NCBI RefSeq assembly: GCF_900104675.1
Contig: NZ_LT629944.1
Span: forward strand, 186,001-250,000
From: Angelakisella massiliensis
GTDB taxonomy: Bacteria; Bacillota; Clostridia; Oscillospirales; Ruminococcaceae
Direction: 5' to 3'
Length of the DNA: 64,000 nt
Made by a program: the position numbers and the translations under genes. The notes beneath the pieces are model-generated. The model ran no database searches. It was given only the letters and a program-made list of their open reading frames with translations, and was not told where the DNA came from. Shown piece after piece: positions 1-64,000 of this stretch; the stretch's first letter is position 1, and every line of letters begins with the position of its first letter.

Positions 1-426
1 GCTAAACAGACGATCCAAAAGTATCGTCCCCAAAAATGTCACTCCTGCGACTTGAGGAAGTGTGAGACTCCCTATTGTTTTTCCAAATAATGACAGCAGA
101 GATACTATTGAGGAAGCATTGCTCAACCCATCAGTAATACTGCTTCCAAGATCTTTCTCTCCTCCTTCGCCACCTCCCCCACCTATTGAAAAGTGCGGAA
201 GCTCCGCCACCAGCATCGCATTCATCCACGCCGTTTGCATCCTGTCCAAACTATACAGATGATTAGCGCAGGCTTGCAGCAGCAGTTCCATGGTACCCAA
301 ATGGGCCAGCTCGGGAAGCGCGATTTCATCAATGGAGATTTCCATACTCTCCGGCACTTCCAGTCCCAGCGCCCCGCCCGTTTCCGCCAGTTCCATAGCG
401 GCCTGCTCCTGATTGTCTTTTTCCAT
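1..426 (-). CDS. Phage tail-region protein, N-terminal part (cut by window edge)
   Basis: The frame is open from an ATG at 426 to the left edge (142 codons, no stop), preceded by GGAGGGCAGGGGG. It follows the tail tube gene by 32 bases, the place where assembly-chaperone or tape-measure genes usually sit. Residues 1-80 are acidic and leucine-rich. A short Gly-rich linker (GGGGGEGG) follows, then a hydrophobic stretch from about residue 100 to the edge, which fits the start of a tape-measure or membrane-active tail protein better than a chaperone. The stretch encoding the hydrophobic part is clearly AT-richer than the first half, suggesting mosaic origin. Function is not recognised with certainty. 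Confidence 0.55.
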   Translation of the reverse strand, partial: MEKDNQEQAAMELAETGGALGLEVPESMEISIDEIALPELAHLGTMELLLQACANHLYSLDRMQTAWMNAMLVAELPHFSIGGGGGEGGEKDLGSSITDGLSNASSIVSLLSLFGKTIGSLTLPQVAGVTFLGTILLDRLFS

Positions 427-458
427 CCCCCTGCCCTCCTTTCCCTTTTCTCCGGTCC

Positions 459-908
459 TCAGCCGTTATAGGCCGAAAGAATATCAAAATCGTCAAAGGA
501 AAAGGGGCTCTCGCACACCTGGCTTTCGTCGCTGCCGTCGTCCAGCGCGCCGAAGGAGACGTTTTCCAGGATTACTCCCCGGAGGATCACCTCCTGCCGT
601 CCGGCGGAAGGGGTTTCCGCGTAATATTGCAGCGTCAGCTGGGGATATTCGCCCCCCGCCTTATACTCCGCCATCGCCTGTGCCAGGGCGGAGGTGCTGT
701 TGTACCAGCTGAGGTTGCCGCTGCCGCTCATGCCCCGCACCGCGTTTCGGGTCATCCGCTCCCCCAAAAAACGCTTGCTTTCCTTGGTCATATCCACCCG
801 GGCGTCCACCTTGCGGATTCGCAGGGCTTCCACCACCCGTCCGCCGATGGTGACGTACCCCTGTCCGTCGTGGCCGGAAGGGATGCTGCTCAAAGTTCTG
901 TCGCTCAT
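459..908 (-). CDS. Phage tail tube protein (XkdM-like)
   Basis: 149 residues, the usual size for the XkdM/DUF2001 tail tube family. The N-terminus (SGHDGQGYVTIGGRVVEALR) and the later segments on metal-free beta structure resemble that family: a GYVTI..R motif, then a KVDARVDMTKE segment and an acidic C-terminus. It would polymerise into the inner tube around which the sheath contracts. The start at 908 follows AAAGGAGGAAACAAG. It lies downstream of the sheath gene, as expected for myophages, with a 361-base gap between them that carries no clear gene. Family assignment is by pattern recognition, and sheath linkage supports it. Confidence 0.82.
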   Translation of the reverse strand: MSDRTLSSIPSGHDGQGYVTIGGRVVEALRIRKVDARVDMTKESKRFLGERMTRNAVRGMSGSGNLSWYNSTSALAQAMAEYKAGGEYPQLTLQYYAETPSAGRQEVILRGVILENVSFGALDDGSDESQVCESPFSFDDFDILSAYNG

Positions 909-1269
909 CTTGTTTCCTCCTTTTGTTCCCGGAGCGGTTGTCCGCCCCGGTCCTTCGCCCCGCCGGTTCTTCTTTGGGCCGGTTTTCCGGGGTAATTATT
1001 GTTTCTCCTGAGGGCGGGCCGGCTGTTCTTTCCACCGGTCCCGCCCTTTTTGCCTTGTCTTAAAGCTGTCCTTCCCGCCGGAGGGCTTCCGGTATTTCCC
1101 TTCCGCCCCTTCCGCTTTGAATGACCGTCTTCTTTTGTTTCTTTTCCTGACTTGGAGCCTTTCCCGCCCGAAAAATCCTGGTCGAAGCACTTCCCCTTCT
1201 CTCAGGTTAAAACCTGTCCGCCCCAAACAGGTCCCTCTCCCCGGGCGGGAATTTCTTCACTCCTGCCCC
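909..1269. other. Gap between sheath and tube genes
   Basis: No convincing gene. A 76-codon minus-strand frame (996-1226) opens with TTG and encodes an Arg/Lys-rich, low-complexity chain unlike a folded protein, so I do not call it. The minus strand carries several GGACCGG-type purine-rich tracts, like those upstream of other genes in this prophage. Nothing else is seen. Confidence 0.4.
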
Positions 1270-2541
1270 TTACTGGGAAACAATGGTCAGATACACCTTG
1301 TCCACCGTGTCAGCGGCCCGCACGCCCACTCTGGCCTGGATGCTGTCCCTGGCGGTCATGGGGGTGATGGTCACATCATCGGGAGAAAAGTCCTCGATAT
1401 AGCCGGGGTCGCTGTAGTTCTGCCGCAGCAGCTCCACCACCATCCCCTTGATCTGGGCCCTGCCGGAAACGGTGTTGCGGATTCTCCCCACCGCCCTGGT
1501 ATCCAGCAGATACCGCAGCTCGGTGGCGATGCGGTCCAGCGTCCGGGAAACCAGGCCCTTGCGGAAGTCCTCCGGGGCCTGTGCGGAAAAGGCGTGAAGG
1601 CTGTTCAGGTCATACAGCACCATTGCCTGACCATGGCTCCAAACAAAGAGAGTTTCTCCCGCCTTGGTCCGCTGCTCCTGCTCCTGGAGGGTCAGTCTGG
1701 GGTTGACGGCGGTCCAGCCGGTCACCGGGGTATGGGTGGCGCTGCCGGAAATGTCCAACCCCGCCAGAATGCCCGCCATAGTGGCGCAGGCTTCCGGGGC
1801 TGTCAGATCATATCCCGCCGTGGAGCCGCCCACGGTGGAGTTGATAATAGCCCGGCTGTTCCAGCTCCCGCCGGATACCACCGCCTGGATCATCACACCA
1901 GCCGCCCGCTGCTGCTCTACAAAGGCCGCCACAGCGGCCCGGGCGGTTTCATCGGTGCCGGTGTAAGCGATCACAGCATATTCCTTCTCCGGCAGCTCCG
2001 CCAGGAAAGCGGAGATGGCCTCGCTCTCGGTCATCTCCCCATCCAGCCCGCCGGTGAGGGTGGTAGATGCCGCCGCCAGGGTTCCTTCTCCCTCCAGGGT
2101 AATCAGACCGTTGGGCACAAAGTCGGTAATGGTGCTGATGCTCTGCCGGTCCTGTTCCACCCCATCCAGGCTGGTCACCAGGGTAAAGGGCGCCTCCTCT
2201 CCCGTCACCGTCACACCGATGCTGTTGCCCCGGACGCCGCCCCATACCGCCTTGGCCGTCACACCGGAAGCGATCTCCGCGGTCGCCTGCTCACCGGTGT
2301 TGAGCCGGTACAGCAGCAGGCGGCTGGCGTTTTTCACTACTTCCGCCGCCAGCTTCATTTCCAGGGCGGTCAGCGGCCACCCCAGGCTTTTGGTGGTGTC
2401 GCTCCCCGCCGTGATCTCATTCCATTTGTCACCCCAGCTGAGGGGTAGCGCCATCGCTACGATTCCCTCGCCTCCGGCGGAAGTCTGCCGTTCTCCGGCC
2501 TCCACTGCCACCTGTACGCCGGGCAAAATCATTTCGATCAT
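1270..2541 (-). CDS. Phage tail sheath protein (XkdK-like)
   Basis: 423 residues, in the normal range for small PBSX/XkdK-type sheaths. The N-terminus starts with a short LPGVQVAVEAG-type strand, the middle (about 90-200) is a variable beta domain, and the C-terminal half has the conserved sheath core: SGGSWNSRAIINS, NPRLTLQEQEQ, a long helix with RKGLVSRTLDRI and the ending RVGVRAADTVDKVYLTI. It forms the contractile outer cylinder of the tail. The start at 2541 has GGAG seven bases upstream. Its presence decides that the particle is myophage-like. Immediately upstream are two copies of a ~210-bp repeat. Confidence 0.93.
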   Translation of the reverse strand: MIEMILPGVQVAVEAGERQTSAGGEGIVAMALPLSWGDKWNEITAGSDTTKSLGWPLTALEMKLAAEVVKNASRLLLYRLNTGEQATAEIASGVTAKAVWGGVRGNSIGVTVTGEEAPFTLVTSLDGVEQDRQSISTITDFVPNGLITLEGEGTLAAASTTLTGGLDGEMTESEAISAFLAELPEKEYAVIAYTGTDETARAAVAAFVEQQRAAGVMIQAVVSGGSWNSRAIINSTVGGSTAGYDLTAPEACATMAGILAGLDISGSATHTPVTGWTAVNPRLTLQEQEQRTKAGETLFVWSHGQAMVLYDLNSLHAFSAQAPEDFRKGLVSRTLDRIATELRYLLDTRAVGRIRNTVSGRAQIKGMVVELLRQNYSDPGYIEDFSPDDVTITPMTARDSIQARVGVRAADTVDKVYLTIVSQ

Positions 2542-2728
2542 TTTTTTCTCCTTTCTTTTCCCGCCGAAACTCCTTCGGTCCTTCTGTTTCTCCGCTTTTG
2601 AACTGATTTTCTATCTGAACATTTTGGCCAAACCTTTCCCGCTCCCAAAATGCAATAAAAGAATAAACTGCGCCCCTGCGGATCATCCCGTACACCAGCT
2701 GAACCGCCGAAATCCTTCCCACAAAGAC

Positions 2729-2952
2729 AGCAAGTGGATTGTCCGCCTTTACCCGGACCTGTCCAGGTTATCTGGGCAACCGGCGAGCGGGCGATACTAT
2801 CCCGCCGCCCCAGTCATAGAAACCTTCTCTCCACCCCGTTCCCCTTAACACTAAAAGGGACCAACCCAAACAACGGCACCCACTTTTCTGACTAGCCAGA
2901 TCGCTCCAGCCACAACAACGGGTTTCCAAAGGGACGCGTCCCTTTGGCCGTA
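2729..2952 (-). repeat. Intergenic repeat, copy A
   Basis: Imperfect direct repeat of the segment at 3020-3227, aligning almost base for base from an AGCAAGTGG/AGCGAGCGG start to a shared GGCCGTA end. Both copies contain the same perfect 22-bp palindrome (here 2926-2947, centred on GACGCGTC). It separates the sheath gene from the upstream tail gene. I recall similar dispersed non-coding units in Oscillospiraceae genomes, often mis-annotated as short proteins, but cannot confirm this here. Confidence 0.75.
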
Positions 2953-3019
2953 ACTCCCGGTACAAACCTCCGCCCATCCTCCACTCAAAATAGCGGCACA
3001 AACGCCCCCCGCAGAAAGC

Positions 3020-3227
3020 AGCGAGCGGCTTTGTCCGGCTTTACCCGGGCAAATAGCGAGCGGACGATACTGCCCCCGTCAGACCAGGAGCAGAAACTAT
3101 CCCTCCCGCCCGTTCCCCTTAAAACTGAAAGGTACCAGCCCAAACAACGGCAGGCATTTTCTCTGACTAACCAGATCGCTGCGTCCACAACAATGGGATT
3201 CCAAAGGGACGCGTCCCTTTGGCCGTA
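3020..3227 (-). repeat. Intergenic repeat, copy B
   Basis: Second copy of the repeat at 2729-2952. The perfect 22-bp palindrome is at 3201-3222, close to the stop of the upstream gene at 3254, so on the minus strand the palindrome would be at the 5' end of each unit. The two copies differ at many positions, so they are not a recent duplication. No conserved reading frame survives between them, arguing against protein coding. Confidence 0.75.
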
Positions 3228-3253
3228 CCCCCTCCGTATTCCCCTGCTATAGA

Positions 3254-3772
3254 TTACTGTTCCAGCGCATCCACCTGCTGCTGCGCCTGGCGGATCACCG
3301 GTCCTTCTTCCTCCTCCGGCAGCTGTTCCGCCCAGAGGAGGACCTTTGCTGTCACCAGAGCCGCTCCATCCTGTTCCTCCCCGGTGATTTCGGATACCGC
3401 CATGGGAGGGGCATCTTTTCTCAGAGGCAGCCGTTTCAGGCCCTCCATCAGCTGCCGCCTTGCCTGATCCAGAAGGGCGGGAGCTCCCGGTCTTTTTCCC
3501 GGTTCCCACCGGACCGTTACCTGGGCGGCGTAGGCTGAGATGGTTTCCATACGCCGTGTTTCCGTCAGTTTTCCAACAGAAAGGTAACAGGCTGGCAGTG
3601 CCGGGGATTGAGCCTGGGGCTGAAGACAGACAGGAGTTTCCGGAAATCGTTCCGCCGCCTCCATGGCCACGGCCAGGCGAAGCCTGTCCCATAAGGGAAG
3701 GCTCTCTCCTGTCTCCAGCAGCCGGACCAATTCCGGCTCCAGAACTATATTTTTCGGTAACTCCATCTTCAT
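3254..3772 (-). CDS. Phage tail completion/terminator-like protein
   Basis: 172 residues from the ATG at 3772, chosen because AAAGGAG lies six bases upstream, inside the longer frame that opens at 3793. The sequence has an N-terminal helix (ELVRLLETGESLPLWDRLRLAVAMEA), a strand region (AAQVTVRWEPG) and an acidic Glu-rich C-terminus (LPEEEEGP). Position between the head-tail connectors and the sheath is where gpU/Gp37-like tail terminators sit, which is the basis for the call. No catalytic motif is seen. The exact family is uncertain. Confidence 0.6.
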   Translation of the reverse strand: MKMELPKNIVLEPELVRLLETGESLPLWDRLRLAVAMEAAERFPETPVCLQPQAQSPALPACYLSVGKLTETRRMETISAYAAQVTVRWEPGKRPGAPALLDQARRQLMEGLKRLPLRKDAPPMAVSEITGEEQDGAALVTAKVLLWAEQLPEEEEGPVIRQAQQQVDALEQ

Positions 3773-3815
3773 TCCAGCTCCTTTTCTATTCACTCACCAG
3801 TACAGCTTCTCTTTT

Positions 3816-3953
3816 TCAGACCGTGGAGGAACACATTTTTCCTGGATGGATCTGATCCACCTCTATAAAAACCAACCTTTTGGGCCGCCGCTCCCGCCTT
3901 TTGCCTTCCTCACCCTGCCGGTTTCTTCTTTCTGCTGTCCTCTGTCTTCCCAT
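3816..3953 (-). CDS. Possible small basic phage protein
   Basis: 45 codons from ATG at 3953 with GGAG 12 bases upstream, ending 43 bases before the next gene on the same strand. The first half is strongly Arg-rich (MGRQRTAERRNRQGEEGKRR), the second half is hydrophobic to neutral. The position in a collinear operon and the presence of a ribosome binding site favour translation; the length and composition leave it doubtful. Confidence 0.3.
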   Translation of the reverse strand: MGRQRTAERRNRQGEEGKRRERRPKRLVFIEVDQIHPGKMCSSTV

Positions 3954-3981
3954 GGGGTGATGTTTCTCCGCCTTTGTATAG

Positions 3982-4020
3982 AAAAACCGGCAGCGGAGCT
4001 TTTCTCCCCACCGCCGGTTT
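3982..4020 (-). terminator. Candidate rho-independent terminator in the prophage
   Basis: On the minus strand AAACCGGC pairs with GCCGGTTT, with an inner GGAG/CTCC pairing in the loop, followed by TTTTTC. It lies 270 bases downstream of the connector gene ending at 4289 and could separate head and tail transcription. Confidence 0.55.
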
Positions 4021-4288
4021 AGAACAGGTTCTTGTCCGGGACACTGCCGGGGCCTTTTTCTCCCTAAGCGGGCTGCCTTCCCCCGGTCCCGCGTAAAACC
4101 TTAATTCTCCTCAAGCAAAAGCATTTCTCTGACAAAAGAAGCTGCTCTTTCTACAAATTCTCATGCTCCACGGATAAAGGCTTCGCTTCTTCCCCATTTT
4201 TTGATTCTCCATACATTTCCAACGTCAGGGAATACCTTATCCACTAAACTCTGTTTCTCTTTTGTCTAACAGGATATTGGAAAACCTC
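4021..4288. other. Gap in the prophage
   Basis: About 270 bases, AT-richer than the flanking genes, with no frame, repeat or clear promoter that I can support. Confidence 0.4.
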
Positions 4289-4678
4289 TCAGCTGCCGCT
4301 CTCGCCTGGCTCCTCCGGGATGGGTATCACCTGGATTTCCTCCAGCGCCGCCTGAACGCAAAGATCATAATGGTGCACCTGTCCCACCATCCCTTCCACC
4401 CGCTGCCGCTGATGAACCACCTCCACCTTGTCTCCGGAGTGAATATCGCTTCCTGCTGACAGAAAGAGGGTATACCGTTTCTCCACCAGAGCGGGACCTG
4501 CGGTTTGCTGATGCCGCCCCATATTTTCTAGAGACAGATGGCAGGGCAACTCCTGGTAAAGCTGCTTCCACTGGCTCACCTGATTTTCAATTGCAGTCCG
4601 CCACAGGCTGCACCGGTCCCGGTACAGTAGCTCCAGACTTTTCTTCCCCTTTCCCAAAGGGGACACAGAGGCGCTCAT
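4289..4678 (-). CDS. Phage head-tail joining protein
   Basis: 129 residues. The start ATG at 4678 overlaps the stop of the upstream connector gene in an ATGA arrangement, so the two are translationally coupled. Features: ELLYRDRCSLWR near residue 16, a SLENMGRHQQTAGPALVEKRYTLF region and GDKVEVVHQRQRVEGMVGQVHHYD, the last resembling the beta-barrel of head-closure/minor capsid proteins. The place after the gp6-like connector fits. No enzyme motif is present. The family name is inferred mainly from gene order. Confidence 0.62.
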   Translation of the reverse strand: MSASVSPLGKGKKSLELLYRDRCSLWRTAIENQVSQWKQLYQELPCHLSLENMGRHQQTAGPALVEKRYTLFLSAGSDIHSGDKVEVVHQRQRVEGMVGQVHHYDLCVQAALEEIQVIPIPEEPGESGS

Positions 4679-5046
4679 GGCAGCCTCCGCCAGGGCCGCA
4701 GCCGTTCCAGCCCCCTGCTGACGGGATCGTCCTCACTGCTTTCCCGGAACCGGACAGCGGTGTCCCCCTGGGTGATAGAGACCGCATTCCCCACGGCGTC
4801 CCCGCCTTCCAGCAGCCATTGCCACTGGGCGTAGCTCAGCTCAGTCCAGATCCCTTTCATTCCCTGAGGCACCTGAGCGCCCAAAGGGATATTGCACCAG
4901 GCAAGCATCCGGTCCGCCGTCCAGGAAATAACCAGCAGCGCCGCCTGTTCCTCAGGGATTTGCTCCTCACCCCACCATCCCAGGGTCTTCCAGTTTTCCA
5001 GGATCTCCGCCACCTGTTCCCTCACATTTTCCCTATGTTCCGCCAT
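4675..5046 (-). CDS. Phage head-tail connector (gp6-like)
   Basis: 123 residues from ATG at 5046. That start has AAAGGGAG six bases upstream and lies 16 bases after the capsid stop; longer frames overlap the capsid gene and are rejected. The sequence is a compact, mostly helical adaptor: REQVAEILENWKTLGWWGEEQ, then a helix with DRMLAWCNIP and a SYAQWQWLLEGG segment. Helical adaptors directly after the major capsid gene form the ring below the portal. Coupled to the next gene by ATGA overlap. Confidence 0.7.
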   Translation of the reverse strand: MAEHRENVREQVAEILENWKTLGWWGEEQIPEEQAALLVISWTADRMLAWCNIPLGAQVPQGMKGIWTELSYAQWQWLLEGGDAVGNAVSITQGDTAVRFRESSEDDPVSRGLERLRPWRRLP

Positions 5047-5062
5047 GCTCATCTCCCTTTGG

Positions 5063-6010
5063 TCAGCCAGTATAGGCAGTGGACATGGTATGGACGTAAA
5101 GAGCAGCAGTGTCGTTGTCCCGGACAATGAGGTCGTGGTGGACCCGGTAGAAGATGTCGTAGGCGTCCGCACTCTGGTTCTGGTCGGGAGTGACGATCTT
5201 GGAGACATTGCGCTTGAGGACACCCTGCATGGCCGCCTTGTTTCCGTAGATAAAGTTGATGCCCTTGGATTCACTGGTAATGGGCTGATAGCCGCCGGCT
5301 GTCTCGCCGCCGGTGGAGCCATCCAGCAGTTTTACCTTAGACCAAAAACGTGCTCTGGGCACCCGGATCACAGGGGTCATACCATCCAGCAGCAGCACTC
5401 TGCGGTCAATGCCGCCGGTATTCTCCGCCACATCCAGGCGGCGGGCGATGGCGGTATCCCCTTTGAGGAGGGCATAAAAATCACCGGAGCAGAAAAGAAC
5501 ACGACCCTCCTCAGGTACCTCCTTCTCGTTGAGGATTTTTTCCGCCTCATCCAGCAGTGCCAGCGGTTTGTCGGAAGAGGAGAGGTCCTTTTCCACCACA
5601 GTACCCAGTGTTTCCTCCCGAGCGGCAGCAGCGCAGATCTCCATAAAGCGGATCGCATCCACCTCCGGAATTTCCCGTGTGCGGACATACTGGGCGGCCA
5701 CCTGACGGAACAGGCTGAAAGCGGATTCGTCGTTGTCCACGAAGTCCACCCGGAATTTGCGGCCGCGGTCGTATTTAAGGGTATGTTCCTCATAGGTAAC
5801 CGAGACACCCCCCTGGGCATAACCGGCATCACGGTCATAGGTACCGGCGCCGTCCACCGACACTTTGGGCAGCTTGATGCGGTTGGCCCCCACAAACTGG
5901 CGGGCCAGGGCCGGGCTGTCCAGCATAGCGGTAATCGCCTGCTTTCGGTACAGCTCATCCAGCACACCTGTGAACCGCACTGCCTTTTCTGCAAAATTGT
6001 TTGTTGCCAT
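5063..6010 (-). CDS. Phage major capsid protein
   Basis: 315 residues from ATG at 6010 (AAGGAGG upstream, within AAGGAGGAACTAGT). The protein starts MATNNFAEKAVRFTGVLDEL, then QAITAMLDSPALARQFVGAN, a pattern typical of HK97-fold capsid proteins of temperate Firmicutes phages that lack a cleaved delta domain and use a separate scaffold. Later segments include RGRKFRVDFVDNDESAF (E-loop side) and IDRRVLLLDGMTPVIRVP. It builds the icosahedral head. It is separated from the scaffold gene by the XRE cassette at 6263-6755, which is unusual, and has its own promoter-like element at 6201-6267. Confidence 0.88.
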   Translation of the reverse strand: MATNNFAEKAVRFTGVLDELYRKQAITAMLDSPALARQFVGANRIKLPKVSVDGAGTYDRDAGYAQGGVSVTYEEHTLKYDRGRKFRVDFVDNDESAFSLFRQVAAQYVRTREIPEVDAIRFMEICAAAAREETLGTVVEKDLSSSDKPLALLDEAEKILNEKEVPEEGRVLFCSGDFYALLKGDTAIARRLDVAENTGGIDRRVLLLDGMTPVIRVPRARFWSKVKLLDGSTGGETAGGYQPITSESKGINFIYGNKAAMQGVLKRNVSKIVTPDQNQSADAYDIFYRVHHDLIVRDNDTAALYVHTMSTAYTG

Positions 6011-6200
6011 ACTAGTTCCTCCTTGTTTTTTGATATTCCTTTCTTTTTGGAACGGTCTTTTTTGTGGATTCCGCCGCCCTCCGGCGGCCTGGGACGGGAC
6101 GCTGCCGCGCCTGTTCCTTTTTACCTTTGGAGCAGCGCAAAAGGGAACCGGAAGCTTGGCGGATCCATCAGGTTTTCCCTGTACAGATCCGGCTTTTTCT

Positions 6201-6267
6201 TCCGGTCCCCTTTTCCACAATGTCAGTATAACTGTTTTTGTCTCTGCTTTCCTCTCTGTTTTTTATC
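6201..6267 (-). promoter_or_regulatory. Phage promoter-like element upstream of the capsid gene
   Basis: On the minus strand AGGAAA (6248-6253), a 17-base spacer and TATACT (6225-6230). The whole 67-base segment matches 10563-10629 upstream of terS, including the GATAAAAA start, the GAGAGGAAA block, TATACTGA and the downstream TGTG/GGACC block. The -35-like hexamer is not a sigma-A consensus, so an activator-dependent late promoter is inferred. It begins at the stop codon of the XRE gene. Confidence 0.65.
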
Positions 6268-6484
6268 CTTCAGGCCATTGTTTCCGATCCGTCCGTTCCA
6301 GGATATAGTCTACACTCACCTGATAAAAGTCCGCCAGCGCACACAGTACCCAGGGTGGGATCATACGCTGCCCGCTTTCATAATAAGCATAGGTACGCTG
6401 AGGCAATCCGATGGCCTTTCCCACCTTTTCCTGGGTCAAATCTGCGTCCTCCCGGAGCGCCCTGATCCGTCCATATCGTTTCAT
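6263..6484 (-). CDS. XRE-family DNA-binding regulator
   Basis: 73 residues, essentially only a helix-turn-helix domain: RIRALREDADLTQEKVGKAI is helices 1-2, GLPQRTYAYYESGQRMIPPW the recognition helix and turn, and LADFYQVSVDYILERTD the C-terminal helices. Such short Cro/C.AhdI-like proteins repress by binding palindromes. Divergent from a small gene at 6576 with a palindromic operator between. It sits inside the head operon between scaffold and capsid, so it looks like an inserted cassette. Confidence 0.85.
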   Translation of the reverse strand: MKRYGRIRALREDADLTQEKVGKAIGLPQRTYAYYESGQRMIPPWVLCALADFYQVSVDYILERTDRKQWPEG

Positions 6485-6498
6485 TCACATCACCAAAC

Positions 6499-6562
6499 TT
6501 AGTATAGGTAAGAACAAATTGTTCTCTTGCATTTTAGATTATTTTGTTCTAGACTATACTAA
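6499..6562. promoter_or_regulatory. Divergent promoter and operator of the XRE cassette
   Basis: A 9-bp inverted repeat, TTAGTATAG at 6499-6507 and CTATACTAA at 6554-6562, gives an outward-facing TATACT -10-like hexamer on each strand. Between them lies the 15-bp palindrome AGAACAAATTGTTCT (6511-6525) and an extra half-site TTGTTCT (6544-6550). The arrangement suggests that the XRE protein at 6263-6484 controls both directions. Confidence 0.7.
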
Positions 6563-6575
6563 CGAGGTGATTTTC

Positions 6576-6755
6576 ATGCCCGATTATCGGGAACTTTATG
6601 CCATCATGTTTCGTGCCACGGAACAAGCTGCACGAATTCTTCTTGCGGCTCAAAGAGAATGTGAGGAGCTGTACCTGGCCTCCGATCCTCCACCCCTGGA
6701 GCTTTTCCCGTCGGAAGAAGACCAGTCGGAAGAATCCTATCCTCCTACTCCATAA
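6576..6755 (+). CDS. Small protein divergent from the XRE regulator
   Basis: 59 residues from ATG at 6576, with GAGGTG eight bases upstream and the TATACT of the shared operator region at 6555. The N-terminal half (DYRELYAIMFRATEQAARIL) is a likely amphipathic helix continuing through AAQRECEELYLA; the C-terminal half is acidic and proline-rich (SEEDQSEESYPPTP). No family recognised. It is the only plus-strand gene in the prophage block and ends 16 bases from the scaffold stop, convergent with it. Confidence 0.6.
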   Translation: MPDYRELYAIMFRATEQAARILLAAQRECEELYLASDPPPLELFPSEEDQSEESYPPTP

Positions 6756-6771
6756 ATATCGCTTTGCAGTT

Positions 6772-7230
6772 TTACTGCAATCCTGCCTCCTGCCTCCACT
6801 GTTCCAGATCCCCCGGCTCTGCTTTGGCAGGCTTTCCCGGCAGCGGAGGGGCCGGATTGCGTTCCTGCCGGAACAGCCAGCTCTGCTGCTGTCTCAGCTG
6901 TTCTACGGCTTCCTTCAATTCCTGCTGCGGCTCCTTGCTTTCCAGGAAGCGGTCCATATCCAGCAAAGCTTTAACGGCAGGTAAGCTTCTGCCGCCCGCC
7001 TCCGTCACCAGCTGGGCCAGCTGTCCATCCAGTTTCATCCGGGCCAGCTGTTGATTATGGGCATTCTGCTGCTCCTCCATCTGTTGGCGGAGCACCGCCA
7101 GCTGCTGTTCCAGGGCAGTATAATCTGCGGCGGAACGCATCTGATTGCTTCCTTTCTCCGTCAGTTCTTTTTTCTGCGCGGGAGTAAGGGCAATTCCCAT
7201 TTCTTCCAAAATTTTAATGATTTGTTTCAT
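6772..7230 (-). CDS. Phage scaffolding protein (GP20-like)
   Basis: 152 residues from ATG at 7230 (GGAAAGGGAAAA upstream). The longer frame reaching 7353 has no ribosome binding site at its start. The protein is almost all helical and Gln/Glu/Leu-rich, with a coiled coil at about 30-70 (ALEQQLAVLRQQMEEQQNAH), a middle segment GGRSLPAVKALLDMDRF typical of the Phage_GP20 scaffold family, and a second coil. It would guide capsid assembly and then leave the head. The position between portal and capsid genes is as expected. Confidence 0.82.
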   Translation of the reverse strand: MKQIIKILEEMGIALTPAQKKELTEKGSNQMRSAADYTALEQQLAVLRQQMEEQQNAHNQQLARMKLDGQLAQLVTEAGGRSLPAVKALLDMDRFLESKEPQQELKEAVEQLRQQQSWLFRQERNPAPPLPGKPAKAEPGDLEQWRQEAGLQ

Positions 7231-7471
7231 TTTTCCCTTTCCGCCCCTTTTTTCTGATGAAACAAAGGGGTCTTTTTTTCTTTGTCTATTTTTGATTTTC
7301 CAGCCTATATCCTCTAAAAAGCGGAAAAGATATCGGCTTATGCATTCAGACAATCATCGTGGAGCTCTTTCGCCTTCCTGGAAACGATAGCTGCAGGGCA
7401 TCTTACTCCCCATTTCCTCACAAGACATTATCCGTCTTTCATCACACTGCACGACTTATTTTCATGTCTTT

Positions 7472-8833
7472 TCAGCCTTCTTCTCGCTCCTTGATCAGTT
7501 CCCGTTCCGCCTGCCAGTCCTCCACCAAAGGATGAAGCCGGGTTTTACTCTCAGGACTGAGGACCTCATCCGGCGTCTTGACCAGTATATCCGCCACCTC
7601 GGTATCGTTGCGGGGTTTATTTCTGGTCCAAAGCTGCTGTATAACCAGTTCACGCTTTTCCCCCAGATACTGTAAGATTGCCCGGGCAAACTCCGCCAGT
7701 GCGGGGCGGAATTCTGTTTCCATCAGTCCCGCTTTCAGCTCCAGCAGTGAGTAGAGGAATTCAATATACACCCCGCTTTGGTTTCCTGTCCGCTCGGGGG
7801 CGGGGTCCACCGCCATAGCGGTCGCGTAAAGCTGCCGGGTCAGCATCTGTAAATAAGCGGCTCGGGCCTCATAGGGGATTTCGGCTTTGAGCACCTCCAC
7901 ACCGCCGTCACCGCTGACGGAAAAATACTTTTCCAGCTTGGCCTTATGGAGAACACTCAGCTGCCTGGGCACCTCTTTGACTGTACCATCCGGCTGTTCC
8001 ACATAGTCGATGGAGGTGGTCTGACCGTCATAATTACGGATGACGAAGAGAATTTCCTGAATATCATCCAGGTCATTGGCCATACCGGATAGCACCTTAT
8101 CGATGGCATCCACCAAAGGGCGATACAGCAGCAGATCCCCGGCACGGGCCTCATTGTTGGGGAATTCGATGAAGGGCGGCCTGCCATAGCGGTGGGGCTG
8201 CACCTGTGTCACTTCCATCTTGTCCCCTTCTCCCACCAGTACCGTAAGCTCTTCATCGGTCCAAATCTCGGTGCGCAGAGGCGGTATTTCACCTGGTTTG
8301 AGCTGCTCGGCAGGTGCCGGCCGTACCTGGCGGATCACCGCTTTCAGCCGGGGACGGATGCTGGTGGGGTCATACACCGGTGTGATCTCCAGCGGATCAA
8401 CAAACCAGTAGCCAAAGGGCTCTCCTTCATCGTACCAGTAGCAGAGCCACCCCCGTCCCGCGTTGCTGGCGTCTGTCCCCAGCTGTCGCAGCACCTTTTC
8501 ATAGCAGTCTCCCAGACATTGCCGCACCCGGGCATTCAGTTCAGCGCCTCCCCCCTGGAGATCAAACCGGGGCGGATAAGTGAACAGATATCCCACCTTC
8601 TGATCCACCAAAATCCGGTGCCAATTGGCCGGAATACGGTTATCCGCTGTTCTCAGAGGATTTTTCCCATTGTCCCGCTGCCACTGGCGCATCCATTCAA
8701 GTCCCGGCATTCCCCGCCGGATGATGGATGATCTGCCCTGGTAGTAGTCCATCCCCCGGGCCGCCTGCTCCAGAAAGTCCCTGCACGGGGGCAGATACTC
8801 CTCCAGCAGGTCCTTCGCCTGTTTTAATTCCAT
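7472..8833 (-). CDS. Phage portal protein (SPP1/Gp6-like)
   Basis: 453 residues, normal for SPP1-type portals. Visible features: KNPLRTADNRIPANWHRILV followed by DQKVGYLFTYPP near residue 75-90, a WLCYWYDEGEPFGYWFVDPLEI segment, DGQTTSIDYVEQPDG in the middle and a C-terminal helical region. It forms the dodecameric DNA channel at one head vertex and docks the terminase. The start at 8833 follows AAGGAG. It ends 18 bases after terL in operon order. Confidence 0.88.
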   Translation of the reverse strand: MELKQAKDLLEEYLPPCRDFLEQAARGMDYYQGRSSIIRRGMPGLEWMRQWQRDNGKNPLRTADNRIPANWHRILVDQKVGYLFTYPPRFDLQGGGAELNARVRQCLGDCYEKVLRQLGTDASNAGRGWLCYWYDEGEPFGYWFVDPLEITPVYDPTSIRPRLKAVIRQVRPAPAEQLKPGEIPPLRTEIWTDEELTVLVGEGDKMEVTQVQPHRYGRPPFIEFPNNEARAGDLLLYRPLVDAIDKVLSGMANDLDDIQEILFVIRNYDGQTTSIDYVEQPDGTVKEVPRQLSVLHKAKLEKYFSVSGDGGVEVLKAEIPYEARAAYLQMLTRQLYATAMAVDPAPERTGNQSGVYIEFLYSLLELKAGLMETEFRPALAEFARAILQYLGEKRELVIQQLWTRNKPRNDTEVADILVKTPDEVLSPESKTRLHPLVEDWQAERELIKEREEG

Positions 8834-8851
8834 CTTTTTCTCCTTCCCTTT

Positions 8852-10087
8852 TTAAAAACGGACCCCACCGGGCCGGTCCATCACCGTGGATACAAAGTAA
8901 CGGATATCATCCATGGCATGGTCATGTTCTTTTCTGGGCCGGTCTCCGGGGGCAGTCTCATCCCATACATACTGTCCAAACTCCCGCACAGTGTCCTTGC
9001 AGCACCGCTGGAAGAGCAGATTTCCCTTTCCCAAAGCTCCTGCCACCCGGCGGATACCATCCACCACTTCATTGACCGCTTTCGCCACCGGAAAGCGCCC
9101 ATGCCGTCGGATGCATTGGATGAAACTGGCGGCGGAAGGGTCTACAATCACCCGTTCCACCAGTCTGCCGCCCGCCAGCTGTTCCAGTTTCTCATAGTAC
9201 TCCTCATCCGTCTGCTGTCTGCCGCCATTTTCGGGCGCTCTGCTGTCGTAGTAGTATTCAGCAATGCGGATATATTTTCCTTCCCACTGGCCCCACAGCC
9301 CCATTGACATGGGGTTTGCGGTACCATAGTCACAGCTGATCCAGTAGCGGACGTAGCGCCTGTTCTCTTCCGGCAGCAGATGTCTTTGGGGATCAAACAT
9401 GGGATACACCAGCCCCTGAGAGGCACACCATTCTCCCAGGATATATCTGCGGTGGAATACGCCGGTGTACATTCTCTCATACCGCTGGCGCATGGCTGTG
9501 GAAAGGCTTGGGTTGTCCGCCATGGTAAAGTGGAGCCGCAGCGCCCGCCGCTGTTCCGCCCGGCAGATCCATTCCTGGTAGAACCAGTGTCCGGGGCCTT
9601 CCGGGTTGCAGTTAAACCAAAATCGTGATCCTTCCACACTGCATCGGGCCAGGGCCTGCTCCACAAAGCTGCGGGGCATCAGCGCCGCCTCATCCAGCAG
9701 CACTCCCGCCAGGGTCATCCCCTGAATATAAGCGGCACTCCCCTCATCTTTCCCTCCGAACAGGTGGAACCGATTTTGCCGTCCCTGCCAGGACACCAGC
9801 AGCACTCCCCTGCTCACCTGTTCCCGGCATTCCATCACCGATGACATCGCCCTCAGCAAGGGGATTATGACATTGCGCCGCACTCCTGCCGCTGTTTTTC
9901 CGCAGATTGCCAGATCCTTCTGATCGTAGGTGGTCATGGCCCACAGCAGAAAGGAGATGGACATTGCCAGGGTTTTGCCGGAGCGAACGCTGCCATCGCA
10001 GATAACAGCGTCATACCGGTCCTTTGTTTCCGGGGCCAGCCACCAGGTCATCACCTGCATTTGCCGTGGGCTAAATCGCAGGAACAT
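8852..10087 (-). CDS. terL: Phage terminase large subunit
   Basis: 411 residues from ATG at 10087, chosen because AGGAGGTG precedes it; the longer frame to 10162 runs over terS. Walker A GSVRSGKT at residues 32-39, a Walker B-like AGVLLDEAAL about residue 130, a nuclease domain with WISCDYGTANP, a VIVDPSAA strand and HDHAMDDIRY near the C-terminus, all in the order of TerL enzymes. It powers DNA packaging through the portal and cuts the concatemer. It overlaps terS by 17 bases. All key motifs appear intact. Confidence 0.93.
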   Translation of the reverse strand: MFLRFSPRQMQVMTWWLAPETKDRYDAVICDGSVRSGKTLAMSISFLLWAMTTYDQKDLAICGKTAAGVRRNVIIPLLRAMSSVMECREQVSRGVLLVSWQGRQNRFHLFGGKDEGSAAYIQGMTLAGVLLDEAALMPRSFVEQALARCSVEGSRFWFNCNPEGPGHWFYQEWICRAEQRRALRLHFTMADNPSLSTAMRQRYERMYTGVFHRRYILGEWCASQGLVYPMFDPQRHLLPEENRRYVRYWISCDYGTANPMSMGLWGQWEGKYIRIAEYYYDSRAPENGGRQQTDEEYYEKLEQLAGGRLVERVIVDPSAASFIQCIRRHGRFPVAKAVNEVVDGIRRVAGALGKGNLLFQRCCKDTVREFGQYVWDETAPGDRPRKEHDHAMDDIRYFVSTVMDRPGGVRF

Positions 10088-10448
10088 GACCCCACACCTC
10101 CTTTGCCCCCTGCCGCAATGCCTCAAGGAGGGACTCATCCTCTTCTCCCCGATCCTGCTCATTCATCTGCCGGCTCAGTTCAAAATACAGCTTGATGGCG
10201 GAAACATTGCCTCCCTCGCACTGGGCCACCAGAGCCTCCCAAATCCGCTGCCGTTCCCCCTGGGGGGTGGTATATCTTTCCGTCAACTGCTGGAGATAGC
10301 TCTGGAATTTTGGATCATTTCTCCATCGGCACAGCGTACTTACCGGAACCTCCAACAGCTCGCTCATTTCCCGCAGCGTCCGGTGATCATCCGGCCGTGC
10401 AAGCATCCGGGCCGCCTGACGTTGTTTCTCGCTGTATTCTGTCAGCAT
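10071..10448 (-). CDS. terS: Phage terminase small subunit
   Basis: 125 residues from ATG at 10448, which has GGGAGG six bases upstream; the frame extends to 10580 without a better signal. The N-terminal helix-turn-helix reads REMSELLEVPVSTLCRWRND, followed by an oligomerisation helix (QSYLQQLTERYTT) and a C-terminal segment (SAIKLYFELSRQMNEQDRGEE) of the kind seen in phBC6A51-type small terminases. It recognises the pac or cos site and hands the DNA to TerL. First gene of the visible phage operon. Confidence 0.85.
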   Translation of the reverse strand: MLTEYSEKQRQAARMLARPDDHRTLREMSELLEVPVSTLCRWRNDPKFQSYLQQLTERYTTPQGERQRIWEALVAQCEGGNVSAIKLYFELSRQMNEQDRGEEDESLLEALRQGAKEVWGHVPAI

Positions 10449-10562
10449 TCCATTCCTCCCTTCTTTTGCCGCCTGCCTGCTCCCATCAGGCAGCCTGCCA
10501 AACAAAAAAGAAAAAAGTCCCTTCAGAATACATCCACCCACCGTCTGGCAGAGGAGGCTTTC

Positions 10563-10629
10563 CTCAGGTCCTTTTTTCACAGTCTCAGTATATCAGTCTT
10601 TTTTACCCTTTTCCTCTCAGCTTTTTATC
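10563..10629 (-). promoter_or_regulatory. Phage promoter-like element upstream of terS
   Basis: Minus-strand AGGAAA (10610-10615), 17-base spacer, TATACT (10587-10592). It matches the element at 6201-6267 over its full length with the same spacing. Lies 115 bases upstream of the terS start, so it probably starts the structural operon. Confidence 0.65.
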
Positions 10630-11021
10630 ACCGTTCCACCCTTTTTCATCTGGTTGCGGCTGCCTGGCATTTTTCGCCTGTACAGCAGTTTTTATCATAG
10701 CGGCCATTCCAGATTCCGTCCCAGCTTTTCTCCCTGTTCCCCCGCATCCGTGTCTTTCCCCTGATAAAACAGATTTTGTCTCCCTTCTTTGGCGGAAATC
10801 ATATCCACTGGTTTAATCAGGATTTATAAGGGTCTTCATCCGCCAAGCCCCTTTAGACACAGCGCCTATATCATTTTCCTCGCCTCACAGCCTGTAAACC
10901 AACTCCCAGCAATCTTTTTTTGCTTCTAAAGATTCGCTGTCGGCAGTTTGCTTCATCCAATGATAAAACGCAGCATTCCTGACAGGGCATCTCTCCCGAC
11001 TAAATCTATTTCTCTTCAATC
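10630..11021. other. Prophage/host border region without genes
   Basis: About 390 bases with no supported gene on either strand. This is where an attachment site or remains of the missing early phage genes would be expected, but I see no tRNA, integrase remnant or direct repeat. Confidence 0.4.
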
Positions 11022-11260
11022 AAAACCACCAGTTGAACTGGTGGTTTGCACCAGCCCTAGAAGGGCATATTACCGGCCCGCGTCTTAAGACGCACTGAAT
11101 GTTATTTCGCTTGCATCACTTGCTCCGCAGCCCGTAAACGGGCAATTGACGTTCCTTGTAAGTTTTTTCCATGGACGAAAATTTGCTCCTTGCAGCTCGC
11201 TTCGCTCGATGCTTGAAGCTAAAGTTTTTATGGGATGTCTCCACCGGCAGAGCCGGTGGT
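11022..11260 (-). mobile_element. Non-autonomous IS200/IS605-like element
   Basis: About 240 bases bounded by two subterminal hairpins: CCACCAG/CTGGTGG at 11023-11047 and CCACCGGC/GCCGGTGG at 11241-11259. The paired imperfect palindromes near the ends and the absence of inverted repeats or target duplication are the layout of Y1-transposase (IS200/IS605) elements. No transposase frame is present, so it would need one in trans. The 79-codon frame covering it (11085-11324) is treated as spurious. It lies between the prophage and the host mpg terminator. Confidence 0.55.
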
Positions 11261-11274
11261 TTCCATTGACAACA

Positions 11275-11313
11275 AAAATGCCCGCCAACGTTTTAAGCGT
11301 CAGCGGGCATTTT
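11275..11313 (-). terminator. Terminator downstream of mpg
   Basis: AAAATGCCCGC pairs with GCGGGCATTTT and the pairing continues inward with wobbles (TGACG/CGTTG), giving a stem of about 16 bp. A T-run follows on the minus strand. It closes the mltG-mpg operon. Confidence 0.8.
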
Positions 11314-11424
11314 AGATTTGTCATTTAAAAATCAGGAAAGCCCTTCTCGTCAGTTATCGTCGCCAAATTTTCCAGTCAGCAGCAATTGCACTGTTTTCTG
11401 CTGTCCTTCCAGCTTTTGATTCCT

Positions 11425-12069
11425 TTAAACACTGACAGCAGCGGCATTTTTCTCTTTCATAGGCACAGACAGATACCGGCTTTCCCGGATCACGAAACGG
11501 TAGGGCCAACCAGCCGCCTCACCAGCATAATCCACATTGATTCGCGGCCCAGCGGCAATTTCTTCCTCTTTTACGGCAGTCCCCTGAGCCAGAAACAGTT
11601 CTCCTTTCTGCCACAATGGAACGCCGTACAGCTTTTTGGTAATTTCCATGGCCTGACAGAGTTTTCCGGGACCGGTAAGAAGATTTTTCTCCGCCGCACC
11701 TTTCCGACGGGCAGTCATCAGGGCTGTTCCCTCCACCGGCTGGGCAGAGCGGATCAGCACTGCCTCAGGAAAGTCCTTTGGGCCCGCAACTACATTAAAG
11801 CAGCTGTACATCCCATAGATCAGGTAGATATAGGCCGCTCCTCCCGGCTGATACATCACATTGGTGCGGCCATCGGGAGCCCTTCTGCCATAGGAGTGAC
11901 AAGCCGGATCGTCAGGACCGGCATAGGCCTCCGTTTCAGTGATGCGGCAAACGGTTATTCCTTCTTCCGTTGTCCGCACCATCAGCCGGCCCAGAAGATC
12001 TTTGGCCAGTGTAACGCTGTCCCGGAGAAAGAATTCCCGCTCCAGGGGCTGATAGTCCATTCCGATCAC
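11425..12069 (-). CDS. mpg: 3-methyladenine DNA glycosylase (AAG/Mpg family)
   Basis: 214 residues, normal for the family. It removes alkylated purines in base-excision repair. Conserved stretches: LAKDLLGRLMV, the ETEAY motif that carries the catalytic glutamate (RITETEAYAGPDDPACHSYG), RTNVMYQPGGAAYIYLIYG with the DNA-intercalating tyrosine region, and LLTGPGKLCQAMEI. The start is either GTG at 12069, which overlaps the mltG stop as GTGA, or ATG at 12060. The overlap shows co-transcription with mltG. Confidence 0.95.
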   Translation of the reverse strand: MIGMDYQPLEREFFLRDSVTLAKDLLGRLMVRTTEEGITVCRITETEAYAGPDDPACHSYGRRAPDGRTNVMYQPGGAAYIYLIYGMYSCFNVVAGPKDFPEAVLIRSAQPVEGTALMTARRKGAAEKNLLTGPGKLCQAMEITKKLYGVPLWQKGELFLAQGTAVKEEEIAAGPRINVDYAGEAAGWPYRFVIRESRYLSVPMKEKNAAAVSV

Positions 12070-13166
12070 AGTCCCACCTTACCGTGTTCCAGGTTTACCG
12101 CCTTGGCCTTGGCGATATTGTTCTGGTGATCCTGCCAGGTAACGCCGTAATAATAGGTGTACTCAATATCTGTGACAAAATAATAGTAATTGGTGTCAGC
12201 AGGATGGAGCACCGCGTCAATGGCATCCAGACCGGGATTGGCGATGCAGCCGCCTGGGATACCGGAAACAGCGTAGGAATCGTAGAAATTCAGCTGTTCC
12301 TCGCTGGCCTCTCCTCCCAGATAAGGCAGCAGATAATCCCGGATATAGTTGCCGGTGGTATCGCTTTCCAGGCGGGGCACAGGAGAATCCGGCTGCAGAC
12401 GGTTGATGAACACGGAGGCCACCGTTGCCATCTCATCTTTTTCAAAGGATTCCTTCTGCACAATGGCGGACAGGGTCACCAGCTGATCCAGCGTATAGCC
12501 GGAGGCGTCAATTTCCGCCCGGCGCTCATCAGTAAGAACCTTGGTTTCAAAATTTTTAAGGATTCTGGTGATGATGGAATCCACATCCTCGTCAGCAAAG
12601 AACTCATAGGTGTCAGGGAAAAGGTATCCCTCCAGCCGCACCAGCTTGAGGGGATCTTTGCCGATCTCGTCCCAAAATCCCACATCGAAGTCATGGGTAT
12701 TGACCGCCTCAATGAATTCCTCTTGAGTACACAGGCCTGCTTGCTCCAGTACATCTCCCATCTGGAAGGCATTGTAGCCCTCGGGGAAGGTCACCGTCAC
12801 CGTCTCCTGGTAATGAGCAGTCTGCTGGAGGGCGGTAATAATGGTATCATAGGAGCTGGACTGGGCCAGTTCAAAGGTGCCGTACTGATAGGTTCCATCG
12901 GCCTTGGCCACAAACCTGGAATACAGCCGGAAAATCATGGGATTTCCGATCACTCCCGCTTCTTCCAGACGGTTGGCAATGGTTGTTGTAGAGGCGCCCT
13001 GGGGGATTTCCACCGTTACAGTTTCCCCACCATTTTTTCCGCTGATCTCCCCCCGTACCCAGAGGAGCAGCCCACCGCAAACCAGCAGTACCAGCAGCAC
13101 CATCACCAGCAGAATCATTCCGCAGCCGCTTTTTTTCCGTTTCTTTTTTGGCATTTGTTCCGCCAT
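12066..13166 (-). CDS. mltG: Endolytic murein transglycosylase MltG (YceG-like)
   Basis: 366 residues. A basic N-terminus (PKKKRKK) precedes one membrane helix (about 13-37, rich in Leu/Val), then a LysM-like region (TVEIPQGASTTTIANRLEEAGVI) and the YceG catalytic domain with LSAIVQKESFEKDEMATVASVFINRL, where the glutamate after QK is the catalytic residue, and SDTTGNYIRDY. It cleaves nascent glycan strands at the membrane and limits their length. The start at 13166 follows GGAGG by nine bases. Confidence 0.95.
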   Translation of the reverse strand: MAEQMPKKKRKKSGCGMILLVMVLLVLLVCGGLLLWVRGEISGKNGGETVTVEIPQGASTTTIANRLEEAGVIGNPMIFRLYSRFVAKADGTYQYGTFELAQSSSYDTIITALQQTAHYQETVTVTFPEGYNAFQMGDVLEQAGLCTQEEFIEAVNTHDFDVGFWDEIGKDPLKLVRLEGYLFPDTYEFFADEDVDSIITRILKNFETKVLTDERRAEIDASGYTLDQLVTLSAIVQKESFEKDEMATVASVFINRLQPDSPVPRLESDTTGNYIRDYLLPYLGGEASEEQLNFYDSYAVSGIPGGCIANPGLDAIDAVLHPADTNYYYFVTDIEYTYYYGVTWQDHQNNIAKAKAVNLEHGKVGL

Positions 13167-13483
13167 GGATTCATTCCTCCATCAAACATGGGGCAAAATT
13201 TCCCCATTTTGTCAAAAATCCGGTTCTCCGGATCATAAAACGATCTGTTTCGGGATTTTTCTTCACATTGGGCAGGACTATTGTACCCTACCAGTACCGA
13301 AAAAGCAAGAATCCTTCTTTTTCCGGAAAAACCTTGGGGAAAATTCACGAGTTTTTCACAAGTTTTCAAAACAGATTCCACAATGCCTGTGGAATCTCCT
13401 GCTCTTTTCCGCTTCTCCTTGCAAAACTGCGTCCTGTCCCCATGCCTTTTGGGAGGCTATTTAAAATTTTTTCAGTTTTCAAC
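13167..13483. other. Intergenic stretch between divergent mltG and the GntR operon
   Basis: No gene. It contains AT-rich stretches near 13310-13370 suitable for the mltG promoter, which I could not fix. The GntR promoter begins at 13484. Confidence 0.4.
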
Positions 13484-13532
13484 TTGACAGCTTCTCAGCT
13501 ATGTGATACTGTATATGTACAGTATATACAGT
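13484..13532 (+). promoter_or_regulatory. Promoter and GntR operator
   Basis: TTGACA (13484-13489), 17-base spacer, TACTGT (13507-13512). Overlapping the -10 is a nest of half-sites: ACTGTATATGTACAGT at 13508-13523 is an inverted repeat, and ACTGTATA (13508-13515) also pairs with TATACAGT (13525-13532). This is the layout of an autoregulated YtrA-type GntR operator. Confidence 0.8.
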
Positions 13533-13583
13533 TCGTTTCCGGAGAAGGCGCCTTCTTTGGAAGGAAAGGGGGAAAAAGGGGAT

Positions 13584-13961
13584 TTGGAAATCGTTTTAAG
13601 CAACTGCGGCGGCGTGCCGATTTACGAACAGATCGTCACCCAGATCAAGAAGCTGATTCTTACCGGTCAGCTGAAGGAAGGGGATTCTCTGCCCTCCATG
13701 CGGCAGCTGGCCCGGGAGCTGGAGATCAGCGTCATCACCACCAAGCGTGCCTATGAGGAGCTGGAAAGGCAGGGGCTGATCACCACCATGGCCGGCAAGG
13801 GCTGTTTCGTGGCTGGGGTAGACCCGGAAGCTTTGCGTGAGCGGCACCGCCTGGAAGTGGAGGAGCATCTCCAGCGGGCGGTGGAAGCGGCCCACGCCGG
13901 GGACGTCCCCCTGGATGAGATGGAGGAGATACTCCGGCTGCTGTTCAGCGCCCAGGAGTGA
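13584..13961 (+). CDS. GntR-family regulator, YtrA subfamily
   Basis: 125 residues from a TTG start at 13584, about ten bases after AAAGGGGG; no in-frame ATG gives a full domain. A winged helix fills residues 10-75 (PIYEQIVTQIKKLILTGQL, LPSMRQLARELEISVITTKR, then AYEELERQGLITTMAGKGCF), followed by a short C-terminal helical tail rather than a large effector domain. That size is characteristic of the YtrA subfamily, which represses an adjacent ABC transporter operon. The operator at 13508-13532 and the two transporter genes downstream fit this. Confidence 0.9.
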   Translation: MEIVLSNCGGVPIYEQIVTQIKKLILTGQLKEGDSLPSMRQLARELEISVITTKRAYEELERQGLITTMAGKGCFVAGVDPEALRERHRLEVEEHLQRAVEAAHAGDVPLDEMEEILRLLFSAQE

Positions 13962-13988
13962 GGCCCTCCAAAGAACTGGAGGAATATG

Positions 13989-14849
13989 ATGGAACAATGG
14001 GCTTTTTCCCTGACGGGAACGACCAAACAATATCCCGGCTTCACCTTTGGTCCGGTGGATTTGGCTTTGCCCCGGGGAACAGTGATGGGGCTGGTGGGTG
14101 CAAACGGAGCGGGCAAAACCACACTTATCCGGCTTTTGCTGGGGCTGACCCGCAGCGACAGCGGGGAGACCATCCTGCTGGACAGTTCCCCCGAAAACGC
14201 GGAAACTCATGAGAAGGTAGGCGTGGTTTTTGACGAGTGTCCCTATCCGGAACTATTCACCCCCACACAGATTGGAAACATCCTGGCTGGGATGTATGGT
14301 CTTTGGCAGCCGGAGCGTTTTCAGGCTCTCCTTGGGCGGATGAATCTGCCGGTAAACAAGCCGGTAAAGGATTTTTCCCGGGGCATGAAGATGAAGCTGT
14401 CCATCGCCGCCGCCCTCTCCCATGGAGCGGAGCTGCTGCTGCTGGATGAACCCACCGGCGGACTGGACCCTTTGGTGCGGGAGGAAATTCTGGATTTGTT
14501 CCGGGAATTTATGCTGGATGAGCATCACAGCATTCTGCTGTCCTCCCATATCACCAGCGATCTGGAAAAGATTGCCGATCAAGTAGCTTTTCTCCATAAG
14601 GGACGGCTGCTTCTGACAGCGGAAAAAGATCGGCTTTTGGAAGAATACGGCATTTTGAAGGGCCGCCGGCAGCAGCTGGAGGGCCTGGATGAGCATCTGC
14701 TGACGGGACTTCGCACCGGTTCTTTTGGCTTTGAGGCACTGGTGAAGGACAGACGTGGCTTTCAGCAAGCCTATCCGGAACTGACTGTGGATGCGCCCAC
14801 GCTGGAAGATGTTATGGCTTTTGTGGTAAGGGAGGCTGACCAACCATGA
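13989..14849 (+). CDS. ABC transporter ATP-binding protein
   Basis: 286 residues. Start taken at the second of two adjacent ATGs (GGAGG six bases upstream). Walker A GANGAGKTT near residue 35, signature FSRGMKMKLSIAAAL, Walker B LLLLDEPTGGLDP, and H-loop ILLSSHITSDLEKIAD are all intact. It energises the permease encoded next, whose ATG overlaps this stop as ATGA. With the YtrA-type regulator the set resembles YtrBC/BcrAB-like systems that respond to cell-wall antibiotics, but the substrate cannot be read from sequence. Confidence 0.92.
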   Translation: MEQWAFSLTGTTKQYPGFTFGPVDLALPRGTVMGLVGANGAGKTTLIRLLLGLTRSDSGETILLDSSPENAETHEKVGVVFDECPYPELFTPTQIGNILAGMYGLWQPERFQALLGRMNLPVNKPVKDFSRGMKMKLSIAAALSHGAELLLLDEPTGGLDPLVREEILDLFREFMLDEHHSILLSSHITSDLEKIADQVAFLHKGRLLLTAEKDRLLEEYGILKGRRQQLEGLDEHLLTGLRTGSFGFEALVKDRRGFQQAYPELTVDAPTLEDVMAFVVREADQP

Positions 14850-15493
14850 AGGGACTGATTCTCAAGGATCTTTATTTGTGGAAGCGTTATGCCCGCATTT
14901 ACACTTTGTATCTGCTGGTTTTCGGGGCTGTGGGGGCCTATAGCGGGATGGCTTCCTTTTTTGTCAGCATGACCTCGGTGATACTTCTCACTCTTCCCCT
15001 GTCCGCCTGGAACTATGACCAGTATAACAAATGGGACCGGGCTGCTCTGGCGGGGCCGGTATCCCGGCGGCAGCTGGTGCAGGCAAAATATCTGCTGACA
15101 TTGCTGCTGATGACAACTATTCTGGTTCTCAATTTCCTGTTCAATCTGGTGATGATGGCATTTCATCCCCAGTTGGAAGCAGGAGAACTGTTGACAACTA
15201 CATTGTCCGGGGTATTGCCGGTGGGATTCGTCTCCTTTCTGTCCTTTCCCTTTATTATCCGCTTCGGGGTGGAAAAGGGAAGGATGGTGATGATTCTCAG
15301 CTGCCTGCTGGTAGCGGGTATTCTTGTTCTCGGTTTCGGCGGATTGTCCGCAGCAAACGGCGGACTTTCCAATATCCCGGACAGTACCTTTTTATTCTGG
15401 CTCTTCGCCGTGGGACTTCCTTTGCTGGCGCTGCTGGCGGCAATCTCCTATTTTCTTTCCCTGCGTTTTTATGAAGCCCGGGAAGTTTGCTGA
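14846..15493 (+). CDS. ABC-2 type permease
   Basis: 215 residues with about six hydrophobic segments and little else: TLYLLVFGAVGAYSGMASFF, SVILLTLPLSAW, LLTLLLMTTILVLNFLFNLV, VLPVGFVSFLSFPFIIR, MILSCLLVAGILVLGFGG and FLFWLFAVGLPLLALLAAIS. The WDRAALAGPVSRRQLVQAKY cytoplasmic segment between helices 2 and 3 is typical of this ABC-2 class. Translationally coupled to the ATPase gene and last in the GntR operon. Confidence 0.9.
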   Translation: MKGLILKDLYLWKRYARIYTLYLLVFGAVGAYSGMASFFVSMTSVILLTLPLSAWNYDQYNKWDRAALAGPVSRRQLVQAKYLLTLLLMTTILVLNFLFNLVMMAFHPQLEAGELLTTTLSGVLPVGFVSFLSFPFIIRFGVEKGRMVMILSCLLVAGILVLGFGGLSAANGGLSNIPDSTFLFWLFAVGLPLLALLAAISYFLSLRFYEAREVC

Positions 15494-15536
15494 GCCTTCT
15501 TTTATCCCGGCAAGAAAGCGGTTTTTATCCCACCTC

Positions 15537-15565
15537 TTGACAACAGCCTGTAACCAAGGTATATT
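15537..15565 (+). promoter_or_regulatory. Promoter of the FMN riboswitch-ribU unit
   Basis: TTGACA (15537-15542), 17-base spacer, TATATT (15560-15565). Transcription would start a few bases before the riboswitch P1 stem. Confidence 0.8.
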
Positions 15566-15577
15566 ATAGTTGGTTTT

Positions 15578-15737
15578 GTTTCAGGGCGGGGTGAAATTCC
15601 CCACCGGCGGTAATCAGCTTACGCTGCGAGACCGCGACCCCACAGGCCTTTTTGGTTTGAGGGCTGAGTCCGGTGAGATTCCGGTTCCGACGGTAAAGAC
15701 CGCTTTTGTGCGGTACCAAGTCCGGATGAAAGAAACG
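15578..15737 (+). ncRNA. FMN riboswitch (RFN element)
   Basis: All conserved blocks of the RFN aptamer are in order: GGGCGGGGTGAAATTCCCCA, CCGGCGGTAATC, GACCGCGACCCC, AGGGCTGAGTCCGGTGAGAT, CCGGTTCCGACGGTAAAG and GTCCGGATGAAAG. P1 can close by GTTTC at the 5' end and GAAAC at the 3' end. Binding of FMN should favour the terminator at 15825-15855 and lower ribU expression. Confidence 0.97.
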
Positions 15738-15824
15738 GCTGCCGGCGAAAGTTTTGTTTGTTTTCCCTGCCAGTTCCGCAAAACAGCAGGGAGTAGCAAT
15801 AAAATTTTCACAACGCGACCATTC

Positions 15825-15855
15825 GCCCTCGATGGAAACATCGGGGGCGTTTTTG
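15825..15855 (+). terminator. Expression-platform terminator of the FMN riboswitch
   Basis: CGCCCTCGATG, a GAAA tetraloop and CATCGGGGGCG form an 11-bp stem with one G-T wobble, followed by TTTTTG. It lies about 170 bases before the ribU start. Confidence 0.85.
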
Positions 15856-16026
15856 TTTCCACAGAACCCCGAACAAACCTCAAAATGTACGCTGCCGGTC
15901 CTTATGGGGCTGAAAGCGGAGAGGAATTGACGCTTCCGGCAGAAAGCGCTGAGCCTCCCCTGTGCCCACCGGTTCCGGCAAGCTTCGGCGGACAGCTTCC
16001 GCCCAGTCGTTTGGAGGTAACACAAC

Positions 16027-16656
16027 ATGAACAACACTTTGACCCAGACCAAAAAGCTCACCTACAGCGCCCTGTTTGCCGCTATTGCCACAGCGGTGAT
16101 GTTCATCGAATTTCCGCTGCCCTTCATGCCCCCCTTCCTGAAAGTGGATTTGAGCGGAGTTGTCAGTCTGCTGGCTGCCTTCATGTTCGGCCCGCTTCCC
16201 GCAGTCATGATCACCCTGGTCAAGGACATCATCCATTTCTTCTCCAGTTCTACCGGCGGCGTGGGGGAGCTGGCTGATTTTCTGATGATCTCCACCTTTT
16301 CGGTCATTGCCTCAGTGGCCTATCGGCGGATGCACACCCGCAAAGGAGCTGTTATCGGCCTGTCTTTGGGCACTGCTTCCATGGTCATCATCGGCATGCT
16401 CACCAACAAGTATATGCTCATTCCCTTCTTCTCCAATGTCATGCCCATCGAGACCATTTTCTCCGTCTGCGGGGAGATCAATCCTCTCATTGGGGATCTG
16501 AATACCTACATCATTTTTGGCGCCGGTCCCTTCAATCTCATCAAGGGCATCATTCTTTCCCTGGTCACATTGCTGCTTTACAAGCGTCTGTCGGTGTTCA
16601 TCAAATCCAACACCATCCGTGAACATAAAGCCCCCGCTAAAAAAGTGGAAGCTTAA
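16027..16656 (+). CDS. ribU: Riboflavin ECF transporter substrate-binding subunit RibU
   Basis: 209 residues with about six membrane helices. The N-terminal KLTYSALFAAIATAVMFIEF, LKVDLSGVVSLLAAFMFGPL, FFSSSTGGVGELADFLM and the later IFGAGPFNLIKGIIL match RibU S-components, with the Gly-Glu-Leu-Ala-Asp region near the riboflavin site. It takes up riboflavin together with a shared ECF ATPase/T module encoded elsewhere. Control by the FMN riboswitch upstream confirms the substrate. The start follows GGAGGTAACACAAC. Confidence 0.96.
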   Translation: MNNTLTQTKKLTYSALFAAIATAVMFIEFPLPFMPPFLKVDLSGVVSLLAAFMFGPLPAVMITLVKDIIHFFSSSTGGVGELADFLMISTFSVIASVAYRRMHTRKGAVIGLSLGTASMVIIGMLTNKYMLIPFFSNVMPIETIFSVCGEINPLIGDLNTYIIFGAGPFNLIKGIILSLVTLLLYKRLSVFIKSNTIREHKAPAKKVEA

Positions 16657-16669
16657 AGGGGATATCCTC

Positions 16670-16698
16670 TTGACATTCCCTTGTTGCCCGTGTATACT
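16670..16698 (+). promoter_or_regulatory. Promoter of the SAM riboswitch-metK unit
   Basis: TTGACA (16670-16675), 17-base spacer, TATACT (16693-16698); only 14 bases after the ribU stop. Confidence 0.85.
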
Positions 16699-16719
16699 GT
16701 CTTAGTCAACTGAACATTC

Positions 16720-16820
16720 TGCTTATCAAGAGTGGTGGAGGGAACAGACCCTGTGAAGCCCGGCAACCTGCCTTTGGGGTAAGGTGCCAAATTCTGCGGA
16801 GTATTCCGAGAGATGAGTTA
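16720..16820 (+). ncRNA. SAM-I riboswitch (S-box)
   Basis: Conserved S-box pieces in order: CTTATCAAGAGTGGTGGAGG, GACCCTGTGAAGCCCGGCAA, CCTGCC, AAGGTGCCAAATTCTGC and GAGAGATGAG. CTTATC pairs with GATGAG to close P1. SAM binding favours the terminator that follows, lowering metK expression. Confidence 0.97.
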
Positions 16821-16823
16821 TTT

Positions 16824-16853
16824 GACGCTCGGGTTCTCCGGGCGTCTTTTTTT
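16824..16853 (+). terminator. Terminator of the SAM-I riboswitch
   Basis: GACGCTCGG and TCCGGGCGTC pair around a GTTC loop and are followed by seven T. Confidence 0.88.
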
Positions 16854-16916
16854 CGGCGGAGAAAGACCCCGTTTCAGAATGTTCCATCATCACCGCCACA
16901 GAAAGGAAGGTAAAAC

Positions 16917-18095
<1,179 letters not shown>

Positions 18096-18189
18096 TTTAC
18101 ACAAAACCAAAGCTTTCCCTACAGGTGCGAAAAAACTTCCCAAAGGCATTTCAGCCATCGCCCAAAGCCCCAAAAAACTTTTCATTTTC

Positions 18190-18246
18190 AAAGACCGCCC
18201 TCAGCTGCAGTGCACACACTGTAGCTTTGAGGCGGTCTTTTTTATC
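18190..18246 (+). terminator. metK terminator
   Basis: AAAGACCGCC pairs with GGCGGTCTTT; the stem extends inside with CTCA.GCTGCAGTG against CACTGTAGCTTTGAG. A T-run follows. It may also work on the minus strand for the convergent sensor kinase. The remaining bases to 18409 hold nothing else I can name. Confidence 0.88.
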
Positions 18247-18409
18247 TTTCCCTGTTGAATCCAGCGCCCTTTTCCAAGGGATATGAAACGTTACAGCCGT
18301 GCAGCCGGATGAAGGGGATTTTTCATCCATAACAAAAGCAACGTTTTATCTTTGTCCAAGCTCTGCCTCAGACATACTGAGAGCTTTGAAAACAGCTTTT
18401 TACATACCT

Positions 18410-19711
18410 TTATACCGTTAGATTTACACGGATCATCAAGGATGTACCATCCGGGCTTTCTGCCCAAATTTTTCCTTTATGGGCCGCCACAATCCCTCTG
18501 GCAATGGACAGCCCCAACCCATAACCGCCGGTCTGGCTGTTGCGAGACTGATCCGCCCGATAGAAGCGGTCAAAAATATGCGGCAGCTTGTCCCGTTCCA
18601 TGGGTTCAGCAGTGGTATTGGAAACCATAAGCTGCAAACTGCGCCCTTGCTTTTCCAGCGAAAAAGCCATTTTTCCTCCTACCGGCGAATATTTCAGCGC
18701 GTTATCCAACAAAATGGAGATCAGCTGCCTGATTGCTTTTTCATCTCCCATGTAAGAAAGCATGGGCTGAATCTCAATGGAAAATTCTTTATTCTGGCTT
18801 TTGGCGGGAGCAAGGAAGGAATGGGCCATTTCCTCCGCCACATCGGACAAGGGAAATTCGATCCGCTGAAGCTGATTTCCCTCCTCTTCCATGCGGGAAA
18901 GGTAGATCAGATCATTGGTCAGCCCTGTCAAGCGCTGGGTCTGCCTGCGGATATCTGTGAGCCACTGATTTTCGCCGCATTCCATCTCCGCAAGGTCAGT
19001 ATCGGCGCCGATAATGGTGAGGGGGGTTTTCAGTTCATGGCCTGCGTCTGTGATAAATTGCCGCTGCTTCTCGTAGCTTTCCACAACGGGTCTGATGATC
19101 CGTTTGGAAAGAATCAGCACCAGGACCAACACCGACAGCAGCCCCACCAGGGCCAAAGCGACACTTGCCAGCAGCGTCATACGAAATCCGGACAGGCTGC
19201 GGCTGCAATCCAGGAAAATCACTCTGCTGCCAGTCTCCTCATCCAGCCGGAAATAGCGGTAATTGCCCAAAAAGCCCTTTTCCCTGCCGGATTTCAACAC
19301 TTCCAGCGCATATTCCGCCGCTTCCTGATCATCTATGGCAGCGATTTGTCCGGTATCTGTCTGGAGCACCTGACCGCTTTCATCCACCAGCACGGAGAAA
19401 AAACGGGATTCATAGGGTGTCTCCGGGGATAGCCCCCGTCCTTCGGGACGTTTTTTTCCTTCTTCAGGCCCTTCCCATGGGGAGGAAGGATTCATTGGTT
19501 TCCCCTGTCCGCCTCCATCCGCAGGCTGCTGCTCCCCATGGGGCTTTGGAAACATTCCTCCATTCTCTCCCAGCACGGTCAAAACAGCATCCGCGTCACG
19601 AATCACTTTCTGGTAACTCACAAAATTGACGCCGCCCAGGATGAAGAACAGTACCACCGCCAGCGAAAACATACTGGCCGCGATAAATTTATACCGCAAT
19701 CTTTTGATCAT
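18410..19711 (-). CDS. Two-component sensor histidine kinase
   Basis: 433 residues from ATG at 19711, which overlaps the stop of the response regulator (CATGA) and has GGAGG inside that gene; the longer frame to 19813 is rejected. Membrane helix 1 at about 11-31, an extracytoplasmic domain of ~145 residues with a Pro/Gly-rich insert (55-95), membrane helix 2 at about 180-202, HisKA with the phospho-accepting His225 in DAGHELKTPL, and a HATPase domain with DNALKYSP (N box), FDRFYRAD and GYGLGLSIAR. Partner of the adjacent OmpR-type regulator. The pair is divergent from the VTC/DUF4956 cluster. Confidence 0.93.
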   Translation of the reverse strand: MIKRLRYKFIAASMFSLAVVLFFILGGVNFVSYQKVIRDADAVLTVLGENGGMFPKPHGEQQPADGGGQGKPMNPSSPWEGPEEGKKRPEGRGLSPETPYESRFFSVLVDESGQVLQTDTGQIAAIDDQEAAEYALEVLKSGREKGFLGNYRYFRLDEETGSRVIFLDCSRSLSGFRMTLLASVALALVGLLSVLVLVLILSKRIIRPVVESYEKQRQFITDAGHELKTPLTIIGADTDLAEMECGENQWLTDIRRQTQRLTGLTNDLIYLSRMEEEGNQLQRIEFPLSDVAEEMAHSFLAPAKSQNKEFSIEIQPMLSYMGDEKAIRQLISILLDNALKYSPVGGKMAFSLEKQGRSLQLMVSNTTAEPMERDKLPHIFDRFYRADQSRNSQTGGYGLGLSIARGIVAAHKGKIWAESPDGTSLMIRVNLTV

Positions 19712-20388
19712 GGCAATTCCTCCAGAGAATAGCCCGCGTTGCGGGTGACCTTGATTTGGATGGACGCCTCCAGTGCGGAAAGTTTTTTTCGCAGATAGGA
19801 GATATATACCCACACCACATTCAGCTCCACCTCGCTGTCATATCCCCAAATACGCTCCAGAAACCGTTCTGTGGGGATCAGCTGACGGGGATTTCTCATC
19901 AAAAGCTCCATGACCTGATATTCTTTATTGGCCAGCCGGAAGCTTCCCACAGGGGATGAAAGCTCAAATGTTGTCTGGTCCAGCACAATGTTGCCAAAAG
20001 AAAGGCGGCTGGTGGTCTGACCGGTTTGGCTGCGGGTAACGGCTCTGATACGGGCCATCAGCTCCTGTGTGGAAAAAGGCTTGGTCAGATAATCATTGGC
20101 TCCCATATCCAGTCCCAGCACCTTATCGCTCACTTCCGATTTTGCTGTGAGCATCAGCACCGGCACAGAATTTCCCTTTTCTCTCAGCCGCCGCAGCACC
20201 GTCAAGCCATCCATTTTGGGCATCATGATATCCAGCACCAGAACATCATAATTTCCCGCTTCCAGATAGCTTAAAGCCTCTTCGCCGTCATAAACCACAT
20301 CAACGGAATAATTATTTTTCTCCAGCAGCGCCACCAGCGCCCTGGATAAAGATTTTTCATCCTCCGCAAGCAAAACGCGCACTGTCAT
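19708..20388 (-). CDS. OmpR-family response regulator
   Basis: 226 residues from ATG at 20388; the frame open to 20481 has no binding site further up. Receiver domain 1-120 with acidic D10, phospho-acceptor Asp53 (LVLDIMMPKMDG) and the conserved Lys in MLTAKSEVSDK; winged-helix domain 130-225 with ANKEYQVMELLMRNPRQL and GYDSEVELNVVWVYISYLRKK. It probably activates or represses the divergent surface cluster, and tandem TTACAAT sites at 20667-20684 are candidate targets. Confidence 0.94.
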   Translation of the reverse strand: MTVRVLLAEDEKSLSRALVALLEKNNYSVDVVYDGEEALSYLEAGNYDVLVLDIMMPKMDGLTVLRRLREKGNSVPVLMLTAKSEVSDKVLGLDMGANDYLTKPFSTQELMARIRAVTRSQTGQTTSRLSFGNIVLDQTTFELSSPVGSFRLANKEYQVMELLMRNPRQLIPTERFLERIWGYDSEVELNVVWVYISYLRKKLSALEASIQIKVTRNAGYSLEELP

Positions 20389-20666
20389 CCATCCTTCCCT
20401 GAGGCGATGTTCCACAATTAAAGAATAGGGAGAGATATCCGCTTTCCCAGATTTATTCCAGCCGGGAGGGAAGCGCACCATTTTCTGAACCTTTGTTTTG
20501 CCGGACTACTCCTGCAAAGATCCATTTCCCACCGTGGAACAACGCCTTTTTCTTATATTTTCTACCATAACAAAACAACTTTAATTCCAATTAAAAAAAT
20601 ACCATGACTGTTTTCATTTGTCAGCAAAAACTTTATTTTCTTTTAACTTCAATTATGTTTCGCCTT
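20389..20666. other. AT-rich intergenic region between the two-component system and the VTC cluster
   Basis: No gene. The stretch 20540-20660 is strongly AT-rich and should contain both divergent promoters, but I could not assign -35/-10 pairs with confidence. Confidence 0.45.
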
Positions 20667-20684
20667 TTACAATGGCCTTACAAT
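20667..20684 (+). promoter_or_regulatory. Direct repeat, possible OmpR-type binding site
   Basis: TTACAAT at 20667-20673 and again at 20678-20684, an 11-base period. OmpR-family regulators bind such direct repeats spaced by one helical turn. It lies only 24 bases before the VTC start, which is late for an activator site, so it may be a repressor site or chance. Confidence 0.35.
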
Positions 20685-20707
20685 CCAATCAAAGGCGGTC
20701 GATGTTA

Positions 20708-21424
20708 ATGAAAAATCAAATGGTATTTCAGCGATATGAGCTTAAATATGTTATGACCCGCCGCCAGCAGGAAGCGATTCTGGCAGCTATGGAGCCTTAT
20801 ATGGTACCGGATGAGTACAGTCACAGTTCCATCCGCAATCTTTATTTGGATACTCCTGACTTTCGCCTGATCCGCCGCAGTCTGGAACGGCCGGTTTACA
20901 AAGAAAAGCTTCGGATACGCAGCTACGGCCCCGCGGGGATGGAAGATCCCGTTTATGTGGAGCTGAAAAAGAAATATCGCTCAGTGGTATACAAGCGCAG
21001 ATTATCTCTTCCCCAGCTTGCGGCGTTGGACTGTGTAGACGGCTTCCAGCTCTGGCCCCATACTCAAATCGGCCGTGAGCTGGCATATACCATGGAATTT
21101 TACCGCAACCTTGCCCCTATGGTATTTCTTTCCTACGAGCGGGACTCCTACCGGGGGATGGAGGATGAGCAGTTCCGGGTAACATTTGATTCTGAGATCC
21201 GGTACCGCCGTCAGATGCTGACCCTGGATACTGACACAAGGGGCACCGCCATTCTTCCCGCTGATCGGGTACTGATGGAGGTAAAGGCTGCCGGCAGTCT
21301 CCCCCTTTGGATGGTCCATATTTTATCAGAACTGCGGCTGTTCAAAACATCCTTCTCCAAATACGGCGCCGCCTATCAGTCTATGATTCTTGCCCACCAG
21401 GAAGGAGACCGCAAATATGCTTGA
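20708..21424 (+). CDS. VTC-domain polyphosphate polymerase-like protein
   Basis: 238 residues, taken from the ATG at 20708 nine bases after AAAGGCGG (an ATG at 20702 is the alternative). It has the CYTH/VTC tunnel-fold signature: FQRYELKYVMTRRQ at the start, NLYLDTPDF, the basic YKEKLRIRSYG strand, YVELKKKYRSVVYKRR, and the C-terminal acidic strand VLMEVKAAG followed by FSKYGAAYQSM. The paired basic and acidic residues match the ATP/polyphosphate tunnel of yeast Vtc4; enzymatic activity here is inferred. It overlaps the DUF4956 gene by eight bases, so they are coupled. Confidence 0.9.
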   Translation: MKNQMVFQRYELKYVMTRRQQEAILAAMEPYMVPDEYSHSSIRNLYLDTPDFRLIRRSLERPVYKEKLRIRSYGPAGMEDPVYVELKKKYRSVVYKRRLSLPQLAALDCVDGFQLWPHTQIGRELAYTMEFYRNLAPMVFLSYERDSYRGMEDEQFRVTFDSEIRYRRQMLTLDTDTRGTAILPADRVLMEVKAAGSLPLWMVHILSELRLFKTSFSKYGAAYQSMILAHQEGDRKYA

Positions 21425-22112
21425 TACGATTTTCAGCGGCATTTTTGACACCGCCCTCACCACGATCATTGCCCCCGGCCATTTTTTACTGTGCATCGGA
21501 GTTTCTCTGCTCATTGGCCTGATGCTGTGCGTCACAACTTTATGGCGCTGCAACTACAGCAAAAGCTTCGCTGTCACTCTGGCCATTCTGCCTGCCGTTG
21601 TATGTGTTGTGATTCTTATGGTCAACGGCAACATTGGTACCGGCGTAGCGGTAGCGGGCACCTTTAATCTGGTGCGTTTCCGTTCCGCTCCTGGTTCCGC
21701 CCGTGAAATCGGCGCGATTTTTATCGCGATGGGAGCGGGGCTGATCACAGGGATGGGTTATCTTGCCTACGGAGTACTTTTCGCGTTAGTTCTGGGTGGA
21801 GTGATGATGCTTTATAACACTCTTCGCCTGGGGGAAGGAAAAAACAGAGTCCTTTTCCGCACTCTTCACATCACCATTCCGGAGGACCTGGATTATGCGG
21901 GCGTATTCGAACCCATTCTGGACAAATACACGTCTCAATATACCCTCACCCAAGTAAAAACCACCAACATGGGCAGTCTTTTCAAGCTCAGCTATGATTT
22001 GACGCTGAAAAATCAAGGACTGGAAAAAAGTTTTATTGATCAGCTTCGGCTGCGCAACGGGAATCTGGAAATTTCCCTCTGCCATCAGGATACGGTGGCG
22101 GCAGGCTTGTAA
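21417..22112 (+). CDS. DUF4956 membrane protein
   Basis: 231 residues from ATG at 21417 (AAGGAG upstream, inside the VTC gene). Three to four membrane helices lie in the first 130 residues: FLLCIGVSLLIGLMLCV, AVTLAILPAVVCVVILMV and LAYGVLFALVLGGVMML. Between them is the highly conserved loop GTFNLVRFRSAPGSAREIGA. The C-terminal ~100 residues are a soluble domain. DUF4956 has no known activity, but it is regularly encoded beside VTC-domain proteins, as here. Confidence 0.92.
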   Translation: MLDTIFSGIFDTALTTIIAPGHFLLCIGVSLLIGLMLCVTTLWRCNYSKSFAVTLAILPAVVCVVILMVNGNIGTGVAVAGTFNLVRFRSAPGSAREIGAIFIAMGAGLITGMGYLAYGVLFALVLGGVMMLYNTLRLGEGKNRVLFRTLHITIPEDLDYAGVFEPILDKYTSQYTLTQVKTTNMGSLFKLSYDLTLKNQGLEKSFIDQLRLRNGNLEISLCHQDTVAAGL

Positions 22113-22128
22113 AGGAGAATTCATCGCC

Positions 22129-23823
22129 ATGAAACAAATACACCGGAAAACTTTTATTCTGCTGCTCTGCGCCCTTTTGGTTTTAGGTGGCTGTCAGAGC
22201 CAGAGCTCATCGGAACAAACCACGGTGGAGAGCTCCGGCAGCTCCCAGATACAGGCTGAGACATCTCAATCCAGCTCCACCGCTGCCACCAGCACGATGG
22301 ATGTTTCTTCGCAGTTCAGCGACCGTGACCTGGATGGAACTTATGATGAAAGCTCTGCCATCAAAGTACAGCTCAACGGCAGCAGCGCCTCCTGCGATTC
22401 TGATGCTGTCACCATCAGCGGCAGCCAGATTATTGTGAAGGAAGAAGGCGTGTACCTTTTCTCCGGCTCACTCACCGATGGTCAAATTGTCGTCACTGCC
22501 GGTGATACCGATAAGGTACAGATCGTGCTCAGCGGCGCGGAGATCACCAGCAGCACATCCGCCCCCATTTACGTTTTGGAAGCTGACAAAGTATTCATCA
22601 CCCTGGCTGCCAATACGGAAAACACACTGACAAACGGCGGAGAGTATGTAGCCATTGACGAGAACAATATTGACGGCGTGATCTTTTCCAAAGCCGATCT
22701 GACCCTCAATGGCACAGGCACGCTCACCATCAATGCTCCCGTGGGGCATGGTGCGGTATCCAAAGATGATCTGGTCATTACCGGGGGAACGTATATTATT
22801 ACAGCCGAAAGCCAGGGGCTGTCCGGCAAGGACTGCATTGCCATTGCTGACGGCAGCTTCACCATTGTTTCAGGAAAAGATGGAATCCACGCGGAAAACG
22901 AGGATGACACCACATTGGGTTCCCTTTATATTGCTGGCGGCAGCTTTGATATCGACGCGCAGGGTGATGCCGTCAGCGCCAGCGGAGCACTGCAAATCGA
23001 CGGCGGCTCCTTCGACTTATTCACAGGGGAAGGCAGCGCCAGTGTAACAATGACCAGCAGCACCTTTGGTCCCGGTCAGCGGGGCAGTTCTGCCACCCAA
23101 ACAGACAGCTCCACAGCATCCGAAGATACTACCAGCCAAAAAGGGATCAAAGGGGAAGGCACCTTTACCATTAACGGCGGTGTTTTTACCATAGACAGTG
23201 TTGATGACTGCTTTCATGCTGGCGGGGAGTTGTATATCACCTCTGGGGAATTCAACCTAAGCAGCGGAGATGATGCCATCCACTCCGATGACGCGGTCAC
23301 CATTGAGGACGGCACCTTTACTATTCCTTATTGTTATGAAGGTATAGAGGGTCTGTCTCTCACCATTAACGGCGGCAGCTTTGATATTGTTTCCCATGAT
23401 GATGGCCTCAATGGAGCAGGCGGCGCGGACGGTTCCGGCTTTGGCCGGGGACAGCAGGATCAGTTTTCCTCCAGCTCCAGCAGTTTTATTCTTATTAACG
23501 ACGGTACCTTCACCATTGTTTCTCAAGGTGATTGCATCGATTCCAATGGAGATCTCACCATTAACGGCGGCGTGCTGGACCTGACCTGCAACGGAGCAGG
23601 CAATACAGCTCTGGATACTGACGGAACCTACACCAACAACGGCGGCAGCGTATCCACCAATGATGGTTCAGAGTCCAATCCCGGCGGTATGGGGATGGGC
23701 GGCGGCCAACGGGGTGGCGGTGCCCAAAGCGGTAGCCTCCAAGGCGGTGGCCAGCGGGGCGGCGGCATGGCCATGACACCTCCCCAGGAAGGCGCCGGGA
23801 GTGGTTCTGACACTCCACAATAA
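22129..23823 (+). CDS. Carbohydrate-binding surface lipoprotein (Cthe_2159-like)
   Basis: 564 residues from ATG at 22129 (AAAGGAG upstream). A signal peptide ends in the lipobox LGGC, so Cys24 should be lipidated and the protein anchored outside. A Ser/Thr-rich linker follows, then from about 90 to 490 a parallel beta-helix built from repeats such as INGGSFDI, GDDAIHSDDAV and DGIHAEN, whose Asp/Asn-rich turns suggest calcium sites. The tail is Gly-rich (GGGQRGGG type). Cthe_2159 of Clostridium thermocellum is an acidic-polysaccharide-binding beta-helix. Third gene of the VTC cluster, 16 bases after DUF4956. Confidence 0.9.
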   Translation: MKQIHRKTFILLLCALLVLGGCQSQSSSEQTTVESSGSSQIQAETSQSSSTAATSTMDVSSQFSDRDLDGTYDESSAIKVQLNGSSASCDSDAVTISGSQIIVKEEGVYLFSGSLTDGQIVVTAGDTDKVQIVLSGAEITSSTSAPIYVLEADKVFITLAANTENTLTNGGEYVAIDENNIDGVIFSKADLTLNGTGTLTINAPVGHGAVSKDDLVITGGTYIITAESQGLSGKDCIAIADGSFTIVSGKDGIHAENEDDTTLGSLYIAGGSFDIDAQGDAVSASGALQIDGGSFDLFTGEGSASVTMTSSTFGPGQRGSSATQTDSSTASEDTTSQKGIKGEGTFTINGGVFTIDSVDDCFHAGGELYITSGEFNLSSGDDAIHSDDAVTIEDGTFTIPYCYEGIEGLSLTINGGSFDIVSHDDGLNGAGGADGSGFGRGQQDQFSSSSSSFILINDGTFTIVSQGDCIDSNGDLTINGGVLDLTCNGAGNTALDTDGTYTNNGGSVSTNDGSESNPGGMGMGGGQRGGGAQSGSLQGGGQRGGGMAMTPPQEGAGSGSDTPQ

Positions 23824-23963
23824 TACGGCCATGTTGTCATCTGCAACGTGCCACTGCCTTCATTTAAACTGATAGTTCCTATTTATGCCTCCTTTTGCTT
23901 GCGAGCCCGCCCGCTTTCAGCGGGCGGGTTCAACCTTTTCCTCGTTCACACCATTTTAGTTAT

Positions 23964-24017
23964 AAAAAACCTTCTGCTTTCTCCAGAGCATTGTACCCTG
24001 AAAAAGCAGAAGGTTTT
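23964..24017 (-). terminator. Terminator of the RNase J gene
   Basis: AACCTTCTGCTTT and AAAGCAGAAGGTT pair around a 22-base loop, with a T-run on the minus strand and some Ts on the plus strand. A second hairpin at 23906-23928 (CCCGCCCGCT/AGCGGGCGGG) has a weak T-run and may end the VTC cluster on the plus strand. Confidence 0.78.
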
Positions 24018-24100
24018 CTTTCAAGTTTTGCTGCTGATGACGGAGCAAACCGACGGACAGCAAACACATTTCTTTGCCATCACACTGCGGCAAAAGCGTC

Positions 24101-26224
24101 TCAGATTTCCTGGATCACCGGCAGGATCATGGGTTTACGCTTGGTACGGGTATAAATATACTCCGACAGCTCATCCCGAATCTTACCCTTGATGGAACCC
24201 CAGTCCTTGAAGCCGGTCAGCTGGCAGCCTTCCAGCGCTCTGCGCACCACGGTCTTGGCGTCGGTCATCATGTCCTCCGCCTCCCGGACATAAACAAAGC
24301 CTCTGGAAACCAGGTCCGGCCCGGCCAGGATCTCTCCTGTAGCGCCGTCGATGGATACCACCGCCACGACCAAACCATCCTCCGAAAGGAGCTTGCGGTC
24401 CCGCAGAACGATACTGCCCACATCGCCCACGCCCAGTCCATCCACCAGCACACGGCCGGAGGGGACCATTCCGGTGATTTTCATATCCACACCATCGGTC
24501 TCCACCACCTTGCCGATGTCGCTGATGATGATGTTTTTCTCATCATATCCCATACTCCGGGCGACCTGAGCATTCTTTACCAGATGTTTGTATTCTCCAT
24601 GGACTGGCATAAAGAACCTGGGTCTGGTGAGGGCCAGCAGCGTTCTGGTCTCATCCTGGCAGGCATGACCGGAAACATGAACATCATACATCCGCTCATA
24701 GATAACCTCCGCGCCGGATTTCATCAGCTCATTGACCACCTTACCCACCAGCTTCTCATTGCCGGGGATGGGGGTAGCGGAAATGATGATATAATCATTG
24801 GGCCCGATGTGGACCTTGCGGTGATCGCCGGTGGACATCCGGGTAAGGGCGCTCATAGGCTCACCCTGGCTTCCGGTACTGATGATGACCAGCTGATCAT
24901 CGGTATAGTTTTTCATGGTCTCGATGTCTATGATGGTGCCTTCCTCAACGGTAAGGTAACCCAGCTCAGTGGCCTTCTGCACCACATTGACCATGCTGCG
25001 GCCGAATACCGCCACCTTCCGTCCGGTGCGCACCGCCGCGTCGATCACCTGCTGAATACGGTGAACATTGCTTGCGAAGGTGGCAATGATGATTCGCCGC
25101 TGACCGGCGTCATGGAACAGCTTTTCAAAGCTGTAGCCCACCGTCCGCTCACTGGGGGTGGAGCCCGGCTTTTCCGCGTTGGTGCTGTCTCCCAGCAGAG
25201 CCAGCACACCCTGATTGCCCAGTTCGCCAAACCGCGCCAGATCGATGACATCCCCTTCAATGGGAGTGTAATCGATTTTGAAGTCTCCCGTCTGGATCAC
25301 CACACCTGCGGGGGTACGGATTGCCAGAGCACAGGCGTCCGGAATGGAATGATTGACATGGATAAATTCCACCGACATGCATCCCGCCTGGATCACATCC
25401 CGGGGATGGACCACATTGAGCTTGGATTTATTGAGAAGTCCATGTTCTTTCAGCTTCCCTTCAATCAGCCCGATGGTCAGGGGGGTACCATATACCGGCA
25501 CATTCACTTCCTTGAGCAGATAAGCCAGGCCGCCGATGTGGTCCTCATGTCCATGGGTGATAAAGATGCCCCGCACCTTCTCCCGGTTGCGCACCAGGTA
25601 GGTGAAATCCGGGATCACCAGATCTACTCCCAGCAGATCATCATCGGGGAAAGCGATACCGCAGTCCACCACCACAATATCATTTTCACACTCATAAACA
25701 GTGATATTCTTGCCGATCTCACCCAAGCCGCCCAGGGAAATGATCTTCAGGGGTGTTTTCCGCTGAAGCCGGCTTTTGCCGCCCTTGCGTGACTGGCTGC
25801 TTCTTCTGCTCTGGGCGGCAGGAGAAAGCTCCTCACTCTGAGCCTTGGGGCTTTGTTTGCGGGGCTGCTGGCGGAGATTCTTTCCACCCTCCCCTTTTTC
25901 TCCCCGGGGTGTTTTGGAAGCGCTCTTCTGAGCGGACTGCTGAACCTGTTCCGTGGGAGCCTTTTTCTGCCGGGAGCGCTGCTGACGGGGTTTCTGCTCT
26001 CCCTGTGTCTTTTGCTCCGGCTGCTTTGAAGCAGGCTTACGGGTGCCTCTCTTCTGTCCCTGAGGCTTTTTCTGCTCCTCCCCACCGGTCATGGCGGAGG
26101 TGTCCACTTCTTCCTCAGGATGATTCTTCAGCTTCTCGGTAAAACCCTGGGGAAACCGAAGCAGCCGGTCCAAAGCAGGTGTTCTGGACACCGGCTTGTT
26201 CTGATTATTCTTTTTTTCTGTCAC
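24101..26224 (-). CDS. rnj: Ribonuclease J
   Basis: 707 residues, about 150 more than usual RNase J. Residues 1-156 are a low-complexity, highly basic and Gln/Ser-rich extension. The enzyme core starts at about 158 (LKIISLGGLGEIGKN) and shows the metallo-beta-lactamase motif HGHEDH at 224-229, NHSIPDACA, SGHACQDE and the beta-CASP region DSTNAEKPG. It degrades and matures mRNA as endo- and 5' exonuclease. Start is GTG at 26224 with GGAGG eight bases upstream. A 450-base leader with its own promoter precedes it. Confidence 0.96.
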   Translation of the reverse strand: MTEKKNNQNKPVSRTPALDRLLRFPQGFTEKLKNHPEEEVDTSAMTGGEEQKKPQGQKRGTRKPASKQPEQKTQGEQKPRQQRSRQKKAPTEQVQQSAQKSASKTPRGEKGEGGKNLRQQPRKQSPKAQSEELSPAAQSRRSSQSRKGGKSRLQRKTPLKIISLGGLGEIGKNITVYECENDIVVVDCGIAFPDDDLLGVDLVIPDFTYLVRNREKVRGIFITHGHEDHIGGLAYLLKEVNVPVYGTPLTIGLIEGKLKEHGLLNKSKLNVVHPRDVIQAGCMSVEFIHVNHSIPDACALAIRTPAGVVIQTGDFKIDYTPIEGDVIDLARFGELGNQGVLALLGDSTNAEKPGSTPSERTVGYSFEKLFHDAGQRRIIIATFASNVHRIQQVIDAAVRTGRKVAVFGRSMVNVVQKATELGYLTVEEGTIIDIETMKNYTDDQLVIISTGSQGEPMSALTRMSTGDHRKVHIGPNDYIIISATPIPGNEKLVGKVVNELMKSGAEVIYERMYDVHVSGHACQDETRTLLALTRPRFFMPVHGEYKHLVKNAQVARSMGYDEKNIIISDIGKVVETDGVDMKITGMVPSGRVLVDGLGVGDVGSIVLRDRKLLSEDGLVVAVVSIDGATGEILAGPDLVSRGFVYVREAEDMMTDAKTVVRRALEGCQLTGFKDWGSIKGKIRDELSEYIYTRTKRKPMILPVIQEI

Positions 26225-26360
26225 GTTCGTTCCTCCATTTAATGTTTGTCATTGCTTCTATTGCTCTCAAAGTGTTTTCAGGCTTTCCCCATACGAAAAG
26301 GGAGCGCCTACTGTATCGGTTACTTTTCCCTCAAACAGGAAAACGGTTTTTGGGCAAAAC

Positions 26361-26677
26361 AAAAAAACCATGGCCGGAGCATGGATATCTGCCTTATAAA
26401 AGCTTCTCTGCGACGGGGCCTTCCCGCCGCCACGGTGTGAAAGAGTGGGGTGTCTCATCGGCTTTTTACCGTACCGCCGATGGGATGGGATCCACTTTTT
26501 CTTTTTGCCCGCCTTCCGTCCACCGTTATGGGGAGGGTCGGCTGTTTGAAAGCAGCCCGTCCACAAAAGGCCGCTCTATCAAATGGCCCAGGCCCTTTGG
26601 CCCGCAGCCTAACAGTCCATTCATCAGCTTTTTGCCCTTCTATCCCTCCGGAATCTGGGAATTAAAGCCGGAAATCT
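26361..26677 (-). ncRNA. Candidate structured RNA / RNase J leader
   Basis: A transcript from the strong promoter at 26684-26713 would run leftward through several hairpins before rnj: GGCTG/CAGCC near 26530, CATCGGC/GCCGATG near 26460-26490, and GGCGGCGGG/CCGTCGC near 26420. It reaches the stem CCATG/CATGG at 26368-26384, directly followed by seven T on the minus strand (26361-26367). This could be an independent RNA of about 315 nucleotides or an attenuated leader of rnj. It does not show RNase P, tmRNA or SRP RNA signatures. The 3' boundary is inferred. Confidence 0.45.
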
Positions 26678-26683
26678 GTATTT

Positions 26684-26713
26684 ATTATAAGGTTTGTTTG
26701 CCGTAGTTGTCAA
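26684..26713 (-). promoter_or_regulatory. Promoter of the RNase J leader
   Basis: Minus strand TTGACA (26708-26713), 18-base spacer, TATAAT (26684-26689). Both hexamers are perfect consensus. It lies 20 bases beyond the stop of the upstream gene and 460 bases before rnj. Confidence 0.85.
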
Positions 26714-26732
26714 TAGCGTGAATCTTTTATTG

Positions 26733-27659
26733 TTAAAAACGACAATTTTCTCTTTGCTCTGTCATCCACATCAGCCCTGCCAGCAAACCATCCCGCACCC
26801 AGGGATGAAGCATCGCCAGGCTTCTGGCTGTCCGGTCCTCTCCGTCAGGACGATACCGCATCACCCCTGAACCTTCCGGCCACTGCCCGCTCTGGGCACA
26901 AAGCCCCTCAGGGAGCGCTACTTCTTCCCCCCGCGCCAACCGGGTTCGGCACAGATCCTCCACCAGCCGTTCCCATGGCAGCACCGTGCCATCCCTCAGG
27001 CGCAGGGATGCTTCCTCTCCTGTGGCAGAAAGGACCAATACGCATCCCCCTCTGGGGCGCACACCGGCAGCGCAGAGCACCGCGCTTCCCAGTTTTCGCA
27101 GCACAGAGGGTCCCCCTTCAATACGGCAGCAGCAGCCCATCAGCCGATCTCCCAGCAGATGGGAAAGCATCTCGCTGTATGCCGGAAAAGGATCTGCCTC
27201 CAGTCTGCGCCCTGTCCGCAGGGAAGGCTGACATTCCGTTTTTTCCCACAAACGCAGCAGTTCCAGGTTCAGTTGAGCCCGGCGGCGCCGTGTCAGCGGC
27301 AAACCTCCCGGCAGGGTTATTTGTGCTTCTATTCCTTCCTTCTGGCGAAAAAAGATCCCCAAAGCACATTCTCCCCTGCTCCAGCCATGATAAAAGGGGC
27401 CCGGCGCGGCGCTTCCCAGCCACAGGCAATCGCCTCCCGCCAAAGAAAGAGAGGACATAAAAAGCTCTGCCGCCGCTCTGCCTGCGGGGGTGCCGTCATA
27501 GCAAACAGCCACACGTTCCCTCCCCCGAAGCTGAGCCGCTGCCGCCCCCGCCAGCAAAGGGGTTATCCTCAGTCCCACAGCGCACCGGCCCTCACCGGAC
27601 ACCCCTGGCGGACATAAAATAGCAGCAGTGGTTCCTGTTTGCAGTACCTGCTGTTCCAT
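26733..27659 (-). CDS. Phosphohexomutase-like protein, degenerate
   Basis: 308 residues from ATG at 27659 (GGGAGG seven bases upstream; the longer frame to 27866 lacks one). The segment VGLRITPLLAGAAAAQLRGRERVAVCYDG..AGRAAAELFM looks like domain 1 of alpha-D-phosphohexomutases (phosphoglucosamine/phosphomannomutase). The serine-containing catalytic loop, which should follow as a TASHNP-type motif, is replaced by FFRQKEGIEAQITLPGG, and the metal-binding DGDGDR motif is not seen. It is therefore probably not an active mutase. Length is about two thirds of the family. Function unknown. Confidence 0.5.
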   Translation of the reverse strand: MEQQVLQTGTTAAILCPPGVSGEGRCAVGLRITPLLAGAAAAQLRGRERVAVCYDGTPAGRAAAELFMSSLSLAGGDCLWLGSAAPGPFYHGWSRGECALGIFFRQKEGIEAQITLPGGLPLTRRRRAQLNLELLRLWEKTECQPSLRTGRRLEADPFPAYSEMLSHLLGDRLMGCCCRIEGGPSVLRKLGSAVLCAAGVRPRGGCVLVLSATGEEASLRLRDGTVLPWERLVEDLCRTRLARGEEVALPEGLCAQSGQWPEGSGVMRYRPDGEDRTARSLAMLHPWVRDGLLAGLMWMTEQRENCRF

Positions 27660-27795
27660 GATTCTTCCTCCCTCTTTTTCATTTCTTTCCATGAAAAGTA
27701 TGGCCCTGGAAGAAGGATGCCAATCCATCACTGAGCAATATTTTTCGATCATCGGCACTTTTCTGTTTATTCTCCATTCCGGAGGCTTTTCCGCC

Positions 27796-27824
27796 TTGCC
27801 TTCCCATGCAGGATTGGATATAAT
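27796..27824 (+). promoter_or_regulatory. rnhA promoter
   Basis: TTGCCT (27796-27801), 17-base spacer, TATAAT (27819-27824), 45 bases before the rnhA ATG. Confidence 0.75.
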
Positions 27825-27868
27825 AGGAAAGGCAAAAACCGGTCTGTCCGGCGAGAAAGGAATCAATC

Positions 27869-28312
27869 ATGAAGGAAGTTGAGCTTTTTACTGATGGGGC
27901 CTGTTCCGGCAATCCGGGTCCCGGAGGGTGGGGTGCGGTACTGCGCTATGGGACCGCTGAAAAAGAATTAAGCGGCGGCGAAGCCCAGACCACCAACAAC
28001 CGCATGGAGCTGACCGCTGCCATTATGGGGCTGGAAGCCCTTCGGGAGCCTTGCAAGGTCCTGCTGACCAGCGATTCCAAGTATCTGGTGGACAGCATCA
28101 CCAAAGGATGGATCTGGGGCTGGAAGCGAAAGGGCTGGAAGAAATCCGGCGGCGAACCGGTGCCCAATACCGATCTGTGGCTGCGGCTGCTGACCCAGCT
28201 GGAGCGCCACCAGGTGGAATTTTATTGGGTCCGGGGGCATGCGGGCCATCCGGAAAATGAACGCTGTGACCGGCTGGCGGTAGCTCAGATCGAAAATTAT
28301 CGAAAGCATTGA
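27869..28312 (+). CDS. rnhA: Ribonuclease HI
   Basis: 147 residues, the standard size. Carries [16 protein letters not shown] (first catalytic Asp at 9), NNRMELTAA (Glu), LTSDSKYL (Asp), and [14 protein letters not shown] (His loop and last Asp), so the four metal ligands are intact. It degrades the RNA strand of RNA-DNA hybrids. The basic handle region [13 protein letters not shown] is present, as in E. coli-type enzymes. The start ATG at 27869 follows GAAAGGAATCAATC. Confidence 0.97.
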
Positions 28313-28320
28313 AAAAGCTC

Positions 28321-28349
28321 TTGAAAAATAGACTAAAATAGTATATTAT
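28321..28349 (+). promoter_or_regulatory. nifS promoter
   Basis: TTGAAA (28321-28326), 17-base spacer, TATTAT (28344-28349), just after the rnhA stop. Confidence 0.7.
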
Positions 28350-28418
28350 TAGTTCAGAGCCTAACGCTCCGGACGTCAAAAGACATTGGAGATTATTGGA
28401 AAGGAGACAAATCCTTTT

Positions 28419-29594
28419 ATGAAACGCTTTGTTTATGCCGATAACGCCGCCACCACTCAGGTCAGTCCCCGGGTGCTGGAGGCTATGAAACCCTGGCTGC
28501 TGGAACAGTACGGCAATCCTTCCAGCATCTATTCCATCGGCCGTCAGGCCCGCACCGCAGTGGAAACTGCCCGGCGGCAGGTGGCTGCGGCCCTGGACTG
28601 CGAACCCAACGAGGTCTACTTTACCTCCGGCGGCTCCGAGGCCGACAACTGGGCCCTCAAGGGCACCGCTCATCTGCTGGCCAAGCAGGGCAAGCGTCAC
28701 CTGATCACCACCAACTTTGAGCATCATGCCATCCTGCACACCTGCGCTGCCTTGGAAAAGGAGGGCTTTGAGGTAACCTATCTGCCGGTGGACAGCAAAG
28801 GGCTTGTCACCGCGGAGCAGGTCCGTCAGGCCATCCGTCCTGATACCGCTCTGGTGAGCATCATGTACGCCAATAACGAAATTGGTACAGTTCAGCCCAT
28901 CAGTGAGATCGCAGCCGTTTGCAAGGAGGCTGGGGTTCGCTTCCACACCGACGCCGTCCAGGCGGTGGGGCATCTGCCCATCAGTGTGCGGGAGCAGAAC
29001 ATCACCATGCTCTCTCTGTCCGCCCATAAGCTTCACGGACCCAAGGGCGTCGGCGCCCTCATCGTCCGCAAGGGCTTTATTCCCCCCAACCTTATTGACG
29101 GCGGCGGCCAGGAAAAGGGCCGTCGTGCCGGTACGGAGAATGTATCCGGTATTGTCGGCTTGGGCGAGGCCATTACCGCAGCGGTGGAAAAGATGGAGGA
29201 GGAAACTCCCCGGGTAACCGCCCTTCGGGACCGCCTCATTGACGGCCTTATAAAGCTGCCCAAGGTGCGCCTTAACGGTGACCGTCAGCATCGCCTGCCC
29301 GGCAATGTCAATCTCTCTTTTGAGGGCATCGAAGGCGAGAGCCTGCTGCTGATGCTGGATTATGCCGGCATCTGCGCTTCCTCCGGTTCCGCCTGCACCA
29401 GTGGTTCCCTGGATCCCAGCCATGTACTGCTGGCCATCGGCCTGCCCCATGAAGTGGCTCACGGTTCCCTGCGGCTGACCCTGGGGGATCAGACCACCGA
29501 TGAGGATGTAGATTATATTCTGGAGCAGGTACCTCCCATTGTGGAGCGGCTGCGGAGTATGTCCCCTGTCTGGGAAAAGATCAAGGATCTGTAA
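28419..29594 (+). CDS. nifS: Cysteine desulfurase
   Basis: 391 residues. A pyridoxal-phosphate enzyme that takes sulfur from cysteine for Fe-S cluster assembly. [13 protein letters not shown] at the N-terminus, [23 protein letters not shown], the Lys-containing [11 protein letters not shown] (Schiff-base Lys), and the loop [18 protein letters not shown] with the active Cys. All key residues are present. The start at 28419 has AAAGGAG 12 bases upstream. Paired with the scaffold gene nifU 46 bases downstream. Confidence 0.97.
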
Positions 29595-29640
29595 AAATTG
29601 TACCGGGGCGCAGTCCCCTTTTGGAAAGGATGAAAAAACA

Positions 29641-30078
29641 ATGATGTATAGTGAGAAGGTCATGGACCATTTTGCCAATCCCCGGAACGTGGGTGAAATT
29701 CCCGACGCGGACGGTGTGGGTGAAGTAGGCAACGCCAAGTGCGGCGATATCATGAAGATGTATTTCAAAATTGACGGCGACGTCATCACCGATGTCCGCT
29801 TCAAGACCTTTGGCTGCGGCGCTGCCATCGCCACCAGCTCTATGGCCACCGAGATGATCAAGGGCCGCACCATTGAGGAAGCGCTTCAGCTGTCCAACAA
29901 AGCGGTGATGGAGGCTCTGGATGGTCTTCCGCCGGTAAAGGTCCACTGCTCTGTTTTGGCGGAACAGGCGGTAAAAGCCACTCTGGCGGACTACTATCGC
30001 CGCCAAGGCATCGACCCGGAGCCGATCGTGGGCAAACTGGAGGAAGTGGACCACGACCACGGTGAAGAGGAAGAATAA
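29641..30078 (+). CDS. nifU: Fe-S cluster assembly scaffold NifU-like (IscU type)
   Basis: 145 residues, the N-terminal IscU-type domain only. The three scaffold cysteines lie in NAKCGD, TFGCGAAIATSS and VHCSVLAE, with Asp between, as required for [2Fe-2S] assembly. The C-terminus ends in an acidic His-containing tail (DHDHGEEEE). It accepts sulfur from NifS, encoded just upstream. The stop codon at 30076-30078 touches the 8-bp target duplication of an IS1595-type insertion, so the coding sequence is intact but its native terminator now lies at 32059. Confidence 0.96.
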   Translation: MMYSEKVMDHFANPRNVGEIPDADGVGEVGNAKCGDIMKMYFKIDGDVITDVRFKTFGCGAAIATSSMATEMIKGRTIEEALQLSNKAVMEALDGLPPVKVHCSVLAEQAVKATLADYYRRQGIDPEPIVGKLEEVDHDHGEEEE

Positions 30079-30085
30079 AAATTAA

Positions 30086-30110
30086 GTCTCTGTCCGAGAT
30101 AAGTATTGGT
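30086..30110 (+). repeat. Left terminal inverted repeat of the IS
   Basis: Exact reverse complement of 32013-32037. Confidence 0.97.
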
Positions 30111-30239
30111 ATGAATAATTGGCCTTCTTATTCATTTTCTATAAATGTCCATTGGAAAATAAATAGAAAGGGACAAAGTTAAAAATGAACTTTGCCCCTT
30201 TTGGCATATATACTATTTAGGTCAACAAAATGCAATTTC

Positions 30240-30440
30240 TTAGTCTTTCGGTTTAGCGCATTTCCAAATAACAACTGTAAGAATGCCACAAACCACAGCA
30301 ACACCAATACAAATTGCTCTAACAATATTGCTTAAATCCAAGAGACCGCTACCAGTGACTGTAACAGCACAGACGATTGCAAAAATGGTTACAAGAGCCA
30401 AAACTATGCTTGCAACTTTGAGAATAGTATTCTTTTTCAT
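30240..30440 (-). CDS. IS passenger: small two-helix membrane protein
   Basis: 66 residues from ATG at 30440 (AAAGGAG nine bases upstream). Two hydrophobic segments, ILKVASIVLALVTIFAIVCA and AICIGVAVVCGILTVVIW, flank a short loop; the tail is KCAKPKD. No family recognised. It is co-oriented with and downstream of the transposase, within the terminal repeats, so it moves with the element. Passenger genes are known in several IS1595 groups. Confidence 0.75.
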   Translation of the reverse strand: MKKNTILKVASIVLALVTIFAIVCAVTVTGSGLLDLSNIVRAICIGVAVVCGILTVVIWKCAKPKD

Positions 30441-30592
30441 ACAATCACACTCCTTTGTCAAATCCAAAGTTGTTTAACAGTTTTATTATCTATTTAGGTA
30501 GAAAATCAGCAAAAAGTTTCTAAATACCACCTATATAATAGCATACTTCTATTCTTTTGTCTCACTCCGGAAAGGAAAATTTACATTTTTTA

Positions 30593-31909
30593 TCAGTCTA
30601 ATATGCCTTTCAGGTCGAAAGAGATAGACTTATTCTTGAACTTGGCAAGCGGTATCTTCTTGGACTGATTGGCCAGTAAAGTGATAATATCATAGGCTTG
30701 CTCGATATATGGCTTACTCTTGTTCTTCTCAATCCAGTAGAACAGAGCCAAATAGTAGTCGAGAAACTTTGAACTAACACCGTGATATAAATACATAAAA
30801 TCACTAATATTGTGATGGTAGCCATTGATATGACCGAGACTATATCTGCCGCTGGTGTGCTTTCCATTTGGGATTTGCTTTAATGGTATCTTGTGCTTGT
30901 TGGCTACCGTCCTATATGCCCTATGGCTGTCTGTAACCAGAACAGTATCATCCGAGAAGTGGGGTACAAGGGCTTTTTCAATATGAGTTGGCTGTATTCT
31001 GCCGACACAAACGGTCTGCAAGAAATGGTTTTGGTTCGTGTCTACACAAGACAGACAGCATACTTGCTGATTGCTGATTCCCCTCTTTTTCTGCTGTTGC
31101 TCGTTTAAGGTCTTTAAGACTTGAATGATTTTCTCCGTATCCATACGGTTTAGCGCATTGGAAAACTTTTCTTGTGATCCTAAATCGTCTTTATTGACAT
31201 AGTTCAGCAACTCACCCTTGACTATTTCTTCATTTTTATCAAGGGACTGTAAGAAATCATTATCAAATCCTTGTTTCTCAACATATTCAATTCTCTTATC
31301 AACACTTCTATGAGTATACGGCATTCTGCCAAGTGTACCCAAGAAGAACATAGGGTCTTTTATATCCTTAAAGGACAGGGGATAGTAATACTCGTCACTC
31401 TCTGCCAAACTGCGGAAATCGTCCTGATTGCTGACAAACTGGCGAAGAACATCACATATTCTATACCGATTGTGTAGTGCCGTCTGTTTGTTGATCCCAA
31501 GATTTCTGGCAATGGTACGGCAACTCTCACCTTGTAAGGTCAACTTGATAAACTCAATCCACTTAGCAATAGACAATTTGGAACGAAAGGCAACGGTGCC
31601 GTTGGTATCTCCGAATGTCTTATTGCAATCCTTGCAGAAATATCTCTGTCTACTGTTTCTTGTTCCGTTTTTGATAACCTTAACGGAACCACAATGAGGA
31701 CAGACAACAGTATCCAAATCCTTGCTATTAGCATAATTTCTATGCTCTCTGCAACATTGGAAAAATGCTCTTTCTTCTTTAGTCAGTTGAGGTTGTATAC
31801 TTTTCTTTGTGTGCAGAAGATGGAATAACTCTTGAATTTGTTCGTCTGTCAAGTCAGCAATAGCGACTTGTTTATAGATATCGTTGTAATTGAAACGGAA
31901 ATTAGACAT
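30593..31909 (-). CDS. IS1595-family (ISXO2-like) transposase
   Basis: 438 residues from ATG at 31909 (GGGGG eight bases upstream). N-terminal zinc ribbon VVCPHCGSVKVIKNGTRNSRQRYFCKDC, a helix-turn-helix in ESCRTIARNLGINKQTALHNR, then the DDE domain: VCCLSCVD, VTDSHRAYRTVAN, and the terminal GHINGYHHNISDFMYLYHGVSSKFLDYYLALF, the ISXO2 signature around the last acidic/Asn residues. All parts appear intact, so the element may be active. Confidence 0.95.
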   Translation of the reverse strand: MSNFRFNYNDIYKQVAIADLTDEQIQELFHLLHTKKSIQPQLTKEERAFFQCCREHRNYANSKDLDTVVCPHCGSVKVIKNGTRNSRQRYFCKDCNKTFGDTNGTVAFRSKLSIAKWIEFIKLTLQGESCRTIARNLGINKQTALHNRYRICDVLRQFVSNQDDFRSLAESDEYYYPLSFKDIKDPMFFLGTLGRMPYTHRSVDKRIEYVEKQGFDNDFLQSLDKNEEIVKGELLNYVNKDDLGSQEKFSNALNRMDTEKIIQVLKTLNEQQQKKRGISNQQVCCLSCVDTNQNHFLQTVCVGRIQPTHIEKALVPHFSDDTVLVTDSHRAYRTVANKHKIPLKQIPNGKHTSGRYSLGHINGYHHNISDFMYLYHGVSSKFLDYYLALFYWIEKNKSKPYIEQAYDIITLLANQSKKIPLAKFKNKSISFDLKGILD

Positions 31910-32012
31910 AAAGTGTACCCCCACAATTGTTTTTGTAAGGGAACATAGTTTTTTATGTCAGCGTCAAATTCATTTATGCATATTTATTTGTCAAAATGTA
32001 TATTTAGGGGTC

Positions 32013-32037
32013 ACCAATACTTATCTCGGACAGAGAC
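32013..32037 (-). repeat. Right terminal inverted repeat of the IS
   Basis: Exact reverse complement of 30086-30110, followed at once by the AAAATTAA target duplication. Confidence 0.97.
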
Positions 32038-32058
32038 AAAATTAAACAATAAACGGAT

Positions 32059-32093
32059 GCCCCGGCAGGAAGCTGTTCCTGCCGGGGCTTATT
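32059..32093 (+). terminator. Displaced nifSU terminator
   Basis: GCCCCGGCAGGA and TCCTGCCGGGGC form a perfect 12-bp stem with a six-base loop, then TTATTTTT. It lies 14 bases after the right target duplication, so before the insertion it was about 20 bases downstream of nifU. Confidence 0.9.
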
Positions 32094-32163
32094 TTTGCAA
32101 AATATTATGCGTGAAATAACAATCTCTCTGTAGGCAAATTATAAAACCTATATACTACCTGCC

Positions 32164-32547
32164 TTAAGATTCCATATGCTTTTCCAGGGCAATCTTTGTC
32201 GCTTTTGCCACATCAACAATAATACGCATCTGCTGTGACGTACAGTTTTCCAATACCTGCGTCAACTCGTTCCACGAAGCTTTGCGATCCAGCAAAAAAT
32301 CATACAGCAAATCATCCGTCTGTACTTCAAGCACTCTTGCAATATCCACAAATACCGGCAAACTCAACTTGGTATTACCCGTTTCAATATGGCTCATATG
32401 GGTAACGGAAATTCCAATCTGCTCTGCCAACTGCTCCTGGGACATTCCGCACGCCTTCCGATACTTCCTTATTCTTTGACCTATTTTGTAATAATCCAAA
32501 AAATCACGCCCAATCAGTTTATTCACACTTGAATTGTATAGGCGCAT
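32164..32547 (-). CDS. XRE-family transcriptional regulator
   Basis: 127 residues. Helix-turn-helix at about 22-75: RIRKYRKACGMSQEQLAEQI, GISVTHMSHIETGNTKLSLP, VFVDIARVLEVQTDDLLYD. A C-terminal helical part of ~45 residues (ENCTSQQMRIIVDVAKATKIAL) is common in Firmicutes regulators of this size. Divergent from a zinc-ribbon membrane protein gene, with a 12-bp-arm palindrome between them, its likely operator. AT-richer than neighbours. Confidence 0.9.
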   Translation of the reverse strand: MRLYNSSVNKLIGRDFLDYYKIGQRIRKYRKACGMSQEQLAEQIGISVTHMSHIETGNTKLSLPVFVDIARVLEVQTDDLLYDFLLDRKASWNELTQVLENCTSQQMRIIVDVAKATKIALEKHMES

Positions 32548-32563
32548 ATGCTATGATTTAATA

Positions 32564-32595
32564 AACTATATAGGCTATTTTATGCCTATATAGTT
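32564..32595. promoter_or_regulatory. Palindromic operator between XRE regulator and zinc-ribbon gene
   Basis: AACTATATAGGC (32564-32575), 8-base spacer TATTTTAT, GCCTATATAGTT (32584-32595): perfect arms. A third TATAGGC half-site lies at 32537-32543. It sits in the divergent promoter region and probably binds the XRE protein. Confidence 0.75.
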
Positions 32596-32629
32596 AAATT
32601 ATTAGATGGAAGAGAGGAAGGAATCAAGA

Positions 32630-33264
32630 TTGAGTAAGATGATTCACTGTAAAGTCTGCGGGGCGGAAATTGCCCCGTCAGCCAAAACCTGCCCGTCATG
32701 CGGGGCATCGAACAAACCGCCGGTTTATAAAAGAATCTGGTTTTGGCTGTTAATGATTTTTGTCCTTCTGCCCATATTGACGGGAATATTGAGTTCCGGC
32801 GGAACGACCTCCCCCAAGGCTCCGGGAATTCCTCAGGTACAGCTGAAAATTCCAGTAATCCTACCGCTTCTGCAAAGCAATCTGAATTTGACGGAGACTG
32901 CGGAGTCTCCGCTTCGGCTCAGATGGGGGCATCCATTATAGGATACCCTGAGCTGACTATCTCCATCACCAACACCTCTGAAAAAGATATATCGGCAATC
33001 CAATTCTATGCTGTTCCTTACGACGTATACGGAGATGAAATTACCAGCTGGAAAAATCAAAACAATCTGTATACAGATACTGCCATAGGAGCTGGAAAGT
33101 CCACATCAATCTCCTATCAATTTATTGAAGATCGGGTAAAAACCGTCAAACTCTACATCTACAGTGTTTATTTCTCCGACGGAACGGAATGGGGAAACAA
33201 GGATGCTGCAAAATCCACCATTCTGGACCATGGCGCTTTGGTGGAAGTATCCGGAGAATCATAA
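32630..33264 (+). pseudogene. Zinc-ribbon membrane protein with a frameshift
   Basis: The first frame (TTG at 32630 with AGGAAGG seven bases upstream, or ATG at 32639) encodes MIHCKVCGAEIAPSAKTCPS, a four-Cys zinc ribbon, then a membrane helix (RIWFWLLMIFVLLPILTGIL). It loses homology after GGTTSPK. The -1 frame continues with a Ser-rich linker (GSGNSSGTAENSSNPTASAK) and a C-terminal beta domain (YPELTISITNTSEKDISAIQ) to 33264. The switch is at a run of five C near 32813; one extra C would join both parts into one ordinary protein of about 211 residues. It is a mutation, sequencing error or slippage site. Confidence 0.7.
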
Positions 33265-33294
33265 AAATTACCAAAACAAAATTACCTCAACAAA

Positions 33295-33326
33295 AAATCC
33301 GCAGACTTAAAATCTGCGGATTTTTT
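33295..33326 (+). terminator. Terminator after the zinc-ribbon gene
   Basis: AAATCCGCAGA pairs with TCTGCGGATTT, followed by TTTTTC; A-rich on the other side, so it is probably bidirectional. Confidence 0.85.
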
Positions 33327-33436
33327 CTTTTCTATCGGCGAAGAAGCGCTGTACCTTTGTATGATCTGTCCTACATTTGGGAATAAGGACTTTTACAAAA
33401 CACCTTTTCACTTTCTCTGAAAAGGAAGACACAAAA

Positions 33437-33460
33437 GGCAGGTCCCCGGAAGGACCTGCC
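33437..33460 (-). terminator. groESL terminator
   Basis: GGCAGGTCC/GGACCTGCC stem with a short loop and TTTTGTG on the minus strand, 47 bases beyond the groEL stop. Confidence 0.85.
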
Positions 33461-33506
33461 CTTTTTCTCACCCGAAGGCGAATATTTTCTTTTATTGCAC
33501 TGCGGA

Positions 33507-35159
<1,653 letters not shown>

Positions 35160-35204
35160 CTACTGTTTTATCAAATAAAGTGATATTGCTGAAGAACAAA
35201 AGAA

Positions 35205-35495
<291 letters not shown>

Positions 35496-35528
35496 TTACC
35501 TCCAACATGATGTATTATAGTCTTATTT

Positions 35529-35555
35529 TTAGCACTCATCATATCTGACTGCTAA
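35529..35555 (-). promoter_or_regulatory. CIRCE operator (HrcA site)
   Basis: TTAGCACTC (35529-35537), nine bases, GACTGCTAA (35547-35555): a match to the CIRCE inverted repeat with a single mismatch in the right arm. It lies between the promoter and groES, as usual. Confidence 0.93.
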
Positions 35556-35564
35556 CTGTATACT

Positions 35565-35592
35565 ATTTTATCTTAATTTTCAGGAAAATCAA
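35565..35592 (-). promoter_or_regulatory. groESL promoter
   Basis: Minus strand TTGATT (35587-35592), 16-base spacer, TAAAAT (35565-35570), directly upstream of CIRCE. Confidence 0.65.
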
Positions 35593-35987
35593 GTGCTTTT
35601 TCATGATTTTAAGGAAAAAAAACAAAATTCATAATTTGTTCAAGAATCCCCTCCGTTTTTCCCATCCCCTTTACAATGGATTTCTTTTCCTGTACAATAA
35701 ATTCTGTAAAACAGCCGGCAAAGATCATTCTGTGCGTCCAAAAATTCTGCCTGCTCCCTGGATGCTGTTTATTTTCTTCCTGTGGCAGCACTGTATTTTT
35801 AAAACCAGCGTGATCTTTCCGATTTCAGGCCGATAAGTGTGAAGTCAGGGCAGGACATCCCGGCCATATGCTGTTTTCTGCATTTCCGAAACGCAAAGTT
35901 CTCCCCAAGGAACTAAACCGGCAGTCTGAAGGATGGTTTTCTCTTATGTCCCGTTTTCCCCTTTGATCTTTCAAACAATCATTTTCA
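35593..35987. other. Long intergenic region upstream of the MFS gene
   Basis: About 400 bases without a supported gene. The short minus-strand frames here have no binding site or recognisable content. A plus-strand terminator-like hairpin follows at 35988, so part of this stretch may be a transcribed leader of the MFS gene. Confidence 0.4.
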
Positions 35988-36023
35988 CCAGGGCCGCAAT
36001 GACGGCTCTGGTTTTGTTGTTTT
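35988..36023 (+). terminator. Terminator-like hairpin before the MFS gene
   Basis: CCAGGGCCG and CGGCTCTGG pair with one wobble around a six-base loop, followed by TTTTGTTGTTTT. It ends 35 bases before the MFS start. There is no plus-strand gene upstream for several kb, so it looks like an attenuator. Confidence 0.6.
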
Positions 36024-36058
36024 GATCTGATCAAATATTGAAAACGGGAGGGTCCTGT

Positions 36059-37228
36059 ATGGTCCTGCATTTTTCCTGTACTCCCTGCGCACGGCGGATG
36101 CTTTGGCTGGCGCTGCTGCAGGGACTGGTCTTTTATGCACCTGTAGCAACGCTGTACCGTCAGGTGCGGGGGGTATCCTTATTCCAGATCACACTGATGG
36201 AAGGTATCAGTCTTGGGCTTTCCATTGTGCTGGAACTGCCGTGGGGGATTGTTTCAGAGCGTATCGGATATCGCCGCACGCTGCTGTTTTGCAGCGCGCT
36301 TTATCTGCTATCCAAAATCATTTTCTGGCAGGCAAACGGCTTTTTTCTCTTTTTGTTGGAAAGACTGCTGTTGGCAGTGGTCCTGGCGGGCTTCTCCGGT
36401 GTGGATGCCGCATATCTGACAGCAGTTACACCTTCCAGTCAGCGGCAGCACATCTTCGGGCTGTATGAGGGGGCATCCACTGCCGGGCTGTTGTTGGCGG
36501 ATCTTTGTTTTTCTTTTCTTCCTTCCGGGGATTACAGTGAGGCGGCACTGCTGACGGTGTTTGCTTATACTGCCGCTTTGTTATGCGCTTTTGGTCTGAA
36601 AGAAGTTCCCTGCCAGCAGATCAGTCAAAAGTTTTCTTTTCAATTTTTCCTTTCTCTTTTTCCCAAAGGAAGGGTCATTCTGCTGCTCATCGGCAGCGCT
36701 TTGCTCCTGGAATCCTGCCAAACCATCACTGTCTTTTTCAGCCAGCCCCTGATGACCGCAGCCGGTTTTCCATCCCCTTTATTGGGTGTACTTCATGCAG
36801 CAATGGTTTTGTGTGGTTTTTCATCATTGTTTTCGGAACACATTTGCAGATTGATGGGACGGCAAAATGTCCTGTTGCTGGTTTCACTGTGCACTGCGCT
36901 TGTGTGTCTCATATTGGCGCTTCCATTGTCCTGGAGCATTCTGGGGCTTTCACTGCTGTTGTTGCGCTGTACCTGCGGTATTCTGGCCCCTTTATCCCTT
37001 GCCCTGAGGAGCGAAGCCGTGGCAGATGCTGGAAGTATGGCCGCAAGGCTTTCAGCTCAAAGCTGTTTGATGAATTTGCTGGCGGTTGTTACCAATCTGT
37101 TTTTTGGCACTGCCGCCCAGAAAAGTCTCTCTTGCGGAATTATAATGGGGATTCTTTTTTCTCTGGCAGCTTTTATATTTTTCATTATTTATTGTATACC
37201 CAAACGGATGATTCCCTCCAAAAGGTAA
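36059..37228 (+). CDS. Major facilitator superfamily transporter
   Basis: 389 residues from ATG at 36059 (GGGAGGG six bases upstream). About twelve hydrophobic helices in two halves. The MFS loop between helices 2 and 3 reads LPWGIVSERIGYRRTLLFCS, corresponding to the DRxGRR-like motif A. A second weaker copy appears in the C-terminal half (EHICRLMGRQNVLLLVSL). It is probably an efflux or uptake permease; substrate unknown. A terminator-like hairpin just upstream suggests attenuation. It stands alone between groESL and a Nudix gene 62 bases downstream. Confidence 0.88.
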   Translation: MVLHFSCTPCARRMLWLALLQGLVFYAPVATLYRQVRGVSLFQITLMEGISLGLSIVLELPWGIVSERIGYRRTLLFCSALYLLSKIIFWQANGFFLFLLERLLLAVVLAGFSGVDAAYLTAVTPSSQRQHIFGLYEGASTAGLLLADLCFSFLPSGDYSEAALLTVFAYTAALLCAFGLKEVPCQQISQKFSFQFFLSLFPKGRVILLLIGSALLLESCQTITVFFSQPLMTAAGFPSPLLGVLHAAMVLCGFSSLFSEHICRLMGRQNVLLLVSLCTALVCLILALPLSWSILGLSLLLLRCTCGILAPLSLALRSEAVADAGSMAARLSAQSCLMNLLAVVTNLFFGTAAQKSLSCGIIMGILFSLAAFIFFIIYCIPKRMIPSKR

Positions 37229-37290
37229 AAAACAAAACTGTATTAAAAAGATAAAAGCCGCTATCTCGCGGCGGAAATGGAGAACAAAGC

Positions 37291-37797
37291 ATGGCACAGA
37301 CAACAGAACTTTGGGATATCTACGACAGTGACCGCAACCCTACCGGACGGGTGGAACCCCGGGGCCGTCTGGTCATTGGGGACTATCATCTGGTGGTACA
37401 CATCTGGCTGATGAACGAAAAGGGAGAGATCCTGGTCACCCAGCGGGCTCAAAATAAGCCTTGGGGGCTGTTCTGGGAAACCACCGGCGGCTCTGTCCTG
37501 GCTGGGGAGACCAGCCTTCAGGCAGCGGTGCGGGAGGTCCGGGAGGAAGTGGGACTGGAGCTTGACCCTGCCCATGGCATCCTGATTGACAGTGTGCGTC
37601 GGGACCGGGATTTTCTGGACAGCTGGTTTTTCCAGGGACGGCTGCGGCTGTACGACCTGAAGCTGCGTCCCGATGAAGTAGTGGACGCCAAATTCATTTC
37701 CCGTGAGGAGTATGATCATATGCGCCGGGGATGTATGTTTGTCCCCACCCAGCCGGATTTCTTCCAGCTGTATGATGTACGGCTGAAAAATCGTTGA
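37291..37797 (+). CDS. Nudix hydrolase (isopentenyl-diphosphate isomerase-like subfamily)
   Basis: 168 residues. The Nudix box is complete: G at GSVLAGETSLQAAVREVREE with the closing VGLEL, so the metal-binding Glu residues of REVREEVG are present. The preceding ELWDIYDSDRNPTGRVEPRG and WLMNEKGEILVTQRA match the YfcD/IDI-like Nudix group. It hydrolyses a nucleoside or isoprenoid-type diphosphate; the substrate is not predictable. Ends in a terminator at 37806. Confidence 0.93.
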   Translation: MAQTTELWDIYDSDRNPTGRVEPRGRLVIGDYHLVVHIWLMNEKGEILVTQRAQNKPWGLFWETTGGSVLAGETSLQAAVREVREEVGLELDPAHGILIDSVRRDRDFLDSWFFQGRLRLYDLKLRPDEVVDAKFISREEYDHMRRGCMFVPTQPDFFQLYDVRLKNR

Positions 37798-37805
37798 CGT
37801 AAAAG

Positions 37806-37843
37806 ACCCGCGGTCAGGAATCACATTCCGCCGCGGGTTTTTT
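37806..37843 (+). terminator. Bidirectional terminator between Nudix and spore genes
   Basis: ACCCGCGG/CCGCGGGT outer stem with inner GGAAT/ATTCC pairing, then six T on plus and TTTT on minus. Serves both convergent genes. Confidence 0.88.
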
Positions 37844-37846
37844 CTG

Positions 37847-38338
37847 TCAGCGATTATTGTTGTAATTATTGTTGTTCCGGCTGCCTGGACCGCTGAAATT
37901 TCCGGCAGCGCTCATGTTGTTTCTGCCCAGGTAGGTATAGGGGGGCTGATAGGGTGTTCCATAGGGAGTAGTAGCCGCCGTACCGGGGATATTGCGGCGG
38001 CGGCCCGGCTTATAGAAGGTAACGAATTTCAGGGAATACATATCACACATCAGGGAGGTTTCATACTGTTCATCATAAAGAATGAAATAGCTTACCCCCA
38101 CCTTGCTCAAAATTCCCTCCCGGGCTACGATCACCTGGGTGCCGATGAGGAATTCACAGGAAACGAAGCTTCCCACACCTTCGGCCAAAATTTCCTGGAA
38201 GGTACCTGTGGAAACCTCACTGTTATCTCCTGACAGTTCCTGATTGACCGGCGTCAGCGTTCTGGGGTTGACATTCTGAGGGTTTGGATCTGTCTGCATG
38301 GGAGACTGTACTCCCGGCATTCTCACTTCTTCTTCCAT
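37847..38338 (-). CDS. GerQ-like spore coat protein
   Basis: 163 residues. A Pro/Gln/Asn-rich N-terminus (VQSPMQTDPNPQNVNPR), a central domain SFVSCEFLIGTQVIVAREGILSKVGVSYF.ILYDEQYETSLMCDMYSLKFVTFYKPG with the same strand order as GerQ, and an Asn-rich low-complexity tail. In Bacillus GerQ is cross-linked into the spore coat and is needed for CwlJ function. It lies 12 bases downstream of a CwlJ-like gene, with GGAGG before its ATG, which strongly supports the call. The sequence is divergent from Bacillus GerQ. Confidence 0.72.
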   Translation of the reverse strand: MEEEVRMPGVQSPMQTDPNPQNVNPRTLTPVNQELSGDNSEVSTGTFQEILAEGVGSFVSCEFLIGTQVIVAREGILSKVGVSYFILYDEQYETSLMCDMYSLKFVTFYKPGRRRNIPGTAATTPYGTPYQPPYTYLGRNNMSAAGNFSGPGSRNNNNYNNNR

Positions 38339-38350
38339 GGTGCTGCCTCC

Positions 38351-38791
38351 TTATGTATCATTGTAGGCGGGAGTGGGGTCATAAAAGCAATGGTCCCCGA
38401 TCCTGGTGGTGAACACACCCACTTCACTGGGGAAGTTCTGCCGGCAGGTGGGCTGGTAGGGATTAAAGAACCACAGCGCCCTGCCCAGTCCGGTGACCCG
38501 GTTTCCAGCCATGGCCCATTGAGCGATCTCATAGTGGATCTCCTCAGGGCGCATATTGTAGATATTTTGAGGATTGTATTTTCCTCCCACCGTCTCCATG
38601 GCACAGGTGAACTGCCCCTGCTGGAAGATGATGCGTCGGATGCTTCCCTGCCCCACCCGGGCATATTCCCCCTCGCTGGCCTCCACACGGTTCATCACCA
38701 CTGAGGCCACTGCTTTCATACCGGTGTCGCCTTCTCCTCCGGCCTCGCACTGAATCAGCCGTGCCAACAGCTCTTCATCCGAATAGGCCAT
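38351..38791 (-). CDS. Spore cortex-lytic cell wall hydrolase (SleB/CwlJ-like)
   Basis: 146 residues, the bare Hydrolase_2 domain without signal peptide or peptidoglycan-binding domain, as in CwlJ. Motifs: ELLARLIQCEAGGEGDTGMK with the catalytic Glu, AVASVVMNRVEASEG, IIFQQGQFTCAM, and ALWFFNPYQP. It degrades cortex peptidoglycan during germination. Lack of a signal peptide fits deposition in the coat from the mother cell. It forms an operon with the GerQ-like gene downstream. Confidence 0.88.
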   Translation of the reverse strand: MAYSDEELLARLIQCEAGGEGDTGMKAVASVVMNRVEASEGEYARVGQGSIRRIIFQQGQFTCAMETVGGKYNPQNIYNMRPEEIHYEIAQWAMAGNRVTGLGRALWFFNPYQPTCRQNFPSEVGVFTTRIGDHCFYDPTPAYNDT

Positions 38792-38972
38792 TGCCTTGCT
38801 CGCCCCCTTTTCCGGCTGTCTCGCTCCAGTTTATGCGGGAAGCGGAAAAAACTTTCCTTTTTTCTCTTTTCAAGGAATTTTCGCACCCATTTCTGTGTTT
38901 AAAGCAAGCTTTACTGCTTTTGTACACCCTTTCCCCAAAGCACCTTTCTTCCGAAATCCTTTCATTTACAGC
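38792..38972. other. Intergenic region between cwlJ-like gene and lysC operon
   Basis: No gene. Together with 39008-39192 this gap is about 400 bases. It holds the terminator at 38973-39007 and a second imperfect hairpin, CTGCTCT/AGAGCAG, near 39140-39170. A mother-cell promoter for the spore operon is expected here but not assigned. Confidence 0.4.
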
Positions 38973-39007
38973 AAAAGGCCCCCAATGCCTGAAAGCATCA
39001 AGGGCCT
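38973..39007 (-). terminator. Terminator of the ACT-hom-thrB-lysC operon
   Basis: Minus strand AGGCCC.TTGATGC pairs with GCATTGG.GGGCCT around a short loop, followed by TTTTGC. It lies about 190 bases beyond lysC. Confidence 0.7.
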
Positions 39008-39192
39008 GTATACTGATAGACTTATGAAAAACAATTTTCTTTTTACCATCATCCAATTCACATCAAAGCAATTATTTCTTTGAGCTTATTGGTCTGGCCG
39101 AAGAAATTCCCATCCATTTGGCTATTGAGGAATAAAGGCTGCTCTTCCCCGCAGCGGCAGAACAGAGCAGGCTGCGGGATATGTGACAGGTC

Positions 39193-40398
39193 TCACACAA
39201 TAAAAGCGTCATGGATGGCGTTGACCGCACGGTTGCAGTCTTCCTTATTGATCAGAACCGAAATTTTGATCTCGCTGGTAGAGATCATGTGGATGTTGAT
39301 GCCTGCGTCAGCCAAAGCCTCAAACATCTTGGCCGCCACACCGGGATTGGTAGCCATACCGGCGCCGACGATGGACACTTTGGAAATGTTGTCATCATAG
39401 ACGATTTCCTTGGCATTCATCACCTTTTTCAGGTCATCCAGCACTTCCAGGGCCTCATCCATCTGGTCTGCCGCCACGGTAAAGGCGATATCCTTGGTGT
39501 TGTTGCGGCCCACCGACTGAAGGATGATGTCCACGTTGATTTTCTTTGCCGCCAGCGAGGAGAAAATCTTAAAAGCGATACCGGGAATATCCTGCACGCC
39601 GATAATGGACAGGCGGGCCACATTATTATCCTTCGCAACACCTTTGATGAGCATCTTTTCCACGTCAACGACCTCCTTGATTACCGTTCCGGGCTTCCGC
39701 GTCAGGCTGGAAAGCACCTCAAGATTCACGTTATATTTTTTTGCCATCTCCACGCTGCGGGTATGAAGCACCTGAGCTCCCAGGCTGGACAGCTCCAGCA
39801 TCTCATCGAAGGAAATGACATCCAGCTTCCGGGCGTTGGGAACGATGCGGGGGTCGGAAGTATAGACACCGTCCACATCGGTATAGATCTGGCAGAGATC
39901 CGCGTGGAGCACCGCCGCCAACGCCACCGCGCTGGTATCCGAGCCACCCCGTCCCAGAGTGGTGATATCGTCATAGCGGTTGATTCCCTGGAAGCCGGCC
40001 ACAATAATGATATTGCCCTTATCCAGCTCATTGTTCAGCCGCTCCTTGTCGATGCGGCGGATACGGCTGCTGCCGTGGGTGGAATCGGTAACAAAGCCCG
40101 CCTGCCAGCCGGTGAGGGATTTGACGGGATATCCCAGCTTTTCAATGGCCATCGCCAGCAGCGCAATGGAGATCTGCTCTCCGGTGGAAAGGAGAACATC
40201 CATTTCCCGCTTGGACGGCTTTTCATTGATTTCCTTGGCCTTTTCAATCAGGTCGTCAGTGGTGTCTCCCTGGGCGGAAACCACAACCACCACATTATTG
40301 CCTTTGGCATAGGTCTCGGTGATGATGTTTGCAACGTTCATGATCCGTTCGGCATTGGCTACGGAAGAACCGCCGAACTTCTGCACGATCAGGCTCAT
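39193..40398 (-). CDS. lysC: Aspartate kinase
   Basis: 401 residues. Phosphorylates aspartate at the head of lysine, threonine and methionine synthesis. VQKFGGSSVANAERI is the aspartokinase signature, LGRGGSDTSAVALAA and YTDVDGVYTSDP line the ATP/substrate site. Two ACT domains occupy the C-terminal third (INVDIILQSVGRN and INIHMISTSEIKISVLI), the place of amino-acid feedback. The start at 40398 follows GGAGGG. Last gene of the threonine operon. Which amino acid inhibits it cannot be read. Confidence 0.97.
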   Translation of the reverse strand: MSLIVQKFGGSSVANAERIMNVANIITETYAKGNNVVVVVSAQGDTTDDLIEKAKEINEKPSKREMDVLLSTGEQISIALLAMAIEKLGYPVKSLTGWQAGFVTDSTHGSSRIRRIDKERLNNELDKGNIIIVAGFQGINRYDDITTLGRGGSDTSAVALAAVLHADLCQIYTDVDGVYTSDPRIVPNARKLDVISFDEMLELSSLGAQVLHTRSVEMAKKYNVNLEVLSSLTRKPGTVIKEVVDVEKMLIKGVAKDNNVARLSIIGVQDIPGIAFKIFSSLAAKKINVDIILQSVGRNNTKDIAFTVAADQMDEALEVLDDLKKVMNAKEIVYDDNISKVSIVGAGMATNPGVAAKMFEALADAGINIHMISTSEIKISVLINKEDCNRAVNAIHDAFIV

Positions 40399-40471
40399 CT
40401 TGTTCCCTCCATTGTTCTGTTGAGAATGTCAAACCGCCGGGGCCGCGGCGGCTACTGTCAGCGGGAGGCGG

Positions 40472-41368
40472 TCAGGGCCGGACCTCCACAACGGTGCCGG
40501 TGTTGTCCGGCTCCAGAAGCTCCAGCCGCCAGGCGGCCAGCCCCGCGGTATCCAGATAGCACCGCAGATGGCGGAAAAAGCTGTCGTTCTGGGCGGGCAC
40601 CAGGGCCATCAGAGTGGAACCGGCGCCGCTGATGTACACACATAAGGCTCCAAACTCCAACGCGCAATCCATCACCTGCCGTGCGCCTGGGATCAGCGGA
40701 AGGCGATAGGGCTGATGGAGCCGGTCCTGAGAGGCCACCCGAAGATTTTCATACTTGCCGGTGGCAAGGCTTACCGCCATCAGGGCGGAACGGGAAAGGT
40801 TAAAGACCGCTTCCTTATGGGTGACCTCCTTGGGCAGCGCTGCCCGGGCCTGACTGGTTTTCAGCTCACTGTCCGGGATGATGGCGGCAAAGCGCAGATC
40901 ATCCTTCAGCTCCTGGCGGCAGTAGAACACCTTGCCGTTTTCGATGGCGGCGGTGACCTGTCCTCCCAGGATAGCCGGCGTGGAGTTATCCGGATGGCCC
41001 TCCATCGTCGCTGCCATATTGATGATATCCTCCCTGGTCAGAGGCTCACCCATCAGGAGATTGGCGCCGGTCAGTCCCGCCACAATGCAGGCGGAGCTGG
41101 AGCCCAGGCCTCTGGCCATGGGAATCACATTTTCCTGCCGGATATGCAGTCCGGGCAGCGGTTTCCCGCACAGGTCGAAGAGATATTTCGCGGTCTTATA
41201 TATCAGATTATGCTCGTCGGTTGGGATGGGTGCGCTGTCCAGGGCCTCTACCAGCACCCCGTCCCACAGTTCCATCTCCACAGTATTGTACATCCGCACC
41301 GCCAGCCCCAGGGAATCGAAGCCGGAACCGATATTGGCGCTGGTGGCGGGGACCTTGATCTGTATCAT
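40472..41368 (-). CDS. thrB: Homoserine kinase
   Basis: 298 residues from ATG at 41368 (AAGGAG ten bases upstream; the longer frame to 41404 lacks a signal). GHMP kinase fold: VPATSANIGSGFDSLGLAVR at the N-terminus, the ATP loop PMARGLGSSSACIVAG, MEGHPDNSTPAILGG and the C-terminal GAGSTLMALVP. It makes O-phosphohomoserine for threonine. thrC is not in the visible operon. Confidence 0.96.
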   Translation of the reverse strand: MIQIKVPATSANIGSGFDSLGLAVRMYNTVEMELWDGVLVEALDSAPIPTDEHNLIYKTAKYLFDLCGKPLPGLHIRQENVIPMARGLGSSSACIVAGLTGANLLMGEPLTREDIINMAATMEGHPDNSTPAILGGQVTAAIENGKVFYCRQELKDDLRFAAIIPDSELKTSQARAALPKEVTHKEAVFNLSRSALMAVSLATGKYENLRVASQDRLHQPYRLPLIPGARQVMDCALEFGALCVYISGAGSTLMALVPAQNDSFFRHLRCYLDTAGLAAWRLELLEPDNTGTVVEVRP

Positions 41369-41518
41369 TGCAAATCTTCTCCTTGTTGAGGGCTTTGGAG
41401 CCACCCGCTGTCAGTGGAGCGGGGAAAGCTCCGGGAATTTTTCCATATTCTGAATGCTCCGCTTCACACCTGGTAAATGCGGTCAAAGCTGGCTGAGCCG
41501 CCGTTTCAAAGGCGTTTC

Positions 41519-42745
41519 TTACTCTTCCAGAACCCGAACCATGCCCAGGACCTTCACATCGTTCTCCCGGAGGGCATCCAGCTTCCGGGCCAGCTCCCCT
41601 TCGGTGGTGCGGGGAGTGATAAAGGCCACCTGACCCTTGGGGGCAGTGACGGAAACAGCCTCTCCAAAGAGAACATGGAACTTGGCTGTGGCCTGATTAC
41701 TGCTTTCCAGCCGCACCAGAGCGGAAACCGGGCACTCCTCAAAGGGCTCCAGGCGGCTGCCGTCCCCATCCTTCCACTGGAGGGTATGGATGGTTCCTTC
41801 CGCCCGGATGGCATCGATGATATCCGATACCACAGCGGAAGCGGTGGGCAGCTTGCCCGCCCCCTTGCCATAAAACATCACATCACCGGTGGCATTGCCC
41901 CGTACCAGGATGCCGTTGTATACATCATCCACGGTGGAAAGCTGACTGTCCCGGGACACCAGCGCCGGGGACACCAGAATGGCCAGCTTATCGTCCTCCA
42001 GCAGGCGGGCCTGACCAATGAGCTTGATCGCCCCGCCCCAGGCTGCGGCACAAGCCACATCATCGGGGGTGATGGCGGTGATTCCCTCGGTGTGGACCCA
42101 CTGGGGATAAATATGGCTGCCGAAGGCCAGGGAGGCCAGGATGCAAATCTTGCGGCAAGCGTCATGGCCCTCCACATCAGCGGAGGGATCCCGCTCTGCG
42201 TAGCCCAGCTGCTGGGCCAGTGCCAGCGCCTCTTCAAAAGCCATTTTTCCCCGGATCATCTTGGTCAGGATGAAGTTGGTGGTACCGTTGAGGATACCGG
42301 CGATGGCGGTGATCTCATTGGCTCCCAGGCAAAGGTGCAGGGGCTTGATGATGGGGATACCGCCGCCCACGCTGGCCTCAAAGAGGAAGTTGACATTGTG
42401 CCGGGCGGCCAGAGCAAGGAGCTCCGCTCCCTTGGCGGCCACCAGCTCCTTGTTGGAGGTAACCACGTTTTTGCCGGCGGACAGGCTGCGGCTGACAAAG
42501 GTAAAGGCCGGCTCCACACCGCCCATCACCTCCACCACCACATCCACTTCCGGGTCCGCGGCGATCACCTCAAAATCCTTGACAAAAAGATGGGAATAAG
42601 GAAGGTCCGGAAAGTCCTTCCGATCCAGAATATACTTGATCTCCACCGGGCAGCCGGCTTTTTTCTCAATACCGGAGCGGTTGGTCGTCAGCACTTCCAC
42701 CACGCCGGAGCCTACCACCCCATGGCCCAAAATTGCGATTTTCAT
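41519..42745 (-). CDS. hom: Homoserine dehydrogenase
   Basis: 408 residues. NAD(P)-binding ILGHGVVGSGVVEVL at the N-terminus, SNKELVAAKG, the catalytic-domain GGGIPIIKPLHLCLGANEI, GTTNFILTKM and the signature ADVEGHDACRKICILASLAFG with the proton-transfer Lys/Asp. A C-terminal ACT domain (about 335-408) provides threonine feedback. Reduces aspartate semialdehyde to homoserine. Between the ACT protein and thrB in one operon. Confidence 0.97.
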   Translation of the reverse strand: MKIAILGHGVVGSGVVEVLTTNRSGIEKKAGCPVEIKYILDRKDFPDLPYSHLFVKDFEVIAADPEVDVVVEVMGGVEPAFTFVSRSLSAGKNVVTSNKELVAAKGAELLALAARHNVNFLFEASVGGGIPIIKPLHLCLGANEITAIAGILNGTTNFILTKMIRGKMAFEEALALAQQLGYAERDPSADVEGHDACRKICILASLAFGSHIYPQWVHTEGITAITPDDVACAAAWGGAIKLIGQARLLEDDKLAILVSPALVSRDSQLSTVDDVYNGILVRGNATGDVMFYGKGAGKLPTASAVVSDIIDAIRAEGTIHTLQWKDGDGSRLEPFEECPVSALVRLESSNQATAKFHVLFGEAVSVTAPKGQVAFITPRTTEGELARKLDALRENDVKVLGMVRVLEE

Positions 42746-42769
42746 CGTTTACAGCGCTCCTTTCCTCCA

Positions 42770-43207
42770 TCAGCGGGTGGTGAGGATACGAACCTCCACC
42801 ACACCGTCCAGGGATTCCAGACGGCTGACCATCTGGGAAACCTGGGTCTCCTTACCCAGCCGGGCGGAGATGGACACAGGAGCCACTCCATCCACCGGAA
42901 TATTCTGGTTGACGGTGAGAATATTGGCTCCTAAAAGAGAGAGCTCATTGATCAAAGAAGAGAGAACACCGGGGCGGTCCACCAGATTGGTATTCATGGT
43001 CACCACATTCTCGTCGATGTTCTCATTGTGCATAAAAACATAATCCTTATACTTATACAAAGCGCTGCGGGAGATTCCTGCGGCTTTGGCGGCCTCCGAG
43101 AGATTGCGCACCTTGCCTACCGCCAGCAGGCGCTTGGCTTCCACCACTTTTTCAAACACACTGGGCAGAACGCTTGCATCCACCAGCAGCATCCGTGGCT
43201 GATTCAT
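42770..43207 (-). CDS. ACT-domain regulatory protein (PheB/ThrR-like)
   Basis: 145 residues. The first 70 residues hold a helix-turn-helix-like segment (NLSEAAKAAGISRSALYKYKDYVF); residues 75-145 form an ACT domain (TMNTNLVDRPGVLSSLINEL, GANILTVNQNIPVDG). The UPF0735/PheB family has this layout and often lies at the head of hom-thr operons, as here, 24 bases before hom. It likely senses an amino acid and controls the operon, although direct DNA binding is unproven. Confidence 0.88.
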   Translation of the reverse strand: MNQPRMLLVDASVLPSVFEKVVEAKRLLAVGKVRNLSEAAKAAGISRSALYKYKDYVFMHNENIDENVVTMNTNLVDRPGVLSSLINELSLLGANILTVNQNIPVDGVAPVSISARLGKETQVSQMVSRLESLDGVVEVRILTTR

Positions 43208-43496
43208 TCTTCATCCACCTTTCCAAAAAGCATCATTGCCCCACCGGAAACTGGCTTCTGGAAGGCGAGGCAAGGACAGTTGTCATCGCTGTGAGTACAA
43301 TAGTACCATGCTGCGCCCTATCACCTCAATGGGAGAAATGACGAAATTCATCAACAATCCCTGTTATTTTTTGTTTTTTCTCCGGATAGCTTTTCCCTGT
43401 TCCACCTGAAAGCGGCACTGCAAATTTTTCCGGGTATGGCGGAAAGGATTTTGCCGTATAAAAGAAAGAGGGAATTCAAAAAAGGAGGGCGATCTG

Positions 43497-44558
43497 ATGC
43501 AGGAACGTTTTCTCAAATTTTTTGCCTGCGCCGCCGCAGCCGGGATTTTGGTGTGGGTGCTTTTTCACTGGGTACTGCCCTGTCTGTGGCCTTTTCTGGT
43601 GGGGGGATTCATCGCCGTAGCGCTGCGTCCCGCCGCCAGAGGCATCCGAAACCTGACCCGGATGAACTGGAAAGCCTCGGCGGCCACTGCCTGCCTGTTG
43701 TTTTACGCTGTTTTTGGGATGCTGCTTTGGAATCTGGGTTTTCTTCTGTTCGCTCAGGGGGCCGCTCTCTTCACCCGGCTTCCGGAGTTATTCGCCGAAG
43801 ACATCCATCCGGGGGTCACACGCCTGGGGGATCAGTGCATGGGCTGGCTCCAGCGCTTCTTCCCTGCCGCTTCCCAGCAGATGGACCAGCTGTATGGCCG
43901 GCTGACCCAACTGGCCGGAGACGGCGTCTCCGCTCTTTCCACTGCAGCCCTGCGCCAGGGGGCGGATTTCGCCGGTCATCTTCCCGCTTTTCTGCTGGCC
44001 CTCTCCTTTGCCGTCCTCTCCTCTTTCTTTTTCCTGATGGATTATCAGCAGGTCTCCTCCTTCCTGCTGCGGCAGCTGCCCCGTTCGGCTCAAAAAACGG
44101 TATTGGAATCCAAAGTTTACCTGCTGGATACTGGCCGGCGGGTGGTAGAGGCCTACTTTTTGCTGATGCTTCTTACCTTTGCCGAAACCGCCTTTGGTCT
44201 TTGGCTGCTGCGGGTGGAATACTTCGCGGTAATGGGCCTGCTGGTAGCGGCTGTAGATATCCTTCCCATTCTGGGCAGCGGCAGTGTGCTGGTCCCCTGG
44301 GGAATCTATCTGCTTCTCACCGGCCAGGGACCCCTGGGGGCGGGTATCCTCATTCTTTATGGCGTCATCACTGTGGTGCGTACGATTCTGGAACCAAAGC
44401 TGCTGGGCAACCGCATTGGTCTGCATCCTCTGGCAACCATCCTGTCCATGTATCTGGGACTGCGGCTGGGAGGCTTCGGCGGATTGATTCTGGCCCCCAT
44501 CACCCTGACGCTGCTCATTCATCTGGACCAGGCGGGACATATCCATCTGCTGCGTTAA
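43497..44558 (+). CDS. AI-2E/YtvI-type membrane protein
   Basis: 353 residues from ATG at 43497 (AGGAGGG upstream). About seven to eight membrane helices, with the family's C-terminal signature: YFAVMGLLVAAVDILPILGS, GLLLTGQGPLGAGILILYGV, RTILEPKLLGNRIGLHPLAT and GLRLGGFGGLILAPITL. The soluble stretch 95-165 between helices is typical. In Bacillus the close relative YtvI is a sporulation protein, which fits a spore former; substrate is unknown. A different long frame (43436-44872) over the same DNA is rejected. Confidence 0.9.
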   Translation: MQERFLKFFACAAAAGILVWVLFHWVLPCLWPFLVGGFIAVALRPAARGIRNLTRMNWKASAATACLLFYAVFGMLLWNLGFLLFAQGAALFTRLPELFAEDIHPGVTRLGDQCMGWLQRFFPAASQQMDQLYGRLTQLAGDGVSALSTAALRQGADFAGHLPAFLLALSFAVLSSFFFLMDYQQVSSFLLRQLPRSAQKTVLESKVYLLDTGRRVVEAYFLLMLLTFAETAFGLWLLRVEYFAVMGLLVAAVDILPILGSGSVLVPWGIYLLLTGQGPLGAGILILYGVITVVRTILEPKLLGNRIGLHPLATILSMYLGLRLGGFGGLILAPITLTLLIHLDQAGHIHLLR

Positions 44559-44918
44559 AAGCTTTTGGGAAAAGAAAGGCAGGAAAACTGCTTCCCGGCC
44601 TGAATGCCCCCCAAAAGTTCAGATACACTTCCGGCAAAGATACAGATTTTTCGGGCAGCATTACCAGCATCCAAATGAGACTGACCGCAGTCTCCGTTTT
44701 CCCGGTCCATCAGGCGGGAGCGGACGTTTTCTACGGTCCTAGACTGGATAGCAGTTGTCTGTTCTCAGTTTGTTTCATAGTTTTTTTAGTATCAGAAAAA
44801 GGGGATGCCATCGCTCTGGTTTCCGCACTCCAGTGGACAGGGAAAATCAGGCGTATGTCTTGGTTTTTATGATTTTGAATTTTATTTTTCTATTGAAGCA
44901 GACTTTTCCACAGCCTAA
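44559..44918. other. Gap between convergent genes
   Basis: About 360 bases, AT-rich toward its right end. No gene, repeat or promoter can be supported. Confidence 0.4.
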
Positions 44919-44956
44919 AGAGGGTCTCCTGACAAACTGTCAGGGGACCCTCTTTC
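44919..44956 (-). terminator. Bidirectional terminator near the DUF1697 gene
   Basis: AGAGGGTC pairs with GACCCTCT and inner CTGACA with TGTCAG; T-rich on plus and TTTAGG on minus. 30 bases from the DUF1697 stop. Confidence 0.78.
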
Positions 44957-44985
44957 TTGGAGCAGAAAACTGCCGGATTATTTTT

Positions 44986-45534
44986 TTATTCCTGAAGCTG
45001 TCTGGACAACAGCAGCAGTTTGTTGGCGGTATTGGCATTGCGTACCGTAATATTGCCGTATTTGGTGCTCATCGCCACTTTGGACCACTTGGTCTTTGAA
45101 AAGGTGGCCTTTGGTGCCGACCAGAAAATTACGGAACCGCTGTAAGACAACTGCTCATATTCCGGACGCAGCCCCACCTGTTGTGCCAGTCGGTCCGCCT
45201 GTTCCGGCGCAATGACAAAGATGGCCATATGTTTGGACTGTGGATCCTGGTTCCACCAGGACGGCGTCTGAGAAAAAGCCCGCTGATAGTCCTCTGCCGA
45301 CAAAATCGCAACAGCGATATCCAGGCCGAACCGATCCAGGATCACCTGCCTGCAGCAGTTTTGAAGCTGGATCACATCCTGCCGGGGCGAAGCGAAAAGG
45401 ATATTTCCGCTGTTGATGTAGGTGCTGACATGGGAAAAACCTCGTTCCTCAAGGGCTGTTTTCAGCTGCGCCATGGGTACCGGATTCTTTCCGCCCACAT
45501 TAACACCCCGCAGCAGCGCGATGTAAAACTCCAT
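44986..45534 (-). CDS. DUF1697 family protein
   Basis: 182 residues, the usual length. MEFYIALLRGVNVGGKNPVP and MAQLKTALEERGFSHVSTYI.NSGNILFAS are the DUF1697 signature, with a Gly-rich first loop, then QLQNCCRQVILDRFGLDI and AIFVIAPEQADRLAQQ. The function of the family is unknown. It is followed at once by an Arg-rich hypothetical gene read before it in the same operon (four-base gap). Confidence 0.93.
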   Translation of the reverse strand: MEFYIALLRGVNVGGKNPVPMAQLKTALEERGFSHVSTYINSGNILFASPRQDVIQLQNCCRQVILDRFGLDIAVAILSAEDYQRAFSQTPSWWNQDPQSKHMAIFVIAPEQADRLAQQVGLRPEYEQLSYSGSVIFWSAPKATFSKTKWSKVAMSTKYGNITVRNANTANKLLLLSRQLQE

Positions 45535-45538
45535 CTCT

Positions 45539-45835
45539 TCACCTTTCCTTCTTGTTCCCAGATCCTGCTGTTAAGAACCGTTCCGGCGTCTGCTGCTCCG
45601 CAGCACTCCAGCGAATCCTTTCCATCCGTTTTCTGTCCCGGTGGGAAGGCTGGTCCTGAAACTTCAGTCTGCACAGGGGACAGGAGCAATGAATCTTCCC
45701 TTTGGCCAAACGCCCGGGAACTCCTCCTGTCCAGCCCTCCAGATACTGCTGTCCTCCGATTTCCAAAAGGAGATGTTTCTTTCGTTTGATGGTCCGCTGC
45801 CTTTGTCTGCGATAATAGCTTCGGTCTCTGTTCAA
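45539..45835 (-). CDS. Conserved hypothetical, basic, CxCPLC motif
   Basis: 98 residues. Basic N-terminus (MNRDRSYYRRQRQRTIKRKK), a middle GKIHCSCPLCRLK with three closely spaced cysteines that could bind zinc, then SHRDRKRMERIRW. I recall this pattern in short Firmicutes hypothetical proteins. Only three Cys in one cluster, so a lone zinc knuckle or partner-bound site is possible. Upstream in the same operon as DUF1697. Confidence 0.65.
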   Translation of the reverse strand: MNRDRSYYRRQRQRTIKRKKHLLLEIGGQQYLEGWTGGVPGRLAKGKIHCSCPLCRLKFQDQPSHRDRKRMERIRWSAAEQQTPERFLTAGSGNKKER

Positions 45836-45988
45836 TGTGATGCACTCCCCATTTTGACGGGCAGCCCATAAGAGGATGGGGAACCGATTCCCTTACAGGC
45901 TGCCTATCCTGAGGAAAAATATCAATGACATCATCTTGATCTCTCCTTATTATAAAAGGAAACAAGGATTTCGTCCCTGGAAAAGCTG

Positions 45989-46498
45989 TTATTCCCGGAT
46001 CACCCGGCGGGCAAAGGCTGCGGCATCCTCCAGATCCTTTGGGTCAGGATGGCTCAGCGCCCGGTCAAAGTTTTCCAGGGCAAAGCGCATCCGCTGGTCG
46101 TTGGGGTCCTTTTCCAGAGCAGCCTCATACCGTGCCCGTATAGGAGCGGGCATCTTTCCCTGGCAGAAAAACCAATCGGCTTTTTCATTGTCGCCGGGAA
46201 GCACCTGGGAGGCCCGCTCTACGATACCCTGAAAATAGGGCTGACTGCCGCCCATACCCGCTGTACCAAAGAAAGCAACCTTCTTGCCGTGGAATCTGGA
46301 AAGGAGCTGCGCCACAACAGGGGACGCGGTACCCTTATCCGTCCAGAAGCCGACGAAAACAAAATCTTCTTCCGGCACCGCGGTCTCGGATGTGATCGCT
46401 TCCAAACGGCTCTGCCCTTCCGGCAAGGCCCCCGCGATTGCCTTTGCCACCGCTTCGGTATTGCCGGTGTGGCTGTGATATAAAACAGCGTATTTCAT
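45989..46498 (-). CDS. Flavodoxin-family protein (BilS-like)
   Basis: 169 residues from ATG at 46498 (AAAGGAG eight bases upstream). FMN phosphate loop YHSHTGNTEAVAKAIA at 7-22; the 60s and 90s loops EDFVFVGFWTDKGTASP and KKVAFFGTAGMGGSQPYFQG follow. The C-terminus FFCQGKMPAPIRARYEAALE and FDRALSHPDPKDL resembles the flavodoxin subgroup named BilS near the gut bilirubin reductase gene. No reductase gene is visible here, so that role is only suggested. Confidence 0.82.
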   Translation of the reverse strand: MKYAVLYHSHTGNTEAVAKAIAGALPEGQSRLEAITSETAVPEEDFVFVGFWTDKGTASPVVAQLLSRFHGKKVAFFGTAGMGGSQPYFQGIVERASQVLPGDNEKADWFFCQGKMPAPIRARYEAALEKDPNDQRMRFALENFDRALSHPDPKDLEDAAAFARRVIRE

Positions 46499-46650
46499 CT
46501 GAAAAACTCCTTTCTTTTTCTGGATGTGAATGATTTCACCTAAGATATACCGCATTTCCATGACTATGTCAAGTAAACAAATTGTGACGGCCCCATTCGG
46601 AGAGGGAAAGTTTCTTCAGGGGGCTTTTCAGGAGCATTATGGAATTTCAG

Positions 46651-46679
46651 TTGCATCCAGGAAAGGGAAACGGTATAAT
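46651..46679 (+). promoter_or_regulatory. glyA promoter
   Basis: TTGCAT (46651-46656), 17-base spacer, TATAAT (46674-46679), 74 bases before glyA. Confidence 0.75.
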
Positions 46680-46752
46680 GAATGTTAATAACCCTCTTCC
46701 CCGGGGGAATGAGGGGATGGCAAGGGCCCAAGGGCTGAGGAAAGGGGTTTTG

Positions 46753-48009
<1,257 letters not shown>

Positions 48010-48024
48010 GGAAGTGTCAAAAGC

Positions 48025-48249
48025 ATGAAACAACTCAAGCAAATTCGCATTTTGTGCACCATCGCCGTGTTCATCGGCATTTTTCTGGCGGCGGTGGGCC
48101 ACATTATCGCGGGACTGGCCATGCTGGCAGGAGCCTTTATCCTGGAGCTGAACTTTTTCCGCTGCCCCCTGTGCAAAAGACGGCTGGATACCCGGTTCCG
48201 CCTCCATGCCGGGTCCCGCTGCCCCTATTGCCATATGGAAATCCGTTGA
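48025..48249 (+). CDS. Small zinc-ribbon membrane protein
   Basis: 74 residues. One or two hydrophobic segments (ILCTIAVFIGIFLAAVGHII and AGLAMLAGAFILELNFF) are followed by a four-cysteine zinc ribbon: CPLCKRRLD and CPYCHMEIR. Starts 15 bases after glyA, probably co-transcribed. No family name recognised; the fold puts a zinc ribbon on the cytoplasmic side of the membrane. Confidence 0.75.
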   Translation: MKQLKQIRILCTIAVFIGIFLAAVGHIIAGLAMLAGAFILELNFFRCPLCKRRLDTRFRLHAGSRCPYCHMEIR

Positions 48250-48345
48250 TTTTTCCAGGCAAAAACAGACAGAAGCAGCGTCATGCTTCTCCGTGAAAAT
48301 GAGTGTGCCGGAAGGTTCCGGCACACTTGCAAGGAACCATACACC

Positions 48346-48387
48346 GGGATACGCCGTCGGTTGATCACACAATCAGCGGCGTATCCC
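48346..48387. repeat. Long inverted repeat upstream of rarA
   Basis: GGGATACGCCG (48346-48356) and CGGCGTATCCC (48377-48387) pair perfectly, with inner TGAT/ATCA. A second hairpin, GTGTGCCGGAA/TTCCGGCACAC, precedes it at about 48303-48326. Neither is followed by a T-run, so they are not typical terminators. Confidence 0.7.
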
Positions 48388-48519
48388 CCCGTTTCCCTGC
48401 CCTGTGGGTGCGGGAGATGATTTTATGATTTTAATCTTACGCATCTTTCCCCAATAGGTTTTCCGCAGTTTGAGCATCACGGTTTTCCGTGGTGCTGTTT
48501 TTGAGAAAGGGAGGAAACA

Positions 48520-49782
48520 ATGGCTGCGCCTTTGGCTCAACGGTTAAGACCCAAAACACTGGATGAAATGGTGGGACAGGAGCATCTGCTGGGTCCCGGC
48601 GGACTGCTGCGGCGGGTGGCGGCATCCGGAACTCTGCCCAATATGATTTTTTATGGTCCTCCCGGGGTGGGCAAGACCACAGCCGCCCGGATCATCGCCG
48701 CCGGGGCGAACAAAAAGATGGTCCGTCTCAACGGCACCACCGCCTCCACCGGGGATATCAAGGCCCTTATTGGGGAGCTGGACGGCTTTTCCGGCATGAA
48801 TGGCATTTTGCTGTATTTGGATGAGATCCAATACCTGAACAAAAAACAGCAGCAGACGCTTTTGGAGTTCATGGAGGATGGCTCCATCACCCTCATCGCC
48901 TCCACCACCGAGAATCCTTACTTTACCATTTACAGCGCGGTTCTCAGCCGCAGCACCGTTTTTGAGTTCAAGGCAGTAAGCGCCGGGGAGATCCGCCGGG
49001 CATTGGAGCGGGCCTGGAAAGTGCTGACGGAGGAGCGGTCCGTAGAGCTGGAGGAGGGGGTACTGGAGCAGATCGCCGGCAGCTGTGGCGGGGATGTCCG
49101 CAAGGCTGTGAGCGCCCTGGAGACGGTTTGGCTGGCCGCAGCCGGCAGCGCGGGAAACGGCCGTGTCACCCTGGACGATGCTTCCCAGGTGGCCCAGCGG
49201 AGCGCCATGCGGTATGACCGGGAGGGGGATGAGCATTACGATCTCCTTTCCGCCCTGCAAAAGTCCATCCGGGGCTCCGACGAAAACGCCGCCGTCTATT
49301 ACCTGGCCCGTCTGCTGGAGGCTGGGGATCTTCTCTCCCCCTGCCGCAGGCTGTTGGTGATCGCGGCGGAGGACATCGGCCTTGCCTATCCCATGGCCAT
49401 GCCCATCGTCAAAGCCTGTGTGGATACCGCCCTCCAAATCGGTCTGCCGGAGGCCCGTATTCCCCTGGCTGAGGCGGCGATATTCCTGGCCACCCAGCCC
49501 AAATCCAATTCCGCCTATCTGGCCATTGCCGCCGCCTCCCAGGACATTCAGGCGGGACGGTGCGGCCCCTTTCCACGGCAGCTGCAAAACAAGCATTTTG
49601 ACGGAGCGGATGCCAAGGAGCGGGGACAGCATTACCTGTATCCCCATGATTATCCCGGTCATTGGGTCGCTCAGCAATATCTGCCCGATGAGCTGAAGGA
49701 CCGGGTCTATTACCAGTATGGGGAAAACAAGCTGGAACAGGCTGCCAAGGCTTATTGGGACAAAATCAAGGGCAGAAAATAA
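48520..49782 (+). CDS. rarA: Replication-associated recombination protein RarA (MgsA)
   Basis: 420 residues. AAA+ ATPase of stalled forks. LAQRLRPKTLDEMVGQEHLL at the N-terminus, Walker A GPPGVGKT at 46-53, Walker B LYLDEIQYLNKKQQQTLLEF, sensor 1 STTENPYFT, then the C-terminal tetramerisation region with LAYPMAMPIVKACVD, LPEARIPLAEAAIFLATQPK and HDYPGHWVAQQYLP. The start at 48520 follows GGGAGG. Complete. Confidence 0.96.
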   Translation: MAAPLAQRLRPKTLDEMVGQEHLLGPGGLLRRVAASGTLPNMIFYGPPGVGKTTAARIIAAGANKKMVRLNGTTASTGDIKALIGELDGFSGMNGILLYLDEIQYLNKKQQQTLLEFMEDGSITLIASTTENPYFTIYSAVLSRSTVFEFKAVSAGEIRRALERAWKVLTEERSVELEEGVLEQIAGSCGGDVRKAVSALETVWLAAAGSAGNGRVTLDDASQVAQRSAMRYDREGDEHYDLLSALQKSIRGSDENAAVYYLARLLEAGDLLSPCRRLLVIAAEDIGLAYPMAMPIVKACVDTALQIGLPEARIPLAEAAIFLATQPKSNSAYLAIAAASQDIQAGRCGPFPRQLQNKHFDGADAKERGQHYLYPHDYPGHWVAQQYLPDELKDRVYYQYGENKLEQAAKAYWDKIKGRK

Positions 49783-49880
49783 CAGGACAGAATCTCCGGT
49801 ATCCTGGTGGGAAAAAGATTCTCCGCCAGTTCTCAGCTTCTGTGACCGCCGCCCCCAAAATCCCATCTGCAAAAAACAAA

Positions 49881-49930
49881 AAAACAGCTCCCGTGGCTGC
49901 CGGAACCGCCGGACCACGGGAGCTGTTGTA
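49881..49930. terminator. Bidirectional terminator between rarA and the M18 peptidase
   Basis: ACAGCTCCCGTGG pairs with CCACGGGAGCTGT, inner GCCGG/CCGGC-type pairing in the loop; T-run strong on the minus strand (TTTTTTTGTTTTTT), weak on plus. Confidence 0.88.
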
Positions 49931-50013
49931 TTTTACACTGTTTCTGCTGTCTTTCCAGGATCATCCCTTCATACAAGGGGTTTTCCACGGCGGAAAGGAA
50001 CCGGAGTGGAAAA

Positions 50014-51414
50014 TCAGTCCTGATAGAAAGCCTCGGTGGCCTTGTAGGTCATATACAGGTCGCACTTGGAGATCACTTCAAAAGGCGCGTGCATGGACAA
50101 AACAGGCACACCCATGTCAATGGTGTCCACATTGAAGTAGGAGACGAACTTGGCCACGGTGCCGCCGCCGCCCTGGTCCACCTTACCCAGCTCTCCCATC
50201 TGCCACACCACACCGGCGTCATCCAGCAGACGGCGGAAATAACCCACGGTTTCGGCAGGGGCGTCGTTGGTGGAGGACTTGCCGCCGCTTCCGGTATACT
50301 TGGCCAACGCAACGCCATAGTTGAGGTAAGCGGTGTTGTTTTTCTCGCAGACCTCGGCAAAAGCAGGATCAAAGGCCACGTTGACGTCACAGGAGAGGCA
50401 CTTGGACTTCTCCAGCACATGGCGCAGCTCAAATCCCTGGCTCTGGGCCAGATCCTCGATAAAGTCCACCATATAGTGGGAATGCAGGCCGGTGGTGCCG
50501 TCGGAACCCACTTCCTCCTTATCCGCGAAAACGGTGAGGGTGGTGTGGACGGGGTTTTTCACCTCCAGCTCAGCCATCAGGTTGGCGTAAGCGCACACCC
50601 GGTCGTCGTGGCCGTAAGCGCCGATCATGCCCCGGTCCAGTCCCAGATCCCGGGCGCCGAAGGCAGGAACAGCAGACAACTCAGCGGACATAAAGTCGCT
50701 CTCCACAATGCCGTACTTCTCAAAGAGCAGGCGGGCAATGTTCAGCTTCACCCGCTCACTGGCGGCGTCATCCTTGAAGGGCATGCAGCCGATGAGAATG
50801 TTCAGCTGTTCTCCCTTGATTCCCTCCACCATCGGCAGCTTCATCTGATCCTTGGCCAGATGGGGCAGCAGATCGGTGACGCAGAAGATGGGCTCATCAG
50901 CCTCCTCACCAATGGTCACATCCACGGTGGAGCCGTCCCGCTTGACGATCACGCCGTGAAGGGAGAGAGGAATGGCGGTCCACTGATATTTTTTAACGCC
51001 GCCATAGTAATGGGTCTTGAAGTAAGCCAGCTGACCTTCCTCAAACAGGGGACGGGGCTTGAAATCCAGTCGGGGATTGTCGATGTGGCTGGCGGAGATA
51101 TGGACGCCTTCGCTCAGGGGAGCGGAACCGATGGTGGCCATCATCAGGGCCTTGCCCCGGTTGTTCTTATAGATCTTGTCGCCAGGCTGATACCGGGCGC
51201 CGGGCACATAGGGGGTATATCCCCGCTCCTCCAACAGCTTAATAGTGTACTTGACCACTTCCCGCTCCGTCTTGCAGGTGGTGAGGAACTTTTTGTAATC
51301 CTCACAGAAGTCGAATGCCTTTTGGATGGTTTCGTCATCCAGGGTATCTCCCATATTTTTGGGATTCATCAGCAGCTGTTCTTTCAGCTGCTCGCCTTTC
51401 GTTTTTTCCGCCAT
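50014..51414 (-). CDS. M18-family aminopeptidase
   Basis: 466 residues from ATG at 51414 (AGGAGGT upstream); the frame continuing to 51777 runs over the next gene. M18 metal ligands and motifs: HISASHIDNPRLDFKPRPL, GLDRGMIGAYGHDDRVCAYA, FADKEEVGSDGTTGLHSHYM, LSCDVNVAFDP and PVLSMHAPFEVISK. A dodecameric zinc aminopeptidase acting on acidic N-termini is expected. Complete. The product ends in a convergent terminator shared with rarA. Confidence 0.95.
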   Translation of the reverse strand: MAEKTKGEQLKEQLLMNPKNMGDTLDDETIQKAFDFCEDYKKFLTTCKTEREVVKYTIKLLEERGYTPYVPGARYQPGDKIYKNNRGKALMMATIGSAPLSEGVHISASHIDNPRLDFKPRPLFEEGQLAYFKTHYYGGVKKYQWTAIPLSLHGVIVKRDGSTVDVTIGEEADEPIFCVTDLLPHLAKDQMKLPMVEGIKGEQLNILIGCMPFKDDAASERVKLNIARLLFEKYGIVESDFMSAELSAVPAFGARDLGLDRGMIGAYGHDDRVCAYANLMAELEVKNPVHTTLTVFADKEEVGSDGTTGLHSHYMVDFIEDLAQSQGFELRHVLEKSKCLSCDVNVAFDPAFAEVCEKNNTAYLNYGVALAKYTGSGGKSSTNDAPAETVGYFRRLLDDAGVVWQMGELGKVDQGGGGTVAKFVSYFNVDTIDMGVPVLSMHAPFEVISKCDLYMTYKATEAFYQD

Positions 51415-51470
51415 AACGGATACCTCCTGTTGAATTTGGTGACAGACAGGCTGCAAAGGCCCACTGTGAT

Positions 51471-52049
51471 TTATGAAAAGTGGTAAAGGCGGCGGTAGGT
51501 TTCCGCCGTTTCCATCACTTTGCTTACATAAGCTCTGGTATCCCCGAAGGGAATGGTGGTAAGGGTCTTGCCATCGGAGGAATATTGGCTGTCCGCCAGC
51601 CAGCGGGTGACATTGCCCCATCCGGCGTGATATGCCGCCAGGGCGTTTTCCAGGGTGCCAAACTCCTCCAGCAGCAGTGCCAGGGTCTGGGAACCATAGA
51701 AAATGTTCTGTTCCGGGTCCAGCAGTACCGTCCGGGCATCCACAGCGCCGGGTTCTCCCAACCGGTACCGGACCCAACTGAGGGTATCAGGGGTGATCTG
51801 CATCAGCCCCAAAGCCCCTACCGAGGATTCCGCGTCCGGCTGAAAGCTGCTTTCGGTGCGGATGACGGCGTAAAGGACCGCCTCTTCCATTCCGGAGCGA
51901 ACACTGTTTTCCTCCACGACTTCCTGATAACGCAGGGGATAGGCCGCCTGATAAAAACAACGGTAGCCTGCCAGCAGCACGCCTGCGCCCAGAATAAACA
52001 CCACCAGCGTAAAAAGCAGATGGGAAAAGGGGTTGGTGATTTTTTTCAA
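51471..52049 (-). CDS. Lytic transglycosylase (SLT domain)
   Basis: 192 residues. Start taken as TTG at 52049 (AAGGAG eight bases upstream); a GTG at 52055 lies too close to the binding site. An N-terminal membrane helix (LLFTLVVFILGAGVLLAGY) anchors it, then the SLT domain: YAVIRTESSFQPDAESSVGA with the catalytic Glu, LGLMQITPDTLSWV and YHAGWGNVTRWLAD. It cleaves peptidoglycan glycan strands outside the membrane. Next upstream gene is coaE, 24 bases away. Confidence 0.93.
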   Translation of the reverse strand: MKKITNPFSHLLFTLVVFILGAGVLLAGYRCFYQAAYPLRYQEVVEENSVRSGMEEAVLYAVIRTESSFQPDAESSVGALGLMQITPDTLSWVRYRLGEPGAVDARTVLLDPEQNIFYGSQTLALLLEEFGTLENALAAYHAGWGNVTRWLADSQYSSDGKTLTTIPFGDTRAYVSKVMETAETYRRLYHFS

Positions 52050-52073
52050 AAGCACTTCTCCTTCTGGGAAAAA

Positions 52074-52667
52074 TTACAAACCCAGGTCATTGAGCAGCTC
52101 CAGCACGGCCAGACGAAGCTCCACTGTATCGTTATTGTTTTTAATCAGGTAATCTGCCCTGTCGGCAAAAAACTCATCGGTATGCTGGCTGGACATCCGG
52201 CGCACCGCAAGTTCAGCCGAAATATGATCCCGGTCGATGATCCGCCGCAGCCGTATCTCAGGGTCAGCGGTGACAACCACAATTTTTTCGCACAGTTTAT
52301 CAGCGCCGCTTTCAAACAGCGTTGGAGCATCCAGAAAAATCAGTTTTGCGCCCCGCTCCCGGGCCCGCATGATGTCCAGCTCCGCCTCCTCCACAATATA
52401 GGGGAAAATAATGCGGTTAAGCGTTTTCAGCTTCTCCTTGTCGGAAAAGACGATTTCCGCCAGGCGCCGGCGGTTCAGCTCCCCCTGGCTGTCTATAATG
52501 AGGGGAGAAAACTCCACCGCCAGGTCCACCAAACAGCGGTTTCCCTTGGATGCCACTCTTCGGGAAAGCTGGTCGCAGTCAATGATCTCCACCCCCTGCC
52601 ACTCCTGCAGCATCCGACAGACGGTGGATTTACCCGAGCCGGTGGGCCCGGTCAGTCCGACGATCAT
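52074..52667 (-). CDS. coaE: Dephospho-CoA kinase
   Basis: 197 residues from the ATG at 52667; an ATG three codons earlier touches the GGAGGA signal. P-loop GLTGPTGSGKSTVCRML, the substrate segment IIDCDQLSRRV, LIFLDAPTLFESGADKLCEK and the lid VTADPEIRLRRIIDRD. Last step of coenzyme A synthesis. Within a row of minus-strand genes running from prfA to the lytic transglycosylase. Confidence 0.96.
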   Translation of the reverse strand: MIVGLTGPTGSGKSTVCRMLQEWQGVEIIDCDQLSRRVASKGNRCLVDLAVEFSPLIIDSQGELNRRRLAEIVFSDKEKLKTLNRIIFPYIVEEAELDIMRARERGAKLIFLDAPTLFESGADKLCEKIVVVTADPEIRLRRIIDRDHISAELAVRRMSSQHTDEFFADRADYLIKNNNDTVELRLAVLELLNDLGL

Positions 52668-52700
52668 AGCCGTCATTCCTCCTTTTATCCGGTGGTCAAA

Positions 52701-53735
52701 TCAGGTGGCGTCCACCACATGAAAAGCAGCGGAACGAATCAGCCGGTTGTATACCGCCAGCCCGACGCCGTCGGTATCGGGACAATGGATGCAAACCTTT
52801 TTTGCTCCCTGTTTATCCATTTCCCGCAGCAGGTCAAAAATACGGTTGGCCTGGGTCAAATGATCCTCCCTTGCCCCATAACAGCGGTTCGGTACCGTCA
52901 GCCCGGCGTCCTCCTCAAAGCAAATGGCCCATAAACCGCAGGGCTGCTGCTGTTGGACATAGCGGACAAAGGCCTCCCCTGTGCCCCGCACCAAAGTGAC
53001 CTCCGCCTTGGGAGCATAATGCTTGTATTTCATTCCCGGAGAACTGACGCGGGCATCGGGGGAAAGCTGTTCCAGCACCCCCCGGTCCATCTCCACCTGC
53101 CCCAGGGTTTCACGCAGCTGTTCCAATGTCACAGCTCCGGGACGCAGCAGCCGGGGGACTTCCCCACACAGGGTAATAACGGTGGATTCCACCCCTACTG
53201 CGCAGGGATCGCTTTGTACAATAGCGTCCACCCGTCCCTCCAGATCATCCACGCAATGCTGCCATGTAGTGGGGCTGGGGCTGCCGGAGCGATTGGCGGA
53301 GGGCGCCGCCAGGGGTACTCCCGCCGCTTCAATAATGGCCCGTGCCACAGCGTTGGAGGGCATCCGGATGGCCACCGTTTCCAGTCCCCCGGAGGTAGCC
53401 ATGGGAATCCGGTTGGTTTTGGGCAAAATCATGGTCAGAGGACCAGGCCAAAACCGCTCCGCCAGCCGATGCGCGGCCTCTGGAATGCCGGTGACCAGAT
53501 CCTCCATCATGGACATTTCATGAATATGAACAATGAGAGGGTTATCCTGGGGGCGGCCTTTGGCCTCAAAGATGCCCGCCACCGCTTCCGGGTCCAGGGC
53601 ATTGGCCGCCAGACCATACACCGTCTCGGTGGGGATTGCCACCAATCCCCCTTCCCGCAGCAGCCGTCCTGCCTCCAGCAGGGCCGGGCGGTCCCGCTCC
53701 GGGTCATAAATAGGCAAAAGCTTTGTTTGTTTCAT
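52701..53735 (-). CDS. L-threonylcarbamoyladenylate synthase (Sua5 type)
   Basis: 344 residues from ATG at 53735; the frame open to 53864 runs into the intergenic region. TsaC/YrdC domain in the first 200 residues: GGLVAIPTETVYGLAANALD, FEAKGRPQDNPLIVHI, FWPGPLTMILPK, RMPSNAVARAIIEAAGVPLAAPSANRSGSPSPT. A C-terminal Sua5 domain follows the linker LSPDARVSSPGMKYKHYAP, so it is the long Sua5 form rather than TsaC. Makes the precursor for t6A at tRNA position 37. Confidence 0.95.
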   Translation of the reverse strand: MKQTKLLPIYDPERDRPALLEAGRLLREGGLVAIPTETVYGLAANALDPEAVAGIFEAKGRPQDNPLIVHIHEMSMMEDLVTGIPEAAHRLAERFWPGPLTMILPKTNRIPMATSGGLETVAIRMPSNAVARAIIEAAGVPLAAPSANRSGSPSPTTWQHCVDDLEGRVDAIVQSDPCAVGVESTVITLCGEVPRLLRPGAVTLEQLRETLGQVEMDRGVLEQLSPDARVSSPGMKYKHYAPKAEVTLVRGTGEAFVRYVQQQQPCGLWAICFEEDAGLTVPNRCYGAREDHLTQANRIFDLLREMDKQGAKKVCIHCPDTDGVGLAVYNRLIRSAAFHVVDAT

Positions 53736-53847
53736 GGATGGGTTCGCTTCCTTTGGATGATCTTCTATTGTAACAGCAGTTTTGACCATGGAAAACATTT
53801 CCCTCCCCTTTTCCGGGATTCCGGGAAACTTTCGGTATTTTGTCTGT

Positions 53848-54927
53848 TCAGCTTTCCTTTTCACCGCTGCTCAGGCGCTGGGCCTGATAGTAGGCTATCA
53901 GGGCGTCGATGATCTCGTCCAGAGCGCCGTCCAGCACCGCCTGGAGCTTGTAAAGGGTGAGATTGATCCGATGGTCGGTCACCCGTCCCTGGGGATAATT
54001 ATAGGTACGGATGCGCTCGCTCCGATCTCCGGTGCCCACCTGGCTTTTCCGTTCGCTGGCAATGCGGTCATCCTGCTCCCGCTGCTTTTGTTCCAGCAGC
54101 CGGGAACGAAGGACCCTCAGCGCTTTATCTTTGTTTTTATACTGGCTCCGTTCATCCTGGCACTCCACCACCATACCGGTGGGCAGATGGGTGACCCGGA
54201 TGGCGGAGCTGGTCTTATTGATGTGCTGGCCGCCCGCTCCGCTGGAACGGAAGGTATCGATTTTCAGGTCCTTGGGATCGATTTCCAGCTCCACTTCCTC
54301 CGCCTCCGGCAGCACCGCTACCGTGACGGTGGAGGTATGGATGCGTCCCTGGGTCTCTGTTTCCGGCACCCGCTGCACCCGATGAACGCCGCTTTCATAT
54401 TTCAGACGGGAATAGGCTCCGTCTCCGGCAATGGAAAAACTGACTTCCTTGCAGCCTCCCAGCTCTGTTTCATTGAGGTTGAGGATCTCGGCCCGCCAGC
54501 CCCGGCTCTCTCCGTACATGGAGTACATCCGCAGCAGGCTGTGGGCAAACAGTGCCGCTTCCTCTCCTCCCGCTCCGGCCCGGATTTCCACAATCACGTT
54601 TTTGCTGTCGTTGGGGTCCCGGGGCAGGAGCAGGATTTTCAGTTCTTCCGCGGCGATTTCCGCTTTTTCCCGGTTTTCCCGCAGCTCGTTTTCCACCATC
54701 TCCCGGAAATCCCGTTCCAGTCCGCCTTCCTCCAGCAGCTGGCGGGCTTCCTCGGCGGCTTCCTTCGCCTGAGCGTATTCCCGGTATTTTTCCACAATGG
54801 GCCCCAGTGCGGCGTATTCCTTCATCAGCTCCCGGTACTTCTGGTTATCGCTGACCACCTGAGGCTGGGTGAGCATCTGGCTGATCTCCTCATACCGCGC
54901 CTGGGTTGCTTGCAGTTGATCGAACAT
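53848..54927 (-). CDS. prfA: Peptide chain release factor 1
   Basis: 359 residues. Class I release factor with the GGQ motif in [20 protein letters not shown], the RF1 codon-recognition region around [20 protein letters not shown] (PxT-type, so UAG/UAA specific), and the closing [18 protein letters not shown]. The prmC methylase that modifies the Gln is not adjacent. The start at 54927 has an ACGGAGGACC upstream. Complete. Confidence 0.97.
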
Positions 54928-54970
54928 TCCATGGTCCTCCGTTTATAGATTCCCGGACAAAGGGACTGGC

Positions 54971-55159
54971 TCAGGGTTGGGGCTCCCGATGGATCCGCTT
55001 GATGTTCCGTTCCACCTTCAGCCGCGGCACCATCACCAGATGGCCGCATTTCTGACAGCGGATTTTGAAATCCATTCCCACCCGGGTCACCAAAAACAGA
55101 TTACAGCCACAGGGATGGGGCTTCTTCATTTCCAGCACATCCCCCACCTGTACATCCAT
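54971..55159 (-). CDS. DUF951 family protein
   Basis: 62 residues, the usual size. VGDVLEMKKPHPCGCNLFLV and GMDFKIRCQKCGHLVMVPR: a four-cysteine zinc-ribbon-like core with the family pattern. Function of DUF951 is unknown; it often lies near ribosome-associated genes, here just upstream of prfA. Start ATG at 55159 follows AGGAGGCGGG. Confidence 0.93.
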   Translation of the reverse strand: MDVQVGDVLEMKKPHPCGCNLFLVTRVGMDFKIRCQKCGHLVMVPRLKVERNIKRIHREPQP

Positions 55160-55336
55160 CTTTACCCGCCTCCTTTTTCGGAAATCCCTCTTTCCTGCTG
55201 ACAGGAAAAAGTCTGTGTCAAAATATTATATCATAAGCTTTGCCGCATTCGCAACGCCTGTTGTATGGTTCCCGCTGTTTCTGCAAAAAATAAAGGGCAT
55301 CGGCAGCAGAAAGCGCCGTAGAAAGGAAGATTTTCT

Positions 55337-55639
55337 ATGCAGGTGACCATTACCGCGGTATTTGACAGCAGGCAGCAGGCGGAGTGGGCGGCCTCCGCCT
55401 TGTCCGGTCTGGGAGGAGAGAATAGTCCTGTCACCATTTCTCTGCAGACAGGGGAAGCAAGCGGTTTTTCCGCTGTGACCGCCGCCACTGGATTTTCCAA
55501 TCTGTGGGGCGCTCAAAACATGGTGGCGCAATCAAAGGAAAAAGCGCTGCTGCGGCTTCGGTGCGACAGCGACCAGCAGCAGCGGATGATGGGAGAGCTG
55601 GCAGCCCTGGGGGCCAGCCGGGTTTCCTCTGAATCCTGA
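55337..55639 (+). CDS. Small hypothetical protein
   Basis: 100 residues, start with AAAGGAAG upstream. MQVTITAVFDSRQQAEWAAS opens like a ferredoxin-type beta-alpha unit, as in general-stress/YflT-like proteins, then a Gly/Ala-rich segment (FSAVTAATGFSNLWGAQNMV) and a second unit KALLRLRCDSDQQQRMMGEL. No firm family. Shares a bidirectional terminator with the convergent surface protein gene. Confidence 0.7.
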   Translation: MQVTITAVFDSRQQAEWAASALSGLGGENSPVTISLQTGEASGFSAVTAATGFSNLWGAQNMVAQSKEKALLRLRCDSDQQQRMMGELAALGASRVSSES

Positions 55640-55650
55640 GAAAGCAAGAC

Positions 55651-55697
55651 AAAACCCCGACCGAATCTCTGGAGAAAAGATCAGGTCGGGGTTTTGT
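55651..55697. terminator. Bidirectional terminator
   Basis: AAAACCCCGACC/GGTCGGGGTTTT stem with a 21-base loop; T-runs on both strands. Confidence 0.88.
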
Positions 55698-55793
55698 TTA
55701 TGGAGAAAAACGGGATTCAGGGGAATCCCGGAACCAGCGCCGGCGTACTTGCTCGGTTACCGGCGCGGATGGTTCCAACTCAGTGAGTCCGGA

Positions 55794-56870
55794 TTATTTC
55801 TTCAGGGAAACCGCGCCAGCGGCAACCAGAGAAACAACAGCCAGAGCGGTGGCTACGCCAACAACGTCGTTAGCGCCGGTCTCGGGGTTCTCGGTGGTGT
55901 TGTCATCAGTCTCACCGTCGCCGTCGGTGTCAACAGCGGTGGTATCCAGCTCGATGTCGGAGATGACATAGGAAGCGGAAGAACGGATCTTGCCGGTGTA
56001 GGCATAAGCGTCCTCGTCCCACTTCAGGCCGGAAGCAACCAGCTTGCCGTCCTTGACAGCATAGACATACTCATCCTCGTCAGCATAGACTTCCAGATCC
56101 ATAGCGGTGGGGAAGCCGTTGGTGTAGATGTTCACGAAGGACATCTCAGCATCGGGATAAGCCTTGAGGATATCGGTGTCGGCATCCTCATCATAGTCAT
56201 AGAAGACCTCATCGCCGTCATAGACGCGGCCTTCCAGATAAGCGATATCGCCCAGCTCAACGCTCATGGTACCGTAGGAAACATCCTCGCCGCCGGCATC
56301 CTTGTCGAAGCAGAGAACTTTGCCCAGATCATTGGAGGACAGTTCCATATCTTCCTGCAGACCATAGGGATCAACCTTCACATGACCCACAGCGATGGAC
56401 AGGTTCTGGCAAACCAGGAAGGTCTTGTTCTTCTTGATTTCGTTGGTCTCATCCTCGTTGACAGTCTTCTTGGTCTTGACTTCCAGCTTCTCGATCTCAA
56501 CGTTCTTCTTGGCGTCCTTCTCTTTCCGGGACAGGTCATAGTCCTGGTTGAACTTGATCTCTACGCAGCCCTCGTTGTCGTTGATGGACACGGAAGCGAT
56601 CAGGTTGGCGCCCTTGGTGATCTTCTTGGTGGTGATGGAGAAATAATCAGAATCAAACTCGCTCTTGGTCAGATCACCATTCTGGTTTTCCTCGAACTCA
56701 TCGGGATAAATGCGCAGCTTGTCTCCGGGAGCCAGCGCAATGTCATCCTTGTCGATGCCAGAAGCACCGGTAGAAATGCTAATGGCGTTCTTACCCAGAG
56801 TGTAGGTAGTAGCCATTGCCATGCTGGTCATCATCGCAATGGCCAGCACCATAGAAAGTACCTTTTTCAT
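55794..56870 (-). CDS. Secreted surface protein with NPETG-type C-terminus
   Basis: 358 residues. Signal peptide KKVLSMVLAIAMMTSMAMA (cleavage near residue 20-21), then about 300 residues of acidic beta-rich sequence (Asp/Glu-rich: DGDEVFYDYDEDADTDILKA) without recognised domain. The C-terminus ENPETGANDVVGVATALAVV and a hydrophobic stretch ending SLKK has the layout of a sortase signal: motif, membrane helix, basic end. The motif is NPETG rather than LPXTG. The start at 56870 follows GGAGG. Divergent from a winged-helix regulator across an AT-rich gap. Confidence 0.8.
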   Translation of the reverse strand: MKKVLSMVLAIAMMTSMAMATTYTLGKNAISISTGASGIDKDDIALAPGDKLRIYPDEFEENQNGDLTKSEFDSDYFSITTKKITKGANLIASVSINDNEGCVEIKFNQDYDLSRKEKDAKKNVEIEKLEVKTKKTVNEDETNEIKKNKTFLVCQNLSIAVGHVKVDPYGLQEDMELSSNDLGKVLCFDKDAGGEDVSYGTMSVELGDIAYLEGRVYDGDEVFYDYDEDADTDILKAYPDAEMSFVNIYTNGFPTAMDLEVYADEDEYVYAVKDGKLVASGLKWDEDAYAYTGKIRSSASYVISDIELDTTAVDTDGDGETDDNTTENPETGANDVVGVATALAVVSLVAAGAVSLKK

Positions 56871-57323
56871 TGGTGGTTTCCTCCTATAAAATTCTAATCT
56901 TTACTTTTGCCGTTCGGTATCTCCATCTCCCTTTCGGCAAAGCCATTATATTACAACCATGTAACCAAAGTTGTGAATTAATTGAAATAATTTACAGGTG
57001 AAATCATGAAAAACTTTTATAAAATTCAAGATTAATTAGGTAGCAATAGACATTTATGGCATTTTAAAGCAAAATATTTCAAATTATAAATTACAAATTG
57101 TAACCAAAAAGACTTATAAAACCAGAACGACACAAAAATAAAGCTTTAAATATCTTTTTTTGATGTAAAATTAAAATTATGTGAAAAATGCCATCAAAAG
57201 TTCAAAAATGGCAAATATCATTTTCATCACAAAACGGAAGGAGCACTTGCTTTTGATGGTAAATTACCGATAATAGGTAATAAAGGCCACTATTCCCCAA
57301 CTGAGAATAAAGGAGCAGGCAAG
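56871..57323. other. Very AT-rich intergenic region
   Basis: 453 bases between the divergent surface protein and regulator genes, far AT-richer than the genome around it. It contains GTAACCAAA twice (near 56962 and 57100), a distant ATGGCATTTT/AAAAATGCCAT inverted pair (near 57056 and 57186) and an ATTACC/GGTAAT inverted repeat (57263-57268 and 57276-57281) just upstream of the regulator. No gene. It likely holds both promoters and their control sites. Confidence 0.55.
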
Positions 57324-58034
57324 ATGCAAAACAAGCAGTTGGAATTGCTGAGAAAAGAAGATCAGATCCGCAAACTGTTGATTACCAGCTTACGGCGAGA
57401 AAATTTTGAAACTCTGGACGCGATTCACTTGGATGAGATGCCTTCTCAGGAGCAGCAGGTGCTTCTGCTTTCCATCTCCACCATGCTCATTGAGGAAGAT
57501 GAATTGAGAGAAAACCGTATGGAGGTGGAATATTATACCAGCCCCGTTTTGATGCTGCGGATGCTGGATCACCTCAGCCAAGAAGAACATCCTCACCTCT
57601 TTGAGAAACTATGCTGCTACGCAAAGCCTATTTTATTGGCGGTCCGCTTGAGTTCAGGCGGGCCCGGAAGTCAAATGCCGGAAAACATTCCTGATATGCA
57701 CTTTGGCCCCCTGACTATCCAACACCGCCAGCGCCAGTGTATTCTGGCGGGTAAAGCCATAGATCTCACTCGCAAGGAGTTGGATCTTCTTACATATATG
57801 GCCTATTACCGGAATCTGCCTCTGACCCGGGCACAGCTGCTGGATGTGGTCTGGGGCAAAGAGCTGGGGGGCAGCCGGGATATCCGCACGGTAGATACCC
57901 ATGTCAAACGCCTGCGGAAAAAACTGGGACCATGCGGCCGGTGGGTCGCTACCGTCCGGGGCGTGGGATATTGCTTCCGTTGGCAGGATCAGCCGCTTCT
58001 GGGGGAGGATCCCAGGTTGGCTGAATTGATATAA
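57324..58034 (+). CDS. Winged-helix (OmpR-type) regulator without receiver domain
   Basis: 236 residues. The C-terminal ~100 residues are a Trans_reg_C domain: HFGPLTIQHRQRQCILAGKA, LTRKELDLLTYMAYYRNLPL, RTVDTHVKRLRKKLG and VRGVGYCFRW. The N-terminal 130 residues (LRRENFETLDAIHLDEMPSQ, STMLIEEDELRENRMEVEYY) do not show the acidic pocket, phospho-acceptor Asp or Lys of a receiver domain. It must sense its signal differently. Start ATG with GGAGCAGGC upstream. Divergent from the NPETG surface protein, a likely target. Confidence 0.85.
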   Translation: MQNKQLELLRKEDQIRKLLITSLRRENFETLDAIHLDEMPSQEQQVLLLSISTMLIEEDELRENRMEVEYYTSPVLMLRMLDHLSQEEHPHLFEKLCCYAKPILLAVRLSSGGPGSQMPENIPDMHFGPLTIQHRQRQCILAGKAIDLTRKELDLLTYMAYYRNLPLTRAQLLDVVWGKELGGSRDIRTVDTHVKRLRKKLGPCGRWVATVRGVGYCFRWQDQPLLGEDPRLAELI

Positions 58035-58101
58035 GAAACAATTTCCCACATACCCAGGAAAACTCGCCGGAAATTTTTTTGAAAAAAATCGAAAAAAGGT
58101 A

Positions 58102-58130
58102 TTGACTTTCCATGTCAGGTGGGCTATAAT
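58102..58130 (+). promoter_or_regulatory. Strong promoter of the tRNA unit
   Basis: TTGACT (58102-58107), 17-base spacer, TATAAT (58125-58130). The transcript would include the tRNA-like element at 58170 and tRNA-Ala at 58263. Confidence 0.88.
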
Positions 58131-58169
58131 AACGAAGCGCTCTCCGGTAAGGGGCTGCGCGAAAAGAAT

Positions 58170-58221
58170 ACGGGGGTGTAGCTCACTTGGGAGCCCGGTT
58201 GAAGCGGTAAACAACCCCCGT
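58170..58221 (+). ncRNA. Truncated tRNA-like element
   Basis: ACGGGGGT (58170-58177) pairs with ACCCCCGT (58214-58221) as an acceptor-like stem. Inside lies a good D-arm (GCTC, ACTTGG loop, GAGC) and a small hairpin CCG/CGG, but there is no proper anticodon arm and no T-arm. The first ~20 bases read like the 5' part of a real tRNA (GGGGGTGTAGCTCA). Likely a deleted tRNA, possibly still transcribed as a small structured RNA. Confidence 0.5.
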
Positions 58222-58262
58222 ACAGGGAACATAAAAATTAAACATCACAATCTCTCTTATCT

Positions 58263-58338
<76 letters not shown>

Positions 58339-58358
58339 TCACCAAGAGATTGTGAACG

Positions 58359-58389
58359 AAAACCTCACTTCTTCGGAAGTGGGGTTTTT
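58359..58389 (+). terminator. tRNA-Ala terminator
   Basis: AACCTCACTTC, TTCG loop, GAAGTGGGGTT with one wobble, then TTTTT. It ends four bases before the recombinase stop codon on the other strand, so it marks the host side of the integration junction. Confidence 0.88.
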
Positions 58390-58392
58390 GCT

Positions 58393-60015
58393 TTATGCAG
58401 CGATGGCAACGATGTCCATGCCCATGCTGAACTGCTCAAAGTCAATGTTAAAGTCGATATGCAACTTGTAGTCCCGGTAGACCTCCACCCGCTTGATAAG
58501 GCAGTTGACGATCATTTTCTTTGCCTCCATGCTGGCGGTGTCGTACATATCAGCCCAAGAGATAATGTCATCGTATTGGGCGTTCAAGTGTTCCAGCACA
58601 GCCTGTCCTTCGTCATAGGCCAGTTGCGCCGCCTCAAGCTGCTGCTGAACTTCGAGACATTTTGTCTCACAGTCAGAAATCAGAGAGCCGAGCAAGTCCT
58701 GCGAAAAAGCACTTTCGCCGCGCAGGGATTTAATGACCTCGGCCTTCAGCATATTCAGCTCGGCAGATACTTTTGTATGTTCGGCCCGGATGCTGCGGAG
58801 CAGCGCTTTCCGTTCCTCCATCTTTTCTTTGTATCGGATATTGACGATCTCACTTTTGGGGACAGCTTTCATACGCTCAAAGATCTGTCGCACCACCTTA
58901 TCAATGATGCCGTCAAGGGTATGTGCCGTGTACCCGGTCTGACCGTCACATTCCGTTTGCTTGCGGGTTTTGCCGTAGCAGATATACCGTACACGCTTTA
59001 CAATGCGGTTTGGATCGTCCTTGCAGGGATAAGCCTTGCCGTTTGTGGTGAGTGAGAGCCGGGAGCCACAATGACCACAAAACACATTCCCGGCCAGCAG
59101 GGACTGGCCTCGGGTGTTGAGAGGAACACGGCGCTCCTGTTCGGCAGAATTGGCACGGGAAGTGCGGATATGCTGTGCGGCCTCAAAGAGTTCCGGCGGG
59201 ATAATCTGCAAGTGCAGCAGCACTTGGGATCGGCTATCGCCGCTGCGGAGTACGCCGGTATAGGTGAGGTTGCAGATGATACCCCGGATGCTGGCGTGGT
59301 GCCACATCTTACCCGACCTTGCCCGATACCCGAGCTTATTCAGATAGGTGGCGATCCGCTGGGCTCCGTAGCCCTCATGCACATACTTGTCAAAGATAAT
59401 CCGCACCACAGCGGCCTCGGCCTCGTTGACAACCAGCTCATAAACCTCATGCTTTCGCTTGTTGAAGCGGCCACTTTTTACGAGATCGTAGCCGTAGGGA
59501 GCAAGCCCGCCTTTGAAACCGCCGTCCTCGACAAGCTGGCCGAGGGCGGTTTTTGTGCGGATAGAAGTCTTTTCGCTTTCACCGTCAGCTTGCCAGAAGC
59601 GGATATAGTTGGTGAGTTTGTCGGTGTGGGTATCAAAACGCTGCTCACCCTCTTGGGTACTCCATACCCGGATGCCGTTCTTGACAAACCATTCCACCAC
59701 AAAGGGCGTTTCGTCAGCGATACGCCCGATGCGGTCAAACATGAACACCAGCAGAATATCGAACTTGCCCTGCTTGGCCCGTTCTTTGATGATTTGGAGT
59801 TTGTCGCGGTTTTCGGCCCGTACCTTGTGGCCGGATACGCCGTCCTCCTGTTCTTCGTGAACAATCGTCCAGCCCATCTTTTCACAGAAGCGGTGGCACT
59901 CTCTGCGCTGCATGGGGATGTCGGCTTGGCTTTTATCGTCATAGTCCACTTGCTTGTCGGTGGACACTCTATACAAACAGTCAACGCGAGTTCCGATAAG
60001 AATGTTATTTTCCAT
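58393..60015 (-). CDS. Large serine recombinase (TnpX-like)
   Basis: 540 residues from ATG at 60015 (AAAGGA nine bases upstream). Resolvase domain with catalytic Ser18 in LYRVSTDKQ, the arginines in VFMFDRIGR and SEKTSIRTK, a recombinase domain (GGLAPYGYDLV, ARSGKMWHHASIRGIICNLT), a zinc ribbon VFCGHCGSRLSL with further Cys (YPCKDD, YICYGK, TECDG), and a long coiled coil near 400-470. It integrates and excises the element at short core sites. Its stop lies four bases from the tRNA-Ala terminator. Confidence 0.96.
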   Translation of the reverse strand: MENNILIGTRVDCLYRVSTDKQVDYDDKSQADIPMQRRECHRFCEKMGWTIVHEEQEDGVSGHKVRAENRDKLQIIKERAKQGKFDILLVFMFDRIGRIADETPFVVEWFVKNGIRVWSTQEGEQRFDTHTDKLTNYIRFWQADGESEKTSIRTKTALGQLVEDGGFKGGLAPYGYDLVKSGRFNKRKHEVYELVVNEAEAAVVRIIFDKYVHEGYGAQRIATYLNKLGYRARSGKMWHHASIRGIICNLTYTGVLRSGDSRSQVLLHLQIIPPELFEAAQHIRTSRANSAEQERRVPLNTRGQSLLAGNVFCGHCGSRLSLTTNGKAYPCKDDPNRIVKRVRYICYGKTRKQTECDGQTGYTAHTLDGIIDKVVRQIFERMKAVPKSEIVNIRYKEKMEERKALLRSIRAEHTKVSAELNMLKAEVIKSLRGESAFSQDLLGSLISDCETKCLEVQQQLEAAQLAYDEGQAVLEHLNAQYDDIISWADMYDTASMEAKKMIVNCLIKRVEVYRDYKLHIDFNIDFEQFSMGMDIVAIAA

Positions 60016-60087
60016 ATTGATCCGTCCTTTCATTTGTCATAAGGGCAAACCAAAAGAGCGAATCAATACGCGGGAGATATGAACTTT

Positions 60088-60306
60088 TCAAGGTACATAG
60101 GGGCTACCCCCACTATTATTATCGCTCCGATTGGGGTGGATTGCAAGGATGTCGCCGTGGGTATGCTTGGCGGCATTGTTGGCAAAAGAGGATAGCAAAA
60201 TCTGTTTCACATGGCCGAGGGCCGTTGTGTTTCTGCTATCGGCAAAGGTAGCGGATATTTGATAACCGTCAATGGCGAAAGTGGTTAATTCTCTTGTGCG
60301 CTCCAT
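60088..60306 (-). CDS. TnpW-like small protein
   Basis: 72 residues, ATG at 60306 preceded by GGAGG. ELTTFAIDGYQISATFADS and LGHVKQILLSSFANNA match my memory of the transposon-encoded TnpW family of Tn4451-like elements, including the Gly-rich end (NNSGGSPYVP). Function unknown. Adjacent to the recombinase, 72 bases upstream of it on the same strand. Confidence 0.7.
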   Translation of the reverse strand: MERTRELTTFAIDGYQISATFADSRNTTALGHVKQILLSSFANNAAKHTHGDILAIHPNRSDNNSGGSPYVP

Positions 60307-60758
60307 AGATGACCTCCTTCACAAATGGCGTAGAACTGATTGATCCCCGTTGTCTGTTGGGGAAACACGAAAAGGCGGCACCCGCGATTGGGTGTCGCCC
60401 TTTTGCCTTTCTCCACATTGGGACAATTTGTCTCGAAGTTAGAATAAGGAGCGCCGCGCTCATTTTCTTGGCCCGTCATAAGACAGCTATACTCGGCGCG
60501 ACGCTCCTTGCTGGGGTGGTGCGGCAGCTCCGGGGGACAGGCTGCCAGCCTGTCCACTCGCGGATCGTGGCCGTGGGGTGGCAAGTCCCCACTTGCGGCG
60601 TTGGTGTGGATCGCTCGTCCTCCGTGTTGGAGAAGTCCTGGCGCACCCGCCGCCCGGCTCCTCGCACTATGCCCGGAGCCGCCGCTATTCAGTTGTGGAG
60701 AGGATCAACTCCTCTCATATACCAAGGACATTTGGAAGATGTTTTTTAACCCCCTACA
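60307..60758. other. Non-coding part of the integrative element
   Basis: About 450 bases. Several overlapping frames occur on both strands, but none has a binding site or recognisable content. It holds the terminator at 60370-60404 and a palindromic GGGACAATTTGTCTC site at 60420-60434. The G+C-rich part around 60500-60670 suggests structured or cis-acting DNA. Confidence 0.45.
60370..60404 (-). terminator. Terminator in the integrative element
   Basis: GGCGGCACCC pairs with GGGTGTCGCC (one wobble), flanked by AAAA and TTTT so that it can work on both strands. Confidence 0.75.
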
Positions 60759-61178
60759 TCAAACATTTTGCAAATATTTTTTCATGGACTTCAAACCCTG
60801 CTGGATAGATTTATGTACGGCGGCCACGCTTACGCCATCGGCCTCGGCAACCTCAGTCATGCTCTTGCCTTCAATGATACAGGCATCAATGCGAAGCCCC
60901 TGCGTTTCGGGCAAAGTGTTCAGCGCGTTCCACAGATCGCAGAAACGCTCCATGCGCTCCAGCAGCTCCTGCGGGGTCGGCTCGGAAAGGCAGGCAGAGT
61001 ATTCGATCCCATCATCACAGTCGAGGGAATACTGTGCCTTATTGCGGATTATCCGCCGCTGGTAGGCAGCCTCATACAGCTTGTCGGCCCGCAGCTCGGC
61101 GGCCACTTCATCGGAAACTTCGATATATTCATCATGGGTGTGCCAAGAGTAAAAGTCCTTCAGATTGATAGTAGTCAT
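60759..61178 (-). CDS. Sigma-70 region 4-like regulator of the integrative element
   Basis: 139 residues, ATG at 61178 preceded by ACGGAGGAAA. The C-terminal ~60 residues are a sigma region 4-type helix-turn-helix: LNTLPETQGLRIDACIIEGK, SMTEVAEADGVSVAAVHKSI, QQGLKSMKKYL. The N-terminal part (KDFYSWHTHDEYIEVSDEVA) is found in small sigma-like proteins of Tn916/Tn1549-type elements. It probably controls transcription of element genes. No region 2 is present, so it is not a full sigma factor. Confidence 0.85.
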   Translation of the reverse strand: MTTINLKDFYSWHTHDEYIEVSDEVAAELRADKLYEAAYQRRIIRNKAQYSLDCDDGIEYSACLSEPTPQELLERMERFCDLWNALNTLPETQGLRIDACIIEGKSMTEVAEADGVSVAAVHKSIQQGLKSMKKYLQNV

Positions 61179-61546
61179 TATATTTTCCTCCGTTCAGATT
61201 TTTGTTGTGGGTGGACGATCTGAACGGGGGATGGCGGGGATCGGCAGCCGGGGCCGCCCCTGCCTACCTCGGGACAACTTGTCCCAAGGTGGGTATAGAA
61301 AAACGCGCTCGCATGGCGTGATGCCACACAAGCGCGTGAAATGACATTATTCTTAATGTACTGGCAAATTTCGCGTCCAATGCCGGACTTGCCCGGAGGG
61401 GGAGCTACGCTTTTTTTAGCTGGTGAAGATCATGCGTACTATGAAAAAGCAAAATGAACACGACGATCCCTCCTCGGAAACCGCCGTGTTCCTCATAAAG
61501 TCGTCGTATAACGCGGCGGCTTTAATTGACAGCCGCCGAAAACAAA
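61179..61546. other. Intergenic region of the integrative element
   Basis: About 370 bases without a gene. It contains the perfect palindrome GGGACAACTTGTCCC (61271-61285), a hairpin ACGCGCT/AGCGCGT near 61303-61337, and CGGCGGCT/AGCCGCCG at 61514-61538. Confidence 0.5.
61271..61285. promoter_or_regulatory. Palindromic site GGGACAACTTGTCCC
   Basis: Perfect 15-bp palindrome; a near copy (one base off) is at 60420-60434. The two flank the sigma-like gene. Confidence 0.6.
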
Positions 61547-61590
61547 AGAGCCGATAATCCGCGCCTGAGGGCTAACGGGTTATCGGCTCT
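61547..61590 (-). terminator. Terminator of the ABC-KTR operon
   Basis: AGAGCCGATAA pairs with TTATCGGCTCT; on the minus strand TTTTGTTTTC follows. The right arm contains the stop codon of the KTR gene. Confidence 0.8.
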
Positions 61591-61777
61591 GCGTCTGTGC
61601 GTCTGGCTCTGTGATAACTAAAATCTTAAATTTTTCTACGCTGATTAAAGTTTCTTGTTTGCATTTAGGACAAAACAAAGGAAAGTTTTTCAGCTCAGTA
61701 TCTAACCGCAGCTTGATACGAGTTTTACTGTTACAGACAGGACATAGCAGCCACTCGAAGCTATCCATATCGTTCAT
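61580..61777 (-). CDS. Cysteine-rich KTR-domain protein
   Basis: 65 residues from ATG at 61777, one base after the stop of the permease gene. EWLLCPVCNSKTRIKLRLDT and FPLFCPKCKQETLISV form a two-CxxC zinc-ribbon with the KTR motif of the family. Such genes are common in mobile elements and downstream of transporter or resistance cargo; the function is unknown. Confidence 0.88.
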   Translation of the reverse strand: MNDMDSFEWLLCPVCNSKTRIKLRLDTELKNFPLFCPKCKQETLISVEKFKILVITEPDAQTQSR

Positions 61778-61778
61778 T

Positions 61779-62564
61779 TCAAATTTCCCTGAGCGTCCAA
61801 ACTTTTTGAGCTGTGATAACAGAACCAATCGCAATTATCATAGCCAATAGGAAGAACGAAAACTGTATTCCACTTATTGCCACTGTGTAAACATCGAAGA
61901 ATTTTAATGGCGTTAAGCAGTACAGCATTGGAGCTTCAAGATATTCGGCGGTGATGCTGATGCCATAAAAGAGCAATAATATTCCCGCGCCTATCCGAAC
62001 AGCCCCTTTATAGGTTCTCGTCAGGCTGGAGGCCAGAAGCGTGATTGCAAACAAAGTCAACCCTGTCAAAAACAGGCCCAATGTGGTGGTAAAAGCAGCG
62101 TTTCTTTGCTCTAAACCGCCTAGCGGTAAAATGGCGGTAAAATAATTACATAACCCGCTGAATACCGCAAGTGCAAGCAAATTACATACACAGGCAACTG
62201 CTTTGGCACAGACAACCTTGTTGCGACCCACTGGTTTTGTAAATAGATATTCTGCCGTTCCCTGCGCCTGTTCTTTCGCTACACACGAAACACCGAGATA
62301 GACCGCATAGCTGTTGGTTAGCATCGTGACCCAATAATACATACAGCCATACCAGCCCAAAGCAGAAGTCAGATCACCGCTCACACCAAACATAGCTTTC
62401 AGAATTTTCGGAAAATTCGATATTAGCCCTGTCAGCTCATTGAGGCTTTCCTTTAGTGACAAATACTCAAAGTAAGCGAAGCCACACAAAATCAAGACAA
62501 TTCCCATCCAGATCAGCAGTAGTTTTCTTGTTAAGCGCAGCTCGTTTTTCACTAACGCCTTCAT
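61779..62564 (-). CDS. ABC-2 type permease
   Basis: 261 residues, about six membrane helices (LLLIWMGIVLILCGFAYFEY, YWVTMLTNSYAVYLGVSCV and others). The segment KEQAQGTAEYLFTKPVGRNK is the amphipathic coupling region of the ABC-2 subfamily that includes antibiotic/lantibiotic exporters. Coupled with a second related permease, ending 12 bases before this start, and the ATPase. Lower G+C than the recombinase. Confidence 0.92.
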   Translation of the reverse strand: MKALVKNELRLTRKLLLIWMGIVLILCGFAYFEYLSLKESLNELTGLISNFPKILKAMFGVSGDLTSALGWYGCMYYWVTMLTNSYAVYLGVSCVAKEQAQGTAEYLFTKPVGRNKVVCAKAVACVCNLLALAVFSGLCNYFTAILPLGGLEQRNAAFTTTLGLFLTGLTLFAITLLASSLTRTYKGAVRIGAGILLLFYGISITAEYLEAPMLYCLTPLKFFDVYTVAISGIQFSFFLLAMIIAIGSVITAQKVWTLREI

Positions 62565-62576
62565 TCGTTTCCTCCT

Positions 62577-63368
62577 TTACACAGCCAACGCAATATCCCG
62601 CTTCAAGATTTTCCAGTATGCCAGCAGCGCAAACCCAAACAGCAGGAGCAGATACCAGAGCATATAGTCCCATGAATAAGTTCCAGCATTGTGGATTTCC
62701 GCTGGACTGAAAAAAGAAAACGGCGATAAAAAGCCGATTGCCCGGATATTGACAGTCCTCGAAAAAGAAGTGATACAATATTCCACAAACACAACCAATC
62801 CGGCTGTCAGAAGTGGGGAACGATTATTGGGGTGAAATATTCCAACCATCAGTCCCAATAGTGCAAAAAAGAGGGAGATGAGAATAAACGAACCTGCCAC
62901 CAAGAAAAATTCCCCGATGGGAAATCCGAAACGGAACAGAGTCATCGTTAGAAATGAAGTCGCCAGATAAAAAATCCCTGTTACACATATTCCGGCAAGC
63001 GCACATAGCAGCTTTCCCATATAAATCTGTTTCCGTCCACAAGGCTTTGTGTATAAGTATTCAGCCGTATTTCCCGTACACTCTTCTGTATGTAACGACA
63101 GCCCCAAGTGCATCCCGAAAATCCCCCCTGCAACCATAAAAAAGCCTGTGAGGAACGAGTACATACCAAGTGGCTCCATCAATAGCTCCAGAGAAATACC
63201 AACCGTTTCAAAAAAGCCTCCCTGTGTAAATTCCACAGGCAAAGTTTCCACCGTTTCAATCATGCCATAATACACTGGCGTCATGGAGAAGATACAGACC
63301 GCAAGAGTTGCGGCCCAAATCAGAATATATTTTCGTTTTCGTTTCCATTCAAATCGAAAAATCAACAT
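62577..63368 (-). CDS. ABC-2 type permease
   Basis: 263 residues with six predicted helices. TEECTGNTAEYLYTKPCGRK mirrors the coupling segment of the next permease, so the two are paralogues forming a heterodimer. Others: FFMVAGGIFGMHLGLSLH, GICVTGIFYLATSFLTMTL and LFFALLGLMVGIF. Nine bases after the ATPase stop, so the three genes are one operon. Confidence 0.92.
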   Translation of the reverse strand: MLIFRFEWKRKRKYILIWAATLAVCIFSMTPVYYGMIETVETLPVEFTQGGFFETVGISLELLMEPLGMYSFLTGFFMVAGGIFGMHLGLSLHTEECTGNTAEYLYTKPCGRKQIYMGKLLCALAGICVTGIFYLATSFLTMTLFRFGFPIGEFFLVAGSFILISLFFALLGLMVGIFHPNNRSPLLTAGLVVFVEYCITSFSRTVNIRAIGFLSPFSFFSPAEIHNAGTYSWDYMLWYLLLLFGFALLAYWKILKRDIALAV

Positions 63369-63377
63369 AACGACCTC

Positions 63378-64000
63378 CTATTCGTAGTAGTGGAGGAATA
63401 CTTCTTCCAATGACGGTTCCTCAATTAAAATATCCTCCAGCTCCAGCCGATGAAGCTGGTTCATAATCATCATAACTGGTCCGCTGAACATAAAGGATAC
63501 AGAAGTCTTGCTCTTGTCCCACTCTAAATTAGCCGTACCGGGAACAGAAAAGAAATCCTCTGGAATGGCGCTTTTTGCTGTCAGCGAGATTTTCTTGTAT
63601 CCGTTTTCCCGCAGTTCCTTCATGGATTGAACACTGATCAGCTTCCCCTCCCGCAGAATGGCTACACGGTCACAAAGTCTTTGCACCTCACTCAAAACGT
63701 GGGAGGACAGAAAAATGGTCACACCTCGTTTGTTTTCTTCTTTCAGAATATCATAGAAAGCCTGCTGGATGAGCGGGTCAAGGCCACTGGTAGGCTCGTC
63801 CATAATCAGCAACTTCGGAGAGGGTAACAGAGCCGACACAATGCCAACTTTTTTCTTGTTCCCTAAAGACAAATCGCCAATTCGCCTGGATAAGTCTAAA
63901 TTCAACCGCTCCGCTAATTCTTCCATCCGGCTGTGGGCATTCACACCATAGAGTTCTGCTGTGTAGAAAAGCATTTCTTTTACTTTCATATTGTTGTAGT
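63378..64000 (-). CDS. ABC transporter ATP-binding protein, C-terminal part (cut by window edge)
   Basis: The frame is open to the right edge; at least 207 codons are visible. Signature DLSLGNKKKVGIVSALLPSP (LSLGN replaces LSGGQ), Walker B KLLIMDEPTSGLDP and H-loop FLSSHVLSEVQRLCD are present. Walker A must lie beyond the edge, since the visible part starts in the helical domain (MKVKEMLFYTAELYG). It drives the two permeases; the set resembles BcrA/lantibiotic-immunity type exporters. An internal ATG at 63989 is not the real start. Confidence 0.92.
   Translation of the reverse strand, partial: YNNMKVKEMLFYTAELYGVNAHSRMEELAERLNLDLSRRIGDLSLGNKKKVGIVSALLPSPKLLIMDEPTSGLDPLIQQAFYDILKEENKRGVTIFLSSHVLSEVQRLCDRVAILREGKLISVQSMKELRENGYKKISLTAKSAIPEDFFSVPGTANLEWDKSKTSVSFMFSGPVMMIMNQLHRLELEDILIEEPSLEEVFLHYYE

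Follow-up and report, generated by a model that had tools for sequence, protein, structure and literature searches.

Nucleases that act on mRNA have repeatedly been found to limit their own production. RNase E binds its own leader, and RNase III and PNPase of E. coli, as well as RNase Y of B. subtilis, control their own synthesis (PMC3997798, PMC10303841); the B. subtilis rny 5′ UTR, 164 nt in length, is attacked by both RNase Y and RNase J1 (PMC10303841). A leader can also be the source of a small RNA, as described for UpsM of the Rhodobacteraceae, a family-restricted sRNA arising from a 268-nt leader of the dcw genes that contains an internal terminator (PMC5089854). For RNase J, no description of self-control of its level was found in the open-access literature, including that on rnj in Clostridia. 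RNase J is the 5′-3′ exonuclease of most Gram-positive bacteria and a 5′-end-dependent nuclease. Here, we describe the region preceding rnj in a 64,000-nt stretch of Angelakisella massiliensis DNA, hereafter the window, and compare it with these systems.

The product of rnj carries the Pfam domains RNase_J_b_CASP, RNase_J_C, Lactamase_B and RMMBL, and matches NCBIfam TIGR00649 above cut-off. Its GTG start at 26224 is kept in relatives and is taken as correct because the ribosome-binding site and the VTEKKN... reading frame are conserved in the closest sister, G009 (L004/L085), and in other members of the genus. The first 158 residues (25751-26224) form a basic, low-complexity extension rich in K, R, Q and S, and a long N-terminal extension, judged by open-frame length, is also found in many RNases J of the family. 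The features of the locus are collected in Table 1.

Table 1. Features of the rnj locus; positions are those of the window, and transcript starts are predicted from promoters.
Feature	Position	Strand	Basis or remark
rnj, RNase J (707 aa, GTG start)	24101..26224	minus	Pfam and NCBIfam matches
Ribosome-binding site GGAGG and spacer	26225..26236	minus	12-nt run GGAGGAACGAAC identical in G009
rnj 5′ leader, about 452 nt, predicted start site to start codon	26225..26676	minus	no other promoter
U7 tract, about 316 nt from the predicted start; transcription may end prematurely here	26361..26367	minus	sequence; conserved
3′ arm GCCAUGGU of terminator-like stem	26367..26374	minus	inside 17-nt G009-identical run GCCATGGTTTTTTTGTT
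Inner hairpin GGCGGG/CCCGUC inside stem	26428-26423 / 26417-26412	minus	
5′ arm ACCGUGGC of terminator-like stem	26429..26436	minus	overlaps 13-nt G009-identical run CCGTGGCGGCGGG
A-rich segment GGGCAAAAAGAAAAAG, potential pairing partner of the U tract and the flank 3′ of it	26495..26510	minus	best pairing site
Short run GGGCCATTT, identical in G009	26581..26589	minus	beside (T)TTGATAGA
Short run ATGGACTGT, identical in G009	26612..26620	minus	
Position of the family 5′ element, here decayed to GATTTCCGG	26660..26676	minus	comparison with family
Sigma-70 promoter TTGACA-18-TATAAT of rnj	26684..26713	minus	12/12 consensus match

The initial annotation of this DNA had placed a perfect consensus promoter about 460 bases before rnj, and this holds, with 12 of 12 bases matching and 459 nt between the end of the -10 box and the GTG. 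It is the sole promoter-like site on either strand of 25500-27500, where shuffled sequences give 0.6, and the leader region is single-copy in the genome. The several strong hairpins also described there fared less well: the folding energy of the region is only mildly below that of shuffles (z -1.3 over 319 nt and -2.2 over 455 nt), and terminator-like sites in the scanned stretch occur at chance frequency (3 found, 3.3 expected). A leader peptide attenuator was considered and set aside, the window leader having no ORF with a ribosome-binding site and the 68-codon ORF of G009 being broken in the window.

That the region resembles no housekeeping RNA was confirmed with the Rfam covariance models, which assigned it nothing at gathering score and gave chance-level matches only at E up to 10; nor did the loci of 35 relatives yield any family at gathering score, including the RNase E 5′ UTR (RF00040), 6S RNA and riboswitches. 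Elsewhere in the window, FMN and SAM riboswitches lie on the plus strand at 15573-15741 and 16720-16819, respectively. The rnj leader itself could be a riboswitch-like attenuator that senses a metabolite or protein and belongs to a class absent from Rfam, given its own promoter, structured leader and terminator-like end. We consider this very improbable: neither the genus nor the family shows a conserved aptamer core, and the part that would bind a ligand, which should be the most conserved, is here the least.

DNA upstream of rnj was fetched via the protein from about 100 genera of the family, and the start codon and promoter were located in each. Start codons were picked by ribosome-binding-site score, and some of those in the family table are uncertain. 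TTGACA-16..18-TANNNT precedes rnj in 80 of 97 regions from these phylogenetically related samples, compared with 1.1 expected from shuffles. The same layout is found in 13/25 regions from other families of the order and, for TTGACA, in 3/29 from other orders, and it is absent from rnj of the Lachnospiraceae. On these counts, the long, independently promoted leader is a lineage trait of rnj. In Lachnospiraceae (L030, L035, L052, L058, L078, L083 and others), a highly conserved TGCACTTA..AATGG..ACATAAAACCATTGGAGGTGCA, too invariant for covariation to show, is located just before rnj, in which UGCACUU can pair with AGGUGCA over the Shine-Dalgarno sequence and AAUGG with CCAUU.

Within the family, it is the position of the leader that is conserved and not its sequence, which diverges rapidly between genera. 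Family leaders are somewhat more structured than the DNA 5′ of the promoter (mean z -1.72 vs -0.97, p 5e-4), and the enriched k-mers TACATA and CGGCAG had no shared context among them. In the window, the upstream gene (26733-27866) stops 20 nt short of that promoter, and a homologue is found ahead of rnj in the sister; it has no match in Pfam or NCBIfam. In L012, the corresponding gene is one that we take, from our own reading of its translation, to be murD-like. Such fast divergence, scanned leader lengths that range from 50 to 712 nt around a median of 306 nt, and a weak folding signal could all be accommodated by a passive long leader, in which the promoter simply sits just behind the upstream gene, the spacer drifts, and the conserved blocks are remnants or that gene's terminator. 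We rate this as unlikely, in that a long leader has been kept across about 100 genera although a shorter one would be neutral, the promoter and long leader stay with rnj even when another genus has a different gene upstream, and a stem with its U7 tract has been selectively kept in G009. With no second promoter nearby and with promoter and leader tracking rnj across the family, the assignment of the stretch as a leader of rnj is well supported.

Only G009 aligned over the leader in a direct DNA search of the genus and family. Between the two genomes the promoter is identical at 30/30 bases while its flanks are at 56-69%, and identity is 56% in the leader body, 79% in the block of hairpin, U7 and flank, and 95% at the ribosome-binding site. 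The 18 nt of the promoter spacer (26707-26690) are all identical, perhaps reflecting an extra DNA-level signal. The (T)TTGATAGA beside the GGGCCATTT run recurs in three other members of the genus. The longest identical runs in the leader body, GCCATGGTTTTTTTGTT (26374-26358, 17 nt) and CCGTGGCGGCGGG (26435-26423, 13 nt), hold the complementary arms of an 8-bp stem, ACCGUGGC/GCCAUGGU, which encloses an inner hairpin and ends at the U tract. The stem and seven T reported about 315 bases from the start are thus present, and the T run (26367-26361) ends about 316 nt downstream of where transcription is predicted to begin. The 8-bp stem, conserved in the sister, is better supported than the simple hairpin CCATG-7-CATGG before the same T run (26384-26368), which is weak at -3.6 kcal/mol. 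Because the promoter is kept at 30/30 and the stem arms persist in a leader that is only 56% identical, the comparison supports a conserved, putatively terminator-like element inside the leader.

In the window, the predicted pairing probability of ACCGUGGC/GCCAUGGU is 0.7-0.8 in the full leader and 0.09 in the nascent form, whereas the G009 stem is predicted already in nascent RNA (0.8-0.92). A further candidate pairing is GGGCAAAA/UUUUGCCC. Pairing of the A-rich segment with the U tract, a possible antiterminator, had a P of 0.08 in the window, and pairings at comparable places gave 0.06 in G009 and 0.017 in L089, each of modest significance; for L090 and L091 it was not significant (0.84 and 0.75). 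L089-L091, three other members of the genus, share a leader of a different type, with a conserved hairpin and U5 run shortly before the start codon; in L091 (G002) the distance from hairpin to rnj is about 130-180 nt greater than in the other two, which may reflect a small insertion. In the covariance check proposed with the initial annotation, compensatory changes between the window and G009, the one close sister (12), are not above shuffles (13.6). In the family as a whole, a hairpin preceded a T run in 36 cases compared with 30 in a mirrored control at -12 kcal/mol; shuffles were exceeded, but the excess over the mirrored control is so slight that a family-wide terminator enrichment is not claimed. 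The proposed attenuation is therefore plausible, with the conserved stem and U tract in the window and G009 and the similar hairpin with U5 in L089-L091 speaking for it. The combination of lost structure in relatives and a transcript start close to the gene, named at the outset as the contrary outcome, is not what was seen.

The main rival to control through the leader is a released RNA like UpsM, whereby most transcripts would end at U7 to give an abundant RNA of about 316 nt acting in trans, with rnj expressed by read-through only. UpsM provides a precedent (PMC5089854), and the strong promoter, the conserved stem adjoining U7 and the nascent-RNA folding of the G009 stem are all in line with it. 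Nevertheless, the window terminator is weak, the RNA body is poorly conserved even in G009 (56% identity) with no DNA-search match in the rest of the genus, and conservation does not fall off beyond U7. An independent small RNA gene, whose transcript would end ahead of rnj and show higher conservation than the spacer that follows, was the other option initially raised; the equal conservation on both sides of the U tract (56% each) and the ribosome-binding site that follows make it the less likely one, and the UpsM-like variant is likewise judged rather unlikely.

Alignment of transcript starts revealed a second feature, (A/U)UUUGUUCGGA, located at the predicted 5′ ends of many family rnj leaders. 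The element or a close variant is present in 59/97 family rnj, counting the genus variant UUUGUGCA, and in almost every one of these 59 carriers it starts 13-17 nt downstream of the -10 box. A strict pattern gave 35/97 family regions (expectation, 1.5; reverse strand, 1), 5/64 regions from other families of the order (expectation, 1.0) and 8/69 from other orders of the class (expectation, 0.5; reverse strand, 0). The corresponding shuffle-based Poisson tails of 3e-35, 4e-3 and 6e-8 are overstated, since related genomes are not independent. Carriers in other orders include rnj with leaders of 24-38 nt; named carriers, spread over several orders, are L248, L256, L257, L324, L331, L223, L224 and L236. 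The clean element is missing in the window and G009, and the rest of the genus has UUUGUGCAA or a close form at this position.

In a genome-wide pattern search of the family, 18/39 matches were at rnj, the others examined being at tRNA, SRP-RNA-like, uvrB and scattered genes, and a class-wide search gave no excess over reversed controls, with 3/24 matches at rnj. The element thus appears nearly rnj-specific, and a regulon was rejected, there being no set of other genes in either the family or class searches. An intramolecular partner within the leader was not detected (mean longest complement 5.02, 5.08 by chance). The conserved CCGAAC segment of 5S rRNA is believed invariant, and complementarity of UGUUCGG to it was judged a coincidence because the fourth base of the element varies. 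The uvrB match resembles a LexA box, whose second half-site is, however, missing from the copies at rnj. Alternatively, the element may be a DNA operator or promoter-escape signal, with rnj controlled at initiation. Its fixed distance from the -10 box and the fully identical promoter spacer in the window and G009 would suit such a role, which we nonetheless hold to be quite unlikely for a sequence of strictly single orientation, with no dyad and no regulon at other genes, and which would leave the long leaders unexplained. A tentative proposal is that (A/U)UUUGUUCGGA would serve in Clostridia as a dedicated tag within the first ~17-25 nt of rnj mRNA, read by RNase J or a partner as a direct 5′-end feedback switch predating the long leaders; the attenuator would have been added in the host family, and the window lineage would have lost or replaced the element.

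Taken together, the reading we favour, at roughly even confidence, takes the stretch as a 5′ untranslated leader that belongs to rnj, driven by its own strong housekeeping promoter and serving post-initiation control of the RNase J level, most likely as feedback on its own mRNA. Of this, sequence comparison shows the promoter, the long leader, the stem next to U7 kept in G009 and the conserved ribosome-binding site; the regulatory part is an inference. Control after initiation fits rnj because a nuclease gene here has a strong promoter with a long leader and the precedents are autoregulatory; by this analogy, autoregulation via the leader is probable. In this scheme, the cell would use the leader to adjust the amount of RNase J once transcription is under way. 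Surplus RNase J would lead to early termination within the leader or to attack on its 5′ region, and so to loss of the rnj message; a busy RNase J would leave the full message intact. In relatives, the 5′-terminal UUUGUUCGGA may mark the rnj mRNA for this feedback, an element that the window lineage would have lost or replaced. Counting against this reading are leaders too divergent between genera for one shared fold, a window stem formed in about 9% of the nascent ensemble and the missing 5′ element in the window. The layout of promoter and leader kept across about 100 genera, together with a 5′ element found almost only at rnj, offers a testable handle on self-limitation of RNase J.

Among the known systems, rnj shares its own promoter and long 5′ UTR with the autoregulatory nuclease leaders of the rne/pnp/rnc/rny type. 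The E. coli rne 5′ UTR (RF00040) is similar in that a main mRNA-decay nuclease has its own promoter and a long structured leader, with feedback being proposed for rnj; it differs in enzyme and bacteria and has no sequence or Rfam match to the rnj leader, for which RNase J binding is putative and structure is not conserved across genera. RNase Y of B. subtilis likewise is a Firmicute decay nuclease with a 5′ leader, although, in the part of its account available to us, control is exerted mostly by cleavages early in the coding region and no terminator-like element comparable to the stem-U7 of rnj is described (PMC10303841). Riboswitch and T-box attenuators present promoter, leader, terminator-like stem and gene in the same order, but the rnj leader is without their conserved aptamer core and without an Rfam match. 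UpsM, finally, resembles the rnj leader in being family-restricted and in having a terminator or terminator-like element inside the leader, and differs in that it precedes cell-division genes, is unrelated in sequence and has an RNA product that has been shown, whereas that of rnj is hypothetical.
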